Source of the DNA: Hamadaea sp.
Lineage (GTDB): Bacteria; Actinomycetota; Actinomycetes; Mycobacteriales; Micromonosporaceae
Assembly (NCBI RefSeq): GCF_013362815.1
Contig: NZ_JABFVK010000112.1
Coordinates: forward strand, 1 to 53,680
Direction of reading: 5' to 3'
DNA: 53,680 nt
Every line of letters begins with the position of its first letter. Within the stretch, counting starts at the first letter, position 1. Shown here piece by piece: positions 1 through 53,680 of the stretch. The notes under the pieces are model-generated. The model did not search any database. It was not told the DNA's origin and saw nothing but the letters and a program-made list of their open reading frames with translations. The position numbers and the translations under genes were made by a program.

Positions 1-60
1 ACGTATCGCCGCCATGATCACGTCGATGGCGTACCACCCGCGTAGTCAGCGCTCACGATC

Positions 61-125
61 CGCGGCGGTCCAGCGGGCGCGCGGCGGTCCGGCGGGCGCG
101 CGGCGGTCCAGCGGGCGCGCGGCGA
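61..125. repeat. 19-bp tandem repeat, 3.3 copies
   Basis: Three consecutive 19-bp units (CGCGGCGGTCCAGCGGGCG, one base changed in the middle copy) plus a partial fourth fill 61-125. They lie just past the degV stop. No gene is supported in 1-144; the open frame there consists of this repeat and the end of degV read on the wrong strand. Confidence 0.8.
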
Positions 126-144
126 TGCGGGCGGGAGTGGCGGC

Positions 145-984
145 TCAGCGGTGGACGATGACTCCGACGACGCCGGGCCCGACGTGTGCGCCGATCACGG
201 CGCTGACCTCGGTCGTGTAAAGCGCCCGGAGGCGACTGCCCAGCCGGTCGCGTACGGTCGCGGCGATCTGCTCGGCACGTTCCGGGGTGTCGAGGTGCTG
301 GACGGCGACGTCCACCTCGGACTGATCACCGGCCGCGGCGACGGCCAACTCCACCATCCGGTCCAGCGCCCGGGAAGTCGTGCGTACGCGATCTCGGGAG
401 ACGATCGAGCCGTCGACGACGTGCAGGATCGGCTTGACCGCAAACGCCGTGCCGACCAGGGCGGATGCCGCTCCGATCCGGCCGCCCCGACGCAGGTGTT
501 CGAGGGTGTCCACGACGAAGTAGGTCTCCGTCCGGGTCACCGCCGTCGCGGCCGCCTCGGCGACCGCAGCGAGATCGCCGCCGGAACCCGCCGCCTGGAA
601 CGCCGCGAGAACGGGGAATCCCAGGCCCATCGCGGTCGACCGGGAGTCCACGACGCGTACGCGGCCGGCGAACTCACGGGCGGCCAGTTCGGCGGATTCG
701 TGCGTACCGGAGAGGGCGGCCGACAGGTGCACGGAGACCACTCCGGACGCGCCGCCGTCCAGCAACGCCTGGTACGCCTCGGCGAACTCCGCCGGGGCCG
801 GCCGGGACGTCGTGACGGTGAGCTTGGGATTGCGCAGCGCGGCGGCGACCTCGGACGAGGAGACCTCGACGCCTTCGGCCCGGGCGACGCCGTCGATGAC
901 CACCGCCAGCGGAACGACCCGGATCCGGTCGGCGAACTCCGCGGGCAGGCCCGCCGTCGAGTCGGTGACCAGAGCGATCGTCAT
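145..984 (-). CDS. DegV family protein (fatty-acid-binding)
   Basis: 279 residues, the usual DegV length. The N-terminus IALVTDSTAGLP matches the DegV opening (hydrophobic strand then DSTAdLP). It is followed by VVPL and a conserved serine-containing TVTTSRPAP segment, and the second domain has the LRRGGRIG motif. Members such as bacterial FakB bind a fatty acid in a deep pocket and present it to the acyl kinase FakA. That role is known for the family and is only inferred here, because no FakA gene lies nearby. The protein is cytoplasmic with no signal peptide. The ATG start is the only one that keeps the conserved N-terminus. It reads in the same direction as the lipoprotein gene upstream, 34 bp away, so co-transcription is possible. 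Confidence 0.9.
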   Translation of the reverse strand: MTIALVTDSTAGLPAEFADRIRVVPLAVVIDGVARAEGVEVSSSEVAAALRNPKLTVTTSRPAPAEFAEAYQALLDGGASGVVSVHLSAALSGTHESAELAAREFAGRVRVVDSRSTAMGLGFPVLAAFQAAGSGGDLAAVAEAAATAVTRTETYFVVDTLEHLRRGGRIGAASALVGTAFAVKPILHVVDGSIVSRDRVRTTSRALDRMVELAVAAAGDQSEVDVAVQHLDTPERAEQIAATVRDRLGSRLRALYTTEVSAVIGAHVGPGVVGVIVHR

Positions 985-1018
985 GCAGCGAACGGTAGCC
1001 GATCAACCTGGGTGATGG

Positions 1019-1444
1019 TCAGAGACGTTCTGCCGACGCGACCTCGAACGGAGTTCCGATCTGGCAGATCGTCGCGATGTCGTCGCGAACCCGGCCGGTG
1101 ACGCGTACGCGCGCGCCCGGAGTCAGCACGTCGAGGTCGGCGGTGCCGATGAGCTGGTAAGTCTTGCCGTTGTCGGCGTTCAGCCCGAGGCAGCCGCCTT
1201 CCACCTCGGACTTGACGACGGTCCCGGTCAGCACTGTGCCCGCCTTCGGTGACGCGGGCGTCTTCGTCGAGGGCAACAGCCGGCTCGGGGTCGGCGACCC
1301 CGCCCCCGGAGTCGGGCTGCCACCTGAAGACGAGGAAGGAGACGCCGACGCAGACGGCGATGGGGAGGCGGACGGTTCTCCCGAGGAGCACCCGGCGAGG
1401 AACGCCACCGCCATCGCGCCGACCGCGAGATATCGAGCCACCAT
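1019..1444 (-). CDS. Small secreted lipoprotein, Ser/Pro-rich linker and small beta domain
   Basis: 141 residues from the ATG at 1444; a GTG at 1462 would add six residues ahead of an otherwise complete signal peptide, so the ATG is preferred. The N-terminus is a lipoprotein signal with lipobox LAGC (Cys19), then a roughly 40-residue Ser/Pro/Gly linker. A compact domain follows (about residues 68-141) with GTVLTGTVVKS, GGCLGL and GKTYQLIG. It resembles the short OB-like or DUF5818-like domains of actinobacterial lipoproteins, but that match is tentative. Function is unknown. It is probably anchored on the outer face of the membrane. It lies upstream of degV on the same strand and downstream of the GDH gene, from which a large palindrome separates it. 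Confidence 0.75.
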   Translation of the reverse strand: MVARYLAVGAMAVAFLAGCSSGEPSASPSPSASASPSSSSGGSPTPGAGSPTPSRLLPSTKTPASPKAGTVLTGTVVKSEVEGGCLGLNADNGKTYQLIGTADLDVLTPGARVRVTGRVRDDIATICQIGTPFEVASAERL

Positions 1445-1472
1445 TCGCTCAGGGTAGCCCACCCCACCCCGT

Positions 1473-1539
1473 CGCGTTGATCATGAACCTATGGTCCGGT
1501 TCTGGGCCCGAAGGGAACCCTAGGTTCATGATCAACGCG
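1473..1539. terminator. Large intergenic palindrome downstream of the GDH gene
   Basis: Perfect 18-bp arms, CGCGTTGATCATGAACCT at 1473-1490 and its complement at 1522-1539, enclose a 31-base centre. It starts 38 bp past the GDH stop and precedes the lipoprotein gene. The position fits a terminator. There is no U-tract. It belongs to the set of GATC-containing intergenic palindromes seen throughout this window. Confidence 0.65.
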
Positions 1540-1576
1540 AGTGGGCGACCGCGGCCGAAAGCGTTGGAGGAAGGGG

Positions 1577-4500
1577 TCAGCGCATGACGAGCGTGCGGAT
1601 CTGCCGCAGGAGCACCGACAACGCGGCGAGGTCGGCCCGCGAGCTGTCGAACTCCCCGATCGCGTTGAACGCCCGGGTGATGGACGCCTCGTTGACCTGC
1701 TCCCACTGGTTGACTCGCTCCTCCGGGGTGAGGTCGGACGCGTCCGGGGACGCGGCGAGCACCTCGGAGGTGAGGGCGGCGAGGGCGGCGTACAGGTCGT
1801 AGCGCAGCGCCATCCGGGCCAGCGTCTGCCACCGGTCCTCGCGGGGCAGCAGGGAGATCTTCGTCAGCAGGTCGTCCGCGCGGAACCGCTCGGACAAGAC
1901 GAAGTAGACCCCGGCCACCTCGTCGAGGTCGCGGCCGGTCAGATGGGCGACCTCGACCACGTCCAGCAGGCCGAAGCTGTGCAGGATCTGGGTGCCCCAC
2001 TCGGCCAGCTCGGTCGGGACCTCCAGCTCCACCAGCTTCTGCGAGTGCTTGGCCAGGGCGTCCCGCTCGACCCCCAGGAACAGGCGCTTGAGCCGGGGCA
2101 GCAGCGCTGCGACGCCGGGCTGGAGTCGCGCGATCTCGGCCGGGACGTCCAGCTGACGACGCGACTGGACGAGCCAGCGCACCGCCCGGTCGAGCAGCCG
2201 CCGCGCCTGGAGGTAGATGATCGTCTGCGCATCGGTCGGGATGCGGTTGTCCTGCTCTTCGACCGCCGCCCACAACCGGGGCAGGTCGAAGACGTCCCGG
2301 ACGATCACGTACGCCCGCAGCACGTCCGCCGCGTGGGCGCCGCTCTCCTCCATGGCGCGGAAGACGAACGAGATCCCGCCGCGGTTGACCACCTCGTTGA
2401 CGATCGCCGTGGTGACGATCTCCCGCCGCAGTGGGTGTTGCGCCATCGCGTCGGTGCACCGGTCTCGCAGTGGCGTCGGGAAGTAGTCCGACAGCAGCTG
2501 GTGAGTCCACTCCTCGTCGGGCAGATCGGAGTGGAGGATGTCCTCCTCCAACCCGATCTTCACGTACGCCATGAGCACCGCGAACTCCGGCGTGGCCAAC
2601 CCCTGACCGGCCGTGAAGCGGGTGGCGAGCTCGTCGTCGGTCGGCAGCCCCTCCAACGCCCGGTCGAGCCGGCCGGACTGCTCCAGCGTGGTGATCAGCC
2701 GCCGGTGCACGGGCAGCAGTGAATGCGCCTGCGAACGAGCCGTCCCCAGGGCGGTCGCCTGCTGATAGTTGTCGCGCAGGACCAGCTCGCCGACCTCGTC
2801 GGTCATCTCGGCGAGCAGCAGGTTGCGGTCTTCCAGGCTCAGCTCCGGCTGGGCCGACAGCAGGATCTTGATGTTGACCTCGTGGTCGGAGCAGTCCACG
2901 CCGGCCGAGTTGTCGATGAAGTCGGTGTAGACGTGCCCGCCGGTCTGGGCGAACTCGATCCGCCCGCGCTGCGTACAGCCGAGGTTGCCGCCCTCGCCGA
3001 CCACCGTCGCGCGCAGATGAGCGCCGTTGACCCGGATCGAATCGTTCGCCTTGTCGCCTACCTCCGCATGCGACTCGGTGGTCGCCTTGACGTAGGTGCC
3101 GATGCCGCCGTTCCAGAACAGCTCGACCGGGGCGAGCAGGATCGCCTTCATCAGTTCGGTCGGGCTCATCGAGGTCGCCGTGTCGGGCAGGCCCAGGACC
3201 GCCCGCATCTGCGGGGACACCTCGATCGACTTCGCCGTACGCGGGAAGATGCCGCCACCGGCGGAGATGAGCGACGCGTCGTAGTCCGCCCAGGACGATC
3301 GAGGCAGGTCGAACAGCCGCTTCCGCTCGGCCCACGAGCTGGCCGAGTCGGGATCGGGGTCGACGAAGATGTGCCGGTGGTCGAACGCGCCGACCAGCCG
3401 GATGTGCTGCGACAGCAGCATTCCGTTGCCGAACACGTCGCCGGACATGTCCCCGACGCCGACGACGGTGAAATCCTCGTTCTGGATGTCCTTGCCCAAG
3501 TCCCTGAAGTGGCGCTTCACCGACTCCCACGCGCCGCGGGCGGTGATGCCCATCTTCTTGTGGTCGTATCCGGCCGAACCGCCGGAGGCGAAGGCGTCGC
3601 CGAGCCAGAATCCGTAGCTCAGCGAGATCTCGTTGGCGATGTCGGAGAACGTGGCCGTTCCCTTGTCCGCCGCGACCACGAGGTACGTGTCGTCGCCGTC
3701 GTGGCGTACGACGTCGATCGGGGGCACGACCTTGCCGGCGTCGAGATTGTCCGTGACGTCCAGCAGCGCCGAGATGAACAACCGATAGCAGGCCACGCCT
3801 TCGGCCATGAAGGCATCGCGGTCGGTCGCCGCCGGGGCCTGCTTCAACACGAAGCCGCCCTTCGCGCCGACCGGCACGATGACGGCGTTCTTCACCATCT
3901 GCGCCTTGACCAGGCCGAGGATCTCGGTGCGGAAGTCGTCGCGCCGGTCGGACCAGCGCAGACCGCCCCGGGCGACGGCACCGAACCGCAGGTGCACGCC
4001 CTCGAACCGCGGCGAGTACACGAAGATCTCGTATTTCGGGCGGGGTGCGGGCAGCTCGGGGATCGCGCGCGGGTCGAGCTTGAAGGCCACGTAGGACTTC
4101 GGGCGGCTGTCGGCGCCTTTCTGGAAGAACGACGTCCGCAGAGTGGCCTGGATCAGCGTCAGGTAGTGCCGCAGAATCCGGTCCTGGTCCAGGCTCGTGA
4201 CCGCGTCCAGCTGCCGGTTGATCGAGGCGATCAGCTCCTTGCCCTGAGTCGACCGGTCCTCGTCGGACAGCTTCAGCTGCGGGTCGCAGCGCGTCTCGAA
4301 CAACGCGACCAGCGCGGCCGCCAATTGCGGGTACGCGATGAAGGTCTGCTCCATCGACTCCTGCGTGTAGACCGTCCCGGTCTGCCGCAGATACTTCGCG
4401 TACGCACGCAGCACGACGACCTGCCGCCAGGTGAGCCCGGCTCGCAGCACGAGTTCGTTGAACCCGTCGATCTCGGCCTCACCCCGCCAGGCGGCGGCGA

Positions 4501-6451
4501 AGGCGTTCTCGACGTGGGCGCGTACCTCGGCCATCTCCCGGGAGTTCTCGGGCAGCTGCAGGCCGAAGTCGTAGACGAAGACCCGGCCGTCTTCGCGGTG
4601 GATCTCGTAGGGCCGCTCGTCGGTCACGCTGACGCCGAGCGAGTGCAGCACCGGCAGGACCGCCGAAAGCACCATCGGCTCGCCGAATCGGAAGATCTTG
4701 AACCGGACGTCCCGGTCGTCCTTGCGACGGCGGAACAGGTGCAGCTCGAGCTGACCGGGTTCTTCCAGCAACTCCAGCTTGGCGAGGTCCTGCATCGCCT
4801 CGTACGCGTTGTACCCGTCCTTGTACGTCTCGGGCAGCGCGTCGGCGTACCGGCCGAACAGGAACTTGGCCTGCTCGTCGCCGAGTTTGCGGGCGAGGAC
4901 GAGCTTGAAGTCGTCGTCCCAGGCCCGGGTGGCCTCGGCGAGCTTCTCCGCTAGCGCGTCGGCGTCGATCGCCCCGGGCGGAGCCGTCGGATCGACCCGG
5001 ACGATGAAATGCACTCGGGCCAGCGGACCTTCGGTGACCTTGGTGGTGTAGTCGAGCCCGACGCCGTGCAGCTCCTGCAGCAGGATCTCCTGCATGGCGA
5101 GCCGGTGCTGGGTGGTGAACCGGTCGCGCGGCAGGTAGACCAGGCACGAGATGAACCGGCCGTACGCGTCGCGCCGCAGGAACGCGCGCAACTGCCGCCG
5201 CCCCGCCATCCGCAGTACGCCCACCGACGCCTGGTAGAGGTCCTCGGTGCTGATCTGGAACAGCTCGTCGCGTGGATAGCTCTCCAGGATCTCCAGCAGA
5301 TCCTTGCCGGAGTGGCTGCGCGGGCTGAGCCCGGACCGGTCGAGCACCTCGGCGACCTTGCGGCGGACCACCGGCAGATCCCGGACACTGCCCCGGTACG
5401 CGGCCGAGCTGAACAGTCCGAGGAACCGGATCTCGCCGTCGACCTGGCCGGCGGCGTCGAACGTCTTGAAGCCGATGTAGTCCAAGTACGCCGAGCGGTG
5501 GACCGTCGCCCGGGAGTTCGCCTTGGTGATGATGAGCAGCCGCTTCTCCAGCGCCTTGCGGTACGCCTCCGGCGTCATCGAGGCGAGCTCGCGCGGGTGC
5601 GCCTGATCGTTGCGCAGTATGCCCAGCCCCGTGCCCGGGACAGCGGTCAGCAGATGCCCCTCGACCAGCTTGTACTCACGGAACCCGAGGAACGTGAAGT
5701 GATTGTCGGCCAGCCAGCGCAGCAGCTCGACCGAGTCGGTGATGTCCTTGTCCGGCACCGGCAACTCGGCGGTGGACAGATCGTCGGCCAAGGCCAGGGC
5801 ACGGGCGCGCATCTTGGGCCAGTCCTCGACGGCTTCCCGCACGTCGGTCAGCACCCGGCGCAGCTCCTCGCCGACCTGCTCGGTCTCGACCGCGTCCCGG
5901 ATCGGGTCGGTCTCGATCCGCATCCAGCTCTCGATCTGGTCGCCGGCGATCGCGTCGTCGGGCTCGACGTCGGCACAGACCTCCACCAGCTCGCCCAGCT
6001 GCTCTCGGCGTACCACTAGAAGTGGATGGACCAGCATGTGCACGTCGAGATTGCGGGCCGACAAGGCCGCGGTGATGGAGTCCACGAGGAAGGGCATGTC
6101 GTCGGTGACGATCTCGATGGCCGTGTGATGGCCGTCGGGAGTGAGCGCGATGCGCAGCTTGAGCTCCCCGGCGACGCGGCTGGCCGCCAGCTCGCGGTGC
6201 GCGCGCACCGCGGCGAGCATCGCGCTGGGAGTCTGGCCCACGAGCTCCTCGTCCGGGGCGAACCGCCAATAGCGGCCCACCAGCTGGGCGGTGTCGAGAT
6301 CCTCGCCGGCCAGCGCGACCGCGGTGGCCACGAGGCGTTCGGCGTTGGGCAGATCGTCGTCGAGATCAGCGGAGTCGTCCGCGACCTCTTCCATGGATTC
6401 GGCGTCGAGGTCGACGCTTTCGCCGCTCAGCAGGCCACCTTCTGGTGACAT
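1577..6451 (-). CDS. NAD-dependent glutamate dehydrogenase, large (GDH-180) type
   Basis: 1624 residues, the expected size for the large bacterial NAD-GDH family (Bac_GDH). It deaminates glutamate to 2-oxoglutarate and ammonium with NAD, a catabolic enzyme of the cytoplasm. Order: a long N-terminal region with ACT-like segments, then the catalytic core with RGGLRWSDR, KNAVIVPVGAKGGF (Lys at about residue 864) and VGVGDMSGDVFGNGML for dinucleotide binding, then a long helical C-terminal region. The ATG at 6451 was chosen because GGGGAG lies 8 bases upstream. The frame stays open for 22 more codons upstream, and that stretch is of low coding quality. It stands alone on its strand, diverging from the PBP gene. 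A palindrome follows the stop. Confidence 0.95.
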   Translation of the reverse strand: MSPEGGLLSGESVDLDAESMEEVADDSADLDDDLPNAERLVATAVALAGEDLDTAQLVGRYWRFAPDEELVGQTPSAMLAAVRAHRELAASRVAGELKLRIALTPDGHHTAIEIVTDDMPFLVDSITAALSARNLDVHMLVHPLLVVRREQLGELVEVCADVEPDDAIAGDQIESWMRIETDPIRDAVETEQVGEELRRVLTDVREAVEDWPKMRARALALADDLSTAELPVPDKDITDSVELLRWLADNHFTFLGFREYKLVEGHLLTAVPGTGLGILRNDQAHPRELASMTPEAYRKALEKRLLIITKANSRATVHRSAYLDYIGFKTFDAAGQVDGEIRFLGLFSSAAYRGSVRDLPVVRRKVAEVLDRSGLSPRSHSGKDLLEILESYPRDELFQISTEDLYQASVGVLRMAGRRQLRAFLRRDAYGRFISCLVYLPRDRFTTQHRLAMQEILLQELHGVGLDYTTKVTEGPLARVHFIVRVDPTAPPGAIDADALAEKLAEATRAWDDDFKLVLARKLGDEQAKFLFGRYADALPETYKDGYNAYEAMQDLAKLELLEEPGQLELHLFRRRKDDRDVRFKIFRFGEPMVLSAVLPVLHSLGVSVTDERPYEIHREDGRVFVYDFGLQLPENSREMAEVRAHVENAFAAAWRGEAEIDGFNELVLRAGLTWRQVVVLRAYAKYLRQTGTVYTQESMEQTFIAYPQLAAALVALFETRCDPQLKLSDEDRSTQGKELIASINRQLDAVTSLDQDRILRHYLTLIQATLRTSFFQKGADSRPKSYVAFKLDPRAIPELPAPRPKYEIFVYSPRFEGVHLRFGAVARGGLRWSDRRDDFRTEILGLVKAQMVKNAVIVPVGAKGGFVLKQAPAATDRDAFMAEGVACYRLFISALLDVTDNLDAGKVVPPIDVVRHDGDDTYLVVAADKGTATFSDIANEISLSYGFWLGDAFASGGSAGYDHKKMGITARGAWESVKRHFRDLGKDIQNEDFTVVGVGDMSGDVFGNGMLLSQHIRLVGAFDHRHIFVDPDPDSASSWAERKRLFDLPRSSWADYDASLISAGGGIFPRTAKSIEVSPQMRAVLGLPDTATSMSPTELMKAILLAPVELFWNGGIGTYVKATTESHAEVGDKANDSIRVNGAHLRATVVGEGGNLGCTQRGRIEFAQTGGHVYTDFIDNSAGVDCSDHEVNIKILLSAQPELSLEDRNLLLAEMTDEVGELVLRDNYQQATALGTARSQAHSLLPVHRRLITTLEQSGRLDRALEGLPTDDELATRFTAGQGLATPEFAVLMAYVKIGLEEDILHSDLPDEEWTHQLLSDYFPTPLRDRCTDAMAQHPLRREIVTTAIVNEVVNRGGISFVFRAMEESGAHAADVLRAYVIVRDVFDLPRLWAAVEEQDNRIPTDAQTIIYLQARRLLDRAVRWLVQSRRQLDVPAEIARLQPGVAALLPRLKRLFLGVERDALAKHSQKLVELEVPTELAEWGTQILHSFGLLDVVEVAHLTGRDLDEVAGVYFVLSERFRADDLLTKISLLPREDRWQTLARMALRYDLYAALAALTSEVLAASPDASDLTPEERVNQWEQVNEASITRAFNAIGEFDSSRADLAALSVLLRQIRTLVMR

Positions 6452-6615
6452 CACAACCGCTCCCCTCACCCACCACGCTGTGGGCTCGTCTGTCCCTTCC
6501 ACCCTAGCCGGGACCACTCAATCAACCGCCTACGGGCCGTGCCGGATCGCACAACGCGGGCGACACCCGCACACCGGGGATACGCGGCTGCGCTAGTTGG
6601 CGGTCTTCGCGCAGA

Positions 6616-8550
6616 ATGGTCGTCATGTCAGCCCCCTCGCGCCGCCTGCTCGCCGTCACGCTCGCCGCGGTCCTCGCGGCCACCACGCTCGCCGCTTGCA
6701 CGAAGGAACCCGAGCCGGGCTCGGCGCTGGACGCGTTCGCCGCCGGCTGGCCGGGCTCTTGGGGCGACAAGGTCACGTTCGTCGATCCGGATAACAAGAC
6801 CGTTTCGGGCACAGACGTCGCCACTCAACTCAAGGCGTACGCCGGGACGCTGACCCCGCCCACGGTGAAGTCCGAGGGCAAACCCGCGACCACCAAGGAT
6901 TCTGCGACCGGGAAACTGCACCTCAACTGGACGCTGCCGGACGGCGCTCACTGGGAGTACTCCACGGAAGTGAAGCTCACCAAGGGCAAGGTCAACGGCG
7001 AGGACGCCTGGAACGTGGTGTGGCAGCCACAGATCGTGCACCCGGATCTCCAGCCGGGGGCATCGCTGGCGACCAAGCAGATCAAGGCCCAGCGCGGCGG
7101 CATCGTCGACGAGAAGGGCGAGGCGATGATCTCGTCCCGGCCGGTGGTCGTGGTCGGCGTCGAACCGCGGAAGATCACCAACCTGCCCGCGCTGACCGCC
7201 CTGCTCGACGCCGCGTTCAAGTCGATCAAGGTGGCGGTGGACCTCGGCGACCTGGCCGAGCGCGTCAAAGCCGCCAAGCCGGACTCTTTCGTCGAACTCG
7301 TGACGTTGCGGCGGGAGGCGTACGACCAGATCCGGAACGACATCCGCAACCTGGACGGCACGGTGTTCCGGGAAGAGACCCGTGAACTCGCCCCGACCCG
7401 AGTCTTCGGACGGGCTCTGCTCGGCTCGGTCGGCGAGGTGACCAAGGAGATCATGGACGCCAACCCGGGCAAGTACCAGGTGGGCGACCAAGTCGGGTTG
7501 TTCGGGCTGGAGAAGAAGTACGACGAGCGGCTGCGCGGAACCGACGGCTTCCAGGTCGTCATCACTAGCAAGACGTCCACCGGGACGACCCGGGAACAGC
7601 AGGTCTACGACACCGACGCGGTCAACGGCCAGCCGTTGAAGGTCACGCTGGACACCAAGGCGCAGAACGCCGCCGACGCCGCCCTCGCCACCAAGACCGA
7701 TCGGCGTACGGCGATCGTCGCGATCCGGATCAGTGACGGGCACGTCGTGGCGGTCGCCAACGGACCCGACGGCGGTGGCGACAACCTGGCGTTCCTCGCC
7801 CAGGTCCCACCGGGCTCCACGTTCAAGGTCGTCACGGCGTACGGGGTCCTCGACAACGGTTCGGTCACCTCGAACACCGTGGTCAACTGCCCCAAGACGT
7901 TCACGGTCGACGGGCGCGTCTTCAAGAACGCGCACGACTTCGAGCTCGGCGCGGTCCCGTTCCACACCGACATCGCGAAGTCCTGCAACACCGCGTTCGC
8001 GTCGCTCGCCCCGAAGCTCGGCCCGGACGGGCTGGCCGCCGCCGGCACCGCGCTCGGCCTCGGCACCAAGTGGGACATGGGCGTCGACTGCTTCACCGGG
8101 GCGGTGTCCTCGGGTGGTTCGGCCGCAGAGCGCGCTGCGGCCGCGTTCGGTCAGGGCACGACGATCGTCTCCCCACTCGCCATGGCGGGCGCGATCGCAG
8201 CCGTCGCCCGGGGCAAGTGGAAGCAGCCGATCCTCCTGCTCGACCCGGCTCCGGCGGCGGTCGCCGAGGACGGCCCCACCCTGAAGACCAGTACGCTCAA
8301 CCAACTGCGCCCGGCCCTGCGTGAGGTCGTCACCAGCGGCACCGGAAAGGCGCTGGCGGATGTGCCCGGCGGCCCAGTCAGCGGCAAGACTGGGACGGCG
8401 GAGTTCGACGCGAACCCGGCCCACACGCACGCCTGGTTCGTCGGCTGGCAGGGCGACATCGCCTTCGCCGTGTTCGTCGAGAACGGCGGCGACTCGACCG
8501 CTTCCGCTGTTCCGCTCGCGGAGGCCTTCCTGCGCGCCTTCAACAAGTAG
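6616..8550 (+). CDS. Lipoprotein penicillin-binding protein (MecA_N-like region + transpeptidase)
   Basis: 644 residues (an in-frame ATG at 6625 is an equally good start). A lipoprotein-like signal ends LAAC (Cys28). An NTF2-like MecA_N region (about 36-145) is followed by a PBP dimerisation region (about 150-300) and a transpeptidase domain (about 340-640). The active-site motifs are complete: STFK (Ser401), SCN (456-458) and KTGTAE (591-596). This is the class B PBP architecture of PBP2a/PBP3-like enzymes, which cross-link peptidoglycan outside the membrane and, in some lineages, have low beta-lactam affinity. Anchoring by lipid rather than by an N-terminal helix is an inference from the LAAC motif. 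The gene is monocistronic and divergent from GDH; a palindrome follows 15 bp after the stop. Confidence 0.92.
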   Translation: MVVMSAPSRRLLAVTLAAVLAATTLAACTKEPEPGSALDAFAAGWPGSWGDKVTFVDPDNKTVSGTDVATQLKAYAGTLTPPTVKSEGKPATTKDSATGKLHLNWTLPDGAHWEYSTEVKLTKGKVNGEDAWNVVWQPQIVHPDLQPGASLATKQIKAQRGGIVDEKGEAMISSRPVVVVGVEPRKITNLPALTALLDAAFKSIKVAVDLGDLAERVKAAKPDSFVELVTLRREAYDQIRNDIRNLDGTVFREETRELAPTRVFGRALLGSVGEVTKEIMDANPGKYQVGDQVGLFGLEKKYDERLRGTDGFQVVITSKTSTGTTREQQVYDTDAVNGQPLKVTLDTKAQNAADAALATKTDRRTAIVAIRISDGHVVAVANGPDGGGDNLAFLAQVPPGSTFKVVTAYGVLDNGSVTSNTVVNCPKTFTVDGRVFKNAHDFELGAVPFHTDIAKSCNTAFASLAPKLGPDGLAAAGTALGLGTKWDMGVDCFTGAVSSGGSAAERAAAAFGQGTTIVSPLAMAGAIAAVARGKWKQPILLLDPAPAAVAEDGPTLKTSTLNQLRPALREVVTSGTGKALADVPGGPVSGKTGTAEFDANPAHTHAWFVGWQGDIAFAVFVENGGDSTASAVPLAEAFLRAFNK

Positions 8551-8564
8551 CCCGCTCATTTCGA

Positions 8565-8628
8565 GCGCTGGATCACGGATCTGGGTCGTATCCCGCCCAA
8601 GATTCGACCAAGAACCCTGATCCAGCGC
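8565..8628. terminator. Intergenic palindrome, family A, after PBP gene
   Basis: Outer arms GCGCTGGATCA at 8565-8575 and TGATCCAGCGC at 8618-8628 with imperfect inner pairing (GGGTCGTAT against GATTCGACC). It begins 15 bp after the PBP stop and is one of five copies of the same element in the window. Terminator role is inferred from position. Confidence 0.65.
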
Positions 8629-8695
8629 GAAAGCGCAGCGCCAAGCCAAACCGCAGCGCGAAAGCGCAGCGCCAAGCCAAAGCGCAGCGCTAAGG
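8629..8695. repeat. Short GCGCAGCG(CCAA) repeat tail beside the palindrome
   Basis: Directly after the palindrome comes a run of degenerate units of the form AAAGCGCAGCG and CCAAGCC, repeated about three times. Similar tails follow the palindromes at 18249 and 44820. It contains no gene. Confidence 0.7.
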
Positions 8696-8761
8696 GAAGT
8701 TCTCAGGTGGCGCACAGGCCGGTCCGACCAGCCGCCCACGGAGAAAGCCCAGCCTGGGTGC

Positions 8762-10795
8762 ATGACCATCGCAGAAGACCGCGTGCAAGAGACGCCGACC
8801 GTGGTGCCCGAGCCGACGAACGGGCGGGCGGAGCGGAGAAAGCCGAGATGGGAGCGGACGGCGCTGCTGGCCCTGCTGATGGCGACCGGCGTCCTCTACA
8901 TCTGGGGACTCGGCAAGTCCGGCTGGGCCAACGCGTACTACTCGGCCGCGGTCCAAGCCGGTTCGCAGAGCTGGAAGGCGATGTTCTTCGGCTCGTTCGA
9001 CTCCTCGAACTTCATCACCGTCGACAAGACGCCCGCGTCGTTGTGGGTGATGTCGATCTCCGCCCGGATCTTCGGCGTGAACTCGTGGAGCATCCTCGTT
9101 CCGCAGGCGCTGGAAGGAGTCGCCGCAGTCGGCGTGCTTTACGCAGCCGTACGCCGTTGGTTCGGTCCGGCAGCGGGCCTCCTCGCGGGCGGTGTCATGG
9201 CGTTGACGCCGGTCGCAGTGCTCATGTTCCGGTTCAACAATCCCGACGCGCTGCTGGTTCTGCTGCTCGTCGCGGGGGCGTACGCCGTCACCCGGGCGGT
9301 GGAGCAGGGCAAGACGAGGTGGCTGTTGCTGGCCGGTGGGCTCGTCGGCTTCGCCTTCCTCGCCAAGATGCTGCAGGCGCTGCTGGTCGTCCCGGCGTTC
9401 GGCCTGGTCTACCTGATCGCGGCGCCGGTCGGCTTCTGGAAACGGGTATGGCAGCTGCTGGCCGCGCTCGGCGCGATGATCGCCGGTGCCGGATGGTGGA
9501 TCGCGATCGTGTCGCTGTGGCCCGCGTCGTCCCGCCCGTACATCGGCGGCTCGCAGTCCAACAGCATCCTCGAGCTGACCCTCGGCTACAACGGCTTCGG
9601 CCGGCTGACCGGTGAAGAGGTCGGCAGCGTCGGCGGCGGTGGCGGCGGCAACGGCGGCATGTGGGGCTCGACCGGCCTCACCCGGCTGTTCGACGGCGAG
9701 ATCGGCGGCCAGGTCGCCTGGCTGCTCCCGGCCGCAGTGATCTTCCTGATCGGCGGCCTGCTGCTGAGCCTGCGAGCTGCGCGTACCTCCCGGATGCGGG
9801 CCGGTCTGCTCCTCTGGGGTGGCTGGCTGCTGGTCACCGCCGGGACGTTCAGCTTCATGGCCGGCATCTTCCACGCGTACTACACCGTCGCGCTCGCGCC
9901 CGCGATCGGCGCGCTCATCGGCATCGGCGCGGTCTCGCTCTGGCAACACCGGGCGCATGTCATGGCTCGCTCGATCCTCGCGGCCGCGCTCTCGGTCACT
10001 GCAGTCTGGTCCAGCGTGCTGCTCGGTCGGAGCGCCGACTTCGTGCCCTGGCTGCGTACCAGTGTGGTCGTAGTGGGATTGCTCGCGGCCGCGGCGCTCC
10101 TCGCGTTGCCCTGGTTGCGCTGGCGTCGCGTGGCCGTAGTGGTCGCGGCCGTGGGCATCGCGGTCGGCCTGGCGGGCCCCGCAGCCTACGCGCTGGACAC
10201 CGCCGCGACCGCGCATACCGGCTCGATCCCCACCGCGGGCCCGTCGGTGCAAGGCTCAGGCTTCGGCGGCCGGATGGGTGGTGGCGGTCAGCGCGGCGGC
10301 TTCGGCAACGGGGGCCTGCAGCCGCCCAATATGGGTACGCAGAATGGCGCGGTCCAGCCCGGCAACGGCCAGATGGGGTTCCCGGGAACGGGCACGCGCA
10401 CCGACGGCGGCTTCCGGATGGGCGGCGGCGCGGGCGGCCTGCTCGCCGCGTCGACGCCGGACAGCGAGCTGGTCAAGCTGCTGCAGACCGATGCCGATCA
10501 GTACGCCTGGGCCGGCGCGGCGGTGGGCTCGCAGAACGCGGCGGGCTACCAGCTCGGCAGCGGTGAGCCGGTGATGAGCCTGGGCGGCTTCAACGGCAGC
10601 GACCCGTCGATCTCGCTGGCCGACTTCCAGAAACTCGTCGAGCAGAAGAAGATCCACTACTTCCTCGGCGGCAGCGGATTCGGCGGGATGTCCAACGGCG
10701 GCAGCAACTCGGCGTCGCAGATCGCGAGCTGGGTCACGCAGAACTTCACCGCCGAGACGGTCGGCGGCGTCACCGTCTACGACCTGACCCGGTAA
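8762..10795 (+). CDS. GT39/ArnT-like membrane glycosyltransferase with Gly-rich linker
   Basis: 677 residues. About 11-12 membrane helices cover residues 35-490. An early extracytoplasmic loop carries FITVDKTPASLWVM, the conserved acidic/DKPP-like segment of PMT/ArnT glycosyltransferases that take sugars from polyprenyl phosphate. A glycine-rich linker (about 500-560, GGRMGGGGQRGG type) joins a soluble C-terminal domain (about 565-677) with HYFLGG, as in the YkcA/B-like mannosyltransferase group. It probably glycosylates a cell-envelope acceptor on the outer face; donor and acceptor are not known. The ATG is preceded by GGAGAAAG at 8741-8748, a slightly long spacing. It follows the PBP gene on the same strand, separated by the palindrome, and converges on the antiporter 9 bp away. 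Confidence 0.88.
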   Translation: MTIAEDRVQETPTVVPEPTNGRAERRKPRWERTALLALLMATGVLYIWGLGKSGWANAYYSAAVQAGSQSWKAMFFGSFDSSNFITVDKTPASLWVMSISARIFGVNSWSILVPQALEGVAAVGVLYAAVRRWFGPAAGLLAGGVMALTPVAVLMFRFNNPDALLVLLLVAGAYAVTRAVEQGKTRWLLLAGGLVGFAFLAKMLQALLVVPAFGLVYLIAAPVGFWKRVWQLLAALGAMIAGAGWWIAIVSLWPASSRPYIGGSQSNSILELTLGYNGFGRLTGEEVGSVGGGGGGNGGMWGSTGLTRLFDGEIGGQVAWLLPAAVIFLIGGLLLSLRAARTSRMRAGLLLWGGWLLVTAGTFSFMAGIFHAYYTVALAPAIGALIGIGAVSLWQHRAHVMARSILAAALSVTAVWSSVLLGRSADFVPWLRTSVVVVGLLAAAALLALPWLRWRRVAVVVAAVGIAVGLAGPAAYALDTAATAHTGSIPTAGPSVQGSGFGGRMGGGGQRGGFGNGGLQPPNMGTQNGAVQPGNGQMGFPGTGTRTDGGFRMGGGAGGLLAASTPDSELVKLLQTDADQYAWAGAAVGSQNAAGYQLGSGEPVMSLGGFNGSDPSISLADFQKLVEQKKIHYFLGGSGFGGMSNGGSNSASQIASWVTQNFTAETVGGVTVYDLTR

Positions 10796-10804
10796 CACCA
10801 CGCC

Positions 10805-12040
10805 CTACAGAGCCTCGGGCTCAGCGGGCAGGGAGACCGGTGCGTCCCGTGTGGACGCGCCGGTCTCCTGCGTACTGCCGCGCTGTAGGCGCATGGCGAC
10901 CTGCGGGAAGATCAGGATGGACAGCGCGCCCGCCGCCACCAGCGACGCGTCCAGTGGAGTCGTCAGTACGCCGTCCTGCGTGCCGATGGTGGTGATGACC
11001 ACGATCAGCGGCAGTGCCGACGCACCGAACAGCGCCAGCGACAGCCGATCGCGTACGCCGGGCAGGTCCCGCCAGTGGATCAGGAAGATCGGGCCCCCCC
11101 GGACGACGAACAGCGCCAGCACGAACAGCGCAGTGGCCAGCAGTCCCTCGATCGAGGAGAGCGCCCCGAGATTCAGGTTGATCCCGCTCACCACGAAGAA
11201 GATGGGGATGAGGAAGCCGAATCCGATCGCGTCCAGCTTGGCCTCGACTTGATGGGTCAGCTGCTCCGACGCCGGGCGCATCGCGAGGCGTACGACGATG
11301 CCGGCCGCGAACGAGCCGAGCAGGGTGTCCAGTTCGAACCGGTACGCCAGCCACACCATCGTGACCAGCACCAGCAGAATGAGCCGGATCGCCAGCTGAG
11401 CCGAGGTATGCAGAGTCCGGATGACCAGCCGGGACATCCGCGGCGACGGAGGCTGCCGGGCGAGGTGGGCGGCGCCGATGGCGATCGTGGCGAAGACCCC
11501 GAGCAGCACCATCGAGTGCACCGGGTTGTCCGTCGTCAACACCACCGAGATGGCCACGATCGGCGCGAACTCCCCGATCGCGCCCACCGCCATGACCCGG
11601 TTGCCGAACGGCGTACCGAGCATTCCCCGGTCGCGGAGAATCGGCAGCAGCGTGCCCAAGGCGGTGGTGGTCAGGGCCAGCCCGATGACCATCGTCTTCA
11701 GCGAGAACCCCGTACGCAGCGCGACGATCCCGAGCCCGACCGCCAGCGAGCACAACCACCCGGTGACCGCCAGCGTCAACGGCCGCCCCCGGAGCCGCCC
11801 GAAGTCGATCTCGTAGCCGGCCATGAACATGAGCACGGCGAGACCGAGGCTGGACAGCGCACTGATGATGTCGTCGACCTTCGCCCACCCCAGCACGAAC
11901 GGTCCGACCAGTACGCCGAGGATCAGTTCGACGACGATGGTCGGGATCACGATCCAGCGCGACAGCCGGTCCACCACGATCGGCGAAGCCACCGCCGCGA
12001 TCGTGATCAACAGCAGGGTGAGCAGCGTAGACGAGGTCAC
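10805..12040 (-). CDS. CPA2-family cation/proton antiporter (KefB/NhaP-like)
   Basis: 411 residues with about 12 hydrophobic segments filling nearly the whole chain, from LLTLLLITIAAVASPIVV to the SILIFPQVAM helix. The helix 2-4 region (ILGVLVGPFVLG, LGLAVLMFMAGYEID) and the TTTALGTLLPILRDRG segment are typical Na/H_Exchanger (CPA2) landmarks. It should exchange K+ or Na+ for protons across the cytoplasmic membrane. No C-terminal TrkA_N (RCK) domain is present, so it is the short form; the last 25 residues are a hydrophilic tail. Translation starts at a GTG. Ion specificity cannot be read from the sequence. It is single on its strand and converges with the glycosyltransferase gene. Confidence 0.88.
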   Translation of the reverse strand: MTSSTLLTLLLITIAAVASPIVVDRLSRWIVIPTIVVELILGVLVGPFVLGWAKVDDIISALSSLGLAVLMFMAGYEIDFGRLRGRPLTLAVTGWLCSLAVGLGIVALRTGFSLKTMVIGLALTTTALGTLLPILRDRGMLGTPFGNRVMAVGAIGEFAPIVAISVVLTTDNPVHSMVLLGVFATIAIGAAHLARQPPSPRMSRLVIRTLHTSAQLAIRLILLVLVTMVWLAYRFELDTLLGSFAAGIVVRLAMRPASEQLTHQVEAKLDAIGFGFLIPIFFVVSGINLNLGALSSIEGLLATALFVLALFVVRGGPIFLIHWRDLPGVRDRLSLALFGASALPLIVVITTIGTQDGVLTTPLDASLVAAGALSILIFPQVAMRLQRGSTQETGASTRDAPVSLPAEPEAL

Positions 12041-12104
12041 GGGATCATGCTCACACCCGCGATGGAGATCCCGGGCCGAATCGCCGACCTCCGCTCGTCC
12101 TCAT

Positions 12105-12206
12105 GATCGTCGGCACCCGACATTCTTGGCGCGCCACACGCCCTTGATCGTCGGATGCCGACAATCGTGAACGGTTTAGTGCATTGATCGTCGGCACCCG
12201 ACGATC
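12105..12206. repeat. Three small hairpins of one sequence, about 40 bp apart
   Basis: GATCGTCGG-CAC-CCGACATTC (12105-12125), GATCGTCGG-ATG-CCGACAATC (12146-12166) and GATCGTCGG-CAC-CCGACGATC (12186-12206). Copy 3 is a perfect 9-bp stem and the others have one or two mismatches. They fill the gap between the small secreted-protein gene (stop at 12254) and the antiporter start, so they lie downstream of the former. A tandem terminator or a repeat array of unknown function; no cas genes or spacer-like organisation. Confidence 0.75.
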
Positions 12207-12253
12207 TTGGGTGCCGGGACCGAGCCGCGGGTCGGTCACGGAGTCGCGGGAAC

Positions 12254-12655
12254 TCAGGCTGTGGTCGAGATTCCGTTCGTGGTGTCGGTGACGGTGACGT
12301 TCGTCCACGTGAGCGTCATCGGCGGCGAGCACGGCGGCGAGATGTTCGCGACGATCGTCAGGGAGAAGTTCGCCCGGCCGTTCTGCACCGGGAAGGTGCC
12401 GTCGGCGGAGAAGCTTCCCTTGTTCTCGGCGCTCGGGTGGTGGCCACCCTTGTTGACGCACAGCGCGGTGGCGCTGACGACGATGTGGACCTGGGACTCG
12501 TTGCCGAGGCCGGCCTCCTTCCCGCTGACGGTCAGGGAGCTGCCCGAACTCGACGCCGACACGGTGACGAAGTGCGGGCTGCCGGCCGACGCCGGCGGGG
12601 CTGCGAGGACGACGGCCGCGACGAGAGCGCCAAGTACGACGATGAACCGGCGCAT
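12254..12655 (-). CDS. Small secreted protein, function unknown
   Basis: 133 residues. The start is the ATG at 12655, chosen because CTGGAGGC lies 7-8 bases upstream and the protein then begins directly with a Sec signal (MRRFIVVLGALVAAVVLAA, cleavage near PASA-GS). The mature part, about 105 residues, is rich in Ser/Thr/Val with alternating beta-type hydrophobicity and two cysteines (ALCVNKGGH and SPPCSPP) that could form a disulfide. It looks like a small beta-sandwich extracellular protein. No family was recognised. The neighbouring MarR gene is 237 bp upstream on the same strand and that gap is long enough for an independent promoter. Confidence 0.75.
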   Translation of the reverse strand: MRRFIVVLGALVAAVVLAAPPASAGSPHFVTVSASSSGSSLTVSGKEAGLGNESQVHIVVSATALCVNKGGHHPSAENKGSFSADGTFPVQNGRANFSLTIVANISPPCSPPMTLTWTNVTVTDTTNGISTTA

Positions 12656-12862
12656 GATGATGCCTCCAGAAAAGACGTGGAACGGCATGCGGTATTGCCA
12701 CCCGGGATTCGGGCGCGAAAGTGTGCGGAAGCACTCGCGAATGGGTGCCTTCCACTGCCGCCTCGACGAGATCCGTCGGTGAGAACCAGCAGGTCAGCGG
12801 CGTTATGAGAACCCATACAAGGTCATGGGCTATGGCACAGAATATGCCAGGGTCCGGCGCTG

Positions 12863-12884
12863 ATGGGCCCTCCGTTCGGCCCAT
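12863..12884 (-). terminator. Hairpin after the marR-type gene
   Basis: ATGGGCC (12863-12869) pairs with GGCCCAT (12878-12884) with an 8-base loop, 9 bp beyond the stop of the MarR gene. No U-tract. Position is the main support. The rest of the 12656-12892 gap shows no further clear structure. Confidence 0.45.
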
Positions 12885-12892
12885 TCTGCGAG

Positions 12893-13387
12893 CTATTCCG
12901 CAGCCGATTCCGCAGCGTCGGACCCACCGCTGAGAGCGTCTTCCAACCGGGCGTCTTCGGCGAGGGCCCGGCCGAGGATGTCCATCGCGTCCGCGACGAC
13001 CCCTAGCTCGTCGACGCTGAGGCGGGCGAGCAAACGGCGGGAGTGCTCCTCGCCGACGGTCATGATGTCGTCCACCACCTGGGTGCCGCGCTCGGTCAGC
13101 TCCACTCGGCGTACGCGCCGGTCCTGCAGGTCCTCCCGGCGGCTGACGTAGCGCCCGGCGACGAGGCGGTCGACGATGCCGGTCATGGTGGCCGGGCTGA
13201 CCCCCATCTTCACCGCGAGCTCGTGCCCGCCCTGGCCGCCGTGCAGCCGCAAAGCGAAGAGGATCTTGAGCTGCGACATCGTCAGGTTGACGGCGAAGAA
13301 CGGGTTGGATCGATCTCGCGCCATCGCCAACTGGAACTGCCGCTGACCGGCCATGATCCGCGCGATTGCCGCGTCTTTGCTGGTCAC
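12893..13387 (-). CDS. MarR family transcriptional regulator
   Basis: 164 residues from the GTG at 13387, which has AGGAG 5 bases upstream; the frame is open much further upstream but runs through the divergent promoter region. The winged helix is clear: LTMSQLKILFALRLHGG, then the recognition helix MGVSPATMTGIVDRLVAGRYV and the wing with REDLQDRRVRRVELTERG. MarR proteins are dimers that usually bind a palindrome overlapping their own promoter and release it on ligand or oxidant binding. The gene is divergent from the RND permease gene with about 120 bp between the starts, the standard layout for a repressor of an efflux pump. The ligand is unknown. Confidence 0.92.
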   Translation of the reverse strand: MTSKDAAIARIMAGQRQFQLAMARDRSNPFFAVNLTMSQLKILFALRLHGGQGGHELAVKMGVSPATMTGIVDRLVAGRYVSRREDLQDRRVRRVELTERGTQVVDDIMTVGEEHSRRLLARLSVDELGVVADAMDILGRALAEDARLEDALSGGSDAAESAAE

Positions 13388-13447
13388 CGCTACTCCTGTG
13401 CTGGTCGGCCCCCGCGCAGGAGAAGCGTAACAGTAACCCGGTGAAAC

Positions 13448-13460
13448 GCTAAATATTAGC
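13448..13460. promoter_or_regulatory. Candidate MarR operator between marR and RND genes
   Basis: GCTAA-ATA-TTAGC is a perfect 5-bp inverted repeat in an unusually AT-rich stretch of an otherwise GC-rich intergenic region (13388-13508). It is 61 bp upstream of the MarR start and 48 bp upstream of the RND start. A second half-like sequence, AACTAAAC, follows at 13469. Binding by the neighbouring MarR protein is inferred from position only. Confidence 0.5.
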
Positions 13461-13508
13461 TTCAGGCAAACTAAACGGGTCGGGCCCACCGGACCCCCGG
13501 AGTTGACA

Positions 13509-16500
13509 ATGTCGTTCTTCTCGAGGCTCAGCCTCGCCAACCGCGGGCTCACCGCGCTGATCGCGGTGATCGTCACCGCGTTCGGCCTCATGGTGATTCC
13601 TCAGCTGAAGCAGCAGCTCTTCCCCTCCCTCGACTTCCCGGCCGCCTTCGTCTCGGCGGCCTACCCCGGCGCCGCCCCCGAGGTGGTCGCCACCCAGGTG
13701 ACCGAACCGATCGAGAACGCCCTGCAAGGCACGCCGGGCCTCAAGAAGGTCACCTCCACCTCCTCCGAGGGCGTCTCGACCGTGCAGATCGAGTTCGACT
13801 TCGGCACCGACCTCGACGACGCGACGACCAAGATGCAGTCGTCGCTGAGCCGGATCTCGGCCACCCTGCCGGACGGCGTGGACCCGCAGGTCTTCGCATT
13901 CCGCACGGACAACTTCCCGGTCGTCATCCTCGGCGCGAGCAACGGCGGCGACGAACGCCAGCTCGCCGAGAAGATCACCAAGGACGTCATCCCCGCCATC
14001 CAGGGCATCGACGGCGTACGCGAGGCGCAGCTCACCGGTGAGCGCCAGGCGCAACTCGTGATCGCGCCCGACCCGGCGAAGCTGGCCGGAGCGGGGCTGA
14101 CCGTCGCCGACCTGATGAACGTGCTGAAGGTCAACGGGATCGCGATGCCGGCCGGCACCCTGCCCGACGGCGACAAGACGCTGACCGTCTCGGTCGGTAC
14201 GCCGTTGGCCAAGATCGACGACCTCAAGAACCTCTACCTGCGGCCGGGTTCGGCCGCCCCCGGCACCGTCGTCAACCCCGTGAAGCTGGGCGACGTCGCG
14301 ACCGTCTCCGAGCAGCTCGCCCCGGCCACGTCCATCACCCGGACGAACGGCAAGGAGAGCCTGGGCATCATGGTGCTCGCCGCGCCGGACGGCAACGCTG
14401 TGGGCATCTCCCACGAGATCGCCGACATGCTGCCCGACCTGAAGGTGAAGCTGGGCGGCGACGCGCAGCTGACCGCCGTGTTCGACCAGGCTCCGTACGT
14501 CGAGAAGTCGATCGAAGGGCTGACCACCGAGGGTGCCCTCGGCCTGGCCATGGCCGTCATCGTGATCCTGGTCTTCCTGCTGTCGATCCGTTCGACCATC
14601 GTGACCGCGGTGTCCATTCCGCTGTCGGTCATCATCGCGTTGATCGCGCTCAAGGTCGGCGACTACTCGCTCAACATCCTGACGCTGGGCGCGCTGACCA
14701 TCGCGATCGGCCGGGTGGTCGACGACTCGATCGTGGTCCTCGAGAACATCAAGCGGCACTTGGCGTACGGGGAGGACAAGCAGCACGCCATCCTCGGCGC
14801 GGTCAAGGAGGTCGCGGGCGCGGTGACGGCGTCGACCCTGACGACGGTCGCCGTCTTCTCCCCGATCGCCCTGGTCGGCGGCCTGGTCGGGCAGCTGTTC
14901 TCCAGCTTCGCGATCACGGTCACGGTGGCACTGCTGGCCTCGCTGGCGGTGTCGCTGACGATCATCCCGGTGCTGGCGTACTGGTTCCTCAAGCCCGCCA
15001 ACGGTTCGGCTGATGCCGAGGCGATCCGGGAAGCCGCGGAGGCGAAGGAGCGCCGCAGCATCCTGCAGCGGATCTACGTGCCGATCATCCGGTTCGCCAC
15101 CAAGCGCCGCTGGATCACGGCGACCGCGGCGATCCTCGTCTTCTTCCTCACCATGGGTATGGCGAGCCTGCTGAAGACGAACTTCCTCGATCAGTCGGGC
15201 GAGACCACCCTGACGATCTCGCAGAAGATGCCGAACGGCACCAGCCTCGCGGTCACCGACGCGGCCTCGAAGAAGATCGAGTCCGTGGTGGCGAGCACCG
15301 ACGGCGTCGACACCTACCAGGTGACGGTGGGCTCCGGCGGGGCCTTCGGCTTCGGTGGCGGCGGCGGCAACACCGCGACCTTCAGCATCACGCTGAAGGA
15401 GGACGCCAAGGCGTACGACGTGCAGTCGAAGCTGCGCGACGACGTCGCCAAGTTGAGCGGCGTCGGTGAGGTGAAGGTCGACGCCGGCAACGGCGGTGGC
15501 GGCTTCTCGGCGAGCACGTTGCAGGTCGTCGTGCAGGCCGACGACGAGGCCGCGCTGAAGACCGCCAGCGACCAGGTACGCCAGGCGATGTCGGAGGTGC
15601 CGGACGTCACCGACGTCGCCAGCGACCTCTCGACGAGTGCGCCGCGCGTACAGGTGACCGTCGACCGGCAGAAGGCGGCCGCGGTCGGATTGACCGAGGC
15701 TCAGGTGGCGCAGGCGGTCGGCGCGGTGTTCCGCGGCGCTCCGCTCGGCCAGTACACCTTGGACGGACGCCGGCAGCAGGTCGTGCTGACCTTCGGCGGC
15801 GGCTCGCCGACCTCGGTGGACCAGCTCAAGAAGCTGCCGATCGCCGGTCCGCTGACGTTGGACCAGGTCGCCACGGTCGCCACCGTGGACGGCCCGACCC
15901 AGATCACCCGGATCGACGGCGACCGCAGCGTCACGGTGAGCGGCACGGCGACGGGCAGCAACCTGGGCAAGACGACGCAGGACTTGGACACCAAGCTCAA
16001 GACGCTCCAGCTCCCCGCGGGTGCGACCTACACGGTGGGAGGTGCGAGCGCCGACCAGGCGGACGCGTTCGGCAACCTCGGGCTGGCCCTGCTCGCCGCG
16101 ATCGCGATCGTCTTCCTGATCATGGCGGCCACCTTCAAGAGCCTGGTGCAACCGCTGATCCTGCTGGTCTCGGTGCCGTTCGCGGCCACCGGGGCGATCC
16201 TGGCCCTCCTCGTGACGGACACCGCGCTCGGCGTACCGGCGCTGATCGGCATGCTGATGCTGATCGGCATCGTGGTGACCAACGCGATCGTGCTCCTGGA
16301 TCTCGTCAACCAGTACCGGGCCCAAGGCGCCAGCGTGGTCGACGCGGTGGTCGAGGGTGGCCGTCGCCGGTTGCGCCCGATCCTCATGACGGCGGTCGCG
16401 ACGATCTTCGCGCTGCTGCCGATGGCGCTCGGCATCACCGGCGAGGGCGGGTTCATCTCGCAGCCGCTGGCGGTCGTCGTGATCGGCGGCTTGATCAGCT

Positions 16501-16718
16501 CGACGGTGCTGACCCTGATCCTCGTACCGACCCTCTACACCATGGTGGAGGGCCGCAAGGAGCGGAAGGCGGCCAAGCGGGCCCGCAAAGCCGGTATCCC
16601 GACCGAACCGCCACCCGCACCGGAGTCGGAGTCGGAGAGCGGCCCGAACCTGCTGGAGCCGCCGGCTCAGAAGAACGGGTTCGCCGACGTGCCCTCGGAG
16701 GACTGGGCTCGCCCCTGA
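13509..16718 (+). CDS. RND-family efflux permease (AcrB/HAE1-like)
   Basis: 1069 residues, normal for the family. Start is the ATG at 13509 with GGAG 7 bases upstream (a TTG two codons earlier is less likely). It has the RND duplicate plan: TM1 then a large extracytoplasmic porter loop, a block of TM helices 2-6 around residues 335-500, TM7 and a second porter loop, then helices 8-12. The helix-4 aspartate pair is present in VVDDSIVVLENI. The helix-10 segment reads IVVTNAIVLLDL, so the lysine of AcrB is a threonine. The second porter loop carries a Gly-rich insert (GGAFGFGGGGGN). It uses the proton gradient to export a substrate, unknown here. No membrane-fusion or outer-membrane partner is encoded nearby, as expected for a monoderm. 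Confidence 0.93.
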   Translation: MSFFSRLSLANRGLTALIAVIVTAFGLMVIPQLKQQLFPSLDFPAAFVSAAYPGAAPEVVATQVTEPIENALQGTPGLKKVTSTSSEGVSTVQIEFDFGTDLDDATTKMQSSLSRISATLPDGVDPQVFAFRTDNFPVVILGASNGGDERQLAEKITKDVIPAIQGIDGVREAQLTGERQAQLVIAPDPAKLAGAGLTVADLMNVLKVNGIAMPAGTLPDGDKTLTVSVGTPLAKIDDLKNLYLRPGSAAPGTVVNPVKLGDVATVSEQLAPATSITRTNGKESLGIMVLAAPDGNAVGISHEIADMLPDLKVKLGGDAQLTAVFDQAPYVEKSIEGLTTEGALGLAMAVIVILVFLLSIRSTIVTAVSIPLSVIIALIALKVGDYSLNILTLGALTIAIGRVVDDSIVVLENIKRHLAYGEDKQHAILGAVKEVAGAVTASTLTTVAVFSPIALVGGLVGQLFSSFAITVTVALLASLAVSLTIIPVLAYWFLKPANGSADAEAIREAAEAKERRSILQRIYVPIIRFATKRRWITATAAILVFFLTMGMASLLKTNFLDQSGETTLTISQKMPNGTSLAVTDAASKKIESVVASTDGVDTYQVTVGSGGAFGFGGGGGNTATFSITLKEDAKAYDVQSKLRDDVAKLSGVGEVKVDAGNGGGGFSASTLQVVVQADDEAALKTASDQVRQAMSEVPDVTDVASDLSTSAPRVQVTVDRQKAAAVGLTEAQVAQAVGAVFRGAPLGQYTLDGRRQQVVLTFGGGSPTSVDQLKKLPIAGPLTLDQVATVATVDGPTQITRIDGDRSVTVSGTATGSNLGKTTQDLDTKLKTLQLPAGATYTVGGASADQADAFGNLGLALLAAIAIVFLIMAATFKSLVQPLILLVSVPFAATGAILALLVTDTALGVPALIGMLMLIGIVVTNAIVLLDLVNQYRAQGASVVDAVVEGGRRRLRPILMTAVATIFALLPMALGITGEGGFISQPLAVVVIGGLISSTVLTLILVPTLYTMVEGRKERKAAKRARKAGIPTEPPPAPESESESGPNLLEPPAQKNGFADVPSEDWARP

Positions 16719-16741
16719 GGTAGCCCGGTCATCAGCTCCAC

Positions 16742-16775
16742 GAACGGCCCCCGCGCGGAAGTGCGGGGGCCGTTC
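16742..16775 (+). terminator. Strong terminator hairpin after RND gene
   Basis: GAACGGCCCCCGC (16742-16754) pairs perfectly with GCGGGGGCCGTTC (16763-16775) over 13 bp with an 8-base loop, 23 bp after the stop. It is unrelated in sequence to the GATC palindromes. Confidence 0.8.
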
Positions 16776-16826
16776 ACATATGTGAATGCTTGACGACATA
16801 CGGACAACTGGGCAAGATGGCGATCT

Positions 16827-18179
16827 ATGAACAGCATCCGGCTACTTCTCGCCGCCACCGTGGTTCTGGCCGCCGTGCCGCCCGCCACGGCGACCGCGCA
16901 GTCATCGGGGGCAGCGATGTCGGTCATGACGCCCGCGACCTCGGTCGCCGCCCGCACGGATCGCCGGCCGGTCGCCGGGGGCGTCTACGACCCGGTCGCC
17001 CAGACCACTTTCATCACGTGGGGCGGCCAGAACGAGGACAACTACATTCAGGCGTACGCACACTCGACGGGCACGTGGTCGGCCCCGGTGAAGGTCGGCG
17101 ACGGCGATGCGGACTCGCACAACTACCCGACGATCGTCCAGGCGCCCGACGGCCACCTCCTCGTCTTCCGCGGTATGCACAACCGCGAGCTGGTCGTCGC
17201 CCGCTCCCCCGCGCCGCACTCGATCGACGGGATGTGGACCGAACAGGTCATCGCGGAGGGAGACGGGGCGACCTATCCGATGCCGTTCGTGACGGGGGAC
17301 GGCTCGATCTTCGTCTTCGTCCGTGAGACCACCCGCGACCTCGACCACACCACGCCCACCGACACTCGGCCGATGAAGTACGTCCGCTCGACGGACAACG
17401 GTCTCACCTGGCAGAACACGCTCCAGCTGACCGGGACCAAGTATGCGATCGCACCGGTCGGCCGAGCCGACAACCTGAACGAGATCTACATCGGACAGCT
17501 ACGCCTGGAGCCGGCCGGCTCCGGACGGCCGGAACGGGTACACATCGTCTACACGCTGGCCGGTGGCGGTTCCGAGGGTCACCTGCACGACCGATACCAC
17601 CGCAACGTCTACTACGCCACGTTCACCCCCGGCGACCTGCGTTTCCACTCCGCGACCGGAGTGGATCTCGGCTTCACCGTCGACGACGCCGACCAGGAGG
17701 CGTACCTCAAGGTGGCGCAGACCGAGCTGCAGGCCACCAATCCGCGTACGCCGGACTACATCTCGCTCGTCGGATCGACCCGGAACGGCCGTCCGTTCGT
17801 GGTCTGGATGGAGATCGACGTCACCGGTGACCTGCACGATCACACCGCGACCTGGACGCCGGACGGCTGGGTGGCGCGCGAATTCGCGACCGGCGTCCGC
17901 GTACGCGACATGGAGCCGGCCGGTCCGCAGACGTGGCGGGTGTACGCCACCCCCGCGACCGGGATCGACACCTACCTGCTTCGCGCCGGTACGCCCGACG
18001 CCGACGAACTGTGGAGCTACGAGTCCCGGATCGACATTCCCGATGCGGTGCAACGGATCGAAGTGATCGGCGGCTACCGGGATCCGGCTCGCATCCTCGC
18101 CACCGGGGCGAGTAGCGGGCGCGACGTCGACACGTACTACGACGGCGACATCTACGTCGCCGGGCTCGCCCGCCCCTAG
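16827..18179 (+). CDS. Secreted BNR-repeat protein (BNR_4-like), probable glycan-acting
   Basis: 450 residues with a Sec signal (MNSIRLLLAATVVLAAVPPATATA). The mature protein is a beta-propeller of the BNR_4 type: an opening VAGGVYDPVAQTTFITW, then SHNYPTIVQAPDGHLLVF and RGMHNRELVVARS, where the paired HN motifs are the typical conserved positions. An Asp-box follows (VRSTDNGLTW), then a long run of strands. BNR_4 proteins include polysaccharide lyases and related secreted enzymes, so a role in processing an acidic polysaccharide is likely but the substrate is unknown. It converges with the PL8 lyase gene, the two being separated only by a palindrome, which supports a shared pathway without proving it. 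Confidence 0.8.
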   Translation: MNSIRLLLAATVVLAAVPPATATAQSSGAAMSVMTPATSVAARTDRRPVAGGVYDPVAQTTFITWGGQNEDNYIQAYAHSTGTWSAPVKVGDGDADSHNYPTIVQAPDGHLLVFRGMHNRELVVARSPAPHSIDGMWTEQVIAEGDGATYPMPFVTGDGSIFVFVRETTRDLDHTTPTDTRPMKYVRSTDNGLTWQNTLQLTGTKYAIAPVGRADNLNEIYIGQLRLEPAGSGRPERVHIVYTLAGGGSEGHLHDRYHRNVYYATFTPGDLRFHSATGVDLGFTVDDADQEAYLKVAQTELQATNPRTPDYISLVGSTRNGRPFVVWMEIDVTGDLHDHTATWTPDGWVAREFATGVRVRDMEPAGPQTWRVYATPATGIDTYLLRAGTPDADELWSYESRIDIPDAVQRIEVIGGYRDPARILATGASSGRDVDTYYDGDIYVAGLARP

Positions 18180-18183
18180 CAAT

Positions 18184-18248
18184 GCGCTGGATCAGGGTTC
18201 CGGGTCGAATCTCGCTCCAAGATTCGACCGAGAACCCTGATCCAGCGC
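18184..18248. terminator. Intergenic palindrome, family A, between convergent BNR and PL8 genes
   Basis: Arms GCGCTGGATCAGGGTTC at 18184-18200 and its near-complement at 18232-18248, extended inward by GGGTCGAATC against GATTCGACC. It starts 5 bp after the BNR stop and lies between two converging genes, an ideal place for a bidirectional terminator. Confidence 0.75.
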
Positions 18249-18290
18249 GAAAAGCGCCAGCGCCAAAAAGCGCCAGCGCCAAAAAGCGGG
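18249..18290. repeat. AGCGCCAGCGCCAAAA repeat tail
   Basis: The 16-17-bp unit AAGCGCCAGCGCCAAAA occurs twice with a partial third, running from the palindrome up to the PL8 stop codon. Confidence 0.75.
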
Positions 18291-21182
18291 CTAGGAGAGC
18301 ACTTCGAGGAACGGCGGATTGACCGTGTTACTGCGGCTGTTCAGGGTGACCGCGAGACTCTTCGCCGCCGCGGCGAGCCCCACGGTGAGGATTCGGTCGC
18401 CGGCGTACTGGGCTTGGGCGAACGCCGTCACGTCCAATGGAATCCAGTCCTTCACGTCGCCGATCGTGCGGGTGTCGAGCACCGTTCCCAGCGCGGGCTG
18501 CGTACTCCAGGTGACCCCCGTCTCGGTCCAGCTGTCGACGGAGACGCCGTAGGCGGAGAACGCGGTGTGCGTACCGGCGGAATCGGCCGTCTCGCCGTAG
18601 ACCCAGAGGATCGCCCGGCGCGGCGCGGCGGGCAGTCCGGAGAGGTCGAACTTGAGGAAAGACCTTCGGGCGTACCCGGTCGCGTCGTTCTTCACCACCA
18701 ACGCCGAGTCGCTGCCGTAGTTCGTGCTCGCGTAGGAGCCGTCGCGCACGTAGGCGTCGGCCATCGGGACCACTGTGGACGGAGTCGCCGGGGTCACCGC
18801 CGAACCGGTCCCGAACGTGATCGTCCGGCTCGCGCCGAGCGCGCCACCCGTCTCGACCAGCAGCTTGATCGGTGCGAGCCCCAGGACCGTCACCTGCGGA
18901 TCTCCGGTCGCGGTCGCGTACCCGTTGATGTTGATCGTGACCGTGAGCGTCGTCGCGGACCTGGTGGGGTCGGCCACGCTGACGCGCAGCGTGCCGCCGG
19001 ACTCGCGGACCAGGACCGAGCACGGCCCGGACACGGTGATCGGACCCGCGGTGCCGGCGGTGAAGAAGTTCGCGGCGGTCACGCCGGAGGCACCGTCCGC
19101 GATCGCCTGCACGCTCGTGGTGTTCGAAACTGTGGTCACGGTGGGATTCGCGGCTCGCGCGGCGGTCATCGTCGCGTCGGCGCCCGGCATCAGGACATAG
19201 TTGTACGCCGAACCGACCGGATCTGTCCCGTGATCAACCCAAAGCGTGAGGTACTTGCGGGTGAGCGCGGTGGTAGACCCGCCGGTGTTGATCGAACTCC
19301 ACGCCCCGGTACGCGCCTCGCGCAGCGCCTTGACCGTGGCCCCACCAGGGAAGAGGTAGCCGCCGAAGCCGGACAGGCAGGCCCAGTCCGCGCCGGTGAA
19401 GGTCGCCGACCAGCCCATCGCGGTGGACTGCGCGACGCCGTCCACCGTGAAGGCCTGGTTTCCCGTGCCCGGACCCAGATTCCGATTGTCCACAGTGGTC
19501 TCGACCGCGACGCCGTCGGTGCAGGTGATGCCGGCCCCGAGGCAGACCACCGAGTCGTCGAGGCAGAACCAGGACTTCTTGCCGGTCAGGGTGGACTGGA
19601 GGCCGCGAGTGTCCTGCCCCAGCGCGGAGTAGGTGCCGTCGGTCGCGCCGCCGACCCAGGTCGTGGCCGGATAGGACGCGCCCCACGCGCCACCGGCGGC
19701 GTCGGCGAGCGCCTTGCGCGAGGCGGTCACGCCCGGCAGCCGATACGGGTCCACAGTCGGCCAATAGGAGTCGGAGTACTGACCGTTGCCGAAGGTGTCG
19801 CCCCACCAATACGTCATGCCGTTGCCGGTGTGCCAGCCGTGCAGGTTCTCCCCGTTGCCGGTCTCGTAGTAGGTCGTCCGCGAAGAGCACATGCTCACGG
19901 CGAGCGCCCACTTCGCCCGGCGATGCGTCGCCCGATCCATCGCGCCGAACACCTTGCTGTTCACCGGTTCCGCGATGGCCGTCACGCTGCTGTCGGCGAG
20001 TACGGCCTGTCCGGCGGCGAGCGTCGGGATGCCCAGCGACAGGTCGCCGGTGAAGGGCTTCCAGTAGTCGCGTTGCAGCCAGCCCTTGACCAGGCCGCGC
20101 CAGCGTGCGCGTTCGGTCGCGCTCGCCGCGTCGGCCAGCATGAGGATGCCGCCGACGAGGCCGTGCCCGCGGGTGTGGTCGTCCTGCGGGATCTGCAGTG
20201 GATCGGCGGCGGTCAGGCCCCGGCTGATCGCCCGGCCCGAGACGCCGTCCATCATCAGCCCGTTGAACAGGAACGGGGCGTACGACTTCTCGACGGAGTC
20301 GAAGACGAGCTGCCGGTTCGGATCGGTGACCGCCCAGGTCGAGCCGGCCAGGAGTTTGAAGAGCATCCCCAGCCCGCCGAGCAGGACCGCGCCGTAGGTT
20401 CCGGCGTACGGGACTCGGGTGTGCTGGAGGAACGAGCCGTCGGCGTAGTACCCGTCGCCCACGACTACCAGCGGGAACACCGGCGACAGCGCATCCCGGG
20501 CCAGGGCGATCTTGGCGGAGTTCTTGCCGACTACACCCCGGAGGGCCAGGCCCCGGCACAGGTCCACCCGGTTCGCCCCGGTGCTCGTCCCCGCGTACGC
20601 CGAGACTAGCGAGTCCGGCAGATAGTGATCCACCGCGGCGAGGTAGGTCGAGATCTGCGTACTGGACAACGCCGAGTACACCAGGCATATCGTGTCGAGC
20701 AGCGACTGCGGCGAGCCGATCTGCCAGTCCCACCAGTTGTCATAGGTCGCCGCCGTCGCGGTGTACGCGTGCGCGGCCACCCAGTCCAGCCCGCTCACCA
20801 CGTCGGCGAGAACGCCGGAGTCGCCGGTGAGGCCGGTTCCCGGCAACGCGTACGCCCGCGCGAGCGCGCCGAGCCGGCCCAGGGTCCCCGTGACGTTGGC
20901 GCTGACCGTGCCGATGGGCAGGTCCGGCCAGAGAGATCCGGTCGTGGGCGCCATCGCGGCCTGGTAGTCCGCCGCGACTTGCCCCGCTTGAGCGAGCTTG
21001 GTCGCGTACGGCTCGGCCGTGGGGCTGTAACCGGTTCCAAGGATCATGTCCACTCGGCGTTGCCGGAGAGCGTCGTACTCGTCGGCGGCCCAGGCGGGTG
21101 TGCCGAGAGTCGTCGCAGTGACCAGGGAGGTCGTCGCTGTCACGCCGGAGATGCGGAGGAAGTCGCGTCGGGACCACGTCAT
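18291..21182 (-). CDS. Polysaccharide lyase family 8 (hyaluronate/chondroitin/xanthan lyase type) with C-terminal DNRLRE module
   Basis: 963 residues from the ATG at 21182, which has GGGAG about 6 bases upstream. It begins with a twin-arginine signal (SRRDFLRISG, Arg5-Arg6) ending near PAWA-AD. An alpha/alpha-toroid domain (about 35-380) holds the PL8 catalytic set: Asn204 in TGANRVDL, His254 and Tyr263 in QHTRVPYAGTYG (the same 9-residue spacing as His399/Tyr408 of pneumococcal hyaluronate lyase) and Arg317/Arg321 in GRAISRG. The aromatic patch NWWDWQIGSP is present. Beta domains follow (ENLHGWHTGNGMTYWW and onward). The last 165 residues are a DNRLRE (CBM96-like) module. It cleaves uronic-acid polysaccharides by beta-elimination; the exact substrate is not readable. 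Export folded by Tat is inferred from the signal. Confidence 0.93.
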   Translation of the reverse strand: MTWSRRDFLRISGVTATTSLVTATTLGTPAWAADEYDALRQRRVDMILGTGYSPTAEPYATKLAQAGQVAADYQAAMAPTTGSLWPDLPIGTVSANVTGTLGRLGALARAYALPGTGLTGDSGVLADVVSGLDWVAAHAYTATAATYDNWWDWQIGSPQSLLDTICLVYSALSSTQISTYLAAVDHYLPDSLVSAYAGTSTGANRVDLCRGLALRGVVGKNSAKIALARDALSPVFPLVVVGDGYYADGSFLQHTRVPYAGTYGAVLLGGLGMLFKLLAGSTWAVTDPNRQLVFDSVEKSYAPFLFNGLMMDGVSGRAISRGLTAADPLQIPQDDHTRGHGLVGGILMLADAASATERARWRGLVKGWLQRDYWKPFTGDLSLGIPTLAAGQAVLADSSVTAIAEPVNSKVFGAMDRATHRRAKWALAVSMCSSRTTYYETGNGENLHGWHTGNGMTYWWGDTFGNGQYSDSYWPTVDPYRLPGVTASRKALADAAGGAWGASYPATTWVGGATDGTYSALGQDTRGLQSTLTGKKSWFCLDDSVVCLGAGITCTDGVAVETTVDNRNLGPGTGNQAFTVDGVAQSTAMGWSATFTGADWACLSGFGGYLFPGGATVKALREARTGAWSSINTGGSTTALTRKYLTLWVDHGTDPVGSAYNYVLMPGADATMTAARAANPTVTTVSNTTSVQAIADGASGVTAANFFTAGTAGPITVSGPCSVLVRESGGTLRVSVADPTRSATTLTVTININGYATATGDPQVTVLGLAPIKLLVETGGALGASRTITFGTGSAVTPATPSTVVPMADAYVRDGSYASTNYGSDSALVVKNDATGYARRSFLKFDLSGLPAAPRRAILWVYGETADSAGTHTAFSAYGVSVDSWTETGVTWSTQPALGTVLDTRTIGDVKDWIPLDVTAFAQAQYAGDRILTVGLAAAAKSLAVTLNSRSNTVNPPFLEVLS

Positions 21183-21320
21183 GAGGGCTCCCACAGTTCG
21201 GTAGTAACCGATTTCTGGATGCCGACACGGTAGCGGCCCGCGACCGTGCACACAATAGGTCGCTTCACTCCTGGCTTAAGCGACGCCGGGATCGGCGGCC
21301 GATCGCTCTACCGTCCGCGC

Positions 21321-23015
21321 ATGAGACGCATTCTTGCTCTTGCGCTGGTGGCGACCGGGCTGGTCGGCGTACCGGCGACGGCCGTTGCTGCGGCAACCCC
21401 GTCGGAGGTCGTGCTCGACTTCGCCGGGACGACGCCTGCGCCCGCCCCAGCCGTGCCGGGGGCGCGTACGGGCGGTCAAGTCACCTGGCTGCAGGACGCT
21501 CCTCCGGCCCACCTCGATCCACAGCAGATCTATGACATCGTCGAGCTGTCGTCGCAACTGTTCCATCGGACGCTGACGGCGTACCTGGAAGATCCGAACG
21601 GCGGGCCGACTCGACTCGTCGGGGACCTCGCGACGAACGCCGGGGAGAGCACCGACGGCGGGCGAGTCTGGACCTATCACCTCCGGCCCGGGATCACGTT
21701 CGAGAACGGCAGCCCGATCACTTCGCGCGACATCGCGTACGGGATCGCGCGGTCCTTCAGCGACCAGGGCGCGTTCGGCGCGCACTACCTCCAGCCCGCG
21801 CTGGATCCCTCAGGCGCCTACACCGGCCCGTACGCCGGATCACCGATCCCGCCCGGAATCAGCCTCCCCGACGACCGGACGCTGGTCTTCACCTTCGCCC
21901 AACCGCACCCCGAACTGCCGTTCCTGGTGGCGTTCCCGACGACGACGCCGGTTCCGCAGGCGGCGGACACCCAAGCCGACTACGACCGGACCTTCCTGGC
22001 CACCGGCCCGTACCGGCGGATCGCCGAGGTGCCCGGGGTGTCGCTGACCCTCGGCCGCAATCCCGCCTGGAATCCGGCCTCCGACCCCCTCCGTCACCAG
22101 TACGCCGACACCGTTCAGATCGAATGGACGGTCGACCGGGCGACGCAGACCCAGCGCCTGCTGACCGCGTCGGGCGCAGACATGGCGGCCGTCATGACGG
22201 CGAACGTCGCGGCCGACCAGATCCCCGTCGTCCAGGGCGATCCCGCCTTGTCCACCCGTACGCTCGCCGGCCCGACCGGGCTCGCGAAGTACATCAACAT
22301 CAACACTCGCCGAGTCACCGACGTCTCCGTACGCAAGGCGCTGAACTGGGCGTTCGACCGCGGTGCGCTCCTCGACGCCCAAGGCGGTCCGGCCGTCGGA
22401 GCACCGTTGACCACCGTCCTCTCGCCCACCATGCCGGGCTGGCTGGACTATGACGCGTACGCGAGTGGCGGGCACGGCGACGTGACCAAGGCCAAGCAGT
22501 TGCTGCGCGGACGAAAGCCCACCCTCACGTACTGCTATCCCGACACGCCTGACGACGCCACGGGGGCGGCCGTCGTGCGTACGGGTCTGCAACGGGCGGG
22601 CTTCCGGATCACGCCGACTCCGCTGAACGCGGCCGATTACTGGGGCATCATCGGCGCGACCGACTCGACCTGCGACCTGATGTACAGCGCTTGGGTCGCC
22701 GACTTCCCAGACGGCAACGCCACCCTCGGAACATTGCTGCACGGGGGCAGCCTCGCCGCCGGATGGAGCGTGAACTTCTCGAAGTTCGACGAACCGTGCG
22801 TCAACACCCGGCTCGACGAGCTGGCCGCGATGACCGACCGCTCGGCGGCCGCGCCACTCTACGGCCAGCTCGATCACGACGTCATGTCCCGGTACGCCCC
22901 CCTGATCCCGACCGTGTCCGCTAGTGCGTACCTGTTGCACGGGCCGGGGCTGGGCGGCGTGTTCCTGAGCCCCACCAGTGGGCGGCCCAACCTCACCAAC
23001 TCGTTCGTCCGCTGA
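21321..23015 (+). CDS. Secreted solute-binding protein, SBP_bac_5 (oligopeptide/dipeptide type)
   Basis: 564 residues from the ATG at 21321; the frame is open 25 codons upstream but that part overlaps the PL8 promoter region. Sec signal MRRILALALVATGLVGVPATAVAA. The family signature is clear: DAPPAHLDPQQIYDIVELSSQLFHRTL, VWTYHLRPGITFENGSPITSRDIAYGI and VRKALNWAFDRGAL. Such proteins bind peptides or other oligomers for an ABC importer. Two oddities: no lipobox cysteine is present, unlike the paralogue at 40703, and no permease or ATPase genes are adjacent. It may be a free secreted binding protein or share another importer. It is divergent from PL8, so uptake of oligosaccharide products is possible but speculative. 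Confidence 0.85.
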   Translation: MRRILALALVATGLVGVPATAVAAATPSEVVLDFAGTTPAPAPAVPGARTGGQVTWLQDAPPAHLDPQQIYDIVELSSQLFHRTLTAYLEDPNGGPTRLVGDLATNAGESTDGGRVWTYHLRPGITFENGSPITSRDIAYGIARSFSDQGAFGAHYLQPALDPSGAYTGPYAGSPIPPGISLPDDRTLVFTFAQPHPELPFLVAFPTTTPVPQAADTQADYDRTFLATGPYRRIAEVPGVSLTLGRNPAWNPASDPLRHQYADTVQIEWTVDRATQTQRLLTASGADMAAVMTANVAADQIPVVQGDPALSTRTLAGPTGLAKYININTRRVTDVSVRKALNWAFDRGALLDAQGGPAVGAPLTTVLSPTMPGWLDYDAYASGGHGDVTKAKQLLRGRKPTLTYCYPDTPDDATGAAVVRTGLQRAGFRITPTPLNAADYWGIIGATDSTCDLMYSAWVADFPDGNATLGTLLHGGSLAAGWSVNFSKFDEPCVNTRLDELAAMTDRSAAAPLYGQLDHDVMSRYAPLIPTVSASAYLLHGPGLGGVFLSPTSGRPNLTNSFVR

Positions 23016-23024
23016 CCCCGTCAG

Positions 23025-23086
23025 CTGCGGATCACGGTTGTGCAAGCGTCCCGCGCGCGGGCAGCATGCACAACCGTGATCCGCAG
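23025..23086. terminator. Intergenic palindrome, family B, after SBP gene
   Basis: Twenty-base perfect arms: CTGCGGATCACGGTTGTGCA at 23025-23044 and its complement at 23067-23086. The centre contains CCGCGCGCGG. It lies 9 bp after the SBP stop and 21 bp before the kynU start. It is nearly identical to the element at 53457-53519. Confidence 0.75.
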
Positions 23087-23090
23087 GGTG

Positions 23091-23107
23091 AAAGTAGAGT
23101 CGGCGGC
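23091..23107 (+). promoter_or_regulatory. Possible -10 element for kynU
   Basis: TAGAGT at 23095-23100 ends 7 bases before the GTG chosen for kynU, the distance expected for a leaderless actinobacterial transcript. No good -35 is visible because the upstream region is the palindrome. Weak evidence. Confidence 0.3.
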
Positions 23108-24379
23108 GTGGATGACCTCCTGACCCGCGCCCGAACGCTCGACGCCGCCGACCCGCTGGCCGAGTACCGCGCGCGCTTCTTCTACCCCGACGCCGAGCCC
23201 GACCTGATCTACCTCGACGGCAACTCGCTCGGCCGCCCGCCGCTGGCCACCCGGGACCGGCTGCGCAAGCTGCTCGACGAGGAGTGGGGCACCGACCTCG
23301 TCCGCGGCTGGGACCGCTGGATCACGCTGGCCCGCGATGCCGGTGACGTGCTGGCCACCGGCGTACTCGGGGTGGACCCGGGCGAGGTGCTGCTGTGCGA
23401 CACCGCCAGCGTCAACCTCTACAAACTCGCCGTCGCCGCCTGCGACGCCCGGCCGGGCCGATCGGTGATCATCACCGACGACGACAATTTCCCGTCCGAC
23501 CAGTACGTCCTCCAAGGCGTCGCCGACGCCCGCGGTATGCGGCTGGAAGTCATCAAGACCGATCTGGACCTCGGCGTCACCGCCGACCAGGTACGCGCGG
23601 CGATCGCCGCCTGCCCCGCCGGCGAAGTCGCGGTGATCAGCCTGCAGCATGTGGCGTACCGGTCGGGAGCGATCGCGGACATGGTGGCGATCACGCAGGC
23701 CGCGCACGACGCGGGCGCGATCATGCTCTGGGACCTGTGCCACGCGGCGGGCGCGGTACCGACGCCGCTGCGCGAGTCGGGCGCGGACCTGGCGATCGGC
23801 TGCACCTACAAGCATTTGAACGGCGGACCGGGCGCGCCCGGCTTCCTCTACGTGCGGCGTGACCTCCAGGAGTCGCTGCGCCAGCCGATCTGGGGCTGGT
23901 TCGGCCAGGCCAACCAGTTCGACATGGGCTTCGACTACGACCCGGTGCCCACAGTGGAGCGCTTCCTGATCAGCTCCACCCCGGTCATGGGCGGGTACGC
24001 CGCCTGGGAAGGCGCCAAGCTGACCGCGGAGGCGGGCGTCGACCGGATCGCGGCCAAGGGCGCGCAGCTCGGGCAGTACGCGATCGAGCTCTTCGACGAG
24101 TGGCTGGCTCCGTTGGGCCTGCGGCTGGCCAGCCCCCGCGATCCGGCGAAGCGCGGGGCGCACGTGACGCTGCATCACGAGGCGGCTTGGCAGATCTGCC
24201 AGGCCTGGAAGCATGCGGGCGTCATCCCCGACTTCCGTACGCCGGACCGGCTCCGGATCGGTTTCGCTCCGCTCTACACGACCTTCGCCGAGGTCTACGA
24301 CGCCTTCGTCCGGCTGCGGACGATCGTCGACTCCTCGTCCTACCGCGACTTCCCGCTTACTCGCTCCCGCATCACCTGA
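23108..24379 (+). CDS. kynU: Kynureninase
   Basis: 423 residues from a GTG at 23108; an upstream in-frame ATG at 23066 lies inside a palindrome and is unlikely to be used. PLP fold-type I enzyme. DGNSLGRPP near the N-terminus, DDDNFPSDQYV, LWDLCHAAGAVP (aspartate of the cofactor site) and the Schiff-base lysine in CTYKHLNGGPG (Lys235) are all diagnostic of kynureninase. It cleaves kynurenine to anthranilate and alanine, or 3-hydroxykynurenine to 3-hydroxyanthranilate, in tryptophan catabolism. Tryptophan dioxygenase and an Lrp-type regulator lie immediately downstream. No kynurenine formamidase gene is present in the cluster, so that step must be encoded elsewhere. Confidence 0.95.
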   Translation: MDDLLTRARTLDAADPLAEYRARFFYPDAEPDLIYLDGNSLGRPPLATRDRLRKLLDEEWGTDLVRGWDRWITLARDAGDVLATGVLGVDPGEVLLCDTASVNLYKLAVAACDARPGRSVIITDDDNFPSDQYVLQGVADARGMRLEVIKTDLDLGVTADQVRAAIAACPAGEVAVISLQHVAYRSGAIADMVAITQAAHDAGAIMLWDLCHAAGAVPTPLRESGADLAIGCTYKHLNGGPGAPGFLYVRRDLQESLRQPIWGWFGQANQFDMGFDYDPVPTVERFLISSTPVMGGYAAWEGAKLTAEAGVDRIAAKGAQLGQYAIELFDEWLAPLGLRLASPRDPAKRGAHVTLHHEAAWQICQAWKHAGVIPDFRTPDRLRIGFAPLYTTFAEVYDAFVRLRTIVDSSSYRDFPLTRSRIT

Positions 24380-24385
24380 CTTTCC

Positions 24386-24454
24386 GGGCGCTGGATCAGG
24401 GTTCCGGGTCGAATCTTGGCCCATGATTCGACCGAGATCCCTGATCCAGCGCCC
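24386..24454. terminator. Intergenic palindrome, family A, between convergent kynU and Lrp genes
   Basis: Arms GGGCGCTGGATCAGGG at 24386-24401 and its complement, with one mismatch, ending at 24454; inner part GGGTCGAATC against GATTCGACC. It lies 6 bp after the kynU stop and 17 bp after the stop of the converging regulator. Confidence 0.75.
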
Positions 24455-24471
24455 CAAAGCGCAAAGGCCGG

Positions 24472-24906
24472 TCAGAGGGGCGTGACCGGACGCCACGTGA
24501 TGGGGCTGGACAAGATCATGGCGGTGGACGGCCGCCCGTACCCGGCCAGCCGGTCGATGAAGCGTTCCAGCTCCGCCATCGAAGACACCGAGACCTTGAG
24601 CGCGCAGCAGGCGTCGCCGCTGACTCGATGCATCTGCAGGACCTCGGGCCAATCCGCCACGGCGGGTTCCCGCAGCAGGCAGGTCGGCCCGTAGCAGTGC
24701 ATCCGGATGAGCGCGGTGGCCTGCCGTCCGGCCTTCGCGAGGTCGACGTGAGCGTGGTAGCCGGTGATCACACCGGTCTCCTGGAGACGGCGTACGCGCT
24801 CGGCGACAGCAGGCGCGGAGAGGTTCACCCGCCGCGAGAGTTCGTTGAACGAGAGCCGGGCGTCCCGTTGTAGTTCGTCCAGAATGTGCCAGTCCACCGG
24901 GTCCAC
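24472..24906 (-). CDS. Lrp/AsnC family regulator, probably of tryptophan catabolism
   Basis: 144 residues. The N-terminal helix-turn-helix (MDPVDWHILDELQRDARLSFNELSRRVNLSAPAVAERVRRLQ, split here only for description) is the classic Lrp/AsnC opening. The RAM ligand-binding and oligomerisation domain follows (about 65-135, with VSGDACCALKV). It sits between kynU and kynA, converging on the first and diverging from the second, so autoregulation plus control of kynA, like KynR of other bacteria, is likely. The effector would be kynurenine or tryptophan by analogy. Several cysteines (MHCYGPTC, DACC) are unusual but may be incidental. Confidence 0.92.
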   Translation of the reverse strand: MDPVDWHILDELQRDARLSFNELSRRVNLSAPAVAERVRRLQETGVITGYHAHVDLAKAGRQATALIRMHCYGPTCLLREPAVADWPEVLQMHRVSGDACCALKVSVSSMAELERFIDRLAGYGRPSTAMILSSPITWRPVTPL

Positions 24907-25019
24907 TTAACGATCGTAAACCGCGACCGGGCGAATGCCCGCCGAATACAAGATCAAATCGCCGTAACGAGCTTCGACGGCCCTTCAAAGACCACCCGGA
25001 ACAGCGGTTTGATGGGGTC
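24907..25019. promoter_or_regulatory. Divergent control region, Lrp-type gene and kynA
   Basis: 113 bp between the two starts. It contains the 8-bp palindrome ACGATCGT at 24910-24917 inside the AT-richer TTAACGATCGTAAA, just ahead of the regulator start. Candidate Lrp-type binding site; no firm -10/-35 pair was seen. Confidence 0.35.
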
Positions 25020-25778
25020 ATGGTCTACGGCAGACGAGGCAGCGGTCCAAAAGTAGAGTTCGCGGGAACGACCCCTTACGCGGACTACACCCATATGGAG
25101 ACGCTGCTGTCCCTGCAGACGCCGCGGACGCAGGCCCCCGCCGAGTACTCCTTCATCGTCGCCACCCAGGTGATGGAGCTGTTGTTCACGCTGCTCCGCC
25201 GCGAGTGGGAGACGGCGCGCACGCAGCTCGACGCGGACGACGTCCGGGCGGCGACCCGCACGCTGCGCCGCTCGGTCGGGGCCCAGGACGTGCTGATCAG
25301 CTCGTGGCAGCTCCTCGCGACGCTGACGCCGAACGAGTTCGGGGCGTTCCGGGATGCCTTCGGCGAGGCGTCGGGCTTCCAGTCGTACGGCTACCGCCAC
25401 CTCGAGTTCCTGCTCGGCAACAAGCGGCCGGGCATGGTCTGCCCGCACGCCGAGATGCCGTCGGTCGTCGCCGACCTGGAAAAACAGCTCGCCGAGCCGA
25501 GCCTGGACGACGCGGCCAAGGCCGCCCTCACGCGGCGCGGCACGACCTGGCTCGACATCTACAGTGGACACGAGCACCCCGACCTGTACGAGCTGGGCGA
25601 GGTGCTGATGGAGATCGCCGAACGCTTCATCCGCTGGCGCCAGTTGCATCTCACCGCGGTCTGGCGGGTCATGGGCGACAAGCCCGGCAGCGGCGGATCG
25701 GCCGGCGCGAGCTGGCTGGCGAAGACCGTGCACGAACGGCCGTTCCCCGAGCTCTGGGCCGTCCGCAACGAGCTCTGA
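25020..25778 (+). CDS. kynA: Tryptophan 2,3-dioxygenase
   Basis: 252 residues, slightly short for the family (about 260-290). Diagnostic segments: EFAGTTPYADY at the N-terminus, EYSFIVATQVMELLF (substrate pocket), FGEASGFQSYGYRHLEFLLGNK and the C-terminal RWRQLHLTAVWRVMG, in which His210 is the expected proximal haem ligand, followed by KPGSGGSAG, which closes over the substrate. It opens the indole ring of L-tryptophan with O2 to give N-formylkynurenine, the first step of the pathway that kynU continues. The ATG at 25020 is the only start ahead of the conserved N-terminus; TGGGG lies 3-7 bases upstream. Divergent from the Lrp-type regulator. Confidence 0.94.
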   Translation: MVYGRRGSGPKVEFAGTTPYADYTHMETLLSLQTPRTQAPAEYSFIVATQVMELLFTLLRREWETARTQLDADDVRAATRTLRRSVGAQDVLISSWQLLATLTPNEFGAFRDAFGEASGFQSYGYRHLEFLLGNKRPGMVCPHAEMPSVVADLEKQLAEPSLDDAAKAALTRRGTTWLDIYSGHEHPDLYELGEVLMEIAERFIRWRQLHLTAVWRVMGDKPGSGGSAGASWLAKTVHERPFPELWAVRNEL

Positions 25779-25787
25779 CATACATGG

Positions 25788-25877
25788 AACGCTCGTCCGG
25801 ACTGTTCTAGCCAGGCCCGGCCGGAATGAAGAACGCTCGTCCGGGCGATCACGGGGGAAACCGTCCGGACGAGCGTT
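25788..25877. repeat. Three copies of AACGCTCGTCCGG, two direct and one inverted
   Basis: AACGCTCGTCCGG at 25788-25800 and 25832-25844, and its complement CCGGACGAGCGTT at 25865-25877. Copies 2 and 3 form a 13-bp hairpin with a 20-base loop. The array fills the gap between the convergent kynA and LivJ-type genes, so it is probably a bidirectional terminator. Confidence 0.7.
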
Positions 25878-25905
25878 GCCGCAGACTCTAACGCGTTTGT
25901 TGCAA

Positions 25906-27069
25906 CTACGCCATACCCCATTTCCCGGCTTTCGACGTGAGCACCGTGAGCGCATCGTCGGCCAGCCCACTGTGATCGGCGGCGGTCAGGTTGTAGACCC
26001 CGCAAACCCCCACGCAGCAAGCGTTTTCCAGCTGCTCACGGGCCATCTTCCGGTCGCGGTGCCCGAGGAACGCCTGGTGCGTCAGCGCCACGGCGTCCGC
26101 GCCGAATCCGGCCGCCGGGTTCGCGGGTCCGTTCGGCGCGAAGGCCCCCGCGAAGCGCCGGACCGTGGCGATGTTGGGCACGCTGTCCGGTGCCGAGTCC
26201 GCCGCAGGCAGCCATGGACTCACCACTTGTACGCCTTCAGCAGCGTCCCCCGCGGTCGAGTGGAAAGCGGGGTGCACGCCTTCCGGAGTGAGCAGGATCG
26301 GCCCCGTCCAGCCGGCCGCCCGGGCGTCTCGGACCGCCGCCCCGCTCTGGGGTGGCAATGCGCTGATCACCAGCGCGTCCGGCTTGGCGGCGACGAGCTT
26401 TCCGGCGGCGTCCTTCAGGTCGGTGGCGTCCACGGCGACGGGTTCGAAGCCGGCGATGCTCAACCCTCGGTTGGCCGCCTCGGTCTGGACGAGCTCGACG
26501 ATCGCCGGTGACGCCAGCTTGTCCGTCGCCAGATGGGCCAGCTTGGTCAATCCGGCCGCCTGCGCCGCCTTCATCAGCGTACGCAGAACTTGGGCCGCCG
26601 ACGGAGCAGACTGGAAGGCGTACGGATTGGTCGGGACGATCCCCGTCGCCGGAGAGATCACCGGTACGCAGCCGAGCGTGCACTGGCCGGAAACCGCGTC
26701 GGCCAGCCACGGCGCGGTCGCCGCGACAACGGCGTGCACTCCTTCGTCCAGCAACGCCGAAGCCGCCGAAGCCGCCGATTTCTCGTCCGCACCCGCGTCG
26801 CGTACGAGCAACTCGATCTCGGGTGCCGATCCGTGCCCACCGGCGGAGTTGACCTGATCGGCCCGCGTACGCACACCGAGCAGCTGCCGTTGGGCGTACG
26901 CGGCCAGCGGACCGGTCGTATGCGTGAGGACGCCGAGGCGTACCGGGCCCTGCATACCCGACTCCGCTCGGGGACGGGCGGCCGCGACCGGCGACCCGGC
27001 CAGCAAAAACGGCGCGGCTGCGAGCGCGAGCCCACCGCCGAGGGCGGCTCGCCGGGACACCTTCGTCAT
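25906..27069 (-). CDS. Tat-exported LivJ-type (Peripla_BP_6) binding protein
   Basis: 387 residues. ATG at 27069 with GAGGTGAT about 6 bases upstream. A twin-arginine signal (VSRRAALGGG, Arg6-Arg7) is followed by the type I periplasmic binding fold: VRLGVLTHTTGPLAAYAQ, a vicinity of NSAGG, ELLVRDAGADEKSA and VPVISPATG. Family members bind branched-chain amino acids, amides or ureas for ABC importers, and related proteins act as sensors. No importer genes are adjacent, so the ligand and partner are unknown. A cysteine cluster near the C-terminus (NACCVGVCG) is unusual for the family and could form a disulfide. Export in folded form through Tat is also less common for this family. Confidence 0.85.
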   Translation of the reverse strand: MTKVSRRAALGGGLALAAAPFLLAGSPVAAARPRAESGMQGPVRLGVLTHTTGPLAAYAQRQLLGVRTRADQVNSAGGHGSAPEIELLVRDAGADEKSAASAASALLDEGVHAVVAATAPWLADAVSGQCTLGCVPVISPATGIVPTNPYAFQSAPSAAQVLRTLMKAAQAAGLTKLAHLATDKLASPAIVELVQTEAANRGLSIAGFEPVAVDATDLKDAAGKLVAAKPDALVISALPPQSGAAVRDARAAGWTGPILLTPEGVHPAFHSTAGDAAEGVQVVSPWLPAADSAPDSVPNIATVRRFAGAFAPNGPANPAAGFGADAVALTHQAFLGHRDRKMAREQLENACCVGVCGVYNLTAADHSGLADDALTVLTSKAGKWGMA

Positions 27070-27180
27070 GCCCGATCACCTCGAAAGAATTGTCCGTATT
27101 GACCCGTTGTGCCGATGGTTGGTGATCAGCCTCGCCGGGTCAAGCCCGAATCACTCTCCGGTGTAGAGCCTCGACATGAT

Positions 27181-27213
27181 TGATAACTCGACTTTTTAAA
27201 AGTCGAGTTATCA
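27181..27213. promoter_or_regulatory. AT-rich 33-bp perfect palindrome
   Basis: TGATAACTCGACTTTT, a central T, and its complement to 27213 form a perfect inverted repeat. At about one-third GC it contrasts sharply with its surroundings. It is 15 bp beyond the sortase stop and 111 bp upstream of the LivJ-type start, so it may be a terminator of the sortase transcript or an operator of the binding-protein gene. The rest of 27070-27228 holds nothing else recognisable. Confidence 0.6.
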
Positions 27214-27228
27214 TTCAGAGAAGTCGAT

Positions 27229-27921
27229 CTAAACTTGCGGAGGCGGCGGCGGGCGTACGCCGGTCAGCCGCGCGAAGACGACGATGTTGTCGGAGTACGA
27301 GTGGGCGGCCGGGTTGTAGCGCCCTCCGCAGGTGATCAGCCGCAGCTCCGGCGTCGAGCCACCGGCGTACACGCGGTCGGCCGGGAAGGCCGCCTTCGGG
27401 AACGACTGCATCGACTCGATCGTGAAGACGGCGGTGGTCCGGTCCTCCCGTTCGACCTCGATCTCGTCGCCGGGCCGCAGTCGCGTCAGGTAGTAGAAGA
27501 CGCCCACGCTCTTCTTGGTGTCGACGTGACCGATGATCACGGAGGCACCGGCCTCGCCCGGCGTCGGCCCGAGCTTGTACCAGGACGCGTGGTTGGCCCG
27601 CTCGAAGGACGGGGTCGCGATCGCGCCATCGGGACGCAGCCCGATCTGCTCGATCCACGCCCGCAGCCCGATCTTCGGGATGATGATCTTCCGTGGGATC
27701 GAGCGGCCCATCGGGGAGATCCCGGTTCCGGCCTGGGCGAGACCGCCCGACGGCAGGGCCAGTACCTGGGCCGGGAGCGGCGGCGGCGTACCCGGTTTGT
27801 GGGCGGCCGTGACGAGCTGGCCGATGCCCCAGCCACCCGTCACCATCAGCGCCACGCAGGCCAGCCACCAGCCGACCCGGAACATCGTGCCGCGGCGGTC
27901 GGCACGACGGGACGCTGCCAT
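27229..27921 (-). CDS. Sortase, class E/F-like, single membrane anchor
   Basis: 230 residues from the ATG at 27921; longer frames overlap the upstream gene. One N-terminal membrane helix (about 16-37), a Pro/Ala linker, then the sortase barrel (about 75-225). Catalytic His lies in VIIGHVDT and Cys in LITCGGRYN. The arginine usually found about 12 residues after the Cys, in a YRDN-like motif, reads YSDN here, so the third catalytic residue is either replaced or supplied by the nearby Arg in GGR. Sortases cut a sorting signal and attach the protein to peptidoglycan or to a pilin. The gene directly upstream encodes a protein with a C-terminal sorting-like signal, so the two probably form an enzyme-substrate pair in one operon. 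Confidence 0.88.
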   Translation of the reverse strand: MAASRRADRRGTMFRVGWWLACVALMVTGGWGIGQLVTAAHKPGTPPPLPAQVLALPSGGLAQAGTGISPMGRSIPRKIIIPKIGLRAWIEQIGLRPDGAIATPSFERANHASWYKLGPTPGEAGASVIIGHVDTKKSVGVFYYLTRLRPGDEIEVEREDRTTAVFTIESMQSFPKAAFPADRVYAGGSTPELRLITCGGRYNPAAHSYSDNIVVFARLTGVRPPPPPQV

Positions 27922-27976
27922 GGGCGTGGCGGGCCGGGGGCCGGGCCGATGCCCGGTCCCCCGGTCAGGCGAACCG

Positions 27977-28732
27977 TTACGCCAGGTCACGGCGCTGGCG
28001 GGCCAGCAGGAGGAAACCGATGCCGGCGATCGCGCCGAGCAGCGCACCTCCGCCGAGGAAGACGCTGCTCATGCCGACCGCGCTGCCACCGCCACCGGTG
28101 TTGACCGAGCCGCTCGGCACGGGCGCGGCGCTGGTGGACTGGCCCGGAGTGGTCGACTCCGAGGGACCAGGCGAGCCCATGGGCGAAGTGGACGCGCTGG
28201 TCGACGGCGACTCGGAGCCGCCGAGCGGGGAGATGCTGACGCTCGGACTCGGGCTCGGGCTGCTCGAACTCGGGCTGGGACTCGGCGAGCCGCTCGCCGG
28301 GCACGTGTGCGTCAGGTTGAAGTGCGCGTTCTCGGCCGGCGTGCCGGTGCCCGTGATGCTCGCGGTGCCGCCGGTCAACGTCCAGCCGGCCGGCGTGGCG
28401 GCCCAGGCCTTGCTCGTCCCGTTCACCATCACGACCGTCGCGTTCACCTCGTGCAGGACGTTCGACTGGTCCTTGAAGGTCACCGTGACCGTGACGAAGT
28501 CACCCTGAGCCGGTGGGTTCGGCAGCACGAAGACCCAGATGTCCTGGTCGGGCAGGGGCCCATCGCCGAAGTCGCCGCACTGATGAGTACCGAAGCCGGA
28601 GGCGGTCGTCGGCACGTTACCGGGGTTGATCGGGATGACGTCAGCGGCGAGCGCGGGCCGCGCGCCGACGAGAAGGAATATGAGGCCGGTCGCGGCGATC
28701 GCCGCCGCCCGGGCCAACCATGAAGTACGCAC
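27977..28732 (-). CDS. Cell-wall-anchored secreted protein, probable sortase substrate
   Basis: 251 residues from the GTG at 28732 (AGGGTGG lies 5-6 bases upstream). Sec signal ending ARPALA-AD. A beta-rich domain (about 32-135) has two cysteines (HQCGDFGD, THTCPASG). Then comes a Ser/Pro/Thr stalk of about 70 residues, typical of a glycosylated wall spacer. The C-terminus is a cell-wall sorting-like signal: VNTGGGG, one hydrophobic helix (SSVFLGGGALLGAIAGIGFLLLA) and a basic tail RQRRD. The pentad VNTGG departs from both LPxTG and LAxTG. The sortase gene follows 55 bp downstream. The ligand or role of the exposed domain is unknown. Confidence 0.8.
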   Translation of the reverse strand: MRTSWLARAAAIAATGLIFLLVGARPALAADVIPINPGNVPTTASGFGTHQCGDFGDGPLPDQDIWVFVLPNPPAQGDFVTVTVTFKDQSNVLHEVNATVVMVNGTSKAWAATPAGWTLTGGTASITGTGTPAENAHFNLTHTCPASGSPSPSPSSSSPSPSPSVSISPLGGSESPSTSASTSPMGSPGPSESTTPGQSTSAAPVPSGSVNTGGGGSAVGMSSVFLGGGALLGAIAGIGFLLLARQRRDLA

Positions 28733-28844
28733 CGTTACCACCCTGCTTGATATGACTTCTAAGCTTTGGAGGCTAAGGTCCGTATAGGGGGGTTTCCAGG
28801 ACCGACGCAGCGCCACGCCGTCATCACTCGAACGGAGTAGTACT

Positions 28845-29075
28845 GTGCGTGTCGTGGTCGCTGCGCTGGAGCTTTACCTCGACCCGGTCCCTACACAACG
28901 CGTACGAAATGTGTGGAATGCTCTGGAAGCTGCCGGTGTCCCCACGCTGAGCGACCTGACCCACGGCAAGCATCGCCCGCACATCTCACTGACCGGCGCG
29001 GAGCGGCTGGAGGCGGTGGCGACCGGCCGTGGACCGACCATGCCCGGGGTCTGTACGCGCCGCTGTGACCCATAA
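28845..29075 (+). pseudogene. Truncated 2'-5' RNA ligase/2H phosphoesterase-like gene
   Basis: 76 codons from a GTG at 28845. The N-terminus VAALELYLDPVPTQRVRNVW and the first 2H motif in HRPHISL match the 2'-5' RNA ligase family. Intact members have about 170-190 residues and need two HxS/T motifs. Here similarity is lost after about residue 55, and the frame ends in an unrelated-looking tail (MPGVCTRRCDP) 8 bp before the DUF2203 start. The second catalytic motif is missing, and none was found in the other frames before the next gene. An internal deletion that joined the 5' end to the DUF2203 promoter region is the likely cause. It should be inactive. Confidence 0.65.
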
Positions 29076-29082
29076 TGAGGGC

Positions 29083-29433
29083 GTGTTCACGCTGGAGGAG
29101 GCCCGACGCCGGTACGCCGAAGTCCGCCCGCGCGTCGACGAGCTGATCGCAGCCCGGGCCGATCTGGCCGAGTTGCAAGCCGACCTCGCGACCGACGGCA
29201 GTAGCCCGCTCGGCGGGTTGCCCGAGGCCAAGGCGCTGGAGGCTCGGCTGCACGCGCTGCTGGAAGAGCTGGCCGAGCACGAGATCCAGATCAAGGGTTA
29301 CGCACCGGTCCTCCTGGACTTCCCCGGCGTACGCGACGGCCGGGCGGTGCTCTGGTGCTGGCTTGAAGGCGACGCCGACATCGAGTGGTACCACCGGGTG
29401 GAATGTGGATTCGCCGGCCGTCGCCGGGTCTGA
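29083..29433 (+). CDS. DUF2203 family protein
   Basis: 116 residues from the GTG at 29083, with GAGGG just upstream; longer frames run into the truncated gene before it. It begins FTLEEARRRYAEVRPRVDELIAARADLAELQ, a long helix, and ends with the conserved DFPGVRDGRAVLWCWLEGDADIEWYHRVECGFAGR block. Together these define DUF2203. The family is widespread in actinobacteria and its function is unknown. The invariant aromatic/acidic C-terminal block suggests a binding site. It is cytoplasmic with no cofactor motif. The sequence CATAAT at 29071-29076 could be a -10 element. The alcohol dehydrogenase gene follows 35 bp later on the same strand. Confidence 0.85.
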   Translation: MFTLEEARRRYAEVRPRVDELIAARADLAELQADLATDGSSPLGGLPEAKALEARLHALLEELAEHEIQIKGYAPVLLDFPGVRDGRAVLWCWLEGDADIEWYHRVECGFAGRRRV

Positions 29434-29468
29434 CGCGCTGACGGCGCTCGGGGGCGCAGGATGGGCTC

Positions 29469-30473
29469 ATGGAGATGACGGCCTGGGAGGTCGCCCACCC
29501 GGGGCCGATGCGTACGGGTCCACTGCGGCTGGTCGAACGGCCGGTGCCCGAGCCCGGCCCGGGTGAGCTGCTCATCCGGGTCAGCGTCTGCGCGGTGTGC
29601 CGCACCGATCTGCATGTGACGGAGGGCGATCTGCCACCGCATCGGGCCCACGTCGTACCGGGGCACGAGATCGTAGGCGAAGTCGTCGGACTCGGACCGG
29701 ACACCCACGGCTTCGAACTCGGGGATCGGGCCGGAGTCGCGTGGTTACGCCACACCTGTGGCGAGTGTGCGTACTGCGAGCGCGGTGCGGAGAACCTGTG
29801 CCCGAACTCCCGCTACACCGGCTGGGACGCCGACGGCGGGTACGCGCAGTACGCCGTCGCTCCCGCCGACTACGCGTACCACCTGCCGGAGAACTATCCG
29901 GACGAGGAGGTCGCACCCCTGCTGTGCGCCGGGATCATCGGCTATCGCGCGTTGCGGCTGAGTTCGCTTCCGCCAGGCGGCGTACTAGGCGTCTACGGGT
30001 TCGGCGGATCGGCTCATCTGACCGCGCAACTCGCCATCGCGCTCGGGGCGCGCGTACACGTGATGACCCGGTCCAAGGCCGCGCAGGAACTCGCGCTCTC
30101 GCTCGGCGCGGCGTCCGCGACGGGCGCAGGCGAGCGGCCGCCGGAACGGCTGGACTCCGCGATCCTCTTCGCGCCGGTCGGGGATCTCGTCCCCGTCGCG
30201 TTGGCGGCGCTCGACCGCGGTGGCACCCTCGCCGTCGCCGGCATCCATCTCTCCGACATTCCGCCGTTGCGCTACGAGCAGCACCTCTTCTATGAGCGCA
30301 CGCTGCGCAGCGTCACGGCCAACACCCGGGACGACGGCCGCGAGTTCCTCTCCCTCGCGGCGCGGCACCGGCTCCGCGTCCACACCATCGGGTACGCCTT
30401 GAGCCAAGCGGATCGGGCGCTGACGGATCTGGCTGAGGATCGCGTCGACGGTGTCGCGGTCCTCCACGCCTGA
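29469..30473 (+). CDS. Zinc-dependent alcohol dehydrogenase (MDR family)
   Basis: 334 residues. GroES-like domain with the catalytic zinc ligands Cys ([12 protein letters not shown]) and His-Glu (PGHEIVGEV), and the structural-zinc lobe with [15 protein letters not shown]. The Rossmann domain has [16 protein letters not shown] in place of the usual GxGxxG loop, which is close to it. Medium-chain dehydrogenases of this type oxidise alcohols or reduce aldehydes with NAD(P); the closest group looks like the AdhA-type zinc-binding alcohol dehydrogenases. The NAD/NADP choice is not certain, although MTRSKAAQ after the second strand has no acidic residue at its end, which would suit NADP. It is probably co-transcribed with DUF2203 and converges on the DUF4193 gene. 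Confidence 0.92.
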
Positions 30474-30536
30474 TCGTCTGCGCCCCGATCGCCGCCGCGT
30501 GGTCGTCATCGGCCGGGGGCCGTCACGCCTGTGTGA

Positions 30537-30839
30537 TCAGGCGCATTCGGAGCAGATGAGCTCGTCGCCCTTCTGCTTGGCGAGCTGGCTGCGGTGATGC
30601 ACCAAGAAGCATCGCGAGCAGCGGAACTCGTCGGCCCGCATCGGGACGACCGTCACGGTGAGCTCCTCGTCCGAGAGGTCCGCCCCCGGAAGCTCGAAGC
30701 CCTCCGCCGCCTCCGTCTCGTCGACATCCACCGACGGCGACTGGGCCGACGTGCGACGCGACTTGAGTTCCTCCAGGCTGTCCTCCTCGAGGTCGCCGAG
30801 GGAACGCCGCGGGGCGTCGTAGTCAGTCATGGTGGCCAT
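30537..30839 (-). CDS. DUF4193 zinc-ribbon protein
   Basis: 100 residues from the ATG at 30839, which has GGAGGA 6 bases upstream (the longer frame begins inside the leader). The N-terminal half is acidic and probably disordered (TDYDAPRR, SLGDLEEDSLEELKSRR). The C-terminal half is a zinc ribbon with two cysteine pairs, CSRC and CSEC, around a basic HHRSQLAKQKGD loop. This is the DUF4193 family, conserved across actinobacteria and usually abundant. A role in transcription has been proposed for similar small zinc-ribbon proteins, but nothing in this sequence decides it. It is single on its strand with its own leader. Confidence 0.9.
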   Translation of the reverse strand: MATMTDYDAPRRSLGDLEEDSLEELKSRRTSAQSPSVDVDETEAAEGFELPGADLSDEELTVTVVPMRADEFRCSRCFLVHHRSQLAKQKGDELICSECA

Positions 30840-30964
30840 TGCTTGTCCTCCTCCCCACATGGTCTGGGTGGCTTAACGAACAAAGTCGCCGACGGGTATG
30901 TTCCCCGATCTTGGCGTACGCGTCCTTTGTTTTCTGTGATCCCCGTCGCGCCACGCCGGACCCG

Positions 30965-31213
30965 CTATTCGAACAGCGAGTGATGCGTACCGGGCGGTTC
31001 GTCACGGTGCCGTCGACGCCGGCGAGCCTGGATCACGAGCAGGTCGATGAAGGCGATCACGGCCAGCGCGCCCAGCAGGAGCGCCGGCACCGGATACCCC
31101 GCCACGGCCGCCCACACGGCCAGTGGGAGCGTGAAGATCAACCCGAAGCTCGCCAGGACCAGCCGCAGGTTCAGCGCACTTCTGGCGTTGCGCGGCTCGG
31201 ACATGCGCGGCAT
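30965..31213 (-). CDS. Small membrane protein, DUF6343-like
   Basis: 82 residues from the ATG at 31213 (GGGGG upstream; a second ATG three codons later is also possible). EPRNARSALNLRLVLASFGL followed by two hydrophobic helices (about 20-40 and 43-63) and a basic tail QARRRRRHRD match the DUF6343 small actinobacterial membrane proteins. Function unknown. It lies between DUF4193 and the EF-hand gene, all on the minus strand, with gaps of 42 and about 125 bp. Topology by the positive-inside rule puts the tail in the cytoplasm. Confidence 0.75.
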   Translation of the reverse strand: MPRMSEPRNARSALNLRLVLASFGLIFTLPLAVWAAVAGYPVPALLLGALAVIAFIDLLVIQARRRRRHRDEPPGTHHSLFE

Positions 31214-31255
31214 CGTACCCCCGGCGCCTTTGCCGGAAACTTGTCACTACTCAAG

Positions 31256-31804
31256 TCAGCCGATCTTTCCGAAGAGCCAGTCTCCGGCTGCCCCGCCCTG
31301 ACCGGTGTAGTAACGACGGGCGGCGGTAATCAATTCCTCGACTGTCAGAGCTCCGTCGCCGTCGGCGTCGAGGTGGTCGAAGGCCTCCCGAGCCTCCTTC
31401 GGCCGGGTGCCGAACGCCTTCTGCATGGTCTGGAACTCCTCGAAGCCGAGCCGGCCGTCCTCGTCGGCGTCGGCCAGCCGCAGGACCGCCTCGACGGCGG
31501 GTCGGAAATGACGGTCGAAACCGCTATCGGCGTCGATGAACGCCCGGACCATGCCGAGGTTCCACTCCTCGGGCGTCAGCTTCCGGTCTCCGTCGGCGTC
31601 CACCGCGATGAGCAGCGACTGCCAGAACTCCTCGAACCCGTCGGCCAGGGCCTTGGCCTTCGGGCTCGCCGGTGTCTCCCGGAATCCGGCCACGAGCCGG
31701 GCCACCAAGGCGACTACGTCGTCGTGTTCGATGTGGCCGTTGGCGTTGACGTCCAGGTGCCCGAACGCCCGGTCGAGCTTGAGATCCAGCAGCGTGGTGC
31801 TCAT
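31256..31804 (-). CDS. Calerythrin-like protein with four EF-hands
   Basis: 182 residues, all helix-loop-helix. Four EF-hand loops are visible: 18-29 (DVNANGHIEHDD), 69-80 (DADGDRKLTPEE), 112-123 (DADEDGRLGFEE) and 146-157 (DADGDGALTVEE). Loops 2, 3 and 4 have good ligands at positions 1, 3, 5 and 12. Loop 1 ends in Asp rather than Glu and may bind weakly or not at all. Size and spacing match calerythrin and related actinobacterial sarcoplasmic calcium-binding-type proteins. These are cytosolic Ca2+ buffers or sensors whose targets are unknown. It is divergent from udgX with 50 bp between starts. Confidence 0.92.
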   Translation of the reverse strand: MSTTLLDLKLDRAFGHLDVNANGHIEHDDVVALVARLVAGFRETPASPKAKALADGFEEFWQSLLIAVDADGDRKLTPEEWNLGMVRAFIDADSGFDRHFRPAVEAVLRLADADEDGRLGFEEFQTMQKAFGTRPKEAREAFDHLDADGDGALTVEELITAARRYYTGQGGAAGDWLFGKIG

Positions 31805-31854
31805 GCTGCGAATCTACGGGTTTGCCTGCCGGGTGGGGCGGGAATGCGGATCTG

Positions 31855-32499
31855 ATGGGGGCTGAGGACTATCTGCCCGACGACCCGGGTTCGCTGGCTG
31901 CCTTGCGGACGGCGGCCGAGGGATGCCACGGCTGCGACCTCTATCGGGCGGCGACGCAGACCGTCTTCGGTGAGGGCCCGCCGGACGCACGGATCGTCAT
32001 GATCGGCGAGCAGCCGGGCGACGTCGAGGACCGGGCCGGTGAGCCGTTCGTCGGCCCGGCCGGGCGGTTGCTGGACCGGGCGATCACCGAGGCCGGTCTC
32101 CAGCGATCCGACATCTACGTCACCAACGCGGTCAAGCACTTCAAGTTCGTGCCGCCGGAACGCGGCAAACGGCGTATCCACAAGACACCGAATCGGGCCG
32201 AGATCGTGGCCTGCCGTCCCTGGCTCGTGCAGGAGCTCGCCGTACTGCGGCCGAGCGTACTGGTGGTGCTGGGCGCCTCGGCCGCCAAGGCGTTGCTGGG
32301 CGCGAAGTTCAAGGTGACGGAGTCGCGGGGTCAGCTGCTCCCCTGGCCCGACGCCGCCGACCGGCCGGAGGACTTCCCCGCCGAGCCGAGTTCGCTGGTC
32401 GCGACCATCCATCCGTCGGCCGTTCTCCGGTCCGACGATCGCGAGGCGATGTTCCGTGGCCTCGTCGCCGATCTGCGCGTCGCCGCCGAAGCGCTCTAA
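31855..32499 (+). CDS. udgX: UdgX-type uracil-DNA glycosylase (covalent uracil-DNA binding)
   Basis: 214 residues from the ATG at 31855; a TTG 11 codons upstream overlaps the divergent promoter. Family 4 UDG-like fold: Cys24 and Cys27 of the Fe-S cluster, GEQPGDVED (motif A), FVGPAGRLLD, YVTNAVKHFK and HPSAVLR (motif B). The distinguishing UdgX element is the basic R-loop KRRIHKTPN: with this start its histidine is residue 109, the same number as the histidine of Mycobacterium smegmatis UdgX that attacks C1' and leaves the enzyme covalently bound to DNA. It acts in uracil repair or tolerance. Its 3' end overlaps the converging DivIVA-like gene by 4 bp. Confidence 0.93.
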   Translation: MGAEDYLPDDPGSLAALRTAAEGCHGCDLYRAATQTVFGEGPPDARIVMIGEQPGDVEDRAGEPFVGPAGRLLDRAITEAGLQRSDIYVTNAVKHFKFVPPERGKRRIHKTPNRAEIVACRPWLVQELAVLRPSVLVVLGASAAKALLGAKFKVTESRGQLLPWPDAADRPEDFPAEPSSLVATIHPSAVLRSDDREAMFRGLVADLRVAAEAL

Positions 32500-33263
32500 G
32501 GCGACTGCGTACGCTTCTTCGGCGGGTTCTTCCTGGCCGGCACCTTGGCCACGCCCTTCACCGGCCCGTTCGCCGGTCCACCGGCCGCCGGACCAGTCGT
32601 AATCGGGCCGCTCCCGTTGACCGGTCCGGCATTGGGCGAACCGGCCTTGGCGGGGCTGCTCTTCTTGGCGCTGCCGTTGACCGACCCGTTGACCGACCCG
32701 TTGACCGACCCGTTGGCACTGCCGTTGGCAGAACCGTTGTGCCCGTTGACGGAGACGATCGCGCTGACGGCGAGATTGCCGCTCCGCAGATTGGCGTCGG
32801 AGAGGATCCGGGCCGCCTCGGTACGCGCTCCAGCGATGATGTCCTCACGAGCCTGCTGATTCTCGCGCCGCCGGGCGGCGGCGACGTGTTCGCAGTCCAC
32901 TTCGGCGTCTCGCCGGATGGCGTCGGCGTCCTGCCGGGCCTGCGCGAGTATCCGGTCGGCCTCCGCCCGGATCACCGCTGCCTCGTCCTCGGCCATCCGC
33001 AGCATGTGGGTGATCCGTGCGCTGGCCGCCGCACTCGGGGTGGCCGACGAGACCTGGCCCTGCAGACGCCGGATCTCCGTATGCGCCGCCGCCAGCTCCT
33101 CCTCGACCGGAGTCAGCCGCTTCACCGCGACCGCCAGGACGTTCAGCTCATCGCAGATGGCGTTCACGTAATCGTCCACTTGAGCGGTGTCGTAACCGAA
33201 CATCACCGTCCGGAACAGTCCGTCGTCCTCGTACCCGTCGCCGGGTTCGGTCTGCCGCGTCAT
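32496..33263 (-). CDS. DivIVA-like coiled-coil protein with NGS-repeat tail
   Basis: 255 residues. The N-terminal DivIVA-type module (about 14-48, FRTVMFGYDTAQVDDYVNAI) is followed by a coiled coil (about 50-165) rich in Ala, Glu and Arg. The coil includes IRAEADRILAQARQDADAIRRDAE. After a short VSAIVSVNG segment comes a run of NGS(A/V) units and a Lys/Pro/Gly-rich basic end (VPARKNPPKKR). DivIVA/Wag31-like proteins recognise curved membrane at poles and septa and recruit growth or chromosome-positioning proteins. This one lacks a clear membrane-insertion residue pattern and may be a cytosolic partner. The basic tail could bind DNA or an acidic polymer. It converges with udgX. Confidence 0.8.
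   Translation of the reverse strand: MTRQTEPGDGYEDDGLFRTVMFGYDTAQVDDYVNAICDELNVLAVAVKRLTPVEEELAAAHTEIRRLQGQVSSATPSAAASARITHMLRMAEDEAAVIRAEADRILAQARQDADAIRRDAEVDCEHVAAARRRENQQAREDIIAGARTEAARILSDANLRSGNLAVSAIVSVNGHNGSANGSANGSVNGSVNGSVNGSAKKSSPAKAGSPNAGPVNGSGPITTGPAAGGPANGPVKGVAKVPARKNPPKKRTQSP
32676..32740. repeat. Tandem repeat encoding NGS(V/A) units
   Basis: The 12-bp unit GTTGACCGACCC occurs three times in direct succession at 32687-32722, flanked by degenerate copies, inside the DivIVA-like gene. It encodes Asn-Gly-Ser-Val units, so length changes stay in frame. Confidence 0.8.
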
Positions 33264-33319
33264 GTTTGGAGCGTAGCCAGGCTAACGGCACGTGAGCTGT
33301 GGTTTTGATGGAGACCGAT

Positions 33320-34522
33320 ATGACCGCCCGATACCCTGGATCGGTGATCACCACTTTGGCCGTCGAGAACTATCGATCTCTACGCCGCCTCGTGCTTCCG
33401 CTGGGCACCGTGAACGTGGTCACCGGAGCCAACGGCAGCGGGAAATCCAGCCTGTACCGGGCGCTACGGCTACTCGCCGATTCCGCCCGCAACGGCGCGG
33501 TCGCGGCGCTGGCCCGCGAGGGCGGTCTGCCCTCGACGCTGTGGGCCGGACCGGAACAGGTCAGCCGATCGGTACGCGCGGGACGCCATCCCTTGCAAGG
33601 CACCGTCCGCACCGGGCCGGTACGCCTTCTGCTGGGGTATGCCGGCGATGAGTTCGGCTACGCGATGGACCTGGGCCTGCCCAAGGGTGAGGACTCGGCA
33701 TTCGCCCTCGACCCCGAGATCAAGCGGGAGGCCGTCTTCACCGGTCCGGTCCTGCGTCCGGCGACGACGTTGACCGAGCGAAACGGACCGGTCGTGCGCG
33801 TCCGCGACGCCGAAGGCCGATGGGACGACGCGGTGGCGCACGTGCAGCCGTTCGACAGCATGCTCAGCGAGGTGGCCGATCCACAGCGAGCGCCCGACGT
33901 CCTGCGCGTACGCGAACAGATGCGCTCGTGGCGGTTCTACGACCACGTCCGGACGGACTCGGGCGCGCCTGCCCGGGCGGCCGGAGTCGGCACGCGTACG
34001 CCGGTGTTGTCGGCCGACGGCAGCGATCTGGCCGCCGCCTTGGAGACCATCCGCGAGACCGGTGACCGAGACGCCTTGGCCGAAGCGGTGGACCAGGCTT
34101 TTCCGGGTAGCCGGATCGAGGTACGCGTCGAGAACGGCCGCTTCGAGCTGTTGTTGCGTCAACGGGGCCTTCTGCGCCCGTTGACCGCCGCCGAGCTCTC
34201 CGACGGCACGCTGCGCTTCCTGCTCTGGGTGGCCGCCCTGCTGACTCCTCGGCCCCCGGCGCTGATGGTGCTCAACGAGCCGGAGACCAGCCTCCATCCT
34301 GATCTGCTCCGGCCCCTCGCCGATCTCGTACTGACCACCGCGGGCCGTACGCAGACCGTCGTCGTGACGCACTCGCGCCCGTTCGCGGCCGCGCTTGGGC
34401 TGGCCGCCGAGCAGTACGTCATCGACCTGCGGGCGGTCGAGCTGATCAAGGAGGACGGCCGGACCGTTGTGGCCGGGCAGGGCCGGCTGGATGAGCCGCC
34501 GTGGCAGTGGCCGGCACGGTGA
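33320..34522 (+). CDS. AAA family ATPase, SMC/RecF-OLD-like (AAA_21 type)
   Basis: 400 residues from the ATG at 33320 (GGAG lies 6 bases upstream; GTG 33299 is possible). FxxYRSLRRLxLPLG at the N-terminus, Walker A GANGSGKSS (36-44), an ABC-like signature LSDGTLRFL, Walker B LMVLNEPETSLHP (about 314-326) and a final VVVTHSRPF switch-like motif. This is the compact split ATPase found in RecF, OLD and many defence ATPases. No TOPRIM nuclease domain is fused, so it is the ATPase part only. Its partner, if any, is not adjacent: the next gene is a small antitoxin-like protein. It could act in DNA repair or nucleic-acid sensing; the closeness to udgX is suggestive only. Confidence 0.88.
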   Translation: MTARYPGSVITTLAVENYRSLRRLVLPLGTVNVVTGANGSGKSSLYRALRLLADSARNGAVAALAREGGLPSTLWAGPEQVSRSVRAGRHPLQGTVRTGPVRLLLGYAGDEFGYAMDLGLPKGEDSAFALDPEIKREAVFTGPVLRPATTLTERNGPVVRVRDAEGRWDDAVAHVQPFDSMLSEVADPQRAPDVLRVREQMRSWRFYDHVRTDSGAPARAAGVGTRTPVLSADGSDLAAALETIRETGDRDALAEAVDQAFPGSRIEVRVENGRFELLLRQRGLLRPLTAAELSDGTLRFLLWVAALLTPRPPALMVLNEPETSLHPDLLRPLADLVLTTAGRTQTVVVTHSRPFAAALGLAAEQYVIDLRAVELIKEDGRTVVAGQGRLDEPPWQWPAR

Positions 34523-34663
34523 CCTGCGACGATCGTCCCTATTCGGGCATCATCGTCCCGCCGGATTTTCCCGAGACGCAACGTGAGACGGATTCCCTAT
34601 CACGTACTGTCACCAATAGCGAGCGCCGAGTGAGCGGCGACGCCACTGGAGGGGGCAGCAGAG

Positions 34664-34942
34664 ATGGGCATTCTCGACAAGGCCAAGGAAATGCTCGGTA
34701 TGGACGGCGATGACGCGCAGAACGCGGCCGACGGCGCCAAGGACAAAGCGAGCGACGCCGGCGGCGGCATGATGGACAAGGCGAAGGACGCCGCAGGCGG
34801 CATGGCCGACAAGGCCAAGGCCGGTGTCGACAAGGCTGCGGACGCGGCCGACAGCGCGTCCGGCGGCAAGTTCTCCGACAAGATCGACAGCGGCTCGGAC
34901 GCCGTGAAATCCGGCCTCGACAAGATGGGTGGCAACTCGTAA
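34664..34942 (+). CDS. MT0933-like antitoxin-family protein
   Basis: 92 residues with GGAGGGGG about 11 bases upstream of the ATG. It begins MGILDKAKEMLG and continues with Ala/Asp/Lys/Gly-rich amphipathic repeats (KDKASDAGGGMMDKAKDAAGG, MADKAKAGVDKAADAAD). This is the pattern of the MT0933 (Rv0909) antitoxin family, and it also resembles CsbD/LEA-like stress proteins. Rv0909 pairs with an Rv0910-type START-like toxin, and no such gene is adjacent, so a toxin-antitoxin function is doubtful here. It is highly hydrophilic and probably disordered in solution. A hairpin terminator follows. Confidence 0.75.
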   Translation: MGILDKAKEMLGMDGDDAQNAADGAKDKASDAGGGMMDKAKDAAGGMADKAKAGVDKAADAADSASGGKFSDKIDSGSDAVKSGLDKMGGNS

Positions 34943-34972
34943 CCGCCTGCGCTCCGTAGAGCAGTACAACGG

Positions 34973-35008
34973 CCTGCGCCGGATCTCGAGGTCGAGGTCC
35001 GGCGCAGG
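34973..35008 (+). terminator. Hairpin terminator after MT0933-like gene
   Basis: CCTGCGCCGGA (34973-34983) pairs perfectly with TCCGGCGCAGG (34998-35008), 11 bp with a 14-base loop, 30 bp after the stop. The remaining bases up to 35114 show nothing else. Confidence 0.7.
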
Positions 35009-35114
35009 TGTCGTAGCGCCCGATGTGGTTCGCCAGCCCCCGTGACCGCGACCCCCACCGGCGTCTAGGCGAAGGTTCACACAGATGGCCGGCCTCGGTC
35101 GCGGAATCGGCGTC

Positions 35115-35136
35115 GGATTGCAGGAACGTGCAATCC
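35115..35136 (-). terminator. Small hairpin abutting the secreted-protein stop
   Basis: GGATTGCA (35115-35122) pairs with TGCAATCC (35129-35136) immediately after the stop codon of the minus-strand gene. No U-tract. Confidence 0.5.
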
Positions 35137-35706
35137 CTAAGGCCAGCAGGTGTCGCAGCCGGGTTCCCCCGACGGATACACCGTCATGTCCACCGAGAAC
35201 TCGACGGCGACTCGCGGATCGGTCACCGGGATGCGTCCGCCGATCTCGTGCAACGTCAGGTTCCCGACGACGCTCTCCTCGATCGAATAGCAGTCCAGAC
35301 GCTGGTCTGGGGAGGCGATCAGGCAGAAGCCCACCGTGTCCGCCGGTACGCCGAAGATCGCGGTCCCGGAGTCGAAGTGGCTCTCGGCGCTGAAGTACTG
35401 CCGGAGCCACACACCAGCGGCGCCGTCGGCACGGTAGTACGCCAGTCCGTAGACGTCGTACTCCCGAGGTGCCTGGCAGCCGTGGACGTCGCCGATGAAG
35501 TTCAGGCGAACGCGCCCGTCCTCATCGAAGGCGGAAATCGTCGTGAAGCTCCCGGTGACGGTGCCGTCCAGGCAGCTCATCCAGCTGTAGTAGTCGGGCT
35601 TGGGTGGCACGACGATACCGGCTTCAGCCGTTCCCACCGGGCCGATCATTGCGGCGGCCAACAGCGCGAGCAGTATGCCGAGCCGCCGGACAACGGATGC
35701 GATCAA
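35137..35706 (-). CDS. Secreted protein of unknown function, translationally coupled to a regulator
   Basis: 189 residues from the TTG at 35706. That start was chosen because GAGGAAGG lies just upstream and the protein then opens with a Sec signal (LIASVVRRLGILLALLAAAMIG, cleavage near AEA-GI). The mature domain, about 155 residues, is beta-rich and has six cysteines, in SCLDG, HGCQA, GFCLI, LDCYS and CDTC, which suggests three disulfides. No family was recognised. The TTG overlaps the regulator stop in the sequence TTGA, so its translation is coupled to that of the upstream TrmB/LuxR-type gene. This is unusual for an extracellular protein and implies a shared role. It is not exported by Tat. 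Confidence 0.75.
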   Translation of the reverse strand: MIASVVRRLGILLALLAAAMIGPVGTAEAGIVVPPKPDYYSWMSCLDGTVTGSFTTISAFDEDGRVRLNFIGDVHGCQAPREYDVYGLAYYRADGAAGVWLRQYFSAESHFDSGTAIFGVPADTVGFCLIASPDQRLDCYSIEESVVGNLTLHEIGGRIPVTDPRVAVEFSVDMTVYPSGEPGCDTCWP

Positions 35707-36749
35707 GGGGTTCCTTCCTCGGTCCCGTCGGGGTCGGCGGGCGGTACCTGGGCCTGCGCGCCGAGGAGCAGGCCGAGCTGGAAGCGGTTCTTGGCCTGAT
35801 AGCGCTCCATCAGGCCGCTCAGCGTGTAGGCGACGGTCCGGACGCTGACCCGGAGTGTGACGGCGATCGTCGCATCGGTATGGCCGGCCGCCATCAGCGC
35901 GACGACATCGCGTTCGCGGGGACTCATCGTCATCGGGGGAATCCAATCTCGCGTGCGGTCGTACCCTCGCTCCCAGTGCGCCTCGAAGATCTCCACCAGC
36001 TTGGCCACGACCGGTTCATCGCGGATCTCCCAAGCTCCGACGCCCGGATGGGCGGGATCGATCAGCAGGATCGCGGTACGGCGATCGAAGACGAGCATGC
36101 GTACGGGTAAGGCGTCGAGCTCTCGGAACCGTCGGCCGTAGGCCCTGGCCTCGCGTTCGTGCTCCACGGTCGGATCGTCGGCCGACGGTGGGAGGGGCAC
36201 CTCAAGCGATCGAGCCGAGACTCCCCGGACGAACTGCATGTGACTTACGGGCCGGGCAGCCCGGACCGCCGCCTCGTCGTGTCGCGTACCGGGGTTCATG
36301 GAGAGGAATTCGTGGTTCTGCGACGCGCTGAGTGCGGCGATCCGAGCGCGTACCGGATCGATCCCGGGTATCTCCGTATACGTCTCCTGCGAGACCCGTC
36401 GGGGCAGCGTGACCAGGTCTTCGAGGCGCGCCAGCTGGACACCCAGCCGCCGGGCCTTCATCCGGGACCGGGCGCGGTAGGAGATGACGGCCGCGATCGC
36501 CTGATCGATCGGCCTGGCTCGCCACGTTCGATCCACCGGTCCGCCGCTGCCGGGCTCGACCGCGCCCGCCGCGACGAGTTCGTCGAGCGCCGCCGTGACG
36601 CGCGGGACGTGCAGGTCGAGCGAGCCGGCCACCTCGGTCGCCGTCAGGACGCCGAACCTGGCGAGGGTTCGGAAAACCAGATCGGCGTGGACCGACAGAC
36701 CCAGCCGGGTCAAGGACGGTACCGGCGGGGCGACAACGGACTGCGGCAC
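35703..36749 (-). CDS. TrmB-like/LuxR-type transcriptional regulator
   Basis: 348 residues from the GTG at 36749, which has GGGAGG 6-7 bases upstream (the frame continues to a TTG at 36821). An N-terminal winged helix of TrmB/MarR type (about 18-70: FRTLARFGVLTATEVAGSLDLHVPRVTAAL) is followed by a helix (about 85-125), a middle domain (about 130-265) with a VLVFDRRTAILLIDPAHPG strand pair, and a C-terminal LuxR helix-turn-helix (about 275-330: MSPRERDVVALMAAGHTDATIAVTLRVSVRTV). The same domain order occurs in the gene at 52496. A one-component activator is likely; the ligand is unknown. It is the first gene of a two-gene unit with the secreted protein downstream. Confidence 0.85.
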   Translation of the reverse strand: MPQSVVAPPVPSLTRLGLSVHADLVFRTLARFGVLTATEVAGSLDLHVPRVTAALDELVAAGAVEPGSGGPVDRTWRARPIDQAIAAVISYRARSRMKARRLGVQLARLEDLVTLPRRVSQETYTEIPGIDPVRARIAALSASQNHEFLSMNPGTRHDEAAVRAARPVSHMQFVRGVSARSLEVPLPPSADDPTVEHEREARAYGRRFRELDALPVRMLVFDRRTAILLIDPAHPGVGAWEIRDEPVVAKLVEIFEAHWERGYDRTRDWIPPMTMSPRERDVVALMAAGHTDATIAVTLRVSVRTVAYTLSGLMERYQAKNRFQLGLLLGAQAQVPPADPDGTEEGTP

Positions 36750-36790
36750 CAAAGACCTCCCACACTCGGCGGCGGATGTGGGTGGCATCG

Positions 36791-36796
36791 TGTCAA
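36791..36796 (-). promoter_or_regulatory. TTGACA -35-like element ahead of the TrmB/LuxR gene
   Basis: On the minus strand TTGACA is read at 36796-36791, 42 bp upstream of the GTG start. No convincing -10 lies at the normal spacing, so this is only a candidate. Confidence 0.25.
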
Positions 36797-36824
36797 GCGC
36801 CGGAGAACCGGGCAAGACCAAATA

Positions 36825-36854
36825 GGGTCGGTTGCAGATTTCTGCAACCGACCC
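36825..36854. terminator. 30-bp perfect palindrome between DivIVA-like and regulator genes
   Basis: GGGTCGGTTGCAGA (36825-36838) and its perfect complement (36841-36854) with a two-base centre. It is 35 bp after the DivIVA-like stop and 75 bp ahead of the regulator start, so it may terminate the first transcript or be an operator for the second. On the minus strand the hairpin is followed by CTATTTGGT, mildly T-rich. Confidence 0.6.
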
Positions 36855-36889
36855 TGGTCACTCAGGCCGAACGGAACATCGAACTCGGC

Positions 36890-37279
36890 TCAAGCCGCGG
36901 CCGGAGCCGCCTCGCGCCGCCGGCGACGACTTGGTGCCGATGAAGGCTCCGCAGACTCCGGTTCGGTGGCAACCTCTGCCGTCACGTCAGGTATCTCGGC
37001 CACAGTCGCCTCAGCCACATCCGCCTCAGCCATACTCGGCTCGATCGCCGGGGCGACCGGGCCACGCAACCGGAGCACTTCGGTCTCCAGCCGCAGGCGT
37101 TCCTCCTCCGCGACGGCCAGCGCCGTCTCGTAGCCGGAGATCGCCTGAGCGACGTCGGCATGAATCGCCCGGATGAACCGGCCGACCTGGGCGGGATCGA
37201 GTCCGCGCCAGACCGTGTCGAAATCGGGTACGTTCCAGCGGCTGGCCCGCAGGTCGCCGATCGTGACTTCGTGGGACAT
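36890..37279 (-). CDS. Small DivIVA-domain protein
   Basis: 129 residues from the ATG at 37279 (GGGAAGGGAG upstream). It starts MSHEVTIGDLRASRWNVPDF, then the DivIVA-like segment FDTVWRGLDPAQVGRFIRAIHADV. A short coiled coil follows (YETALAVAEEERLRLETEVLRLR). The tail is acidic and Ala/Pro-rich and ends with a basic RRRRREAAPAAA patch. Actinobacterial proteins of this form are short relatives of DivIVA/Wag31 without a long coiled-coil rod. Function is unknown, and a role in cell-pole or septum assembly is inferred from the domain alone. It is downstream of the opp operon on the same strand, 110 bp away. Confidence 0.75.
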   Translation of the reverse strand: MSHEVTIGDLRASRWNVPDFDTVWRGLDPAQVGRFIRAIHADVAQAISGYETALAVAEEERLRLETEVLRLRGPVAPAIEPSMAEADVAEATVAEIPDVTAEVATEPESAEPSSAPSRRRRREAAPAAA

Positions 37280-37315
37280 CCCCCGCTCCCTTCCCTCAGC
37301 CCCATTGAACCAATC

Positions 37316-37335
37316 TGCGGGGCTTTTATCCCGCA
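37316..37335 (-). terminator. Weak hairpin downstream of the opp operon
   Basis: TGCGGG (37316-37321) pairs with CCCGCA (37330-37335), a 6-bp stem with an 8-base loop, 54 bp after the last opp gene stop. It lies in the leader of the DivIVA-like gene. Confidence 0.35.
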
Positions 37336-37389
37336 AAATGGCGGATCAGCGGCAAAAGGGACGGGCGCGTGGGAGGACGTCTCGCGAGG

Positions 37390-38457
37390 TCAGTCCGCCT
37401 GGATCTCGGCGACGATCGATCGCTCCGGCGGAGCGGCGAAGTGGCAGGCCGCAGCCAGCCCAGGCACCTTCTCCTCCAACGGCGGCTCGACGGTCGCGCA
37501 GATCTCCTCGGCCTTCCAGCACCGCGTACGGAATCGGCAGCCGGACGGCGGGTTGATCGGGCTCGGGACGTCGCCGGTGAGCCGGATGCGCGCCTTCGGC
37601 GGCGTACCACGGACGACACCGAGATCCGGCACGGCCGAGAGCAGCGCCTGGGTGTACGGGTGATGCGGCGTGCCGTAAACGTCGTCGCGCGGCCCCTGCT
37701 CGGCGATGCGGCCGAGGTACATGACGGCGACCCGGTCGCAGAAGTGGCGTACCACGCCGAGGTCGTGCGCGATGAAGACGAACGCGATGCCGAACTCCTT
37801 GCGCAGATCCTCCAGCAGGTTCATGACCTGCGCCTGGATCGACACGTCGAGCGCGGACACCGGCTCGTCGGCCACGATCACCTTGGGCTGCATGGCCAAC
37901 GCCCGGGCGATGCCGATGCGCTGCCGCTGACCACCCGAGAACTCGTGCGGGTACCGGTTGTAGTGCTCCGGGTTGAGGCCGACGACCTCGAGCAGTTCCT
38001 GAACCCGGCTCAGTTCCCGGCCCTTGGGGACGATGTTGTGTACGCGCAACGGCGTACCCACGATCGCGCCCACCGTGTGCCGCGGATTCAGCGACGAGTA
38101 CGGGTCCTGAAAGATCAGCTGCAGTTCCCGGCGGAACGGGCGCAGCTCCTTCTCCTTCAGCCGGGCGATGTCGTGTCCCTTGTAGAGGATCTGCCCCGAG
38201 GTCGGCGTCAGCAGCCGGGTGATCAGCCGGCCGGTGGTGGACTTGCCACACCCGGACTCGCCGACCAGGCCCAGCGTCTCGCCCTCATGCAGGGTGAGCG
38301 AGACGCCGTCGACGGCGCGCACCTTCTCCTTGGCCCCCAGCAGGCCCTCGCCGCGCACGCTGAAGTGCATGACGACATCCCGCAGCTCCAGCAGCGGCGC
38401 ACCCTTGACCGGGGCGACCTCGGCCGGCTCCGCCTGGGGTTCGACAGTCGTGGTCAT
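37390..38457 (-). CDS. Oligopeptide ABC transporter ATP-binding protein (OppF/DppF-like)
   Basis: 355 residues. Walker A GESGCGKST, Q-loop LIFQDPYSSLNPRHTV, signature FSGGQRQRIGIARAL, Walker B KVIVADEPVSALD and H-loop FIAHDLGVVRHFCD are all intact, followed by the oligo_HPY C-terminal region (VYGTPHHPYTQALLSAVPD, CRFRTRCWKAEEIC) that marks peptide importers. Several cysteines there may hold an iron-sulphur cluster, as seen in some relatives. It powers peptide uptake together with the OppD-like subunit 10 bp upstream. It is the last gene of the five-gene operon. Confidence 0.94.
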   Translation of the reverse strand: MTTTVEPQAEPAEVAPVKGAPLLELRDVVMHFSVRGEGLLGAKEKVRAVDGVSLTLHEGETLGLVGESGCGKSTTGRLITRLLTPTSGQILYKGHDIARLKEKELRPFRRELQLIFQDPYSSLNPRHTVGAIVGTPLRVHNIVPKGRELSRVQELLEVVGLNPEHYNRYPHEFSGGQRQRIGIARALAMQPKVIVADEPVSALDVSIQAQVMNLLEDLRKEFGIAFVFIAHDLGVVRHFCDRVAVMYLGRIAEQGPRDDVYGTPHHPYTQALLSAVPDLGVVRGTPPKARIRLTGDVPSPINPPSGCRFRTRCWKAEEICATVEPPLEEKVPGLAAACHFAAPPERSIVAEIQAD

Positions 38458-38467
38458 CGGGTTCCTC

Positions 38468-39619
38468 TCACGGCAGCCGGGGCAGGATCTCGTCGGCGAA
38501 GATCAGATCGGGGTGCAGCAGGTGACACCGCGACACCCGGCCCGCCTGATCCGTCCGGGCCACCAGATCGGGCAGCTCTTTCGTGCACAGGTCGTCCGGC
38601 ACCCGCTTGCGGAACTCGCACCGCGGGTGGAAGGAGCAACCGGTCGGCAGGTTCAGCAGGCTCGGCGGCGTACCCGGGATGGGGTGCAGCCGCGTCGACT
38701 CGCCCGACACCGCCGGGATGCTCTCCAGCAGACCCCACGTGTACGGGTGCAGCGGCGAGCCCAGGATGTCCTTGACCGTGCCGTGCTCGACCGCCCGACC
38801 GCCGTACATGACCAGCACGTCGTCGGCGATCTCGGCCACGACGCCGAGGTCGTGGGTGATGAACAGGACGGCCGAGCCGAAGTCCTGCTGCAGGTCCGAG
38901 ATCAGGTCCAGGATCTGCGCCTGCACGGTCACGTCCAGGGCCGTGGTCGGCTCGTCCGCGATGAGCAGCTTCGGGTCGTTGACCAGCGCCATCGCGATCA
39001 TCACGCGCTGGCGCATACCGCCCGAGAACTGGTGCGGGAAGTCGTCCAGCCGACGCGACGGATTCGGGATGCCGACCCGGCCCAGCATGTCCGCGGCCCG
39101 CTTGCGGGCCACCCGCTTGGAGACGTTGTTGTGCGCCTGGTACGCCTCGACGATCTGATCGCCGACCTTGTAGAACGGGTGCAGTGACGACTGCGGATCC
39201 TGGAAGATCATCGCCGACGCCTTGCCCCGCACGTGCCGCAGCTCTTCGGGCGGCAGCCCGACGATCTCGCGTCCGCCGAGCCGGATCGAACCCGTCATCC
39301 GGGTGCTCTTCGGATCGTGCAGACCCATGATCGCCATGCTGGACACGCTCTTGCCCGAACCGGACTCGCCGACGACCGCCAGCGTCTTGCCGAGCTCGAG
39401 CGAGTACGTCAGGCCCTGCACCGCCTTGACCACGCCGTCGGCGGTCGGGAACGCCACCGTCAGATCCCGCAGATTCAGGTAGGGCTCGCCCTCACCCTGA
39501 ACGGCCGCGCGTTCGGCCCGCGGGCCTCGGACGACGGTCTGGGGTCCACGCGGTTGCGGTGTGGCGCCGCCGCCGGAGATGGTGGACGCGTCGACCGCGT
39601 CACCCCACATTTCGCTCAT
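38468..39619 (-). CDS. Oligopeptide ABC transporter ATP-binding protein (OppD/DppD-like)
   Basis: 383 residues from the ATG at 39619, which overlaps the OppB stop in ATGA; the longer open frame upstream is a shadow of oppB. Walker A GESGSGKSV, Q-loop MIFQDPQSSLHPFYKV, signature FSGGMRQRVMIAMAL, Walker B KLLIADEPTTALD and H-loop FITHDLGVVAEIAD, then the oligo_HPY domain with the cysteine pattern CSFHPRCEFR, DDLC and RCHLLH. An N-terminal extension of about 45 residues (Gly/Pro/Arg-rich) precedes the nucleotide-binding domain and is longer than usual. It pairs with the OppF-like subunit as a heterodimer. Confidence 0.94.
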   Translation of the reverse strand: MSEMWGDAVDASTISGGGATPQPRGPQTVVRGPRAERAAVQGEGEPYLNLRDLTVAFPTADGVVKAVQGLTYSLELGKTLAVVGESGSGKSVSSMAIMGLHDPKSTRMTGSIRLGGREIVGLPPEELRHVRGKASAMIFQDPQSSLHPFYKVGDQIVEAYQAHNNVSKRVARKRAADMLGRVGIPNPSRRLDDFPHQFSGGMRQRVMIAMALVNDPKLLIADEPTTALDVTVQAQILDLISDLQQDFGSAVLFITHDLGVVAEIADDVLVMYGGRAVEHGTVKDILGSPLHPYTWGLLESIPAVSGESTRLHPIPGTPPSLLNLPTGCSFHPRCEFRKRVPDDLCTKELPDLVARTDQAGRVSRCHLLHPDLIFADEILPRLP

Positions 39620-40605
39620 GCGAGCCTCACCCGGGGATCGAGGACCGTGTAGAGAAGGTCGACCAGCAGGTTGATCAGTACGAGGACGACGACGCCGATC
39701 AGGGCTCCACCCATCAGGACCGGCAGGTCGTACTGGTTGAACGCCCGGAGGGTGAGGAGACCCAGTCCGGGAAGACCGAAGATCGTCTCGGTGAACAGGG
39801 CACCCGTCAATGCGAAGGCGACGTCCAAACCGAAGATCGTGGCGATCGGCGTCATGGCCGACCGCAGGGCGTGCCGGTACACGACACGGCGCTCGGTGAT
39901 GCCCTTGGACCGCGCCGTCCGCACATAGTCCTCGCCGAGCGACTCGATCATCGACCCTCGCGAATATCGCGTATAGGAGGCGCTGTTCACGATGCCCAGC
40001 ACGAGCCATGGGAGGAGGAGTCCGGCGAACCAACTCAGGGGGTTCTCGGTGAGCGGCGTCCAGTGGGCCTTCGGGATGAAGGGCAGGAACTGCGGGACGT
40101 AAAGCGCCGCGACCAGGGCGACGACGAAGTACGGGACCGAGCCGACGACCAGCGTGCCACCGACCATGAACCGGTCGAGGGAGGTGCCCCGGCGGCGCGC
40201 GGCGAAGGTGCCCGCGGCGACCCCGATGATCAGGTACGCGATGGCGGAGCCGAAGACGATGGAGATGGTGATCGGCAAGGCCTGGCCGAGCAGCTTCGTG
40301 ACCGGCTGGCCGAGCGCGTACGAGTAACCCAGGCACGGGGCCGAGCACTCGATGGTGACGCCGCCGGAGGTGAACGTCCGGCCGACGAACAGGCCCTGGA
40401 AGTAGCCGAGCATCTGCTGATAGAACGGCTCGTTCAGATGCAGGCTCTTGTAGATCTCCTCGTAGCGCGCGGGAGTGCACTTCGGACCGCAGATGACGCC
40501 GGCGGGATCGGTAGGCGCCAGATAGAACAGCCCGAAGGTGGCCACCAGGGTCACGAATATGACCGAGACGGCGCTGGCGAGCCGCCGCAGGATGTAGAGG
40601 AGCAC
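39616..40605 (-). CDS. Oligopeptide ABC transporter permease (OppB/DppB-like)
   Basis: 329 residues. N-terminal helix MLLYILRRLASAVSVIFVTLVATFGL, a roughly 75-residue extracytoplasmic loop with three cysteines (ICGPKC, ECSAPCLG) and then five more helices. The cytoplasmic EAA loop (SLGEDYVRTARSKGITERRVVYRHALR) is the contact for the ATPases. GALFTETIFGLPGLG is characteristic of the DppB/OppB family. It forms the translocation channel with the OppC-like subunit. The gene overlaps the next one by 4 bp, indicating coupled translation, and follows the binding-protein gene by 97 bp. Confidence 0.94.
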   Translation of the reverse strand: MLLYILRRLASAVSVIFVTLVATFGLFYLAPTDPAGVICGPKCTPARYEEIYKSLHLNEPFYQQMLGYFQGLFVGRTFTSGGVTIECSAPCLGYSYALGQPVTKLLGQALPITISIVFGSAIAYLIIGVAAGTFAARRRGTSLDRFMVGGTLVVGSVPYFVVALVAALYVPQFLPFIPKAHWTPLTENPLSWFAGLLLPWLVLGIVNSASYTRYSRGSMIESLGEDYVRTARSKGITERRVVYRHALRSAMTPIATIFGLDVAFALTGALFTETIFGLPGLGLLTLRAFNQYDLPVLMGGALIGVVVLVLINLLVDLLYTVLDPRVRLA

Positions 40606-40702
40606 CGCTGCCTCCAGGTTGGCGTTGAGCAGGGGATTTCAGTGGGTTTTCGGGGGATGAACCCGGCCGGCGCCGAAGGACGCCGGCCGGGCGTGGAACT
40701 AC

Positions 40703-42433
40703 TTACTTGACGTACATGTTGCAGAAGAACGGCATACCCATGGTGCCGTCACCCTCAGCGCCGCCGACGCTGGTACCGACGACGAAGGCGAGCTTGTCGT
40801 AGTACCGCGGGATGGCGATGTACATCCCCATGATCTTCTCGTCGAGCTCGGCCCACTTCTTGGTGGACTCGTCGCCCGGCAGGTTCGCCACCGAGTCGAT
40901 CTCCGAGTCGAGCTGCTTGTCGCTCAGCATGCCCCAGCTGGAGCCGTCCGAGATGCTGTGCGACTGGAACAGCACCGGGAACCAGCTACCACCGGTCGGC
41001 CAGTCCGAGCACCAGCCGGCGGGCGACTGGCCCGTGTTGACCGGAGCGTCGTAGTCGGACAGCTTGCTGCGCAGCTCGGCGGTGGTGACACCGACGGGCT
41101 TGACCGTGAAGCCGGCCTTCTCGAGGGCCTCCTTACGGATCTGGGTGGTCTGCTGCGGGATCGGCTTGGTGTTGTCGTAGTACCAGCTCACCTCGAAGCC
41201 GAGCTTGCCGGCGGCCTCCAGCAGCTTCTTCGCGCCCTCAGGGTCACCCTTGCCCTCACCGGTCAGGTCCGCGATCGGCTGGTACTTCTTGTAGCCGGCC
41301 ACGCTGGGCGGCAGGATCGTCGTCGACGGCTCGGCGATGTACGGGTTGAGACCGGCGGCCTGCCAGATCTGGTCGTACGGGTACGCCTTGGCGATCGCCT
41401 TGCGAACCTCCAGCGGGATCTTCCGGGTGTCCATCTGGAAGACGATGTTGCAGGGGCTGTCGCCCTGAACGAGCTGGTTCTTCTTGCCACCCTCGATGTC
41501 GGGGATGAGCGAAGCGTCGATGTTCGCGTAGTTCAGCGAAGCGGCGTCAGCGCCGGCGCTGGCCAGAACCTGCTTCTGGTTCGCGACGTCGTCCACGCCC
41601 CACTTGAAGTCCCAGCCGTCGACGTACTGGTGCCGAACGGCGTCCGTGCCGGCGTCCCAGTTCGGGTTCTTCTTCAGCTTCAGCTGCGTACCGGGGGTGT
41701 ACGAGTCGAGCATGTACGGGCCGGTCGAGATCCACTTGTTCTTGTAGTTGTCCTTGGTGTCCTTGGCCTTCGGGATGGGGGTGAACATCGGGAAGGTCAT
41801 GTACCAGGGCAGGTCGTTGAACTGCTTGGCCAGGTGGATGATCAGGGTGTCGGTGCCCTGGGTCTCCACGCCGGAGTACGCGTCACCGCTCGCCCACGGG
41901 CCCTTGTACTTGTCGCCGTCCTTGAAGTAGGTCAGCTGGTACGTCGGGCCGTTGGAGAACAGGTCGTGCGCGAACGACCGCTTGATCGCGTACGCGAAGT
42001 CCTCGATCTTGACCTCGCTGCCGTCCTCGTACTTGAACGTGCCCTTCGTCTTGAAGGTCCACGTCAGGCCGTCGGCCGACTTGGTGCCCAGGTCCATCAT
42101 GTCGGGGACCAGGACGGCCTTGCCGTTGCGCAGCGCGATCTGGGTCGGCGTACGCCACATCAGCTTGCCGATTTCGTTCGAGTCGACGTAGTAGACGTCG
42201 GTGGGGTCGAACGTGTTGGGCGTCGACTGGGAGTAGACCGTCAGGGTCCCACCCTTCTTGGCCCCCGCGACCTCCGGCGCCGGACCCTTGGCGTCCGGGT
42301 CCATCGCGGTCTCCGCCGCACCGATCTTGCTGGTCGGGTCGGTGCCACTGGGCCCACTCTTCGACGGGCTACAGCCCACCGCGGCGAGCGCGATGACCGC
42401 GCCCACGACGACGGTTGTTCTCAGTCGCCTCAC
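40703..42433 (-). CDS. Oligopeptide-binding lipoprotein (SBP_bac_5, OppA/DppA-like)
   Basis: 576 residues. Lipobox ALAAVGC (Cys21) marks it as a membrane-anchored lipoprotein. Family 5 binding-protein landmarks: GGTLTVYSQSTPNTFDPTDVYYVDSN, LTWTFKTKGTFKYEDGSEVKIEDFAYAIKRS, TGPYMLDSYTPGTQLKLKKNP and VRKAIAKAYPYDQIW. It captures the substrate, probably peptides, for the OppB/OppC channel. Amide- and lysine-rich surface segments and a slightly different codon style from the flanking genes were noted, but the signal is weak. It lies between the two permease genes, an uncommon place; 40 bp separates it from oppC and 97 bp from oppB. Confidence 0.94.
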   Translation of the reverse strand: MRRLRTTVVVGAVIALAAVGCSPSKSGPSGTDPTSKIGAAETAMDPDAKGPAPEVAGAKKGGTLTVYSQSTPNTFDPTDVYYVDSNEIGKLMWRTPTQIALRNGKAVLVPDMMDLGTKSADGLTWTFKTKGTFKYEDGSEVKIEDFAYAIKRSFAHDLFSNGPTYQLTYFKDGDKYKGPWASGDAYSGVETQGTDTLIIHLAKQFNDLPWYMTFPMFTPIPKAKDTKDNYKNKWISTGPYMLDSYTPGTQLKLKKNPNWDAGTDAVRHQYVDGWDFKWGVDDVANQKQVLASAGADAASLNYANIDASLIPDIEGGKKNQLVQGDSPCNIVFQMDTRKIPLEVRKAIAKAYPYDQIWQAAGLNPYIAEPSTTILPPSVAGYKKYQPIADLTGEGKGDPEGAKKLLEAAGKLGFEVSWYYDNTKPIPQQTTQIRKEALEKAGFTVKPVGVTTAELRSKLSDYDAPVNTGQSPAGWCSDWPTGGSWFPVLFQSHSISDGSSWGMLSDKQLDSEIDSVANLPGDESTKKWAELDEKIMGMYIAIPRYYDKLAFVVGTSVGGAEGDGTMGMPFFCNMYVK

Positions 42434-42472
42434 GAGTTGTCACCTCTTATCTCTTTGATGGCCAGACCCGGA

Positions 42473-43489
42473 CTAGCGGCGGGTCTTGGGGTCGAACGCA
42501 TCACGGACGGCATCGCCGAGCAGGCTCAGGGCGAGGACGAGGATCGTGATGCCTAGCACGGGCACCCACAGCCACAAGGGGTAGGTGTCGTAGTAGTTCT
42601 GCGCGGAGGCGATGGTGACGCCCCAGGACGGCGTGGGGTCCATCAACCCGACGCCGAGGAAGGTGAGACCCGCTTCGGCCACGATGTAACCGGGCAGGGC
42701 GAGTGAGGCGGAGACGACGATCGGCGCGATGAGGTTCGGGAGCAGTTCCCGGAAAAGGACCCGGCGCGTGGGTACGCCCAGGACGCGCGCGGCCGCGATG
42801 AACTCCCGTTCCCGCAGGGAGAGGACCTGACCCCGGATGAGCCGGGCCAGGCCGGCCCAGCCGAAGAAGGACAGGACCAGGATCAGCGAGATGAACCGGA
42901 CCCGGGCGACCTGCTCGGGTGAGGTTCCCTCGGAACCGCCGTAGATCACGGAGATGATGACGGCCGGGGTCGCGATCGCGAAGATCAGGTAGGGCAGGCT
43001 CAGGATGAAGTCGATGACCCAGGAGAGGACCCGGTCGATCCAGCCGCTGAAGAAGCCGGCGATCAGTCCCAGCACCACGCCGAGGATGGTCGTGACGACC
43101 GTGACGATGCCGGCGACCAGCAGCGACGGCCGGGCGCCGTAGACCCAGCGGGCGAACAGGTCGCGGCCGAGGCGCGGCTCGACGCCGAACCAGTGGTCGC
43201 TGCTCGCTCCCGAGTACGGGAAGGTCGTGCGCTTGTCGATCAGGTCGAAGTTGTAGCTGGTCGGGTCCTGACCCTCCAGCTTGGCGAGCAACGGCGCGAA
43301 GATGGCCACCAGCACGAAGAACACGAAGATACCCAGGCAGGTCATGGCGACCTTGTCCTTGCGCAGCCGCTCCAACGCGATCCGCGTGGGCGACCGGCTC
43401 ACGGACGGTCCCGGTTTGGCGGGGCCCGACGTCACCCCGACCTGTGGCGGTTCGGTCAGTGTTTCGGTCCCAGTGATCACCGGTTCCAC
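42473..43489 (-). CDS. Oligopeptide ABC transporter permease (OppC/DppC-like), first gene of operon
   Basis: 338 residues from the GTG at 43489 with GGAGGTG 6 bases upstream. A cytoplasmic N-terminal tail (about 40 residues) precedes the first helix VAMTCLGIFVFFVLVAIFAPLLA. A periplasmic loop with HWFGVEPRLGRDLFARWVYGARPSL, the hallmark of OppC/DppC, is followed by five helices. The EAA loop is EFIAAARVLGVPTRRVLFRELLPN. EAGLTFLGVGLMDPTPSWG closes the protein. The operon order is therefore C-A-B-D-F. Its promoter lies in the 400-bp gap shared with the divergent HxlR-peroxiredoxin gene. Confidence 0.94.
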   Translation of the reverse strand: MEPVITGTETLTEPPQVGVTSGPAKPGPSVSRSPTRIALERLRKDKVAMTCLGIFVFFVLVAIFAPLLAKLEGQDPTSYNFDLIDKRTTFPYSGASSDHWFGVEPRLGRDLFARWVYGARPSLLVAGIVTVVTTILGVVLGLIAGFFSGWIDRVLSWVIDFILSLPYLIFAIATPAVIISVIYGGSEGTSPEQVARVRFISLILVLSFFGWAGLARLIRGQVLSLREREFIAAARVLGVPTRRVLFRELLPNLIAPIVVSASLALPGYIVAEAGLTFLGVGLMDPTPSWGVTIASAQNYYDTYPLWLWVPVLGITILVLALSLLGDAVRDAFDPKTRR

Positions 43490-43889
43490 GGAGCACCTCC
43501 AGCCGACGTACATAGAGCGGCCGACGGGAATTCCGTTGACAGCCACGTCCCCCGCGCCTTTGCGCAAAGCTAACGCTCAGCTTCGAGGTTTTGAGTAACG
43601 GATCAATCACGAATCAGTCGAATAATGATCTCGTGATCATCACTGGCCCATTCGCCGACCCGCCGCCTGACTGACTAGGTCTACTCATCGTCTGCGCAGG
43701 ACAGATGGGGGCCTACAGTGGAAAGCGGCTGAATCTCGGGTCAGTTGTCAAGCCCGCGGCATCGTCACAGGAACGTTACACTTGCCGTCCGCGCGGGTCA
43801 GCTGGCGTCAGACCGACCGGCTACTGTCGATGCCCCTCGCCGATGCTGTAGGTTCCCCGCAGGAACCCACTCGTCGGCTCGGAGATGAC
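43490..43889. promoter_or_regulatory. 400-bp divergent intergenic region, opp operon and HxlR-peroxiredoxin gene
   Basis: No gene is supported here. It holds two small palindromes, CTTTGCGCAAAG at 43558-43569 and ATGATC-TCGT-GATCAT at 43625-43640. An AT-richer stretch runs from about 43600 to 43640. CGGAGATGAC ends at 43889, just before the regulator ATG. Either palindrome could be a binding site for the regulator, but no evidence distinguishes them. No sigma-70-type pair of good match and spacing was found. Confidence 0.5.
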
Positions 43890-44759
43890 ATGCCGCGGAA
43901 CAGTTGGTCGCCCGACGCCTCGTGCGGGGTCGCCCAAACGGTCAATGTCCTCGGCGACGGCTGGAGCCTGCTCATTCTGCGCGACATCGCCCGTGGCCAC
44001 CAGCGTTTCGACGACCTCGTGACCGAGCTGCGCATCTCTCGCAAAGTCCTCACCGAACGCCTGACCGGGCTCATCGCCGACGGCGTACTGCGGCGGGAAC
44101 CGTATCAGACCGCGCCGGTGCGGTATGCGTACGAACTGACGGCGGCCGGCCGTGATCTCCTGGGGGTGGTCGTCGCGCTGCAGGACTGGGGCGACCGGTG
44201 GCTCCTCGGGGACGGCTCCCTCACCGCCACCGACGACGAGGATTCCGCTACCGCTCAACGCGTACGCGATCTGGTCGGGGTGGTGGCACCGGTGGTCCGG
44301 CTGCCGGGGACCGACGGCATCGAGACGGACGCCCTCGCCGGACCCGCCGTCGTCTTCACCTATCCCGCGACCGGTACGCCCACTCCCCTGCCGTCCGGGT
44401 GGGGAGAGATACCCGGGGCGGTCGGCTGCACTCTCGAGAACCGGCTCTTCCGCACGGCGTATCCCCGCCTGGAGACAGCGGGGATCGCGGTGCGGGGGGT
44501 GAGCACGCAGCGGCCGGACGAGCAGCTGGTCTTCGCGACGGCCGAGAGCCTGCCCTTCACCCTGCTCAGCGACGTCGACCTGCGCTTGACCGCGGCCTTG
44601 CGCCTGCCCGTGTTCCGCGCGGGCGAGCGGCATCGGCTGAAGCGGCTGATCCTCGTGATCGCCGCTGATCGGACTATTCGGGCGGTCCGGTACCCGGCGG
44701 GCGACATCGCGGCCGCGGTCGACTGGGCCGTGGAAACCGCACTGACCCTTGGTCGCTAG
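43890..44759 (+). CDS. HxlR-type regulator fused to a peroxiredoxin-like domain
   Basis: 289 residues from the ATG at 43890 (GGAG 5 bases upstream). Residues 1-110 are an HxlR winged helix: Cys12 in DASCGVAQTVNVLGDGWSLLILRDI, the position where redox-sensing members such as HypR and YodB have their sensor cysteine, then the wing EPYQTAPVRYAYELTAAG. Residues about 130-289 are a peroxiredoxin of the AhpC/TSA type: AGPAVVFTYPATG, the peroxidatic-type Cys180 in GWGEIPGAVGCTLENRLFR, AVRGVSTQ, LPFTLLSD and LKRLILVIAADRTIRAV. The resolving cysteine seen five residues later in related stand-alone proteins is an Arg here, so it would be a one-Cys form. The fusion suggests a peroxide- or electrophile-sensing regulator. 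The divergent opp operon and its own gene are plausible targets. No thioredoxin-like partner is nearby. Confidence 0.85.
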   Translation: MPRNSWSPDASCGVAQTVNVLGDGWSLLILRDIARGHQRFDDLVTELRISRKVLTERLTGLIADGVLRREPYQTAPVRYAYELTAAGRDLLGVVVALQDWGDRWLLGDGSLTATDDEDSATAQRVRDLVGVVAPVVRLPGTDGIETDALAGPAVVFTYPATGTPTPLPSGWGEIPGAVGCTLENRLFRTAYPRLETAGIAVRGVSTQRPDEQLVFATAESLPFTLLSDVDLRLTAALRLPVFRAGERHRLKRLILVIAADRTIRAVRYPAGDIAAAVDWAVETALTLGR

Positions 44760-44761
44760 CT

Positions 44762-44819
44762 CTGGATCACGGATCCGGGTCGAATCTTGGGCCGAATACG
44801 ACCCAGATCCGTGATCCAG
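44762..44819. terminator. Intergenic palindrome, family A, after HxlR-peroxiredoxin gene
   Basis: CTGGATCACGGAT (44762-44774) pairs perfectly with ATCCGTGATCCAG (44807-44819); inner GGGTCGAATCTTGG pairs imperfectly. It starts 2 bp after the stop codon. Confidence 0.7.
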
Positions 44820-44875
44820 CGCCAGAGCCGACAGCGCCAAGCCGACAGCGCCAAGCCGCCAGCGCCAAAGCCGGG
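44820..44875. repeat. GACAGCGCCAAGCC repeat tail
   Basis: After the palindrome come degenerate units CCGACAGCGCCAAG, CCGACAGCGCCAAG and CCGCCAGCGCCAAAG, about 14-15 bp each. Same style as the tails at 8629 and 18249. Confidence 0.7.
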
Positions 44876-44937
44876 CGAAACGGCGGCGGGACCGCCCGAG
44901 TGGCGCGGACGTTGATCCGCCGGGCAGACTGTCCGCC

Positions 44938-46284
44938 ATGTCCGCGTTCACCCCAGGCCAACGGATTCACGAGCGGTTCATCCTGCGGGAACTGATCGGA
45001 CGCGGCGGGATGTCGGAGGTCTGGCGCGCGACCGACACCGTGCTCGGCCGCCCCGTCGCGGTGAAGGCGCTCGACGCCTCGCTGGCCGCCGATCCGACGC
45101 TGTGGCAGGCGACGCTGCGAGAAGCCCGCGCGATCGCCCGGATCGCCCATCCGAACGTGGCGCAGGTGCACGACTACGGCGAGGTGCCCACCGCGAACGG
45201 GCACATTCCGTACCTGGTCATGGAGTACGTCGAGGGTCCGACGCTGGCCGACCGGCTGCGCTCCGGTCACCTGCCACCTGCTGAGGCCGCCTCGATCGCA
45301 GCGCAGGTCGCGGCGGGTCTGGCCGAGGCGCACCGGCTGGGTGTGGTGCACCGCGACGTCAAGCCGGGCAACATCATGCTGACCACGGCCGGAGTGAAGA
45401 TCCTGGACTTCGGCATCGCGACGCTCGCGCATGGTCCCGACGCGGACGGCGGGCGGCTCATCGGCACGCCCACCTACACCGCGCCGGAACGGATGCAGCC
45501 CGGGACGGCCACCCCGGCCGCCGACGTGTACGCCCTCGGAGTCGTGCTCTACGAGCTGCTCACCGGCCACCCGCCGCGGGCGTACGCCGATTGGCAGCAA
45601 GCGCTCGCCGCCCCGCCCGCCGAGGTACGCCCGATCGACCGGCCCGGGGTTCCGGCCAAGCTCGCCGCCCTGACGATGGCGTGCCTGTCCACCGATCCGG
45701 CTCGGCGACCGAGCGCCGCCGAGCTGGCCGCCGACCTGTCGAGCACGTCCCGGCCGTTCGCCGCGGGCGTCGCAAGAGCGGTCCCAGCAACGCAGACCCC
45801 GCCGACGATGGTCGCGTCGTTGCCACCGGCTCCGGCCCGGCGCTCGTGGCTGCTCCCGGCCTTCCTCGTCACCGGCGGCGCGTTGGTCGTCCTGCTCGTC
45901 GCGATGCTGGTCTACAGCTTCCTGGATCGGTCTCCGACCACTCCACCGCAGGGCTCCGGCTCGAACTCCAGTGCGTCGGCCACCTCGCCCTCGGCGGAAC
46001 CGAGCCCATCACCGTCCACTGCGGAGTCCAAGTCGCCGGACGAGCTGCTGGACGAGATCGCGGCGGTGGTCTCGGCCGCCGATCTCCCCGCAAATCGGGC
46101 ACGTGACCTGCAACGGAAGCTGTCGGATCTGCGGGAGAAGGTCGACGAGGAGCCGGACGACGCGGGCGGGAAGATCGACGACTTCCGCAAGAAGGTGACC
46201 GATCTGGTCGACGACGGCCAGCTCGACACCGCGACCGGCGACCAGCTCGTGGCTCTGCTCGACCAGTTGGCCGACGCGCTGTAG
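44938..46284 (+). CDS. Membrane Ser/Thr protein kinase (PknB-like), C-terminal helical ectodomain
   Basis: 448 residues. Kinase domain about 12-275: GRGGMSEVW (glycine-rich loop), Lys43 in VAVKALD, HRDVKPGN (catalytic Asp140), DFG (Asp157) and the GTPTYTAPE activation segment, all intact. A Pro/Ala juxtamembrane linker leads to one membrane helix (LLPAFLVTGGALVVLLVAMLVYSFL, about 305-330) and a Ser/Pro stalk. The extracellular part (about 365-448, SPDELLDEIAAVVSAADL...) is a short helical bundle, resembling FIVAR-type modules rather than the PASTA repeats of PknB. Its signal is unknown. The ABC exporter gene follows 104 bp downstream on the same strand. Confidence 0.93.
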   Translation: MSAFTPGQRIHERFILRELIGRGGMSEVWRATDTVLGRPVAVKALDASLAADPTLWQATLREARAIARIAHPNVAQVHDYGEVPTANGHIPYLVMEYVEGPTLADRLRSGHLPPAEAASIAAQVAAGLAEAHRLGVVHRDVKPGNIMLTTAGVKILDFGIATLAHGPDADGGRLIGTPTYTAPERMQPGTATPAADVYALGVVLYELLTGHPPRAYADWQQALAAPPAEVRPIDRPGVPAKLAALTMACLSTDPARRPSAAELAADLSSTSRPFAAGVARAVPATQTPPTMVASLPPAPARRSWLLPAFLVTGGALVVLLVAMLVYSFLDRSPTTPPQGSGSNSSASATSPSAEPSPSPSTAESKSPDELLDEIAAVVSAADLPANRARDLQRKLSDLREKVDEEPDDAGGKIDDFRKKVTDLVDDGQLDTATGDQLVALLDQLADAL

Positions 46285-46320
46285 TCCGGTCCACCCTTCG
46301 GGCGGCGCGAGCTGGTCCTT

Positions 46321-46358
46321 GTGTGCGGAAACACGGGACGGGTGTGCGGAAACACGGG
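46321..46358. repeat. Two direct copies of GTGTGCGGAAACACGGG
   Basis: Copies at 46321-46337 and 46342-46358, period 21 bp. The complement of the first nine bases, TCCGCACAC, recurs at 46407-46415 near the ABC exporter start, so either copy can pair with it. Confidence 0.75.
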
Positions 46359-46388
46359 GCGGCCCTTGCCGGGCCGGGTCGGTCGCGG

Positions 46389-48149
46389 GTGAAGATCGAC
46401 GTCGTGTCCGCACACGCCGACCCCCTTGATCACCGTTACTCCGGCGAACACCCCGTACGCAGTGTGGCGTACCTGCTGAGGGAGGACCGCCGCCGGCTCG
46501 TGCTCGGCGTCCTCGCCTTCGCCCTCAAGCACAGCCCGACCTGGCTGCTGCCGCTCGTGACCGCCAATCTCATCGACGTCGTCGTCCAGCACCGCCCGGT
46601 CCGCGAGCTGTGGCTGTCGGCCGGTCTGCTCATCGCCTCACTGAGCTTGAACTATCCGTTCCACGTCCTCTATGTCCGCTGCTGGGCGGGCAGCGTACGC
46701 CGCATGGGCACCCGGTTGCGATCCGCGTTGTGCCACCGCATGCAGCAGCTTTCGATCGGCTACTACTCCCGGATGAGTGCCGGGGCGTTGCAGAACAAGG
46801 TCATCCGCGACGTCGAGAACGTCGAGCAGATGGTCCAGCAGACCGGCGACACCGGGCTCAGCGCCGCGATGATGCTGCTCGGCGGCCTGATCGTCATCGG
46901 TTTCCGGGCGCCCGCGTTCCTGCCGGTCTTCCTGGTCATCGTCCCGTGCGCCGCATTCCTCGCGATGAAGTTGCGCGGGCGGATGCGTACCGACAACGAA
47001 CGGTTCCGCCGCGAGGTCGAGCAGCTGTCGACGCGCGTCTCCGAGATGACCACCCTCATCCCGATCACTCGCGCACACGGTCTCGAACGGGCCGCGTTGC
47101 GCCGGGTCGACGGCACGCTGTGGCGGGTCTTCGAGGCGGGGTTGCGGGTCGACGTGCTGAACGGCCGGTTCGGCGCGCTCGCCTGGACGACGCTCAACGT
47201 TCTCGGCGCGGGCTGCCTCACCGGCGCGGCGCTCGCGGCGTACTCGGGCTGGATCACGCCCGGCGACGTCGTGATGCTCAGCGCGTTCTTCGGCACCCTC
47301 ACCGCGGCCACCACCGGGCTCATGAGTCTCGGCCCGGTCTTCGTCCGGGGCCTCGAATCGGTCCGGTCCGTCGGCGAGGTGCTGCAAGAGCCGGACCTGG
47401 AGACCAACGAAGCCAAGGTCAAGGTCACCCAGGTGCGTGGCGAGGTCTCGTTCGAATCCGTCGGGTACGCATACACAGGCGGATCGGGTGCGGCGGTCCG
47501 GGATTTCACCCTCACGGTTTCGCCGGGTGAACGGATCGCCTTCGTCGGCGCATCGGGGGCCGGCAAGTCCACTGTGCTCAACCTGGTCATCGGCTTCCTG
47601 CGGCCCACCTCCGGCCGCATCCTGCTCGACGGGCGGGACATGCAGGAGCTGGACCTGCGGTCGTACCGGACCTTCGTCTCGGTGGTACCCCAGGAGCCGA
47701 TCCTCTTCGAGGGCACCGTCCGGGACAACGTCGCCTACGGGCTGCCCGAAGTGCCCCTGGAGCGCGTACGCGAGGCGCTGGCCGACGCCAACGCGCTGGA
47801 CTTCATCGACGCCCTGCCCGACGGGGTCGACACCGTCGTCGGCGAACGCGGGGCCCGGCTGTCCGGCGGGCAACGGCAGCGGCTGGCGATCGCCCGCGCG
47901 CTGATCCGCGACCCCCGCATCCTGATCCTGGACGAGGCGACGTCCGCCCTGGACACCCAGAGCGAACGGCTCATCCAGCAGGCCCTGGAACGGCTGGTCC
48001 ACGGGCGTACCGTGTTCGTCGTCGCGCACCGGCTGTCGACGATCCGCACCGCCGATCGCATCGTCGTCATGCGGGACGGCCGGATCGCCGAGATCGGTAC
48101 GCACGACTCCCTCGTCGGGTCGGCCGGTGCGTACGCCGCCCTCCTCTGA
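46389..48149 (+). CDS. ABC exporter, fused membrane and ATP-binding domains
   Basis: 586 residues from a GTG at 46389; starts at 46323 or 46404 are also possible, and no clear ribosome site settles it. The N-terminal six-helix exporter domain (about 25-305) begins with a PVRSVAYLLREDRRRLVLGVLAF helix. The nucleotide-binding domain has Walker A GASGAGKST, Q-loop VVPQEPILFEG, signature LSGGQRQRLAIARAL, Walker B RILILDEATSALD and H-loop VAHRLST. This is the homodimer/half-transporter plan of MsbA-like and multidrug exporters. The substrate is unknown. It lies between a membrane kinase and a large secreted protease, so export of a signal or peptide is possible but not shown. A palindrome follows the stop. 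Confidence 0.92.
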   Translation: MKIDVVSAHADPLDHRYSGEHPVRSVAYLLREDRRRLVLGVLAFALKHSPTWLLPLVTANLIDVVVQHRPVRELWLSAGLLIASLSLNYPFHVLYVRCWAGSVRRMGTRLRSALCHRMQQLSIGYYSRMSAGALQNKVIRDVENVEQMVQQTGDTGLSAAMMLLGGLIVIGFRAPAFLPVFLVIVPCAAFLAMKLRGRMRTDNERFRREVEQLSTRVSEMTTLIPITRAHGLERAALRRVDGTLWRVFEAGLRVDVLNGRFGALAWTTLNVLGAGCLTGAALAAYSGWITPGDVVMLSAFFGTLTAATTGLMSLGPVFVRGLESVRSVGEVLQEPDLETNEAKVKVTQVRGEVSFESVGYAYTGGSGAAVRDFTLTVSPGERIAFVGASGAGKSTVLNLVIGFLRPTSGRILLDGRDMQELDLRSYRTFVSVVPQEPILFEGTVRDNVAYGLPEVPLERVREALADANALDFIDALPDGVDTVVGERGARLSGGQRQRLAIARALIRDPRILILDEATSALDTQSERLIQQALERLVHGRTVFVVAHRLSTIRTADRIVVMRDGRIAEIGTHDSLVGSAGAYAALL

Positions 48150-48160
48150 CGCTGCGCTTT

Positions 48161-48233
48161 TTGGGCGCTGGATCAGGGTTCTGGGTCGAATCTTGGCGCA
48201 AGATTCGACCGTGAACCCTGATCCAGCGCCCAA
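48161..48233. terminator. Intergenic palindrome, family A, between convergent ABC and subtilase genes
   Basis: TTGGGCGCTGGATCAGGGTT (48161-48180) and its complement ending at 48233, extended inward by TCGAATCTTG against CAAGATTCGA with a three-base centre: a near-perfect stem of about 35 bp, the best formed of this family. It is 12 bp after the ABC stop and 6 bp after the subtilase stop. Confidence 0.8.
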
Positions 48234-48239
48234 CCCCGA

Positions 48240-51200
48240 TCAGCGCAGTGCGAGCCGGTGGACGCCGCCGTTGCGCGTACCGGCGAACAGCCACTGCCCG
48301 TCGGCGCTGGCCGCCAGCGACAGCACGTCGAGGTTCTGGAGCGCGTTCGACACGTTGTGCCACGTACGCCCACCGTCGGTGCTGCGCAACACGCCCCGGC
48401 CACCCTTGAGCACCCCGTACGCCGAGTAGCTGGTCGTCGCCGCGTAGTACACGCCGTTGACCTGCACGATGTCGGAGACCCACAGGTCGAGCGGCCCGGC
48501 GTCGCCGGCGCGGAACGTGGTGCCGCCGTCGGTGCTGACCCGGAGCGTGTCGCCGCCGACGACCATCCGGCGACCGTCGAACGAGATCGCGTTGACCTGC
48601 CCGTCGAGGACCTTCGTCGAGGTCACACCCCCGTCGTCGGACCGGTAGAGCCCTTCGGGGGTGCCGTACCACATGCGGTTCGGCTTGGCCGGGTCGCCGG
48701 CGAGCGCCGTGGCGTACCGGTCCTGGTAGAGGTTCTTCCAGGTCTGGCCGCCGTCGACGGTGCTGAACGTGGCCACCGCGTCGATGCGGCCCCAGCTGAC
48801 CGACACACGGTCCGGGTCGGCCGGGTGCACGAGCAGGGCGAGCGGGATGCCCTCCTGATGTCCCTTGGTCTCCCAGGTGACGCCGCCGTCGCCGCTGCGG
48901 TCCACGTCGAAGCCGCCGAAGGCGTTGGTCCGGACCTTCCACACGATCTTGGGGTCCTGCGGCGAGACCGCCACCAGTGGGACTTCCGCCCCGACGTAGC
49001 CCTCGCCGTCGGCCGCGCCCCATTCGGGACTGGCCGCCGGGATCGCCGTCCGGTAGATCCCGCTGCCGGTCCCGGCGATGAGGTCCGACCCGGCGACGGC
49101 CAGATCGGTCACACTGGCCGACTGCACGCCCAGCCTTCGGTAGCCGTCCGAACCGAGGGTGTAGACCCCGGCGGTGTTGGTGACCACCGTCGACTGCCCC
49201 CAGCGGTCGTAGTCGCGGTCGATCGACGCCCGCGACGGCGGTGCGATCCGCTCCCAGGTACGCCCGTGATCGTGCCCGATCAGGCCGTCGCCGGTGAAGG
49301 TGATGACGTAGAGGTCACCGCCGGATTGGCGCAGCTCGTACGGGCCGAACGACTTGGCGTACAGGGTGGTCCAGGTCTGGCCGCCGTCGTGCGAGCCCAC
49401 CACGCCGGTCTGCCCGACCAGAACCGCCACCATGCCGTCGTCGGCGACGAGCTGCGAGACGTACCGGGTGTTGGCGTAGACGTTGACCGCCGCACCGGCG
49501 ATGCCGGGCCGCTTCCAGACGCCGCCCGTCGTGCCCAGGTAGAGATCGCCCTGGCTGAGGCCGATCTTGGTAACCGGCTCGGCCACCCCGGTGTCGTACG
49601 CCGTCCAGCTGTCGCCACCGTCCCAGCTCACCTGCAGCTGGCTGTCCCCGACGAGGGCGACCAGCACTTTGGTCTGCGGGTCGGCGGTAAGCTGCCCGAT
49701 CCAGCCGTTGGGCGGCAGCGGCAGCGCTTCCCAGGTCTTGCCGCGATCATCGGTACGCAGAATCCGCCCACCGGACATGGGATCGTTGACGGCGTACCAC
49801 ATGCGGTCGGGATTGTTCGCATCCGCGACCGGCTCCAGCAGGCCCCCGGCTCCGCTGATCGGCAGCCGCGCGGACTGCGTCCAGGTCGCGCCCTGGTCGC
49901 CGGTCACCCACGGTGACGTGGTGTTCTCCGTGGCCAGGATGCCCGAGCCGGACGGCCCGGTGGCGAGGAAGCCACCACCGCTGTAGGGCCCGATCGGCTT
50001 CCAGGCGGCACCCCGGGTGGATTCGGGCGTCACCTCGAAGCCGCCCCAGCCGATGAGCCGCTGGCCGGACACCGCCGTGGCCTGTGCCGTGACGGCGTAC
50101 GCCCCGTCAGCGGACTCGTCCAGGGTGGCGAGGTAGCCACCGGACGGATTCTGCCGAGTGCTCACGGTGTACGACCGGCCCCGCGGACGGTCCACTGTGA
50201 TCACCGGCGGTGCGGTCAACCCGGTCCACGACTGCACCCAGACGGTCGTATGCCCATCGCTGGGGTCGGGCGATGCCTGCACCACCAACGGGTGCACGAC
50301 CAGCAGGTACGGGATGGTGACCCGGCTGGCCGAGGAGGTCGCCGTGACGTAGCCGGAGATCTCGGTGTCGGCCGTCGGCCGCTTCGCCTTCAGCGTCACG
50401 GTCACGGTGGCCGTGCCGCCGGCCGGAACGGTGACCTGATCCGGCTTGACCGAGACGTCCCGGCTGCTCGCCGTCAAGCGGACCGACACCGCCTTCGCCG
50501 ACTCGTTGTGGAGCGCCACCGAACGAGTCCCACCGACGGTGCCGGCAGACAGGTCAGCCAGCCCGTACGAGAGGGTCGACGGGGTCGCCGAGAGCACCGA
50601 CCGAGCTGCCGCCGCTACGTCCAACCGGCCCGCCCCCACAGTCGTCGGTGACTCCGCCAGGGGCTTCGCCGAGCCGATCAGCGATGCCGAGAGCTGCGAG
50701 GCTGACTCGTCCGGGTGCAGCTGGCGCAACAGCGCCGCCGCGCCCGCCACGTGCGGAGCGGCCATCGAAGTGCCGGACAGGCGGTACTGGCCCGGCCCGA
50801 ACATGCTGGTCGGGACGGTCGAGCGGATCTCGTAGCCAGGCGCGACGATGTCCGGCTTGAGCCCCCACCGCAACGACGGGCCCCGCGAGGAGAACGACGC
50901 GATCTGGTCGGTCGCGTCCTCGCTGCGGATTTGCAGCGTCAACGGTCCCTGCGCCAGCAACGCGGCCAGCTCGGGATACTGCGTCTCGTCCATGCCCAGC
51001 ACGACGATGGAGTCCATCCGGTAGAGGTCACCGGACTCCGTCACGCCCAGACGCGCGGCGATCTTGCCGGTGGACGCGGTCGCGGGGACGCCCGAGGTCG
51101 CGGCGAAGACCGGTCCGCCCCCCGCGTCCTGGCCGCCGAGCAGCGCGATCGCGCCGCGCTTCTCCAGGTCCTTGGCGAGGTCGATCTGCTCCTGCCAGAG

Positions 51201-52403
51201 GTCGTTGAAGTCGTGCGCGACGTGCCCGTTGAGCAGGGCGATCTTGCCGTGCAGGTCGCCGGCTGCGTCGATCTCCTCCGGCGTTCCGTAGCCGATACTG
51301 ACGACCGGCGCGCTCACCGGGCTCGCCGCCGGGTTCGCCGAGATCTGCCCGCGGTAGGTCTGCACCTTCGCGCCGTCGCGGTAGACCACCGGCTGGCGCA
51401 GGTTGCTCACCGACGCGCCGACCGCGATCACGCCGTCCGCCGCGGCTGGGCTGCCGACCGACATCGCGCCGGGTCCGTCGTTGCCGGCCGCGGCCACCAC
51501 GACGATCCCGGCCGCGCTGGCCGCCGAGGCAGCGAGGCCCAGCGGGTCCAAGCCGTCCGCGTACCCGCCCAGGCTCATGTTGATCACGTCCGCGCGGTTC
51601 GGGTTCGCGGGGTCGCTCGCGGCCTCGATCGCCGCGACGATGTCCTCGGTCTCGCCGAAGCCCTGGTCATTCATCACCTTGTACGCCAGAAGCCGTGCAC
51701 CGGGTGCGACACCCGTGATCCCACCGGGCGCTGCGGCTTTGCCCGCGATGATCCCCGCCACGTGCGTGCCGTGGCCGTTGTCGTCCATGGGATCGGCGTC
51801 GTCGTTGACGTAGTCGTAGCCGCCGACGACCTTGTGCCCGGGGCCGAAGCCACCGCCGAGGTCGGGGTGCGAGTAGTCCACGCCACTGTCGATCACGGCG
51901 ACGGTGACGCCGGTGCCGGTGGCCGGCGTACCGCTCGGGTCCGGCTGCTGCCAGACGTCGGTCGCGCCGATGAGCGGCACGCTGACGTCGGTGTACGCAC
52001 GGACAGGCAGGTTGTCGTAGACGCCGGTGACGCCCGGCAGCTTGGCCAGCGTCGCGACCTCCGACGCCGGCACTGTCATCGCGACCGCGTTGACGAGCAG
52101 GGTGAACTGGTGCTCCGCCTTGGGATGCACGCCCTTGCCCCGGGCGGCGTCGAGGAACGAGTGCTGCCGGTCGGACAGCGCCCGGCGAGCCTGGCCGACC
52201 TGGTCGGCACCAGTGCCCCGGGCGTTGCGGAGGGAGCCGGCCGGGGCCGCAGTCGCGGCGGCTGCTCCGTCCAGCGTGACGATGACCCGTCGCAGGGGGT
52301 CGGGCGCGGCGGCGGAACCGGTCGGCGCGTACGCCGACAGGCCGCCGAACGCCAGGACCGCGCTCACGGCGACGGCGAGGGATCGGGGTGGGGTGGACCT
52401 CAT
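48240..52403 (-). CDS. Secreted subtilisin-like serine protease with PA insert and C-terminal BNR propeller
   Basis: 1387 residues from the ATG at 52403. Sec signal (SLAVAVSAVLAFGGLSA), an inhibitor-type propeptide (about 36-135), then the S8 catalytic domain with Asp172 (VAVIDSGVD), His211 (NGHGTHVAG) and Ser546 (LSGTSMAAPHVAG). A PA-like insert sits at about 370-480. Fn3-like beta domains occupy about 600-780. The remainder, about 800-1387, is a propeller with about ten Asp-boxes (SHDGGQTW, STDGGRTW and similar), as in sialidase/sortilin-like domains. It probably digests extracellular proteins and binds a surface or polymer through the propeller. The divergent TrmB/LuxR-type regulator shares its 92-bp promoter region. 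Confidence 0.93.
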   Translation of the reverse strand: MRSTPPRSLAVAVSAVLAFGGLSAYAPTGSAAAPDPLRRVIVTLDGAAAATAAPAGSLRNARGTGADQVGQARRALSDRQHSFLDAARGKGVHPKAEHQFTLLVNAVAMTVPASEVATLAKLPGVTGVYDNLPVRAYTDVSVPLIGATDVWQQPDPSGTPATGTGVTVAVIDSGVDYSHPDLGGGFGPGHKVVGGYDYVNDDADPMDDNGHGTHVAGIIAGKAAAPGGITGVAPGARLLAYKVMNDQGFGETEDIVAAIEAASDPANPNRADVINMSLGGYADGLDPLGLAASAASAAGIVVVAAAGNDGPGAMSVGSPAAADGVIAVGASVSNLRQPVVYRDGAKVQTYRGQISANPAASPVSAPVVSIGYGTPEEIDAAGDLHGKIALLNGHVAHDFNDLWQEQIDLAKDLEKRGAIALLGGQDAGGGPVFAATSGVPATASTGKIAARLGVTESGDLYRMDSIVVLGMDETQYPELAALLAQGPLTLQIRSEDATDQIASFSSRGPSLRWGLKPDIVAPGYEIRSTVPTSMFGPGQYRLSGTSMAAPHVAGAAALLRQLHPDESASQLSASLIGSAKPLAESPTTVGAGRLDVAAAARSVLSATPSTLSYGLADLSAGTVGGTRSVALHNESAKAVSVRLTASSRDVSVKPDQVTVPAGGTATVTVTLKAKRPTADTEISGYVTATSSASRVTIPYLLVVHPLVVQASPDPSDGHTTVWVQSWTGLTAPPVITVDRPRGRSYTVSTRQNPSGGYLATLDESADGAYAVTAQATAVSGQRLIGWGGFEVTPESTRGAAWKPIGPYSGGGFLATGPSGSGILATENTTSPWVTGDQGATWTQSARLPISGAGGLLEPVADANNPDRMWYAVNDPMSGGRILRTDDRGKTWEALPLPPNGWIGQLTADPQTKVLVALVGDSQLQVSWDGGDSWTAYDTGVAEPVTKIGLSQGDLYLGTTGGVWKRPGIAGAAVNVYANTRYVSQLVADDGMVAVLVGQTGVVGSHDGGQTWTTLYAKSFGPYELRQSGGDLYVITFTGDGLIGHDHGRTWERIAPPSRASIDRDYDRWGQSTVVTNTAGVYTLGSDGYRRLGVQSASVTDLAVAGSDLIAGTGSGIYRTAIPAASPEWGAADGEGYVGAEVPLVAVSPQDPKIVWKVRTNAFGGFDVDRSGDGGVTWETKGHQEGIPLALLVHPADPDRVSVSWGRIDAVATFSTVDGGQTWKNLYQDRYATALAGDPAKPNRMWYGTPEGLYRSDDGGVTSTKVLDGQVNAISFDGRRMVVGGDTLRVSTDGGTTFRAGDAGPLDLWVSDIVQVNGVYYAATTSYSAYGVLKGGRGVLRSTDGGRTWHNVSNALQNLDVLSLAASADGQWLFAGTRNGGVHRLALR

Positions 52404-52437
52404 GGGTGTTGTGCCTACCGACGAGCGGGGTGGCCGG

Positions 52438-52492
52438 GCAAGATCTTGCTCTGGCCCATTGCTGCCGGTGGCACACGTGGGCCAAGATCTTG
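52438..52492. promoter_or_regulatory. Two CAAGATCTTG palindromes in the subtilase/regulator divergent region
   Basis: GCAAGATCTTGC (52438-52449) and CAAGATCTTG (52483-52492) have their centres 44 bp apart. The second ends 3 bp before the regulator ATG, so it would cover the start of a leaderless or short-leader transcript; the first is 35 bp upstream of the subtilase start. Paired operators for the neighbouring regulator are likely by position. Confidence 0.6.
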
Positions 52493-52495
52493 CCC

Positions 52496-53443
52496 ATGTC
52501 TGGAGAGCTGACCGCGGCCGGTGTCGACCCCTTCGACGAGGAGGTCTATCGGGCGATCCTCGCTCGGCATCAGGCTTCCCCGGCCGACCTCGCGGCCGAT
52601 CTGGGGCATTCGGCCGACCGGATCGCGCGCGCCCTCGATCGGCTGCGGGAGCAGGGACTCGTCGGCCGGCTCGCCGGCGCCCGCCGTCGGTACGCCGCGA
52701 TCGAACCACAGGCCGCGGTGACGGCGTTGGTGCGTACGCGGGCGGCGGAGCTCGATCAGGTGCAGGCGGCGGCCGCCCGGCTCTCGGCTCTGTTCGCCTC
52801 GGCCCACAGCGGACGCGGCGAGGAGATCGAGATCGCGGACGGCAGTGAGGCGTTGGGCCGCTGGTTCGTGCAGCTCCAGCAGGAGGCGCGGGAGGAGATC
52901 ATCACGCTCGACCGCCCCCCGTACGCCCTGACCACCTCCAATCCGGTAGAGAAGACAGCGATGGCCCGGGGCGTGCAGTACCGCGCGATCTACGCCCCCG
53001 AGGCGTTGGAGTGGCCCGGCGTACTGGGCGACATCCGCGAGCTCGTCCGGCATGGGGAGCAGGCCCGGGTGCTCCCCGGACTGCGGGTGAAGGTCGCCAT
53101 CGCCGACCGCCGCCTGGCGCTGATGCCGCTGTCGCTCGACCTCACCCGCGTACGCGCCGCGGTGATCCGGCCGTCCACCCTGCTCGACGCATTGGTCGAC
53201 TACTGGGAGTTGGCCTGGCGGCAGGCGGTGCCGCTCGACGCCCCGGCCGAGGACCCGCTCGCCGAAGACGACCGCGCCCTGCTGACCCTCCTGGTCAGTG
53301 GTCTGAAGGACGAGGCGATCGCCCGTCAGCTCGGCTGGTCCGTACGCACGATGCGCCGCCGGATCAGCCGCCTGCACGAGTTGCTCGGTGCGGCGAACCG
53401 CTTCCAGGCCGGCGTCATCGCGGCACGTCGCGGTTGGCTCTGA
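52496..53443 (+). CDS. TrmB-like/LuxR-type transcriptional regulator (second copy)
   Basis: 315 residues from the ATG at 52496, the only start ahead of the conserved N-terminus; no ribosome site is visible, so it may be leaderless. TrmB-type winged helix (about 12-65: DEEVYRAILARHQASPADLAADLGHSADRIARAL), a helix (about 75-105), a middle domain (about 110-235) with EEIITLDRPPY and VKVAIADRRLALMPL that resembles the PLD-like sensing region of TrmB proteins, and a C-terminal LuxR-type HTH (about 250-312: LTLLVSGLKDEAIARQLGWSVRTMRRR). Same layout as the regulator at 35703. It is divergent from the subtilase gene, its most likely target. Confidence 0.87.
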   Translation: MSGELTAAGVDPFDEEVYRAILARHQASPADLAADLGHSADRIARALDRLREQGLVGRLAGARRRYAAIEPQAAVTALVRTRAAELDQVQAAAARLSALFASAHSGRGEEIEIADGSEALGRWFVQLQQEAREEIITLDRPPYALTTSNPVEKTAMARGVQYRAIYAPEALEWPGVLGDIRELVRHGEQARVLPGLRVKVAIADRRLALMPLSLDLTRVRAAVIRPSTLLDALVDYWELAWRQAVPLDAPAEDPLAEDDRALLTLLVSGLKDEAIARQLGWSVRTMRRRISRLHELLGAANRFQAGVIAARRGWL

Positions 53444-53456
53444 CGCCCGCTTCTAG

Positions 53457-53519
53457 CTGCAGATCACGGTTACGCATGTCAAAAGTGGCACGGGAAGCAT
53501 GCATAACCGTGATCTGCAG
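53457..53519. terminator. Intergenic palindrome, family B, between convergent regulator and P-domain genes
   Basis: CTGCAGATCACGGTTACGCATG (53457-53478) pairs with its near-complement at 53498-53519 (one mismatch), with a 19-base loop. It is 13 bp after the regulator stop and 7 bp from the P-domain stop. The arms match the element at 23025-23086 in 18 of 20 positions. Confidence 0.75.
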
Positions 53520-53526
53520 CAATGGT

Positions 53527-53680
53527 TTAGAGGGTCAGCGTCCAGCTGTTGATGTAACCCGTGTCGGCGCTGGCGGCGTCCTGGACGCGCAGGTTCCAGG
53601 TGCCGTTGCGTACCTCGCTGGACAGGTTCACGGTGAAGGTCTGGTCGATGTTGTCGGCCGACCCACCGGTCCGGTTGCGC
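53527..53680 (-). CDS. C-terminal end of a P-domain (proprotein-convertase) protein, partial
   Basis: Only 50 codons and the stop are inside the window; the 5' part runs off the right edge. The readable end is RNRTGGSADNIDQTFTVNLS, then SEVRNGTWNLRVQDAASADTG and YINSWTLTL followed by the stop. NGTWxLxVxDxAxxDxGxxxSWxLT is the conserved last strand pair of the P-domain (P_proprotein), found at the C-terminus of secreted subtilases and metalloproteases of actinobacteria. So this is probably another exported peptidase, close to the large subtilase. Nothing can be said of its catalytic domain from this window. Confidence 0.8.
   Translation of the reverse strand, partial: RNRTGGSADNIDQTFTVNLSSEVRNGTWNLRVQDAASADTGYINSWTLTL

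Follow-up and report, generated by a model that had tools for sequence, protein, structure and literature searches.

A DNA stretch of 53,680 nt (the window) from Hamadaea sp., a soil actinobacterium, encodes a 289-residue protein in which an HxlR winged-helix domain and a peroxiredoxin domain of the PrxQ/BCP class are joined in one chain. Here, we propose that this protein is a thiol-switch transcription factor, namely an HxlR repressor fused to a former PrxQ-type peroxidase, which is released from its predicted operator upon oxidation of Cys180. We regard this reading as the probable one, although with considerable reserve. The domains, the fold, the conserved cysteines, the apparent loss of a resolving cysteine, the predicted operator, and the linked and unlinked candidate targets were computed in this study. 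The positions of the features are listed in Table 1.

Table 1 Positions of the regulator, its parts, and the neighboring features in the window
Feature	Position	Strand	Basis
HxlR–peroxiredoxin fusion regulator, 289 aa	43890–44759	+	Open frame, Pfam, orthologues, AlphaFold model
HxlR winged-helix DNA-binding domain, residues 20–105	43947–44204	+	PF01638 (E 1.3e-22); PDB profile matches
PrxQ/BCP-like peroxiredoxin domain, residues 131–264	44280–44681	+	PF00578, PF08534, PDB profile, Foldseek, alignment
Cys12 codon	43923–43925	+	13/13 relatives, 81/81 rows; also 16/17 HxlR-only paralogues
Cys180 codon, peroxidatic-type, in PGAVGCTLE; +5 residue is Arg185	44427–44429	+	13/13 relatives, 81/81 rows
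Predicted operator, TGTAGGTTCC-CCGCA-GGAACCCACT	43847–43871	.	Core GTTCC-N5-GGAAC at 43852–43866; conserved in G003
OppC-like permease, divergent peptide-import operon; unlikely direct target	42473–43567	-	Pfam OppC_N, BPD_transp_1
Family 5 extracellular solute-binding protein, same importer; unlikely target	40703–42433	-	Pfam SBP_bac_5
Permease of the peptide-import operon	39616–40605		

The original prediction that one reading frame joins an HxlR winged helix to a peroxiredoxin-type domain is confirmed by the open frame, the Pfam matches, and the orthologues. The PF01638 match scores 79.9 bits against a gathering score of 20.8, which places the protein in the HxlR family. The matches to AhpC-TSA (PF00578, residues 179–264, E 5.9e-9) and Redoxin (PF08534, residues 131–260, E 1.5e-6) are also above the Pfam cut-offs, and the scores with the NCBIfam models RrpB and RrpA are far under theirs. 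The longest possible frame starts at TTG 43782. We instead place the predicted start codon at ATG 43890, based on where the operator lies and on homology with G003, which belongs to the same genus. In G003, the fusion is 83% identical and the gene order is unchanged. Full-length matches were found in 13 of the 61 genomes searched (the window's own counted), covering 11 genera of one family. A sequencing join of two separate genes is ruled out, since G003 and another 11 genomes, the window's own not counted, carry the fusion too. Downstream of the regulator lies a gene for a membrane-type Ser/Thr protein kinase (44938–46284, Pfam Pkinase).

Named genomes were also scanned, and of the 390 relatives confirmed in this way, the best 80 were retrieved; together with the window, they constitute the 81 rows or loci referred to below. 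These best 80 of the 390 are mostly from Streptomyces and Kribbella, with others from Kitasatospora, Micromonospora, Catellatospora, Nonomuraea, Sphaerisporangium, and further genera. The 81 loci include many close relatives and are not 81 independent events, and four loci of the separate set of 13 relatives seem to recur in the named set (L003/L074, L004/L069, L005/L077, and L006/L092).

The AlphaFold model of the fusion, built from 51 alignment rows, has a mean pLDDT of 93.5 and a pTM of 0.90. The top Foldseek matches of its C-terminal part are PrxQ/BCP enzymes (5enu, E 7.5e-10, TM 0.81; 5epf, TM 0.83; TM by target length). When a profile of the 51 fusions was compared with the PDB, HxlR proteins (4gcv, 2f2e, HxlR, YodB, and HypR/YybR) matched within residues 1–145 at most, and the matches to peroxiredoxins began at about residue 121 (5epf, E 1.2e-17). 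Of the 52 PDB chains listed for this profile, not one covers both parts. In the model, the C-terminal domain has a peroxiredoxin fold of the PrxQ/BCP class. The thioredoxin-type fold expected for this part is thus borne out by the model and the Foldseek matches, which rule out a C-terminal part of another fold. BcpB (5epf) and Xanthomonas PrxQ (5iiz) share with the fusion the fold, a peroxidatic-type cysteine at the N-terminal end of a helix, and a conserved arginine. The latter, Arg252, is common to canonical PrxQ proteins and invariant in the 51-row alignment. Unlike these enzymes, the fusion has a DNA-binding domain and an active-site loop that is ~16 residues longer, and its members mostly have no resolving cysteine at the +5 position. 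Aligned with three canonical PrxQ proteins, the loop of the window protein reads YPATGTP, then the ~16 extra residues, then GC; with this stretch between TP and GC, it departs from the canonical PxxxTxxC spacing. The insertion is common to free-standing relatives of the domain too.

The window protein contains exactly two cysteines, Cys12 and Cys180. Both are kept in all 13 relatives and in all 81 rows, as predicted, with the qualification that the pattern scan behind 80 of these rows used the Cys180 motif as one of its two patterns. In a class-wide protein search made without this motif, Cys180 was present in 12/12 HxlR fusions, and the equivalent of Cys12 in 11/11 fusions with an intact N terminus. 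Cys12 and Cys180 are the sole invariant cysteines of the 51-row alignment. Cys180 is of the peroxidatic type, as predicted, and there is indeed no resolving cysteine five residues after it, where Arg185 is found. As to Cys12, it had been assigned to the classical redox-sensor position. It does provide the conserved N-terminal cysteine of thiol-switch HxlR regulators of the YodB/HypR type, and it is conserved in the fusions; however, an N-terminal cysteine is also present in 16 of the 17 HxlR-only paralogues. Cys12 as a fusion-specific feature is ruled out by this count, and by sequence comparison it is a trait of the HxlR family. Because it is family-wide, its conservation is no argument for a Cys12–Cys180 bond.

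According to PMC6943732, conserved N-terminal cysteines allow HypR, YodB, and CatR to respond to HOCl, quinones, and diamide. By analogy, Cys12 alone may be the sensor, with the redoxin domain merely aiding dimerization or stability, and the retention of Cys12 in the fusions and in 16 of the 17 paralogues agrees with such a role. We consider it unlikely. For a purely structural domain, there would be no need to keep Cys180, its loop, and Arg252 without any change across 51 diverse rows, and the same redoxin subfamily has been joined to an unrelated DNA-binding family.

The nearest relatives of the C-terminal domain of the fusion are free-standing redoxins of the IPGARGCTPxSCxFRD type. They have the same loop insertion, have no DNA-binding domain, and carry the +5 cysteine in 27 of 28 cases. 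In seven proteins (L162, L163, L164, L166, L169, L170, and L171), the same redoxin subfamily is joined to a MerR domain (PF13411, E 6.8e-12 to 1.5e-14). The MerR–redoxin fusions retain the +5 cysteine and have two conserved cysteines within the MerR part; no conservation was seen by eye in the genes around them. In a tree of rows thinned at 80% identity, the HxlR-fused rows form one group, with the HxlR-less L148 nested inside it, and the MerR-fused rows are found elsewhere with the free-standing ones. Therefore, fusions of this redoxin subfamily exist with two unrelated DNA-binding families, and the MerR fusion supports a sensor role for the domain. L148 seems to have lost its DNA-binding part. 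In L168 (1453–2385), a MerR-like stretch is located just upstream of a MerR-group redoxin, and the two do not form one open frame. For the tree, L132, L133, and L156 (the same gene as L169) were excluded, L126 and L157 were entered as L170 and L171, and L146 was counted as HxlR-fused because of an HxlR remnant upstream. Seven loci outside the motif filter (L126, L128, L131, L132, L152, L154, and L157) were inspected separately.

Among the non-redundant rows, the +5 resolving cysteine of PrxQ is present in 9/53 HxlR-fused, 27/28 free-standing, 7/7 MerR-fused, and 3/3 canonical PrxQ proteins, and it is absent from the other 44 HxlR fusions. On a tree built with the trait columns left out, the trait changed at least three times within the HxlR-fused rows and once outside them, as counts that cannot separate gain from loss. 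We read the change within the HxlR fusions as loss, not gain, because the free-standing and canonical rows have the cysteine. The "one-Cys" label of the original prediction suits the window protein; however, it describes a derived state, since nine of the HxlR fusions and nearly all of the free-standing redoxins keep the +5 residue. The missing cysteine in most fusions would fit the conversion of an enzyme into a sensor. If the redoxin domain were instead a working peroxidase carried on the regulator, the protein would be bifunctional, and thioredoxin or mycoredoxin would reduce Cys180 as in one-Cys peroxiredoxins. The PrxQ-like fold and active-site residues are compatible with turnover, and the nine fusions that keep the +5 cysteine could be turnover enzymes. 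Such a function is nevertheless improbable, given that the resolving cysteine is repeatedly missing from the fusions and that one or a few predicted operator sites per genome seem to suffice, as would be expected of a specific regulator.

The predicted operator before the regulator start is a palindrome with the consensus AGTNAGTTCC-N5-GGAACTNACT. The perfect core occurs once in the whole window (0.02 expected), and G003 also has it. Within 200 nt upstream of the regulator, the core was found with up to one mismatch in 73/81 loci versus 22/4807 control tiles, and with up to two mismatches in 79/81 loci versus 343/4807 tiles. The control tiles were 203 nt long and drawn from the same sources as the loci. 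Upstream of the 13 relatives, the core is present in 10 with up to one mismatch and in all with up to two; the corresponding figures for the HxlR-only paralogues are 3/17 and 6/17. Because three of the 17 paralogues have the core with no more than one mismatch, the operator may also serve regulators other than the fusion. In L017, a perfect core palindrome (GTTCCCTCAGGGAAC) lies ahead of an HxlR-only gene without a redoxin domain. In most loci, the site is 21–100 nt ahead of the regulator start, often immediately before TACTATGG, and this position suggests repression as the mode of action. HxlR regulators bind a short palindrome close to their own or a divergent promoter; for the window protein, such binding is predicted from a strongly conserved palindrome. 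Two tandem operator-like palindromes were noticed by eye upstream of the regulator in seven Streptomyces loci (L079, L081, L082, L086, L088, L097, and L099); six of the seven were assigned to the enolase neighbor cluster, for which L081 and L086 are given as exceptions.

The regulator diverges from a peptide-import operon, as originally described, with genes for an OppC-like permease, a solute-binding protein, and a further permease. That this operon is the target is a very remote prospect. It is adjacent and divergent, and it is retained in G003. However, the operator core sits 31 nt ahead of the regulator start codon and ~285 bp away from the start of the OppC-like gene, the window holds no other core palindrome, and among the loci examined the importer adjoins the regulator solely in the window and G003. 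Moreover, the importer is probably not the target because the palindrome precedes genes for an MFS exporter and a second enolase (enolase 2) elsewhere in the genome, which thus have the site in trans.

The candidate regulon of the window's genome (G000) was derived from pattern searches. The extended pattern TNAGTTCC-N5-GGAACTNA was sought with up to one mismatch in 10 genomes: three from the genus of the window and seven that contain named loci. Of these seven, six have a single match, which lies at the regulator, and the Nonomuraea genome has none at this threshold. G000 has two matches in trans, one 22 nt before the MFS exporter gene (C92) and the other 71 nt before the enolase 2 gene (C123). 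The window's own operator has two mismatches to the extended pattern and so stands outside this list. G003 carries both the MFS and the enolase 2 sites. In G001, weaker sites (two mismatches) precede the MFS and enolase 2 genes, and one extra one-mismatch site lies beside unrelated genes.

The two trans targets come from gene families that adjoin the regulator in other genomes. The G000 MFS protein is 59% identical to that encoded divergently to the regulator in Kribbella. The G000 enolase 2 family is 73% identical to the enolase divergent to the regulator in Streptomyces and only 58–59% identical to the housekeeping enolases of seven genomes. The nearest divergent gene in the 81 loci belongs to an MFS cluster in at least 18, to an ABC-2 permease cluster in at least 15, to an enolase cluster in at least 10, and to a second MFS cluster in at least 8, the counts being lower bounds (the gene caller missed the regulator in 24 of the 81 loci). 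One representative per cluster was confirmed by Pfam. No classical peroxide defense genes were found among the linked genes examined. MFS genes of the type in question have the site in 11/11 cases across nine fusion genomes and G002 (0–3 mismatches), and in 0/2 cases in fusion-free genomes (6 and 7 mismatches); for seven MFS genes in six of the former genomes, this site is also that of the regulator. For enolase 2, the site is present with up to two mismatches before 6 of 11 genes (G000, G001, G002, G003, G463, and G536). The five genes without it are from G013, G032, G165, and G489, which have no fusion, and from G454, which has the fusion and an unlinked enolase 2. Housekeeping enolases have the site in none of seven distinct genes (5–7 mismatches). 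A 63% match in G022 (7 mismatches) was excluded as not clearly enolase 2. The predicted sites suggest control of the regulator itself, a drug-type exporter, and a spare enolase rather than the peptide importer.

Several details of these genes were also observed. No fusion was found in G002, a draft genome of the same genus that is 87% complete, although the site is present before its MFS and enolase 2 genes; the regulator may be hidden in an assembly gap. Upstream of the enolase 2 genes of G454:C16, G489:C22, and G165:C1 (L220, L221, and L222), there is another repeated motif, ACAGCA with TGCTGT, as if these genes were under another regulator. Enolase 2 of G000 (L188) has Cys306 and Cys315 beside a metal-binding loop and is without the Cys357 of enolase 1 (L198). 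The presence of Cys306 and Cys315, which are absent from enolase 1, rules out enolase 2 as a cysteine-free copy.

The nature of the candidate targets bears on what is sensed. The redoxin domain may be a ligand pocket or an electrophile trap rather than a peroxide sensor, with the exporter and the enolase guarding against the sensed thiol-reactive or enolase-directed natural product. This is possible, though we would not call it likely. Genes linked to the operator encode exporters and an enolase rather than catalases or peroxidases, and the resolving cysteine is mostly absent. HxlR-type regulators such as YodB respond to quinones and diamide (PMC6943732, in excerpt), and the enolase inhibitor SF2312 is produced by a Micromonospora, as stated in an excerpt of PMC6863902. 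On the other hand, the loci of Kribbella and Micromonospora have no enolase linked to the regulator.

In the oxidation-triggered mechanism that we favor, the reduced dimer would bind AGTNAGTTCC-N5-GGAACTNACT over or beside promoters and would repress its own gene and a few targets, namely an exporter of the MFS or ABC-2 type, joined in some lineages by the second enolase. Cys180 of the redoxin domain would be oxidized by a peroxide or a different thiol-reactive compound. Without a resolving cysteine, the oxidized state would not be turned over in the domain; it would either persist or be handed on, perhaps in the form of a Cys12 disulfide or of a mixed disulfide with a small thiol. Because the window protein has no cysteine besides Cys12 and Cys180, an internal disulfide could only join these two; an inter-subunit bond or a mixed disulfide is as possible. 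The dimer would then leave the DNA, the exporter and the enolase would rise, and the level of the regulator would be reset. DNA binding, repression, oxidation of Cys180, and release are the steps that we infer here.

The fusion resembles the HxlR/DUF24 thiol-switch regulators of Bacillus (YodB, CatR, and HypR) in having a winged helix and an N-terminal redox-type cysteine. These proteins have about 105–131 residues (from the PDB list) and no second domain, whereas the fusion adds a peroxiredoxin domain of ~165 residues. In the yeast Orp1–Yap1 relay and in OhrR, a peroxidase-type or peroxide-reactive cysteine governs transcription. The peroxidase and the factor are separate proteins in Orp1–Yap1, and OhrR is a factor without a peroxiredoxin domain; in contrast, the window protein has the peroxiredoxin domain and the factor in one chain. 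Bacterial peroxide regulators mostly use metals or lone cysteines for sensing. A literature search of open-licence papers found no description of an HxlR–peroxiredoxin or MerR–redoxin fusion, and the fusion architecture may well be catalogued already in domain databases.

As a speculation that we hold to be rather doubtful in its full extent, a peroxidase may have turned into a sensor at least twice, with HxlR and with MerR, and the HxlR line may have given up the resolving cysteine for signaling. The output, an exporter and a second enolase, would then constitute a previously undescribed defense circuit against a thiol-reactive or enolase-directed compound of neighboring actinomycetes, in which efflux and a replacement enzyme are induced together. 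A regulator with a peroxidase-derived sensor in the same chain would be a natural test of enzyme-to-switch evolution, and living genomes hold the whole series: free-standing two-Cys, fused two-Cys, and fused one-Cys proteins. The predicted operator and the small candidate regulon make the sensor idea directly testable. The link with enolase 2 raises the question of which compound makes an actinobacterium swap a glycolytic enzyme.
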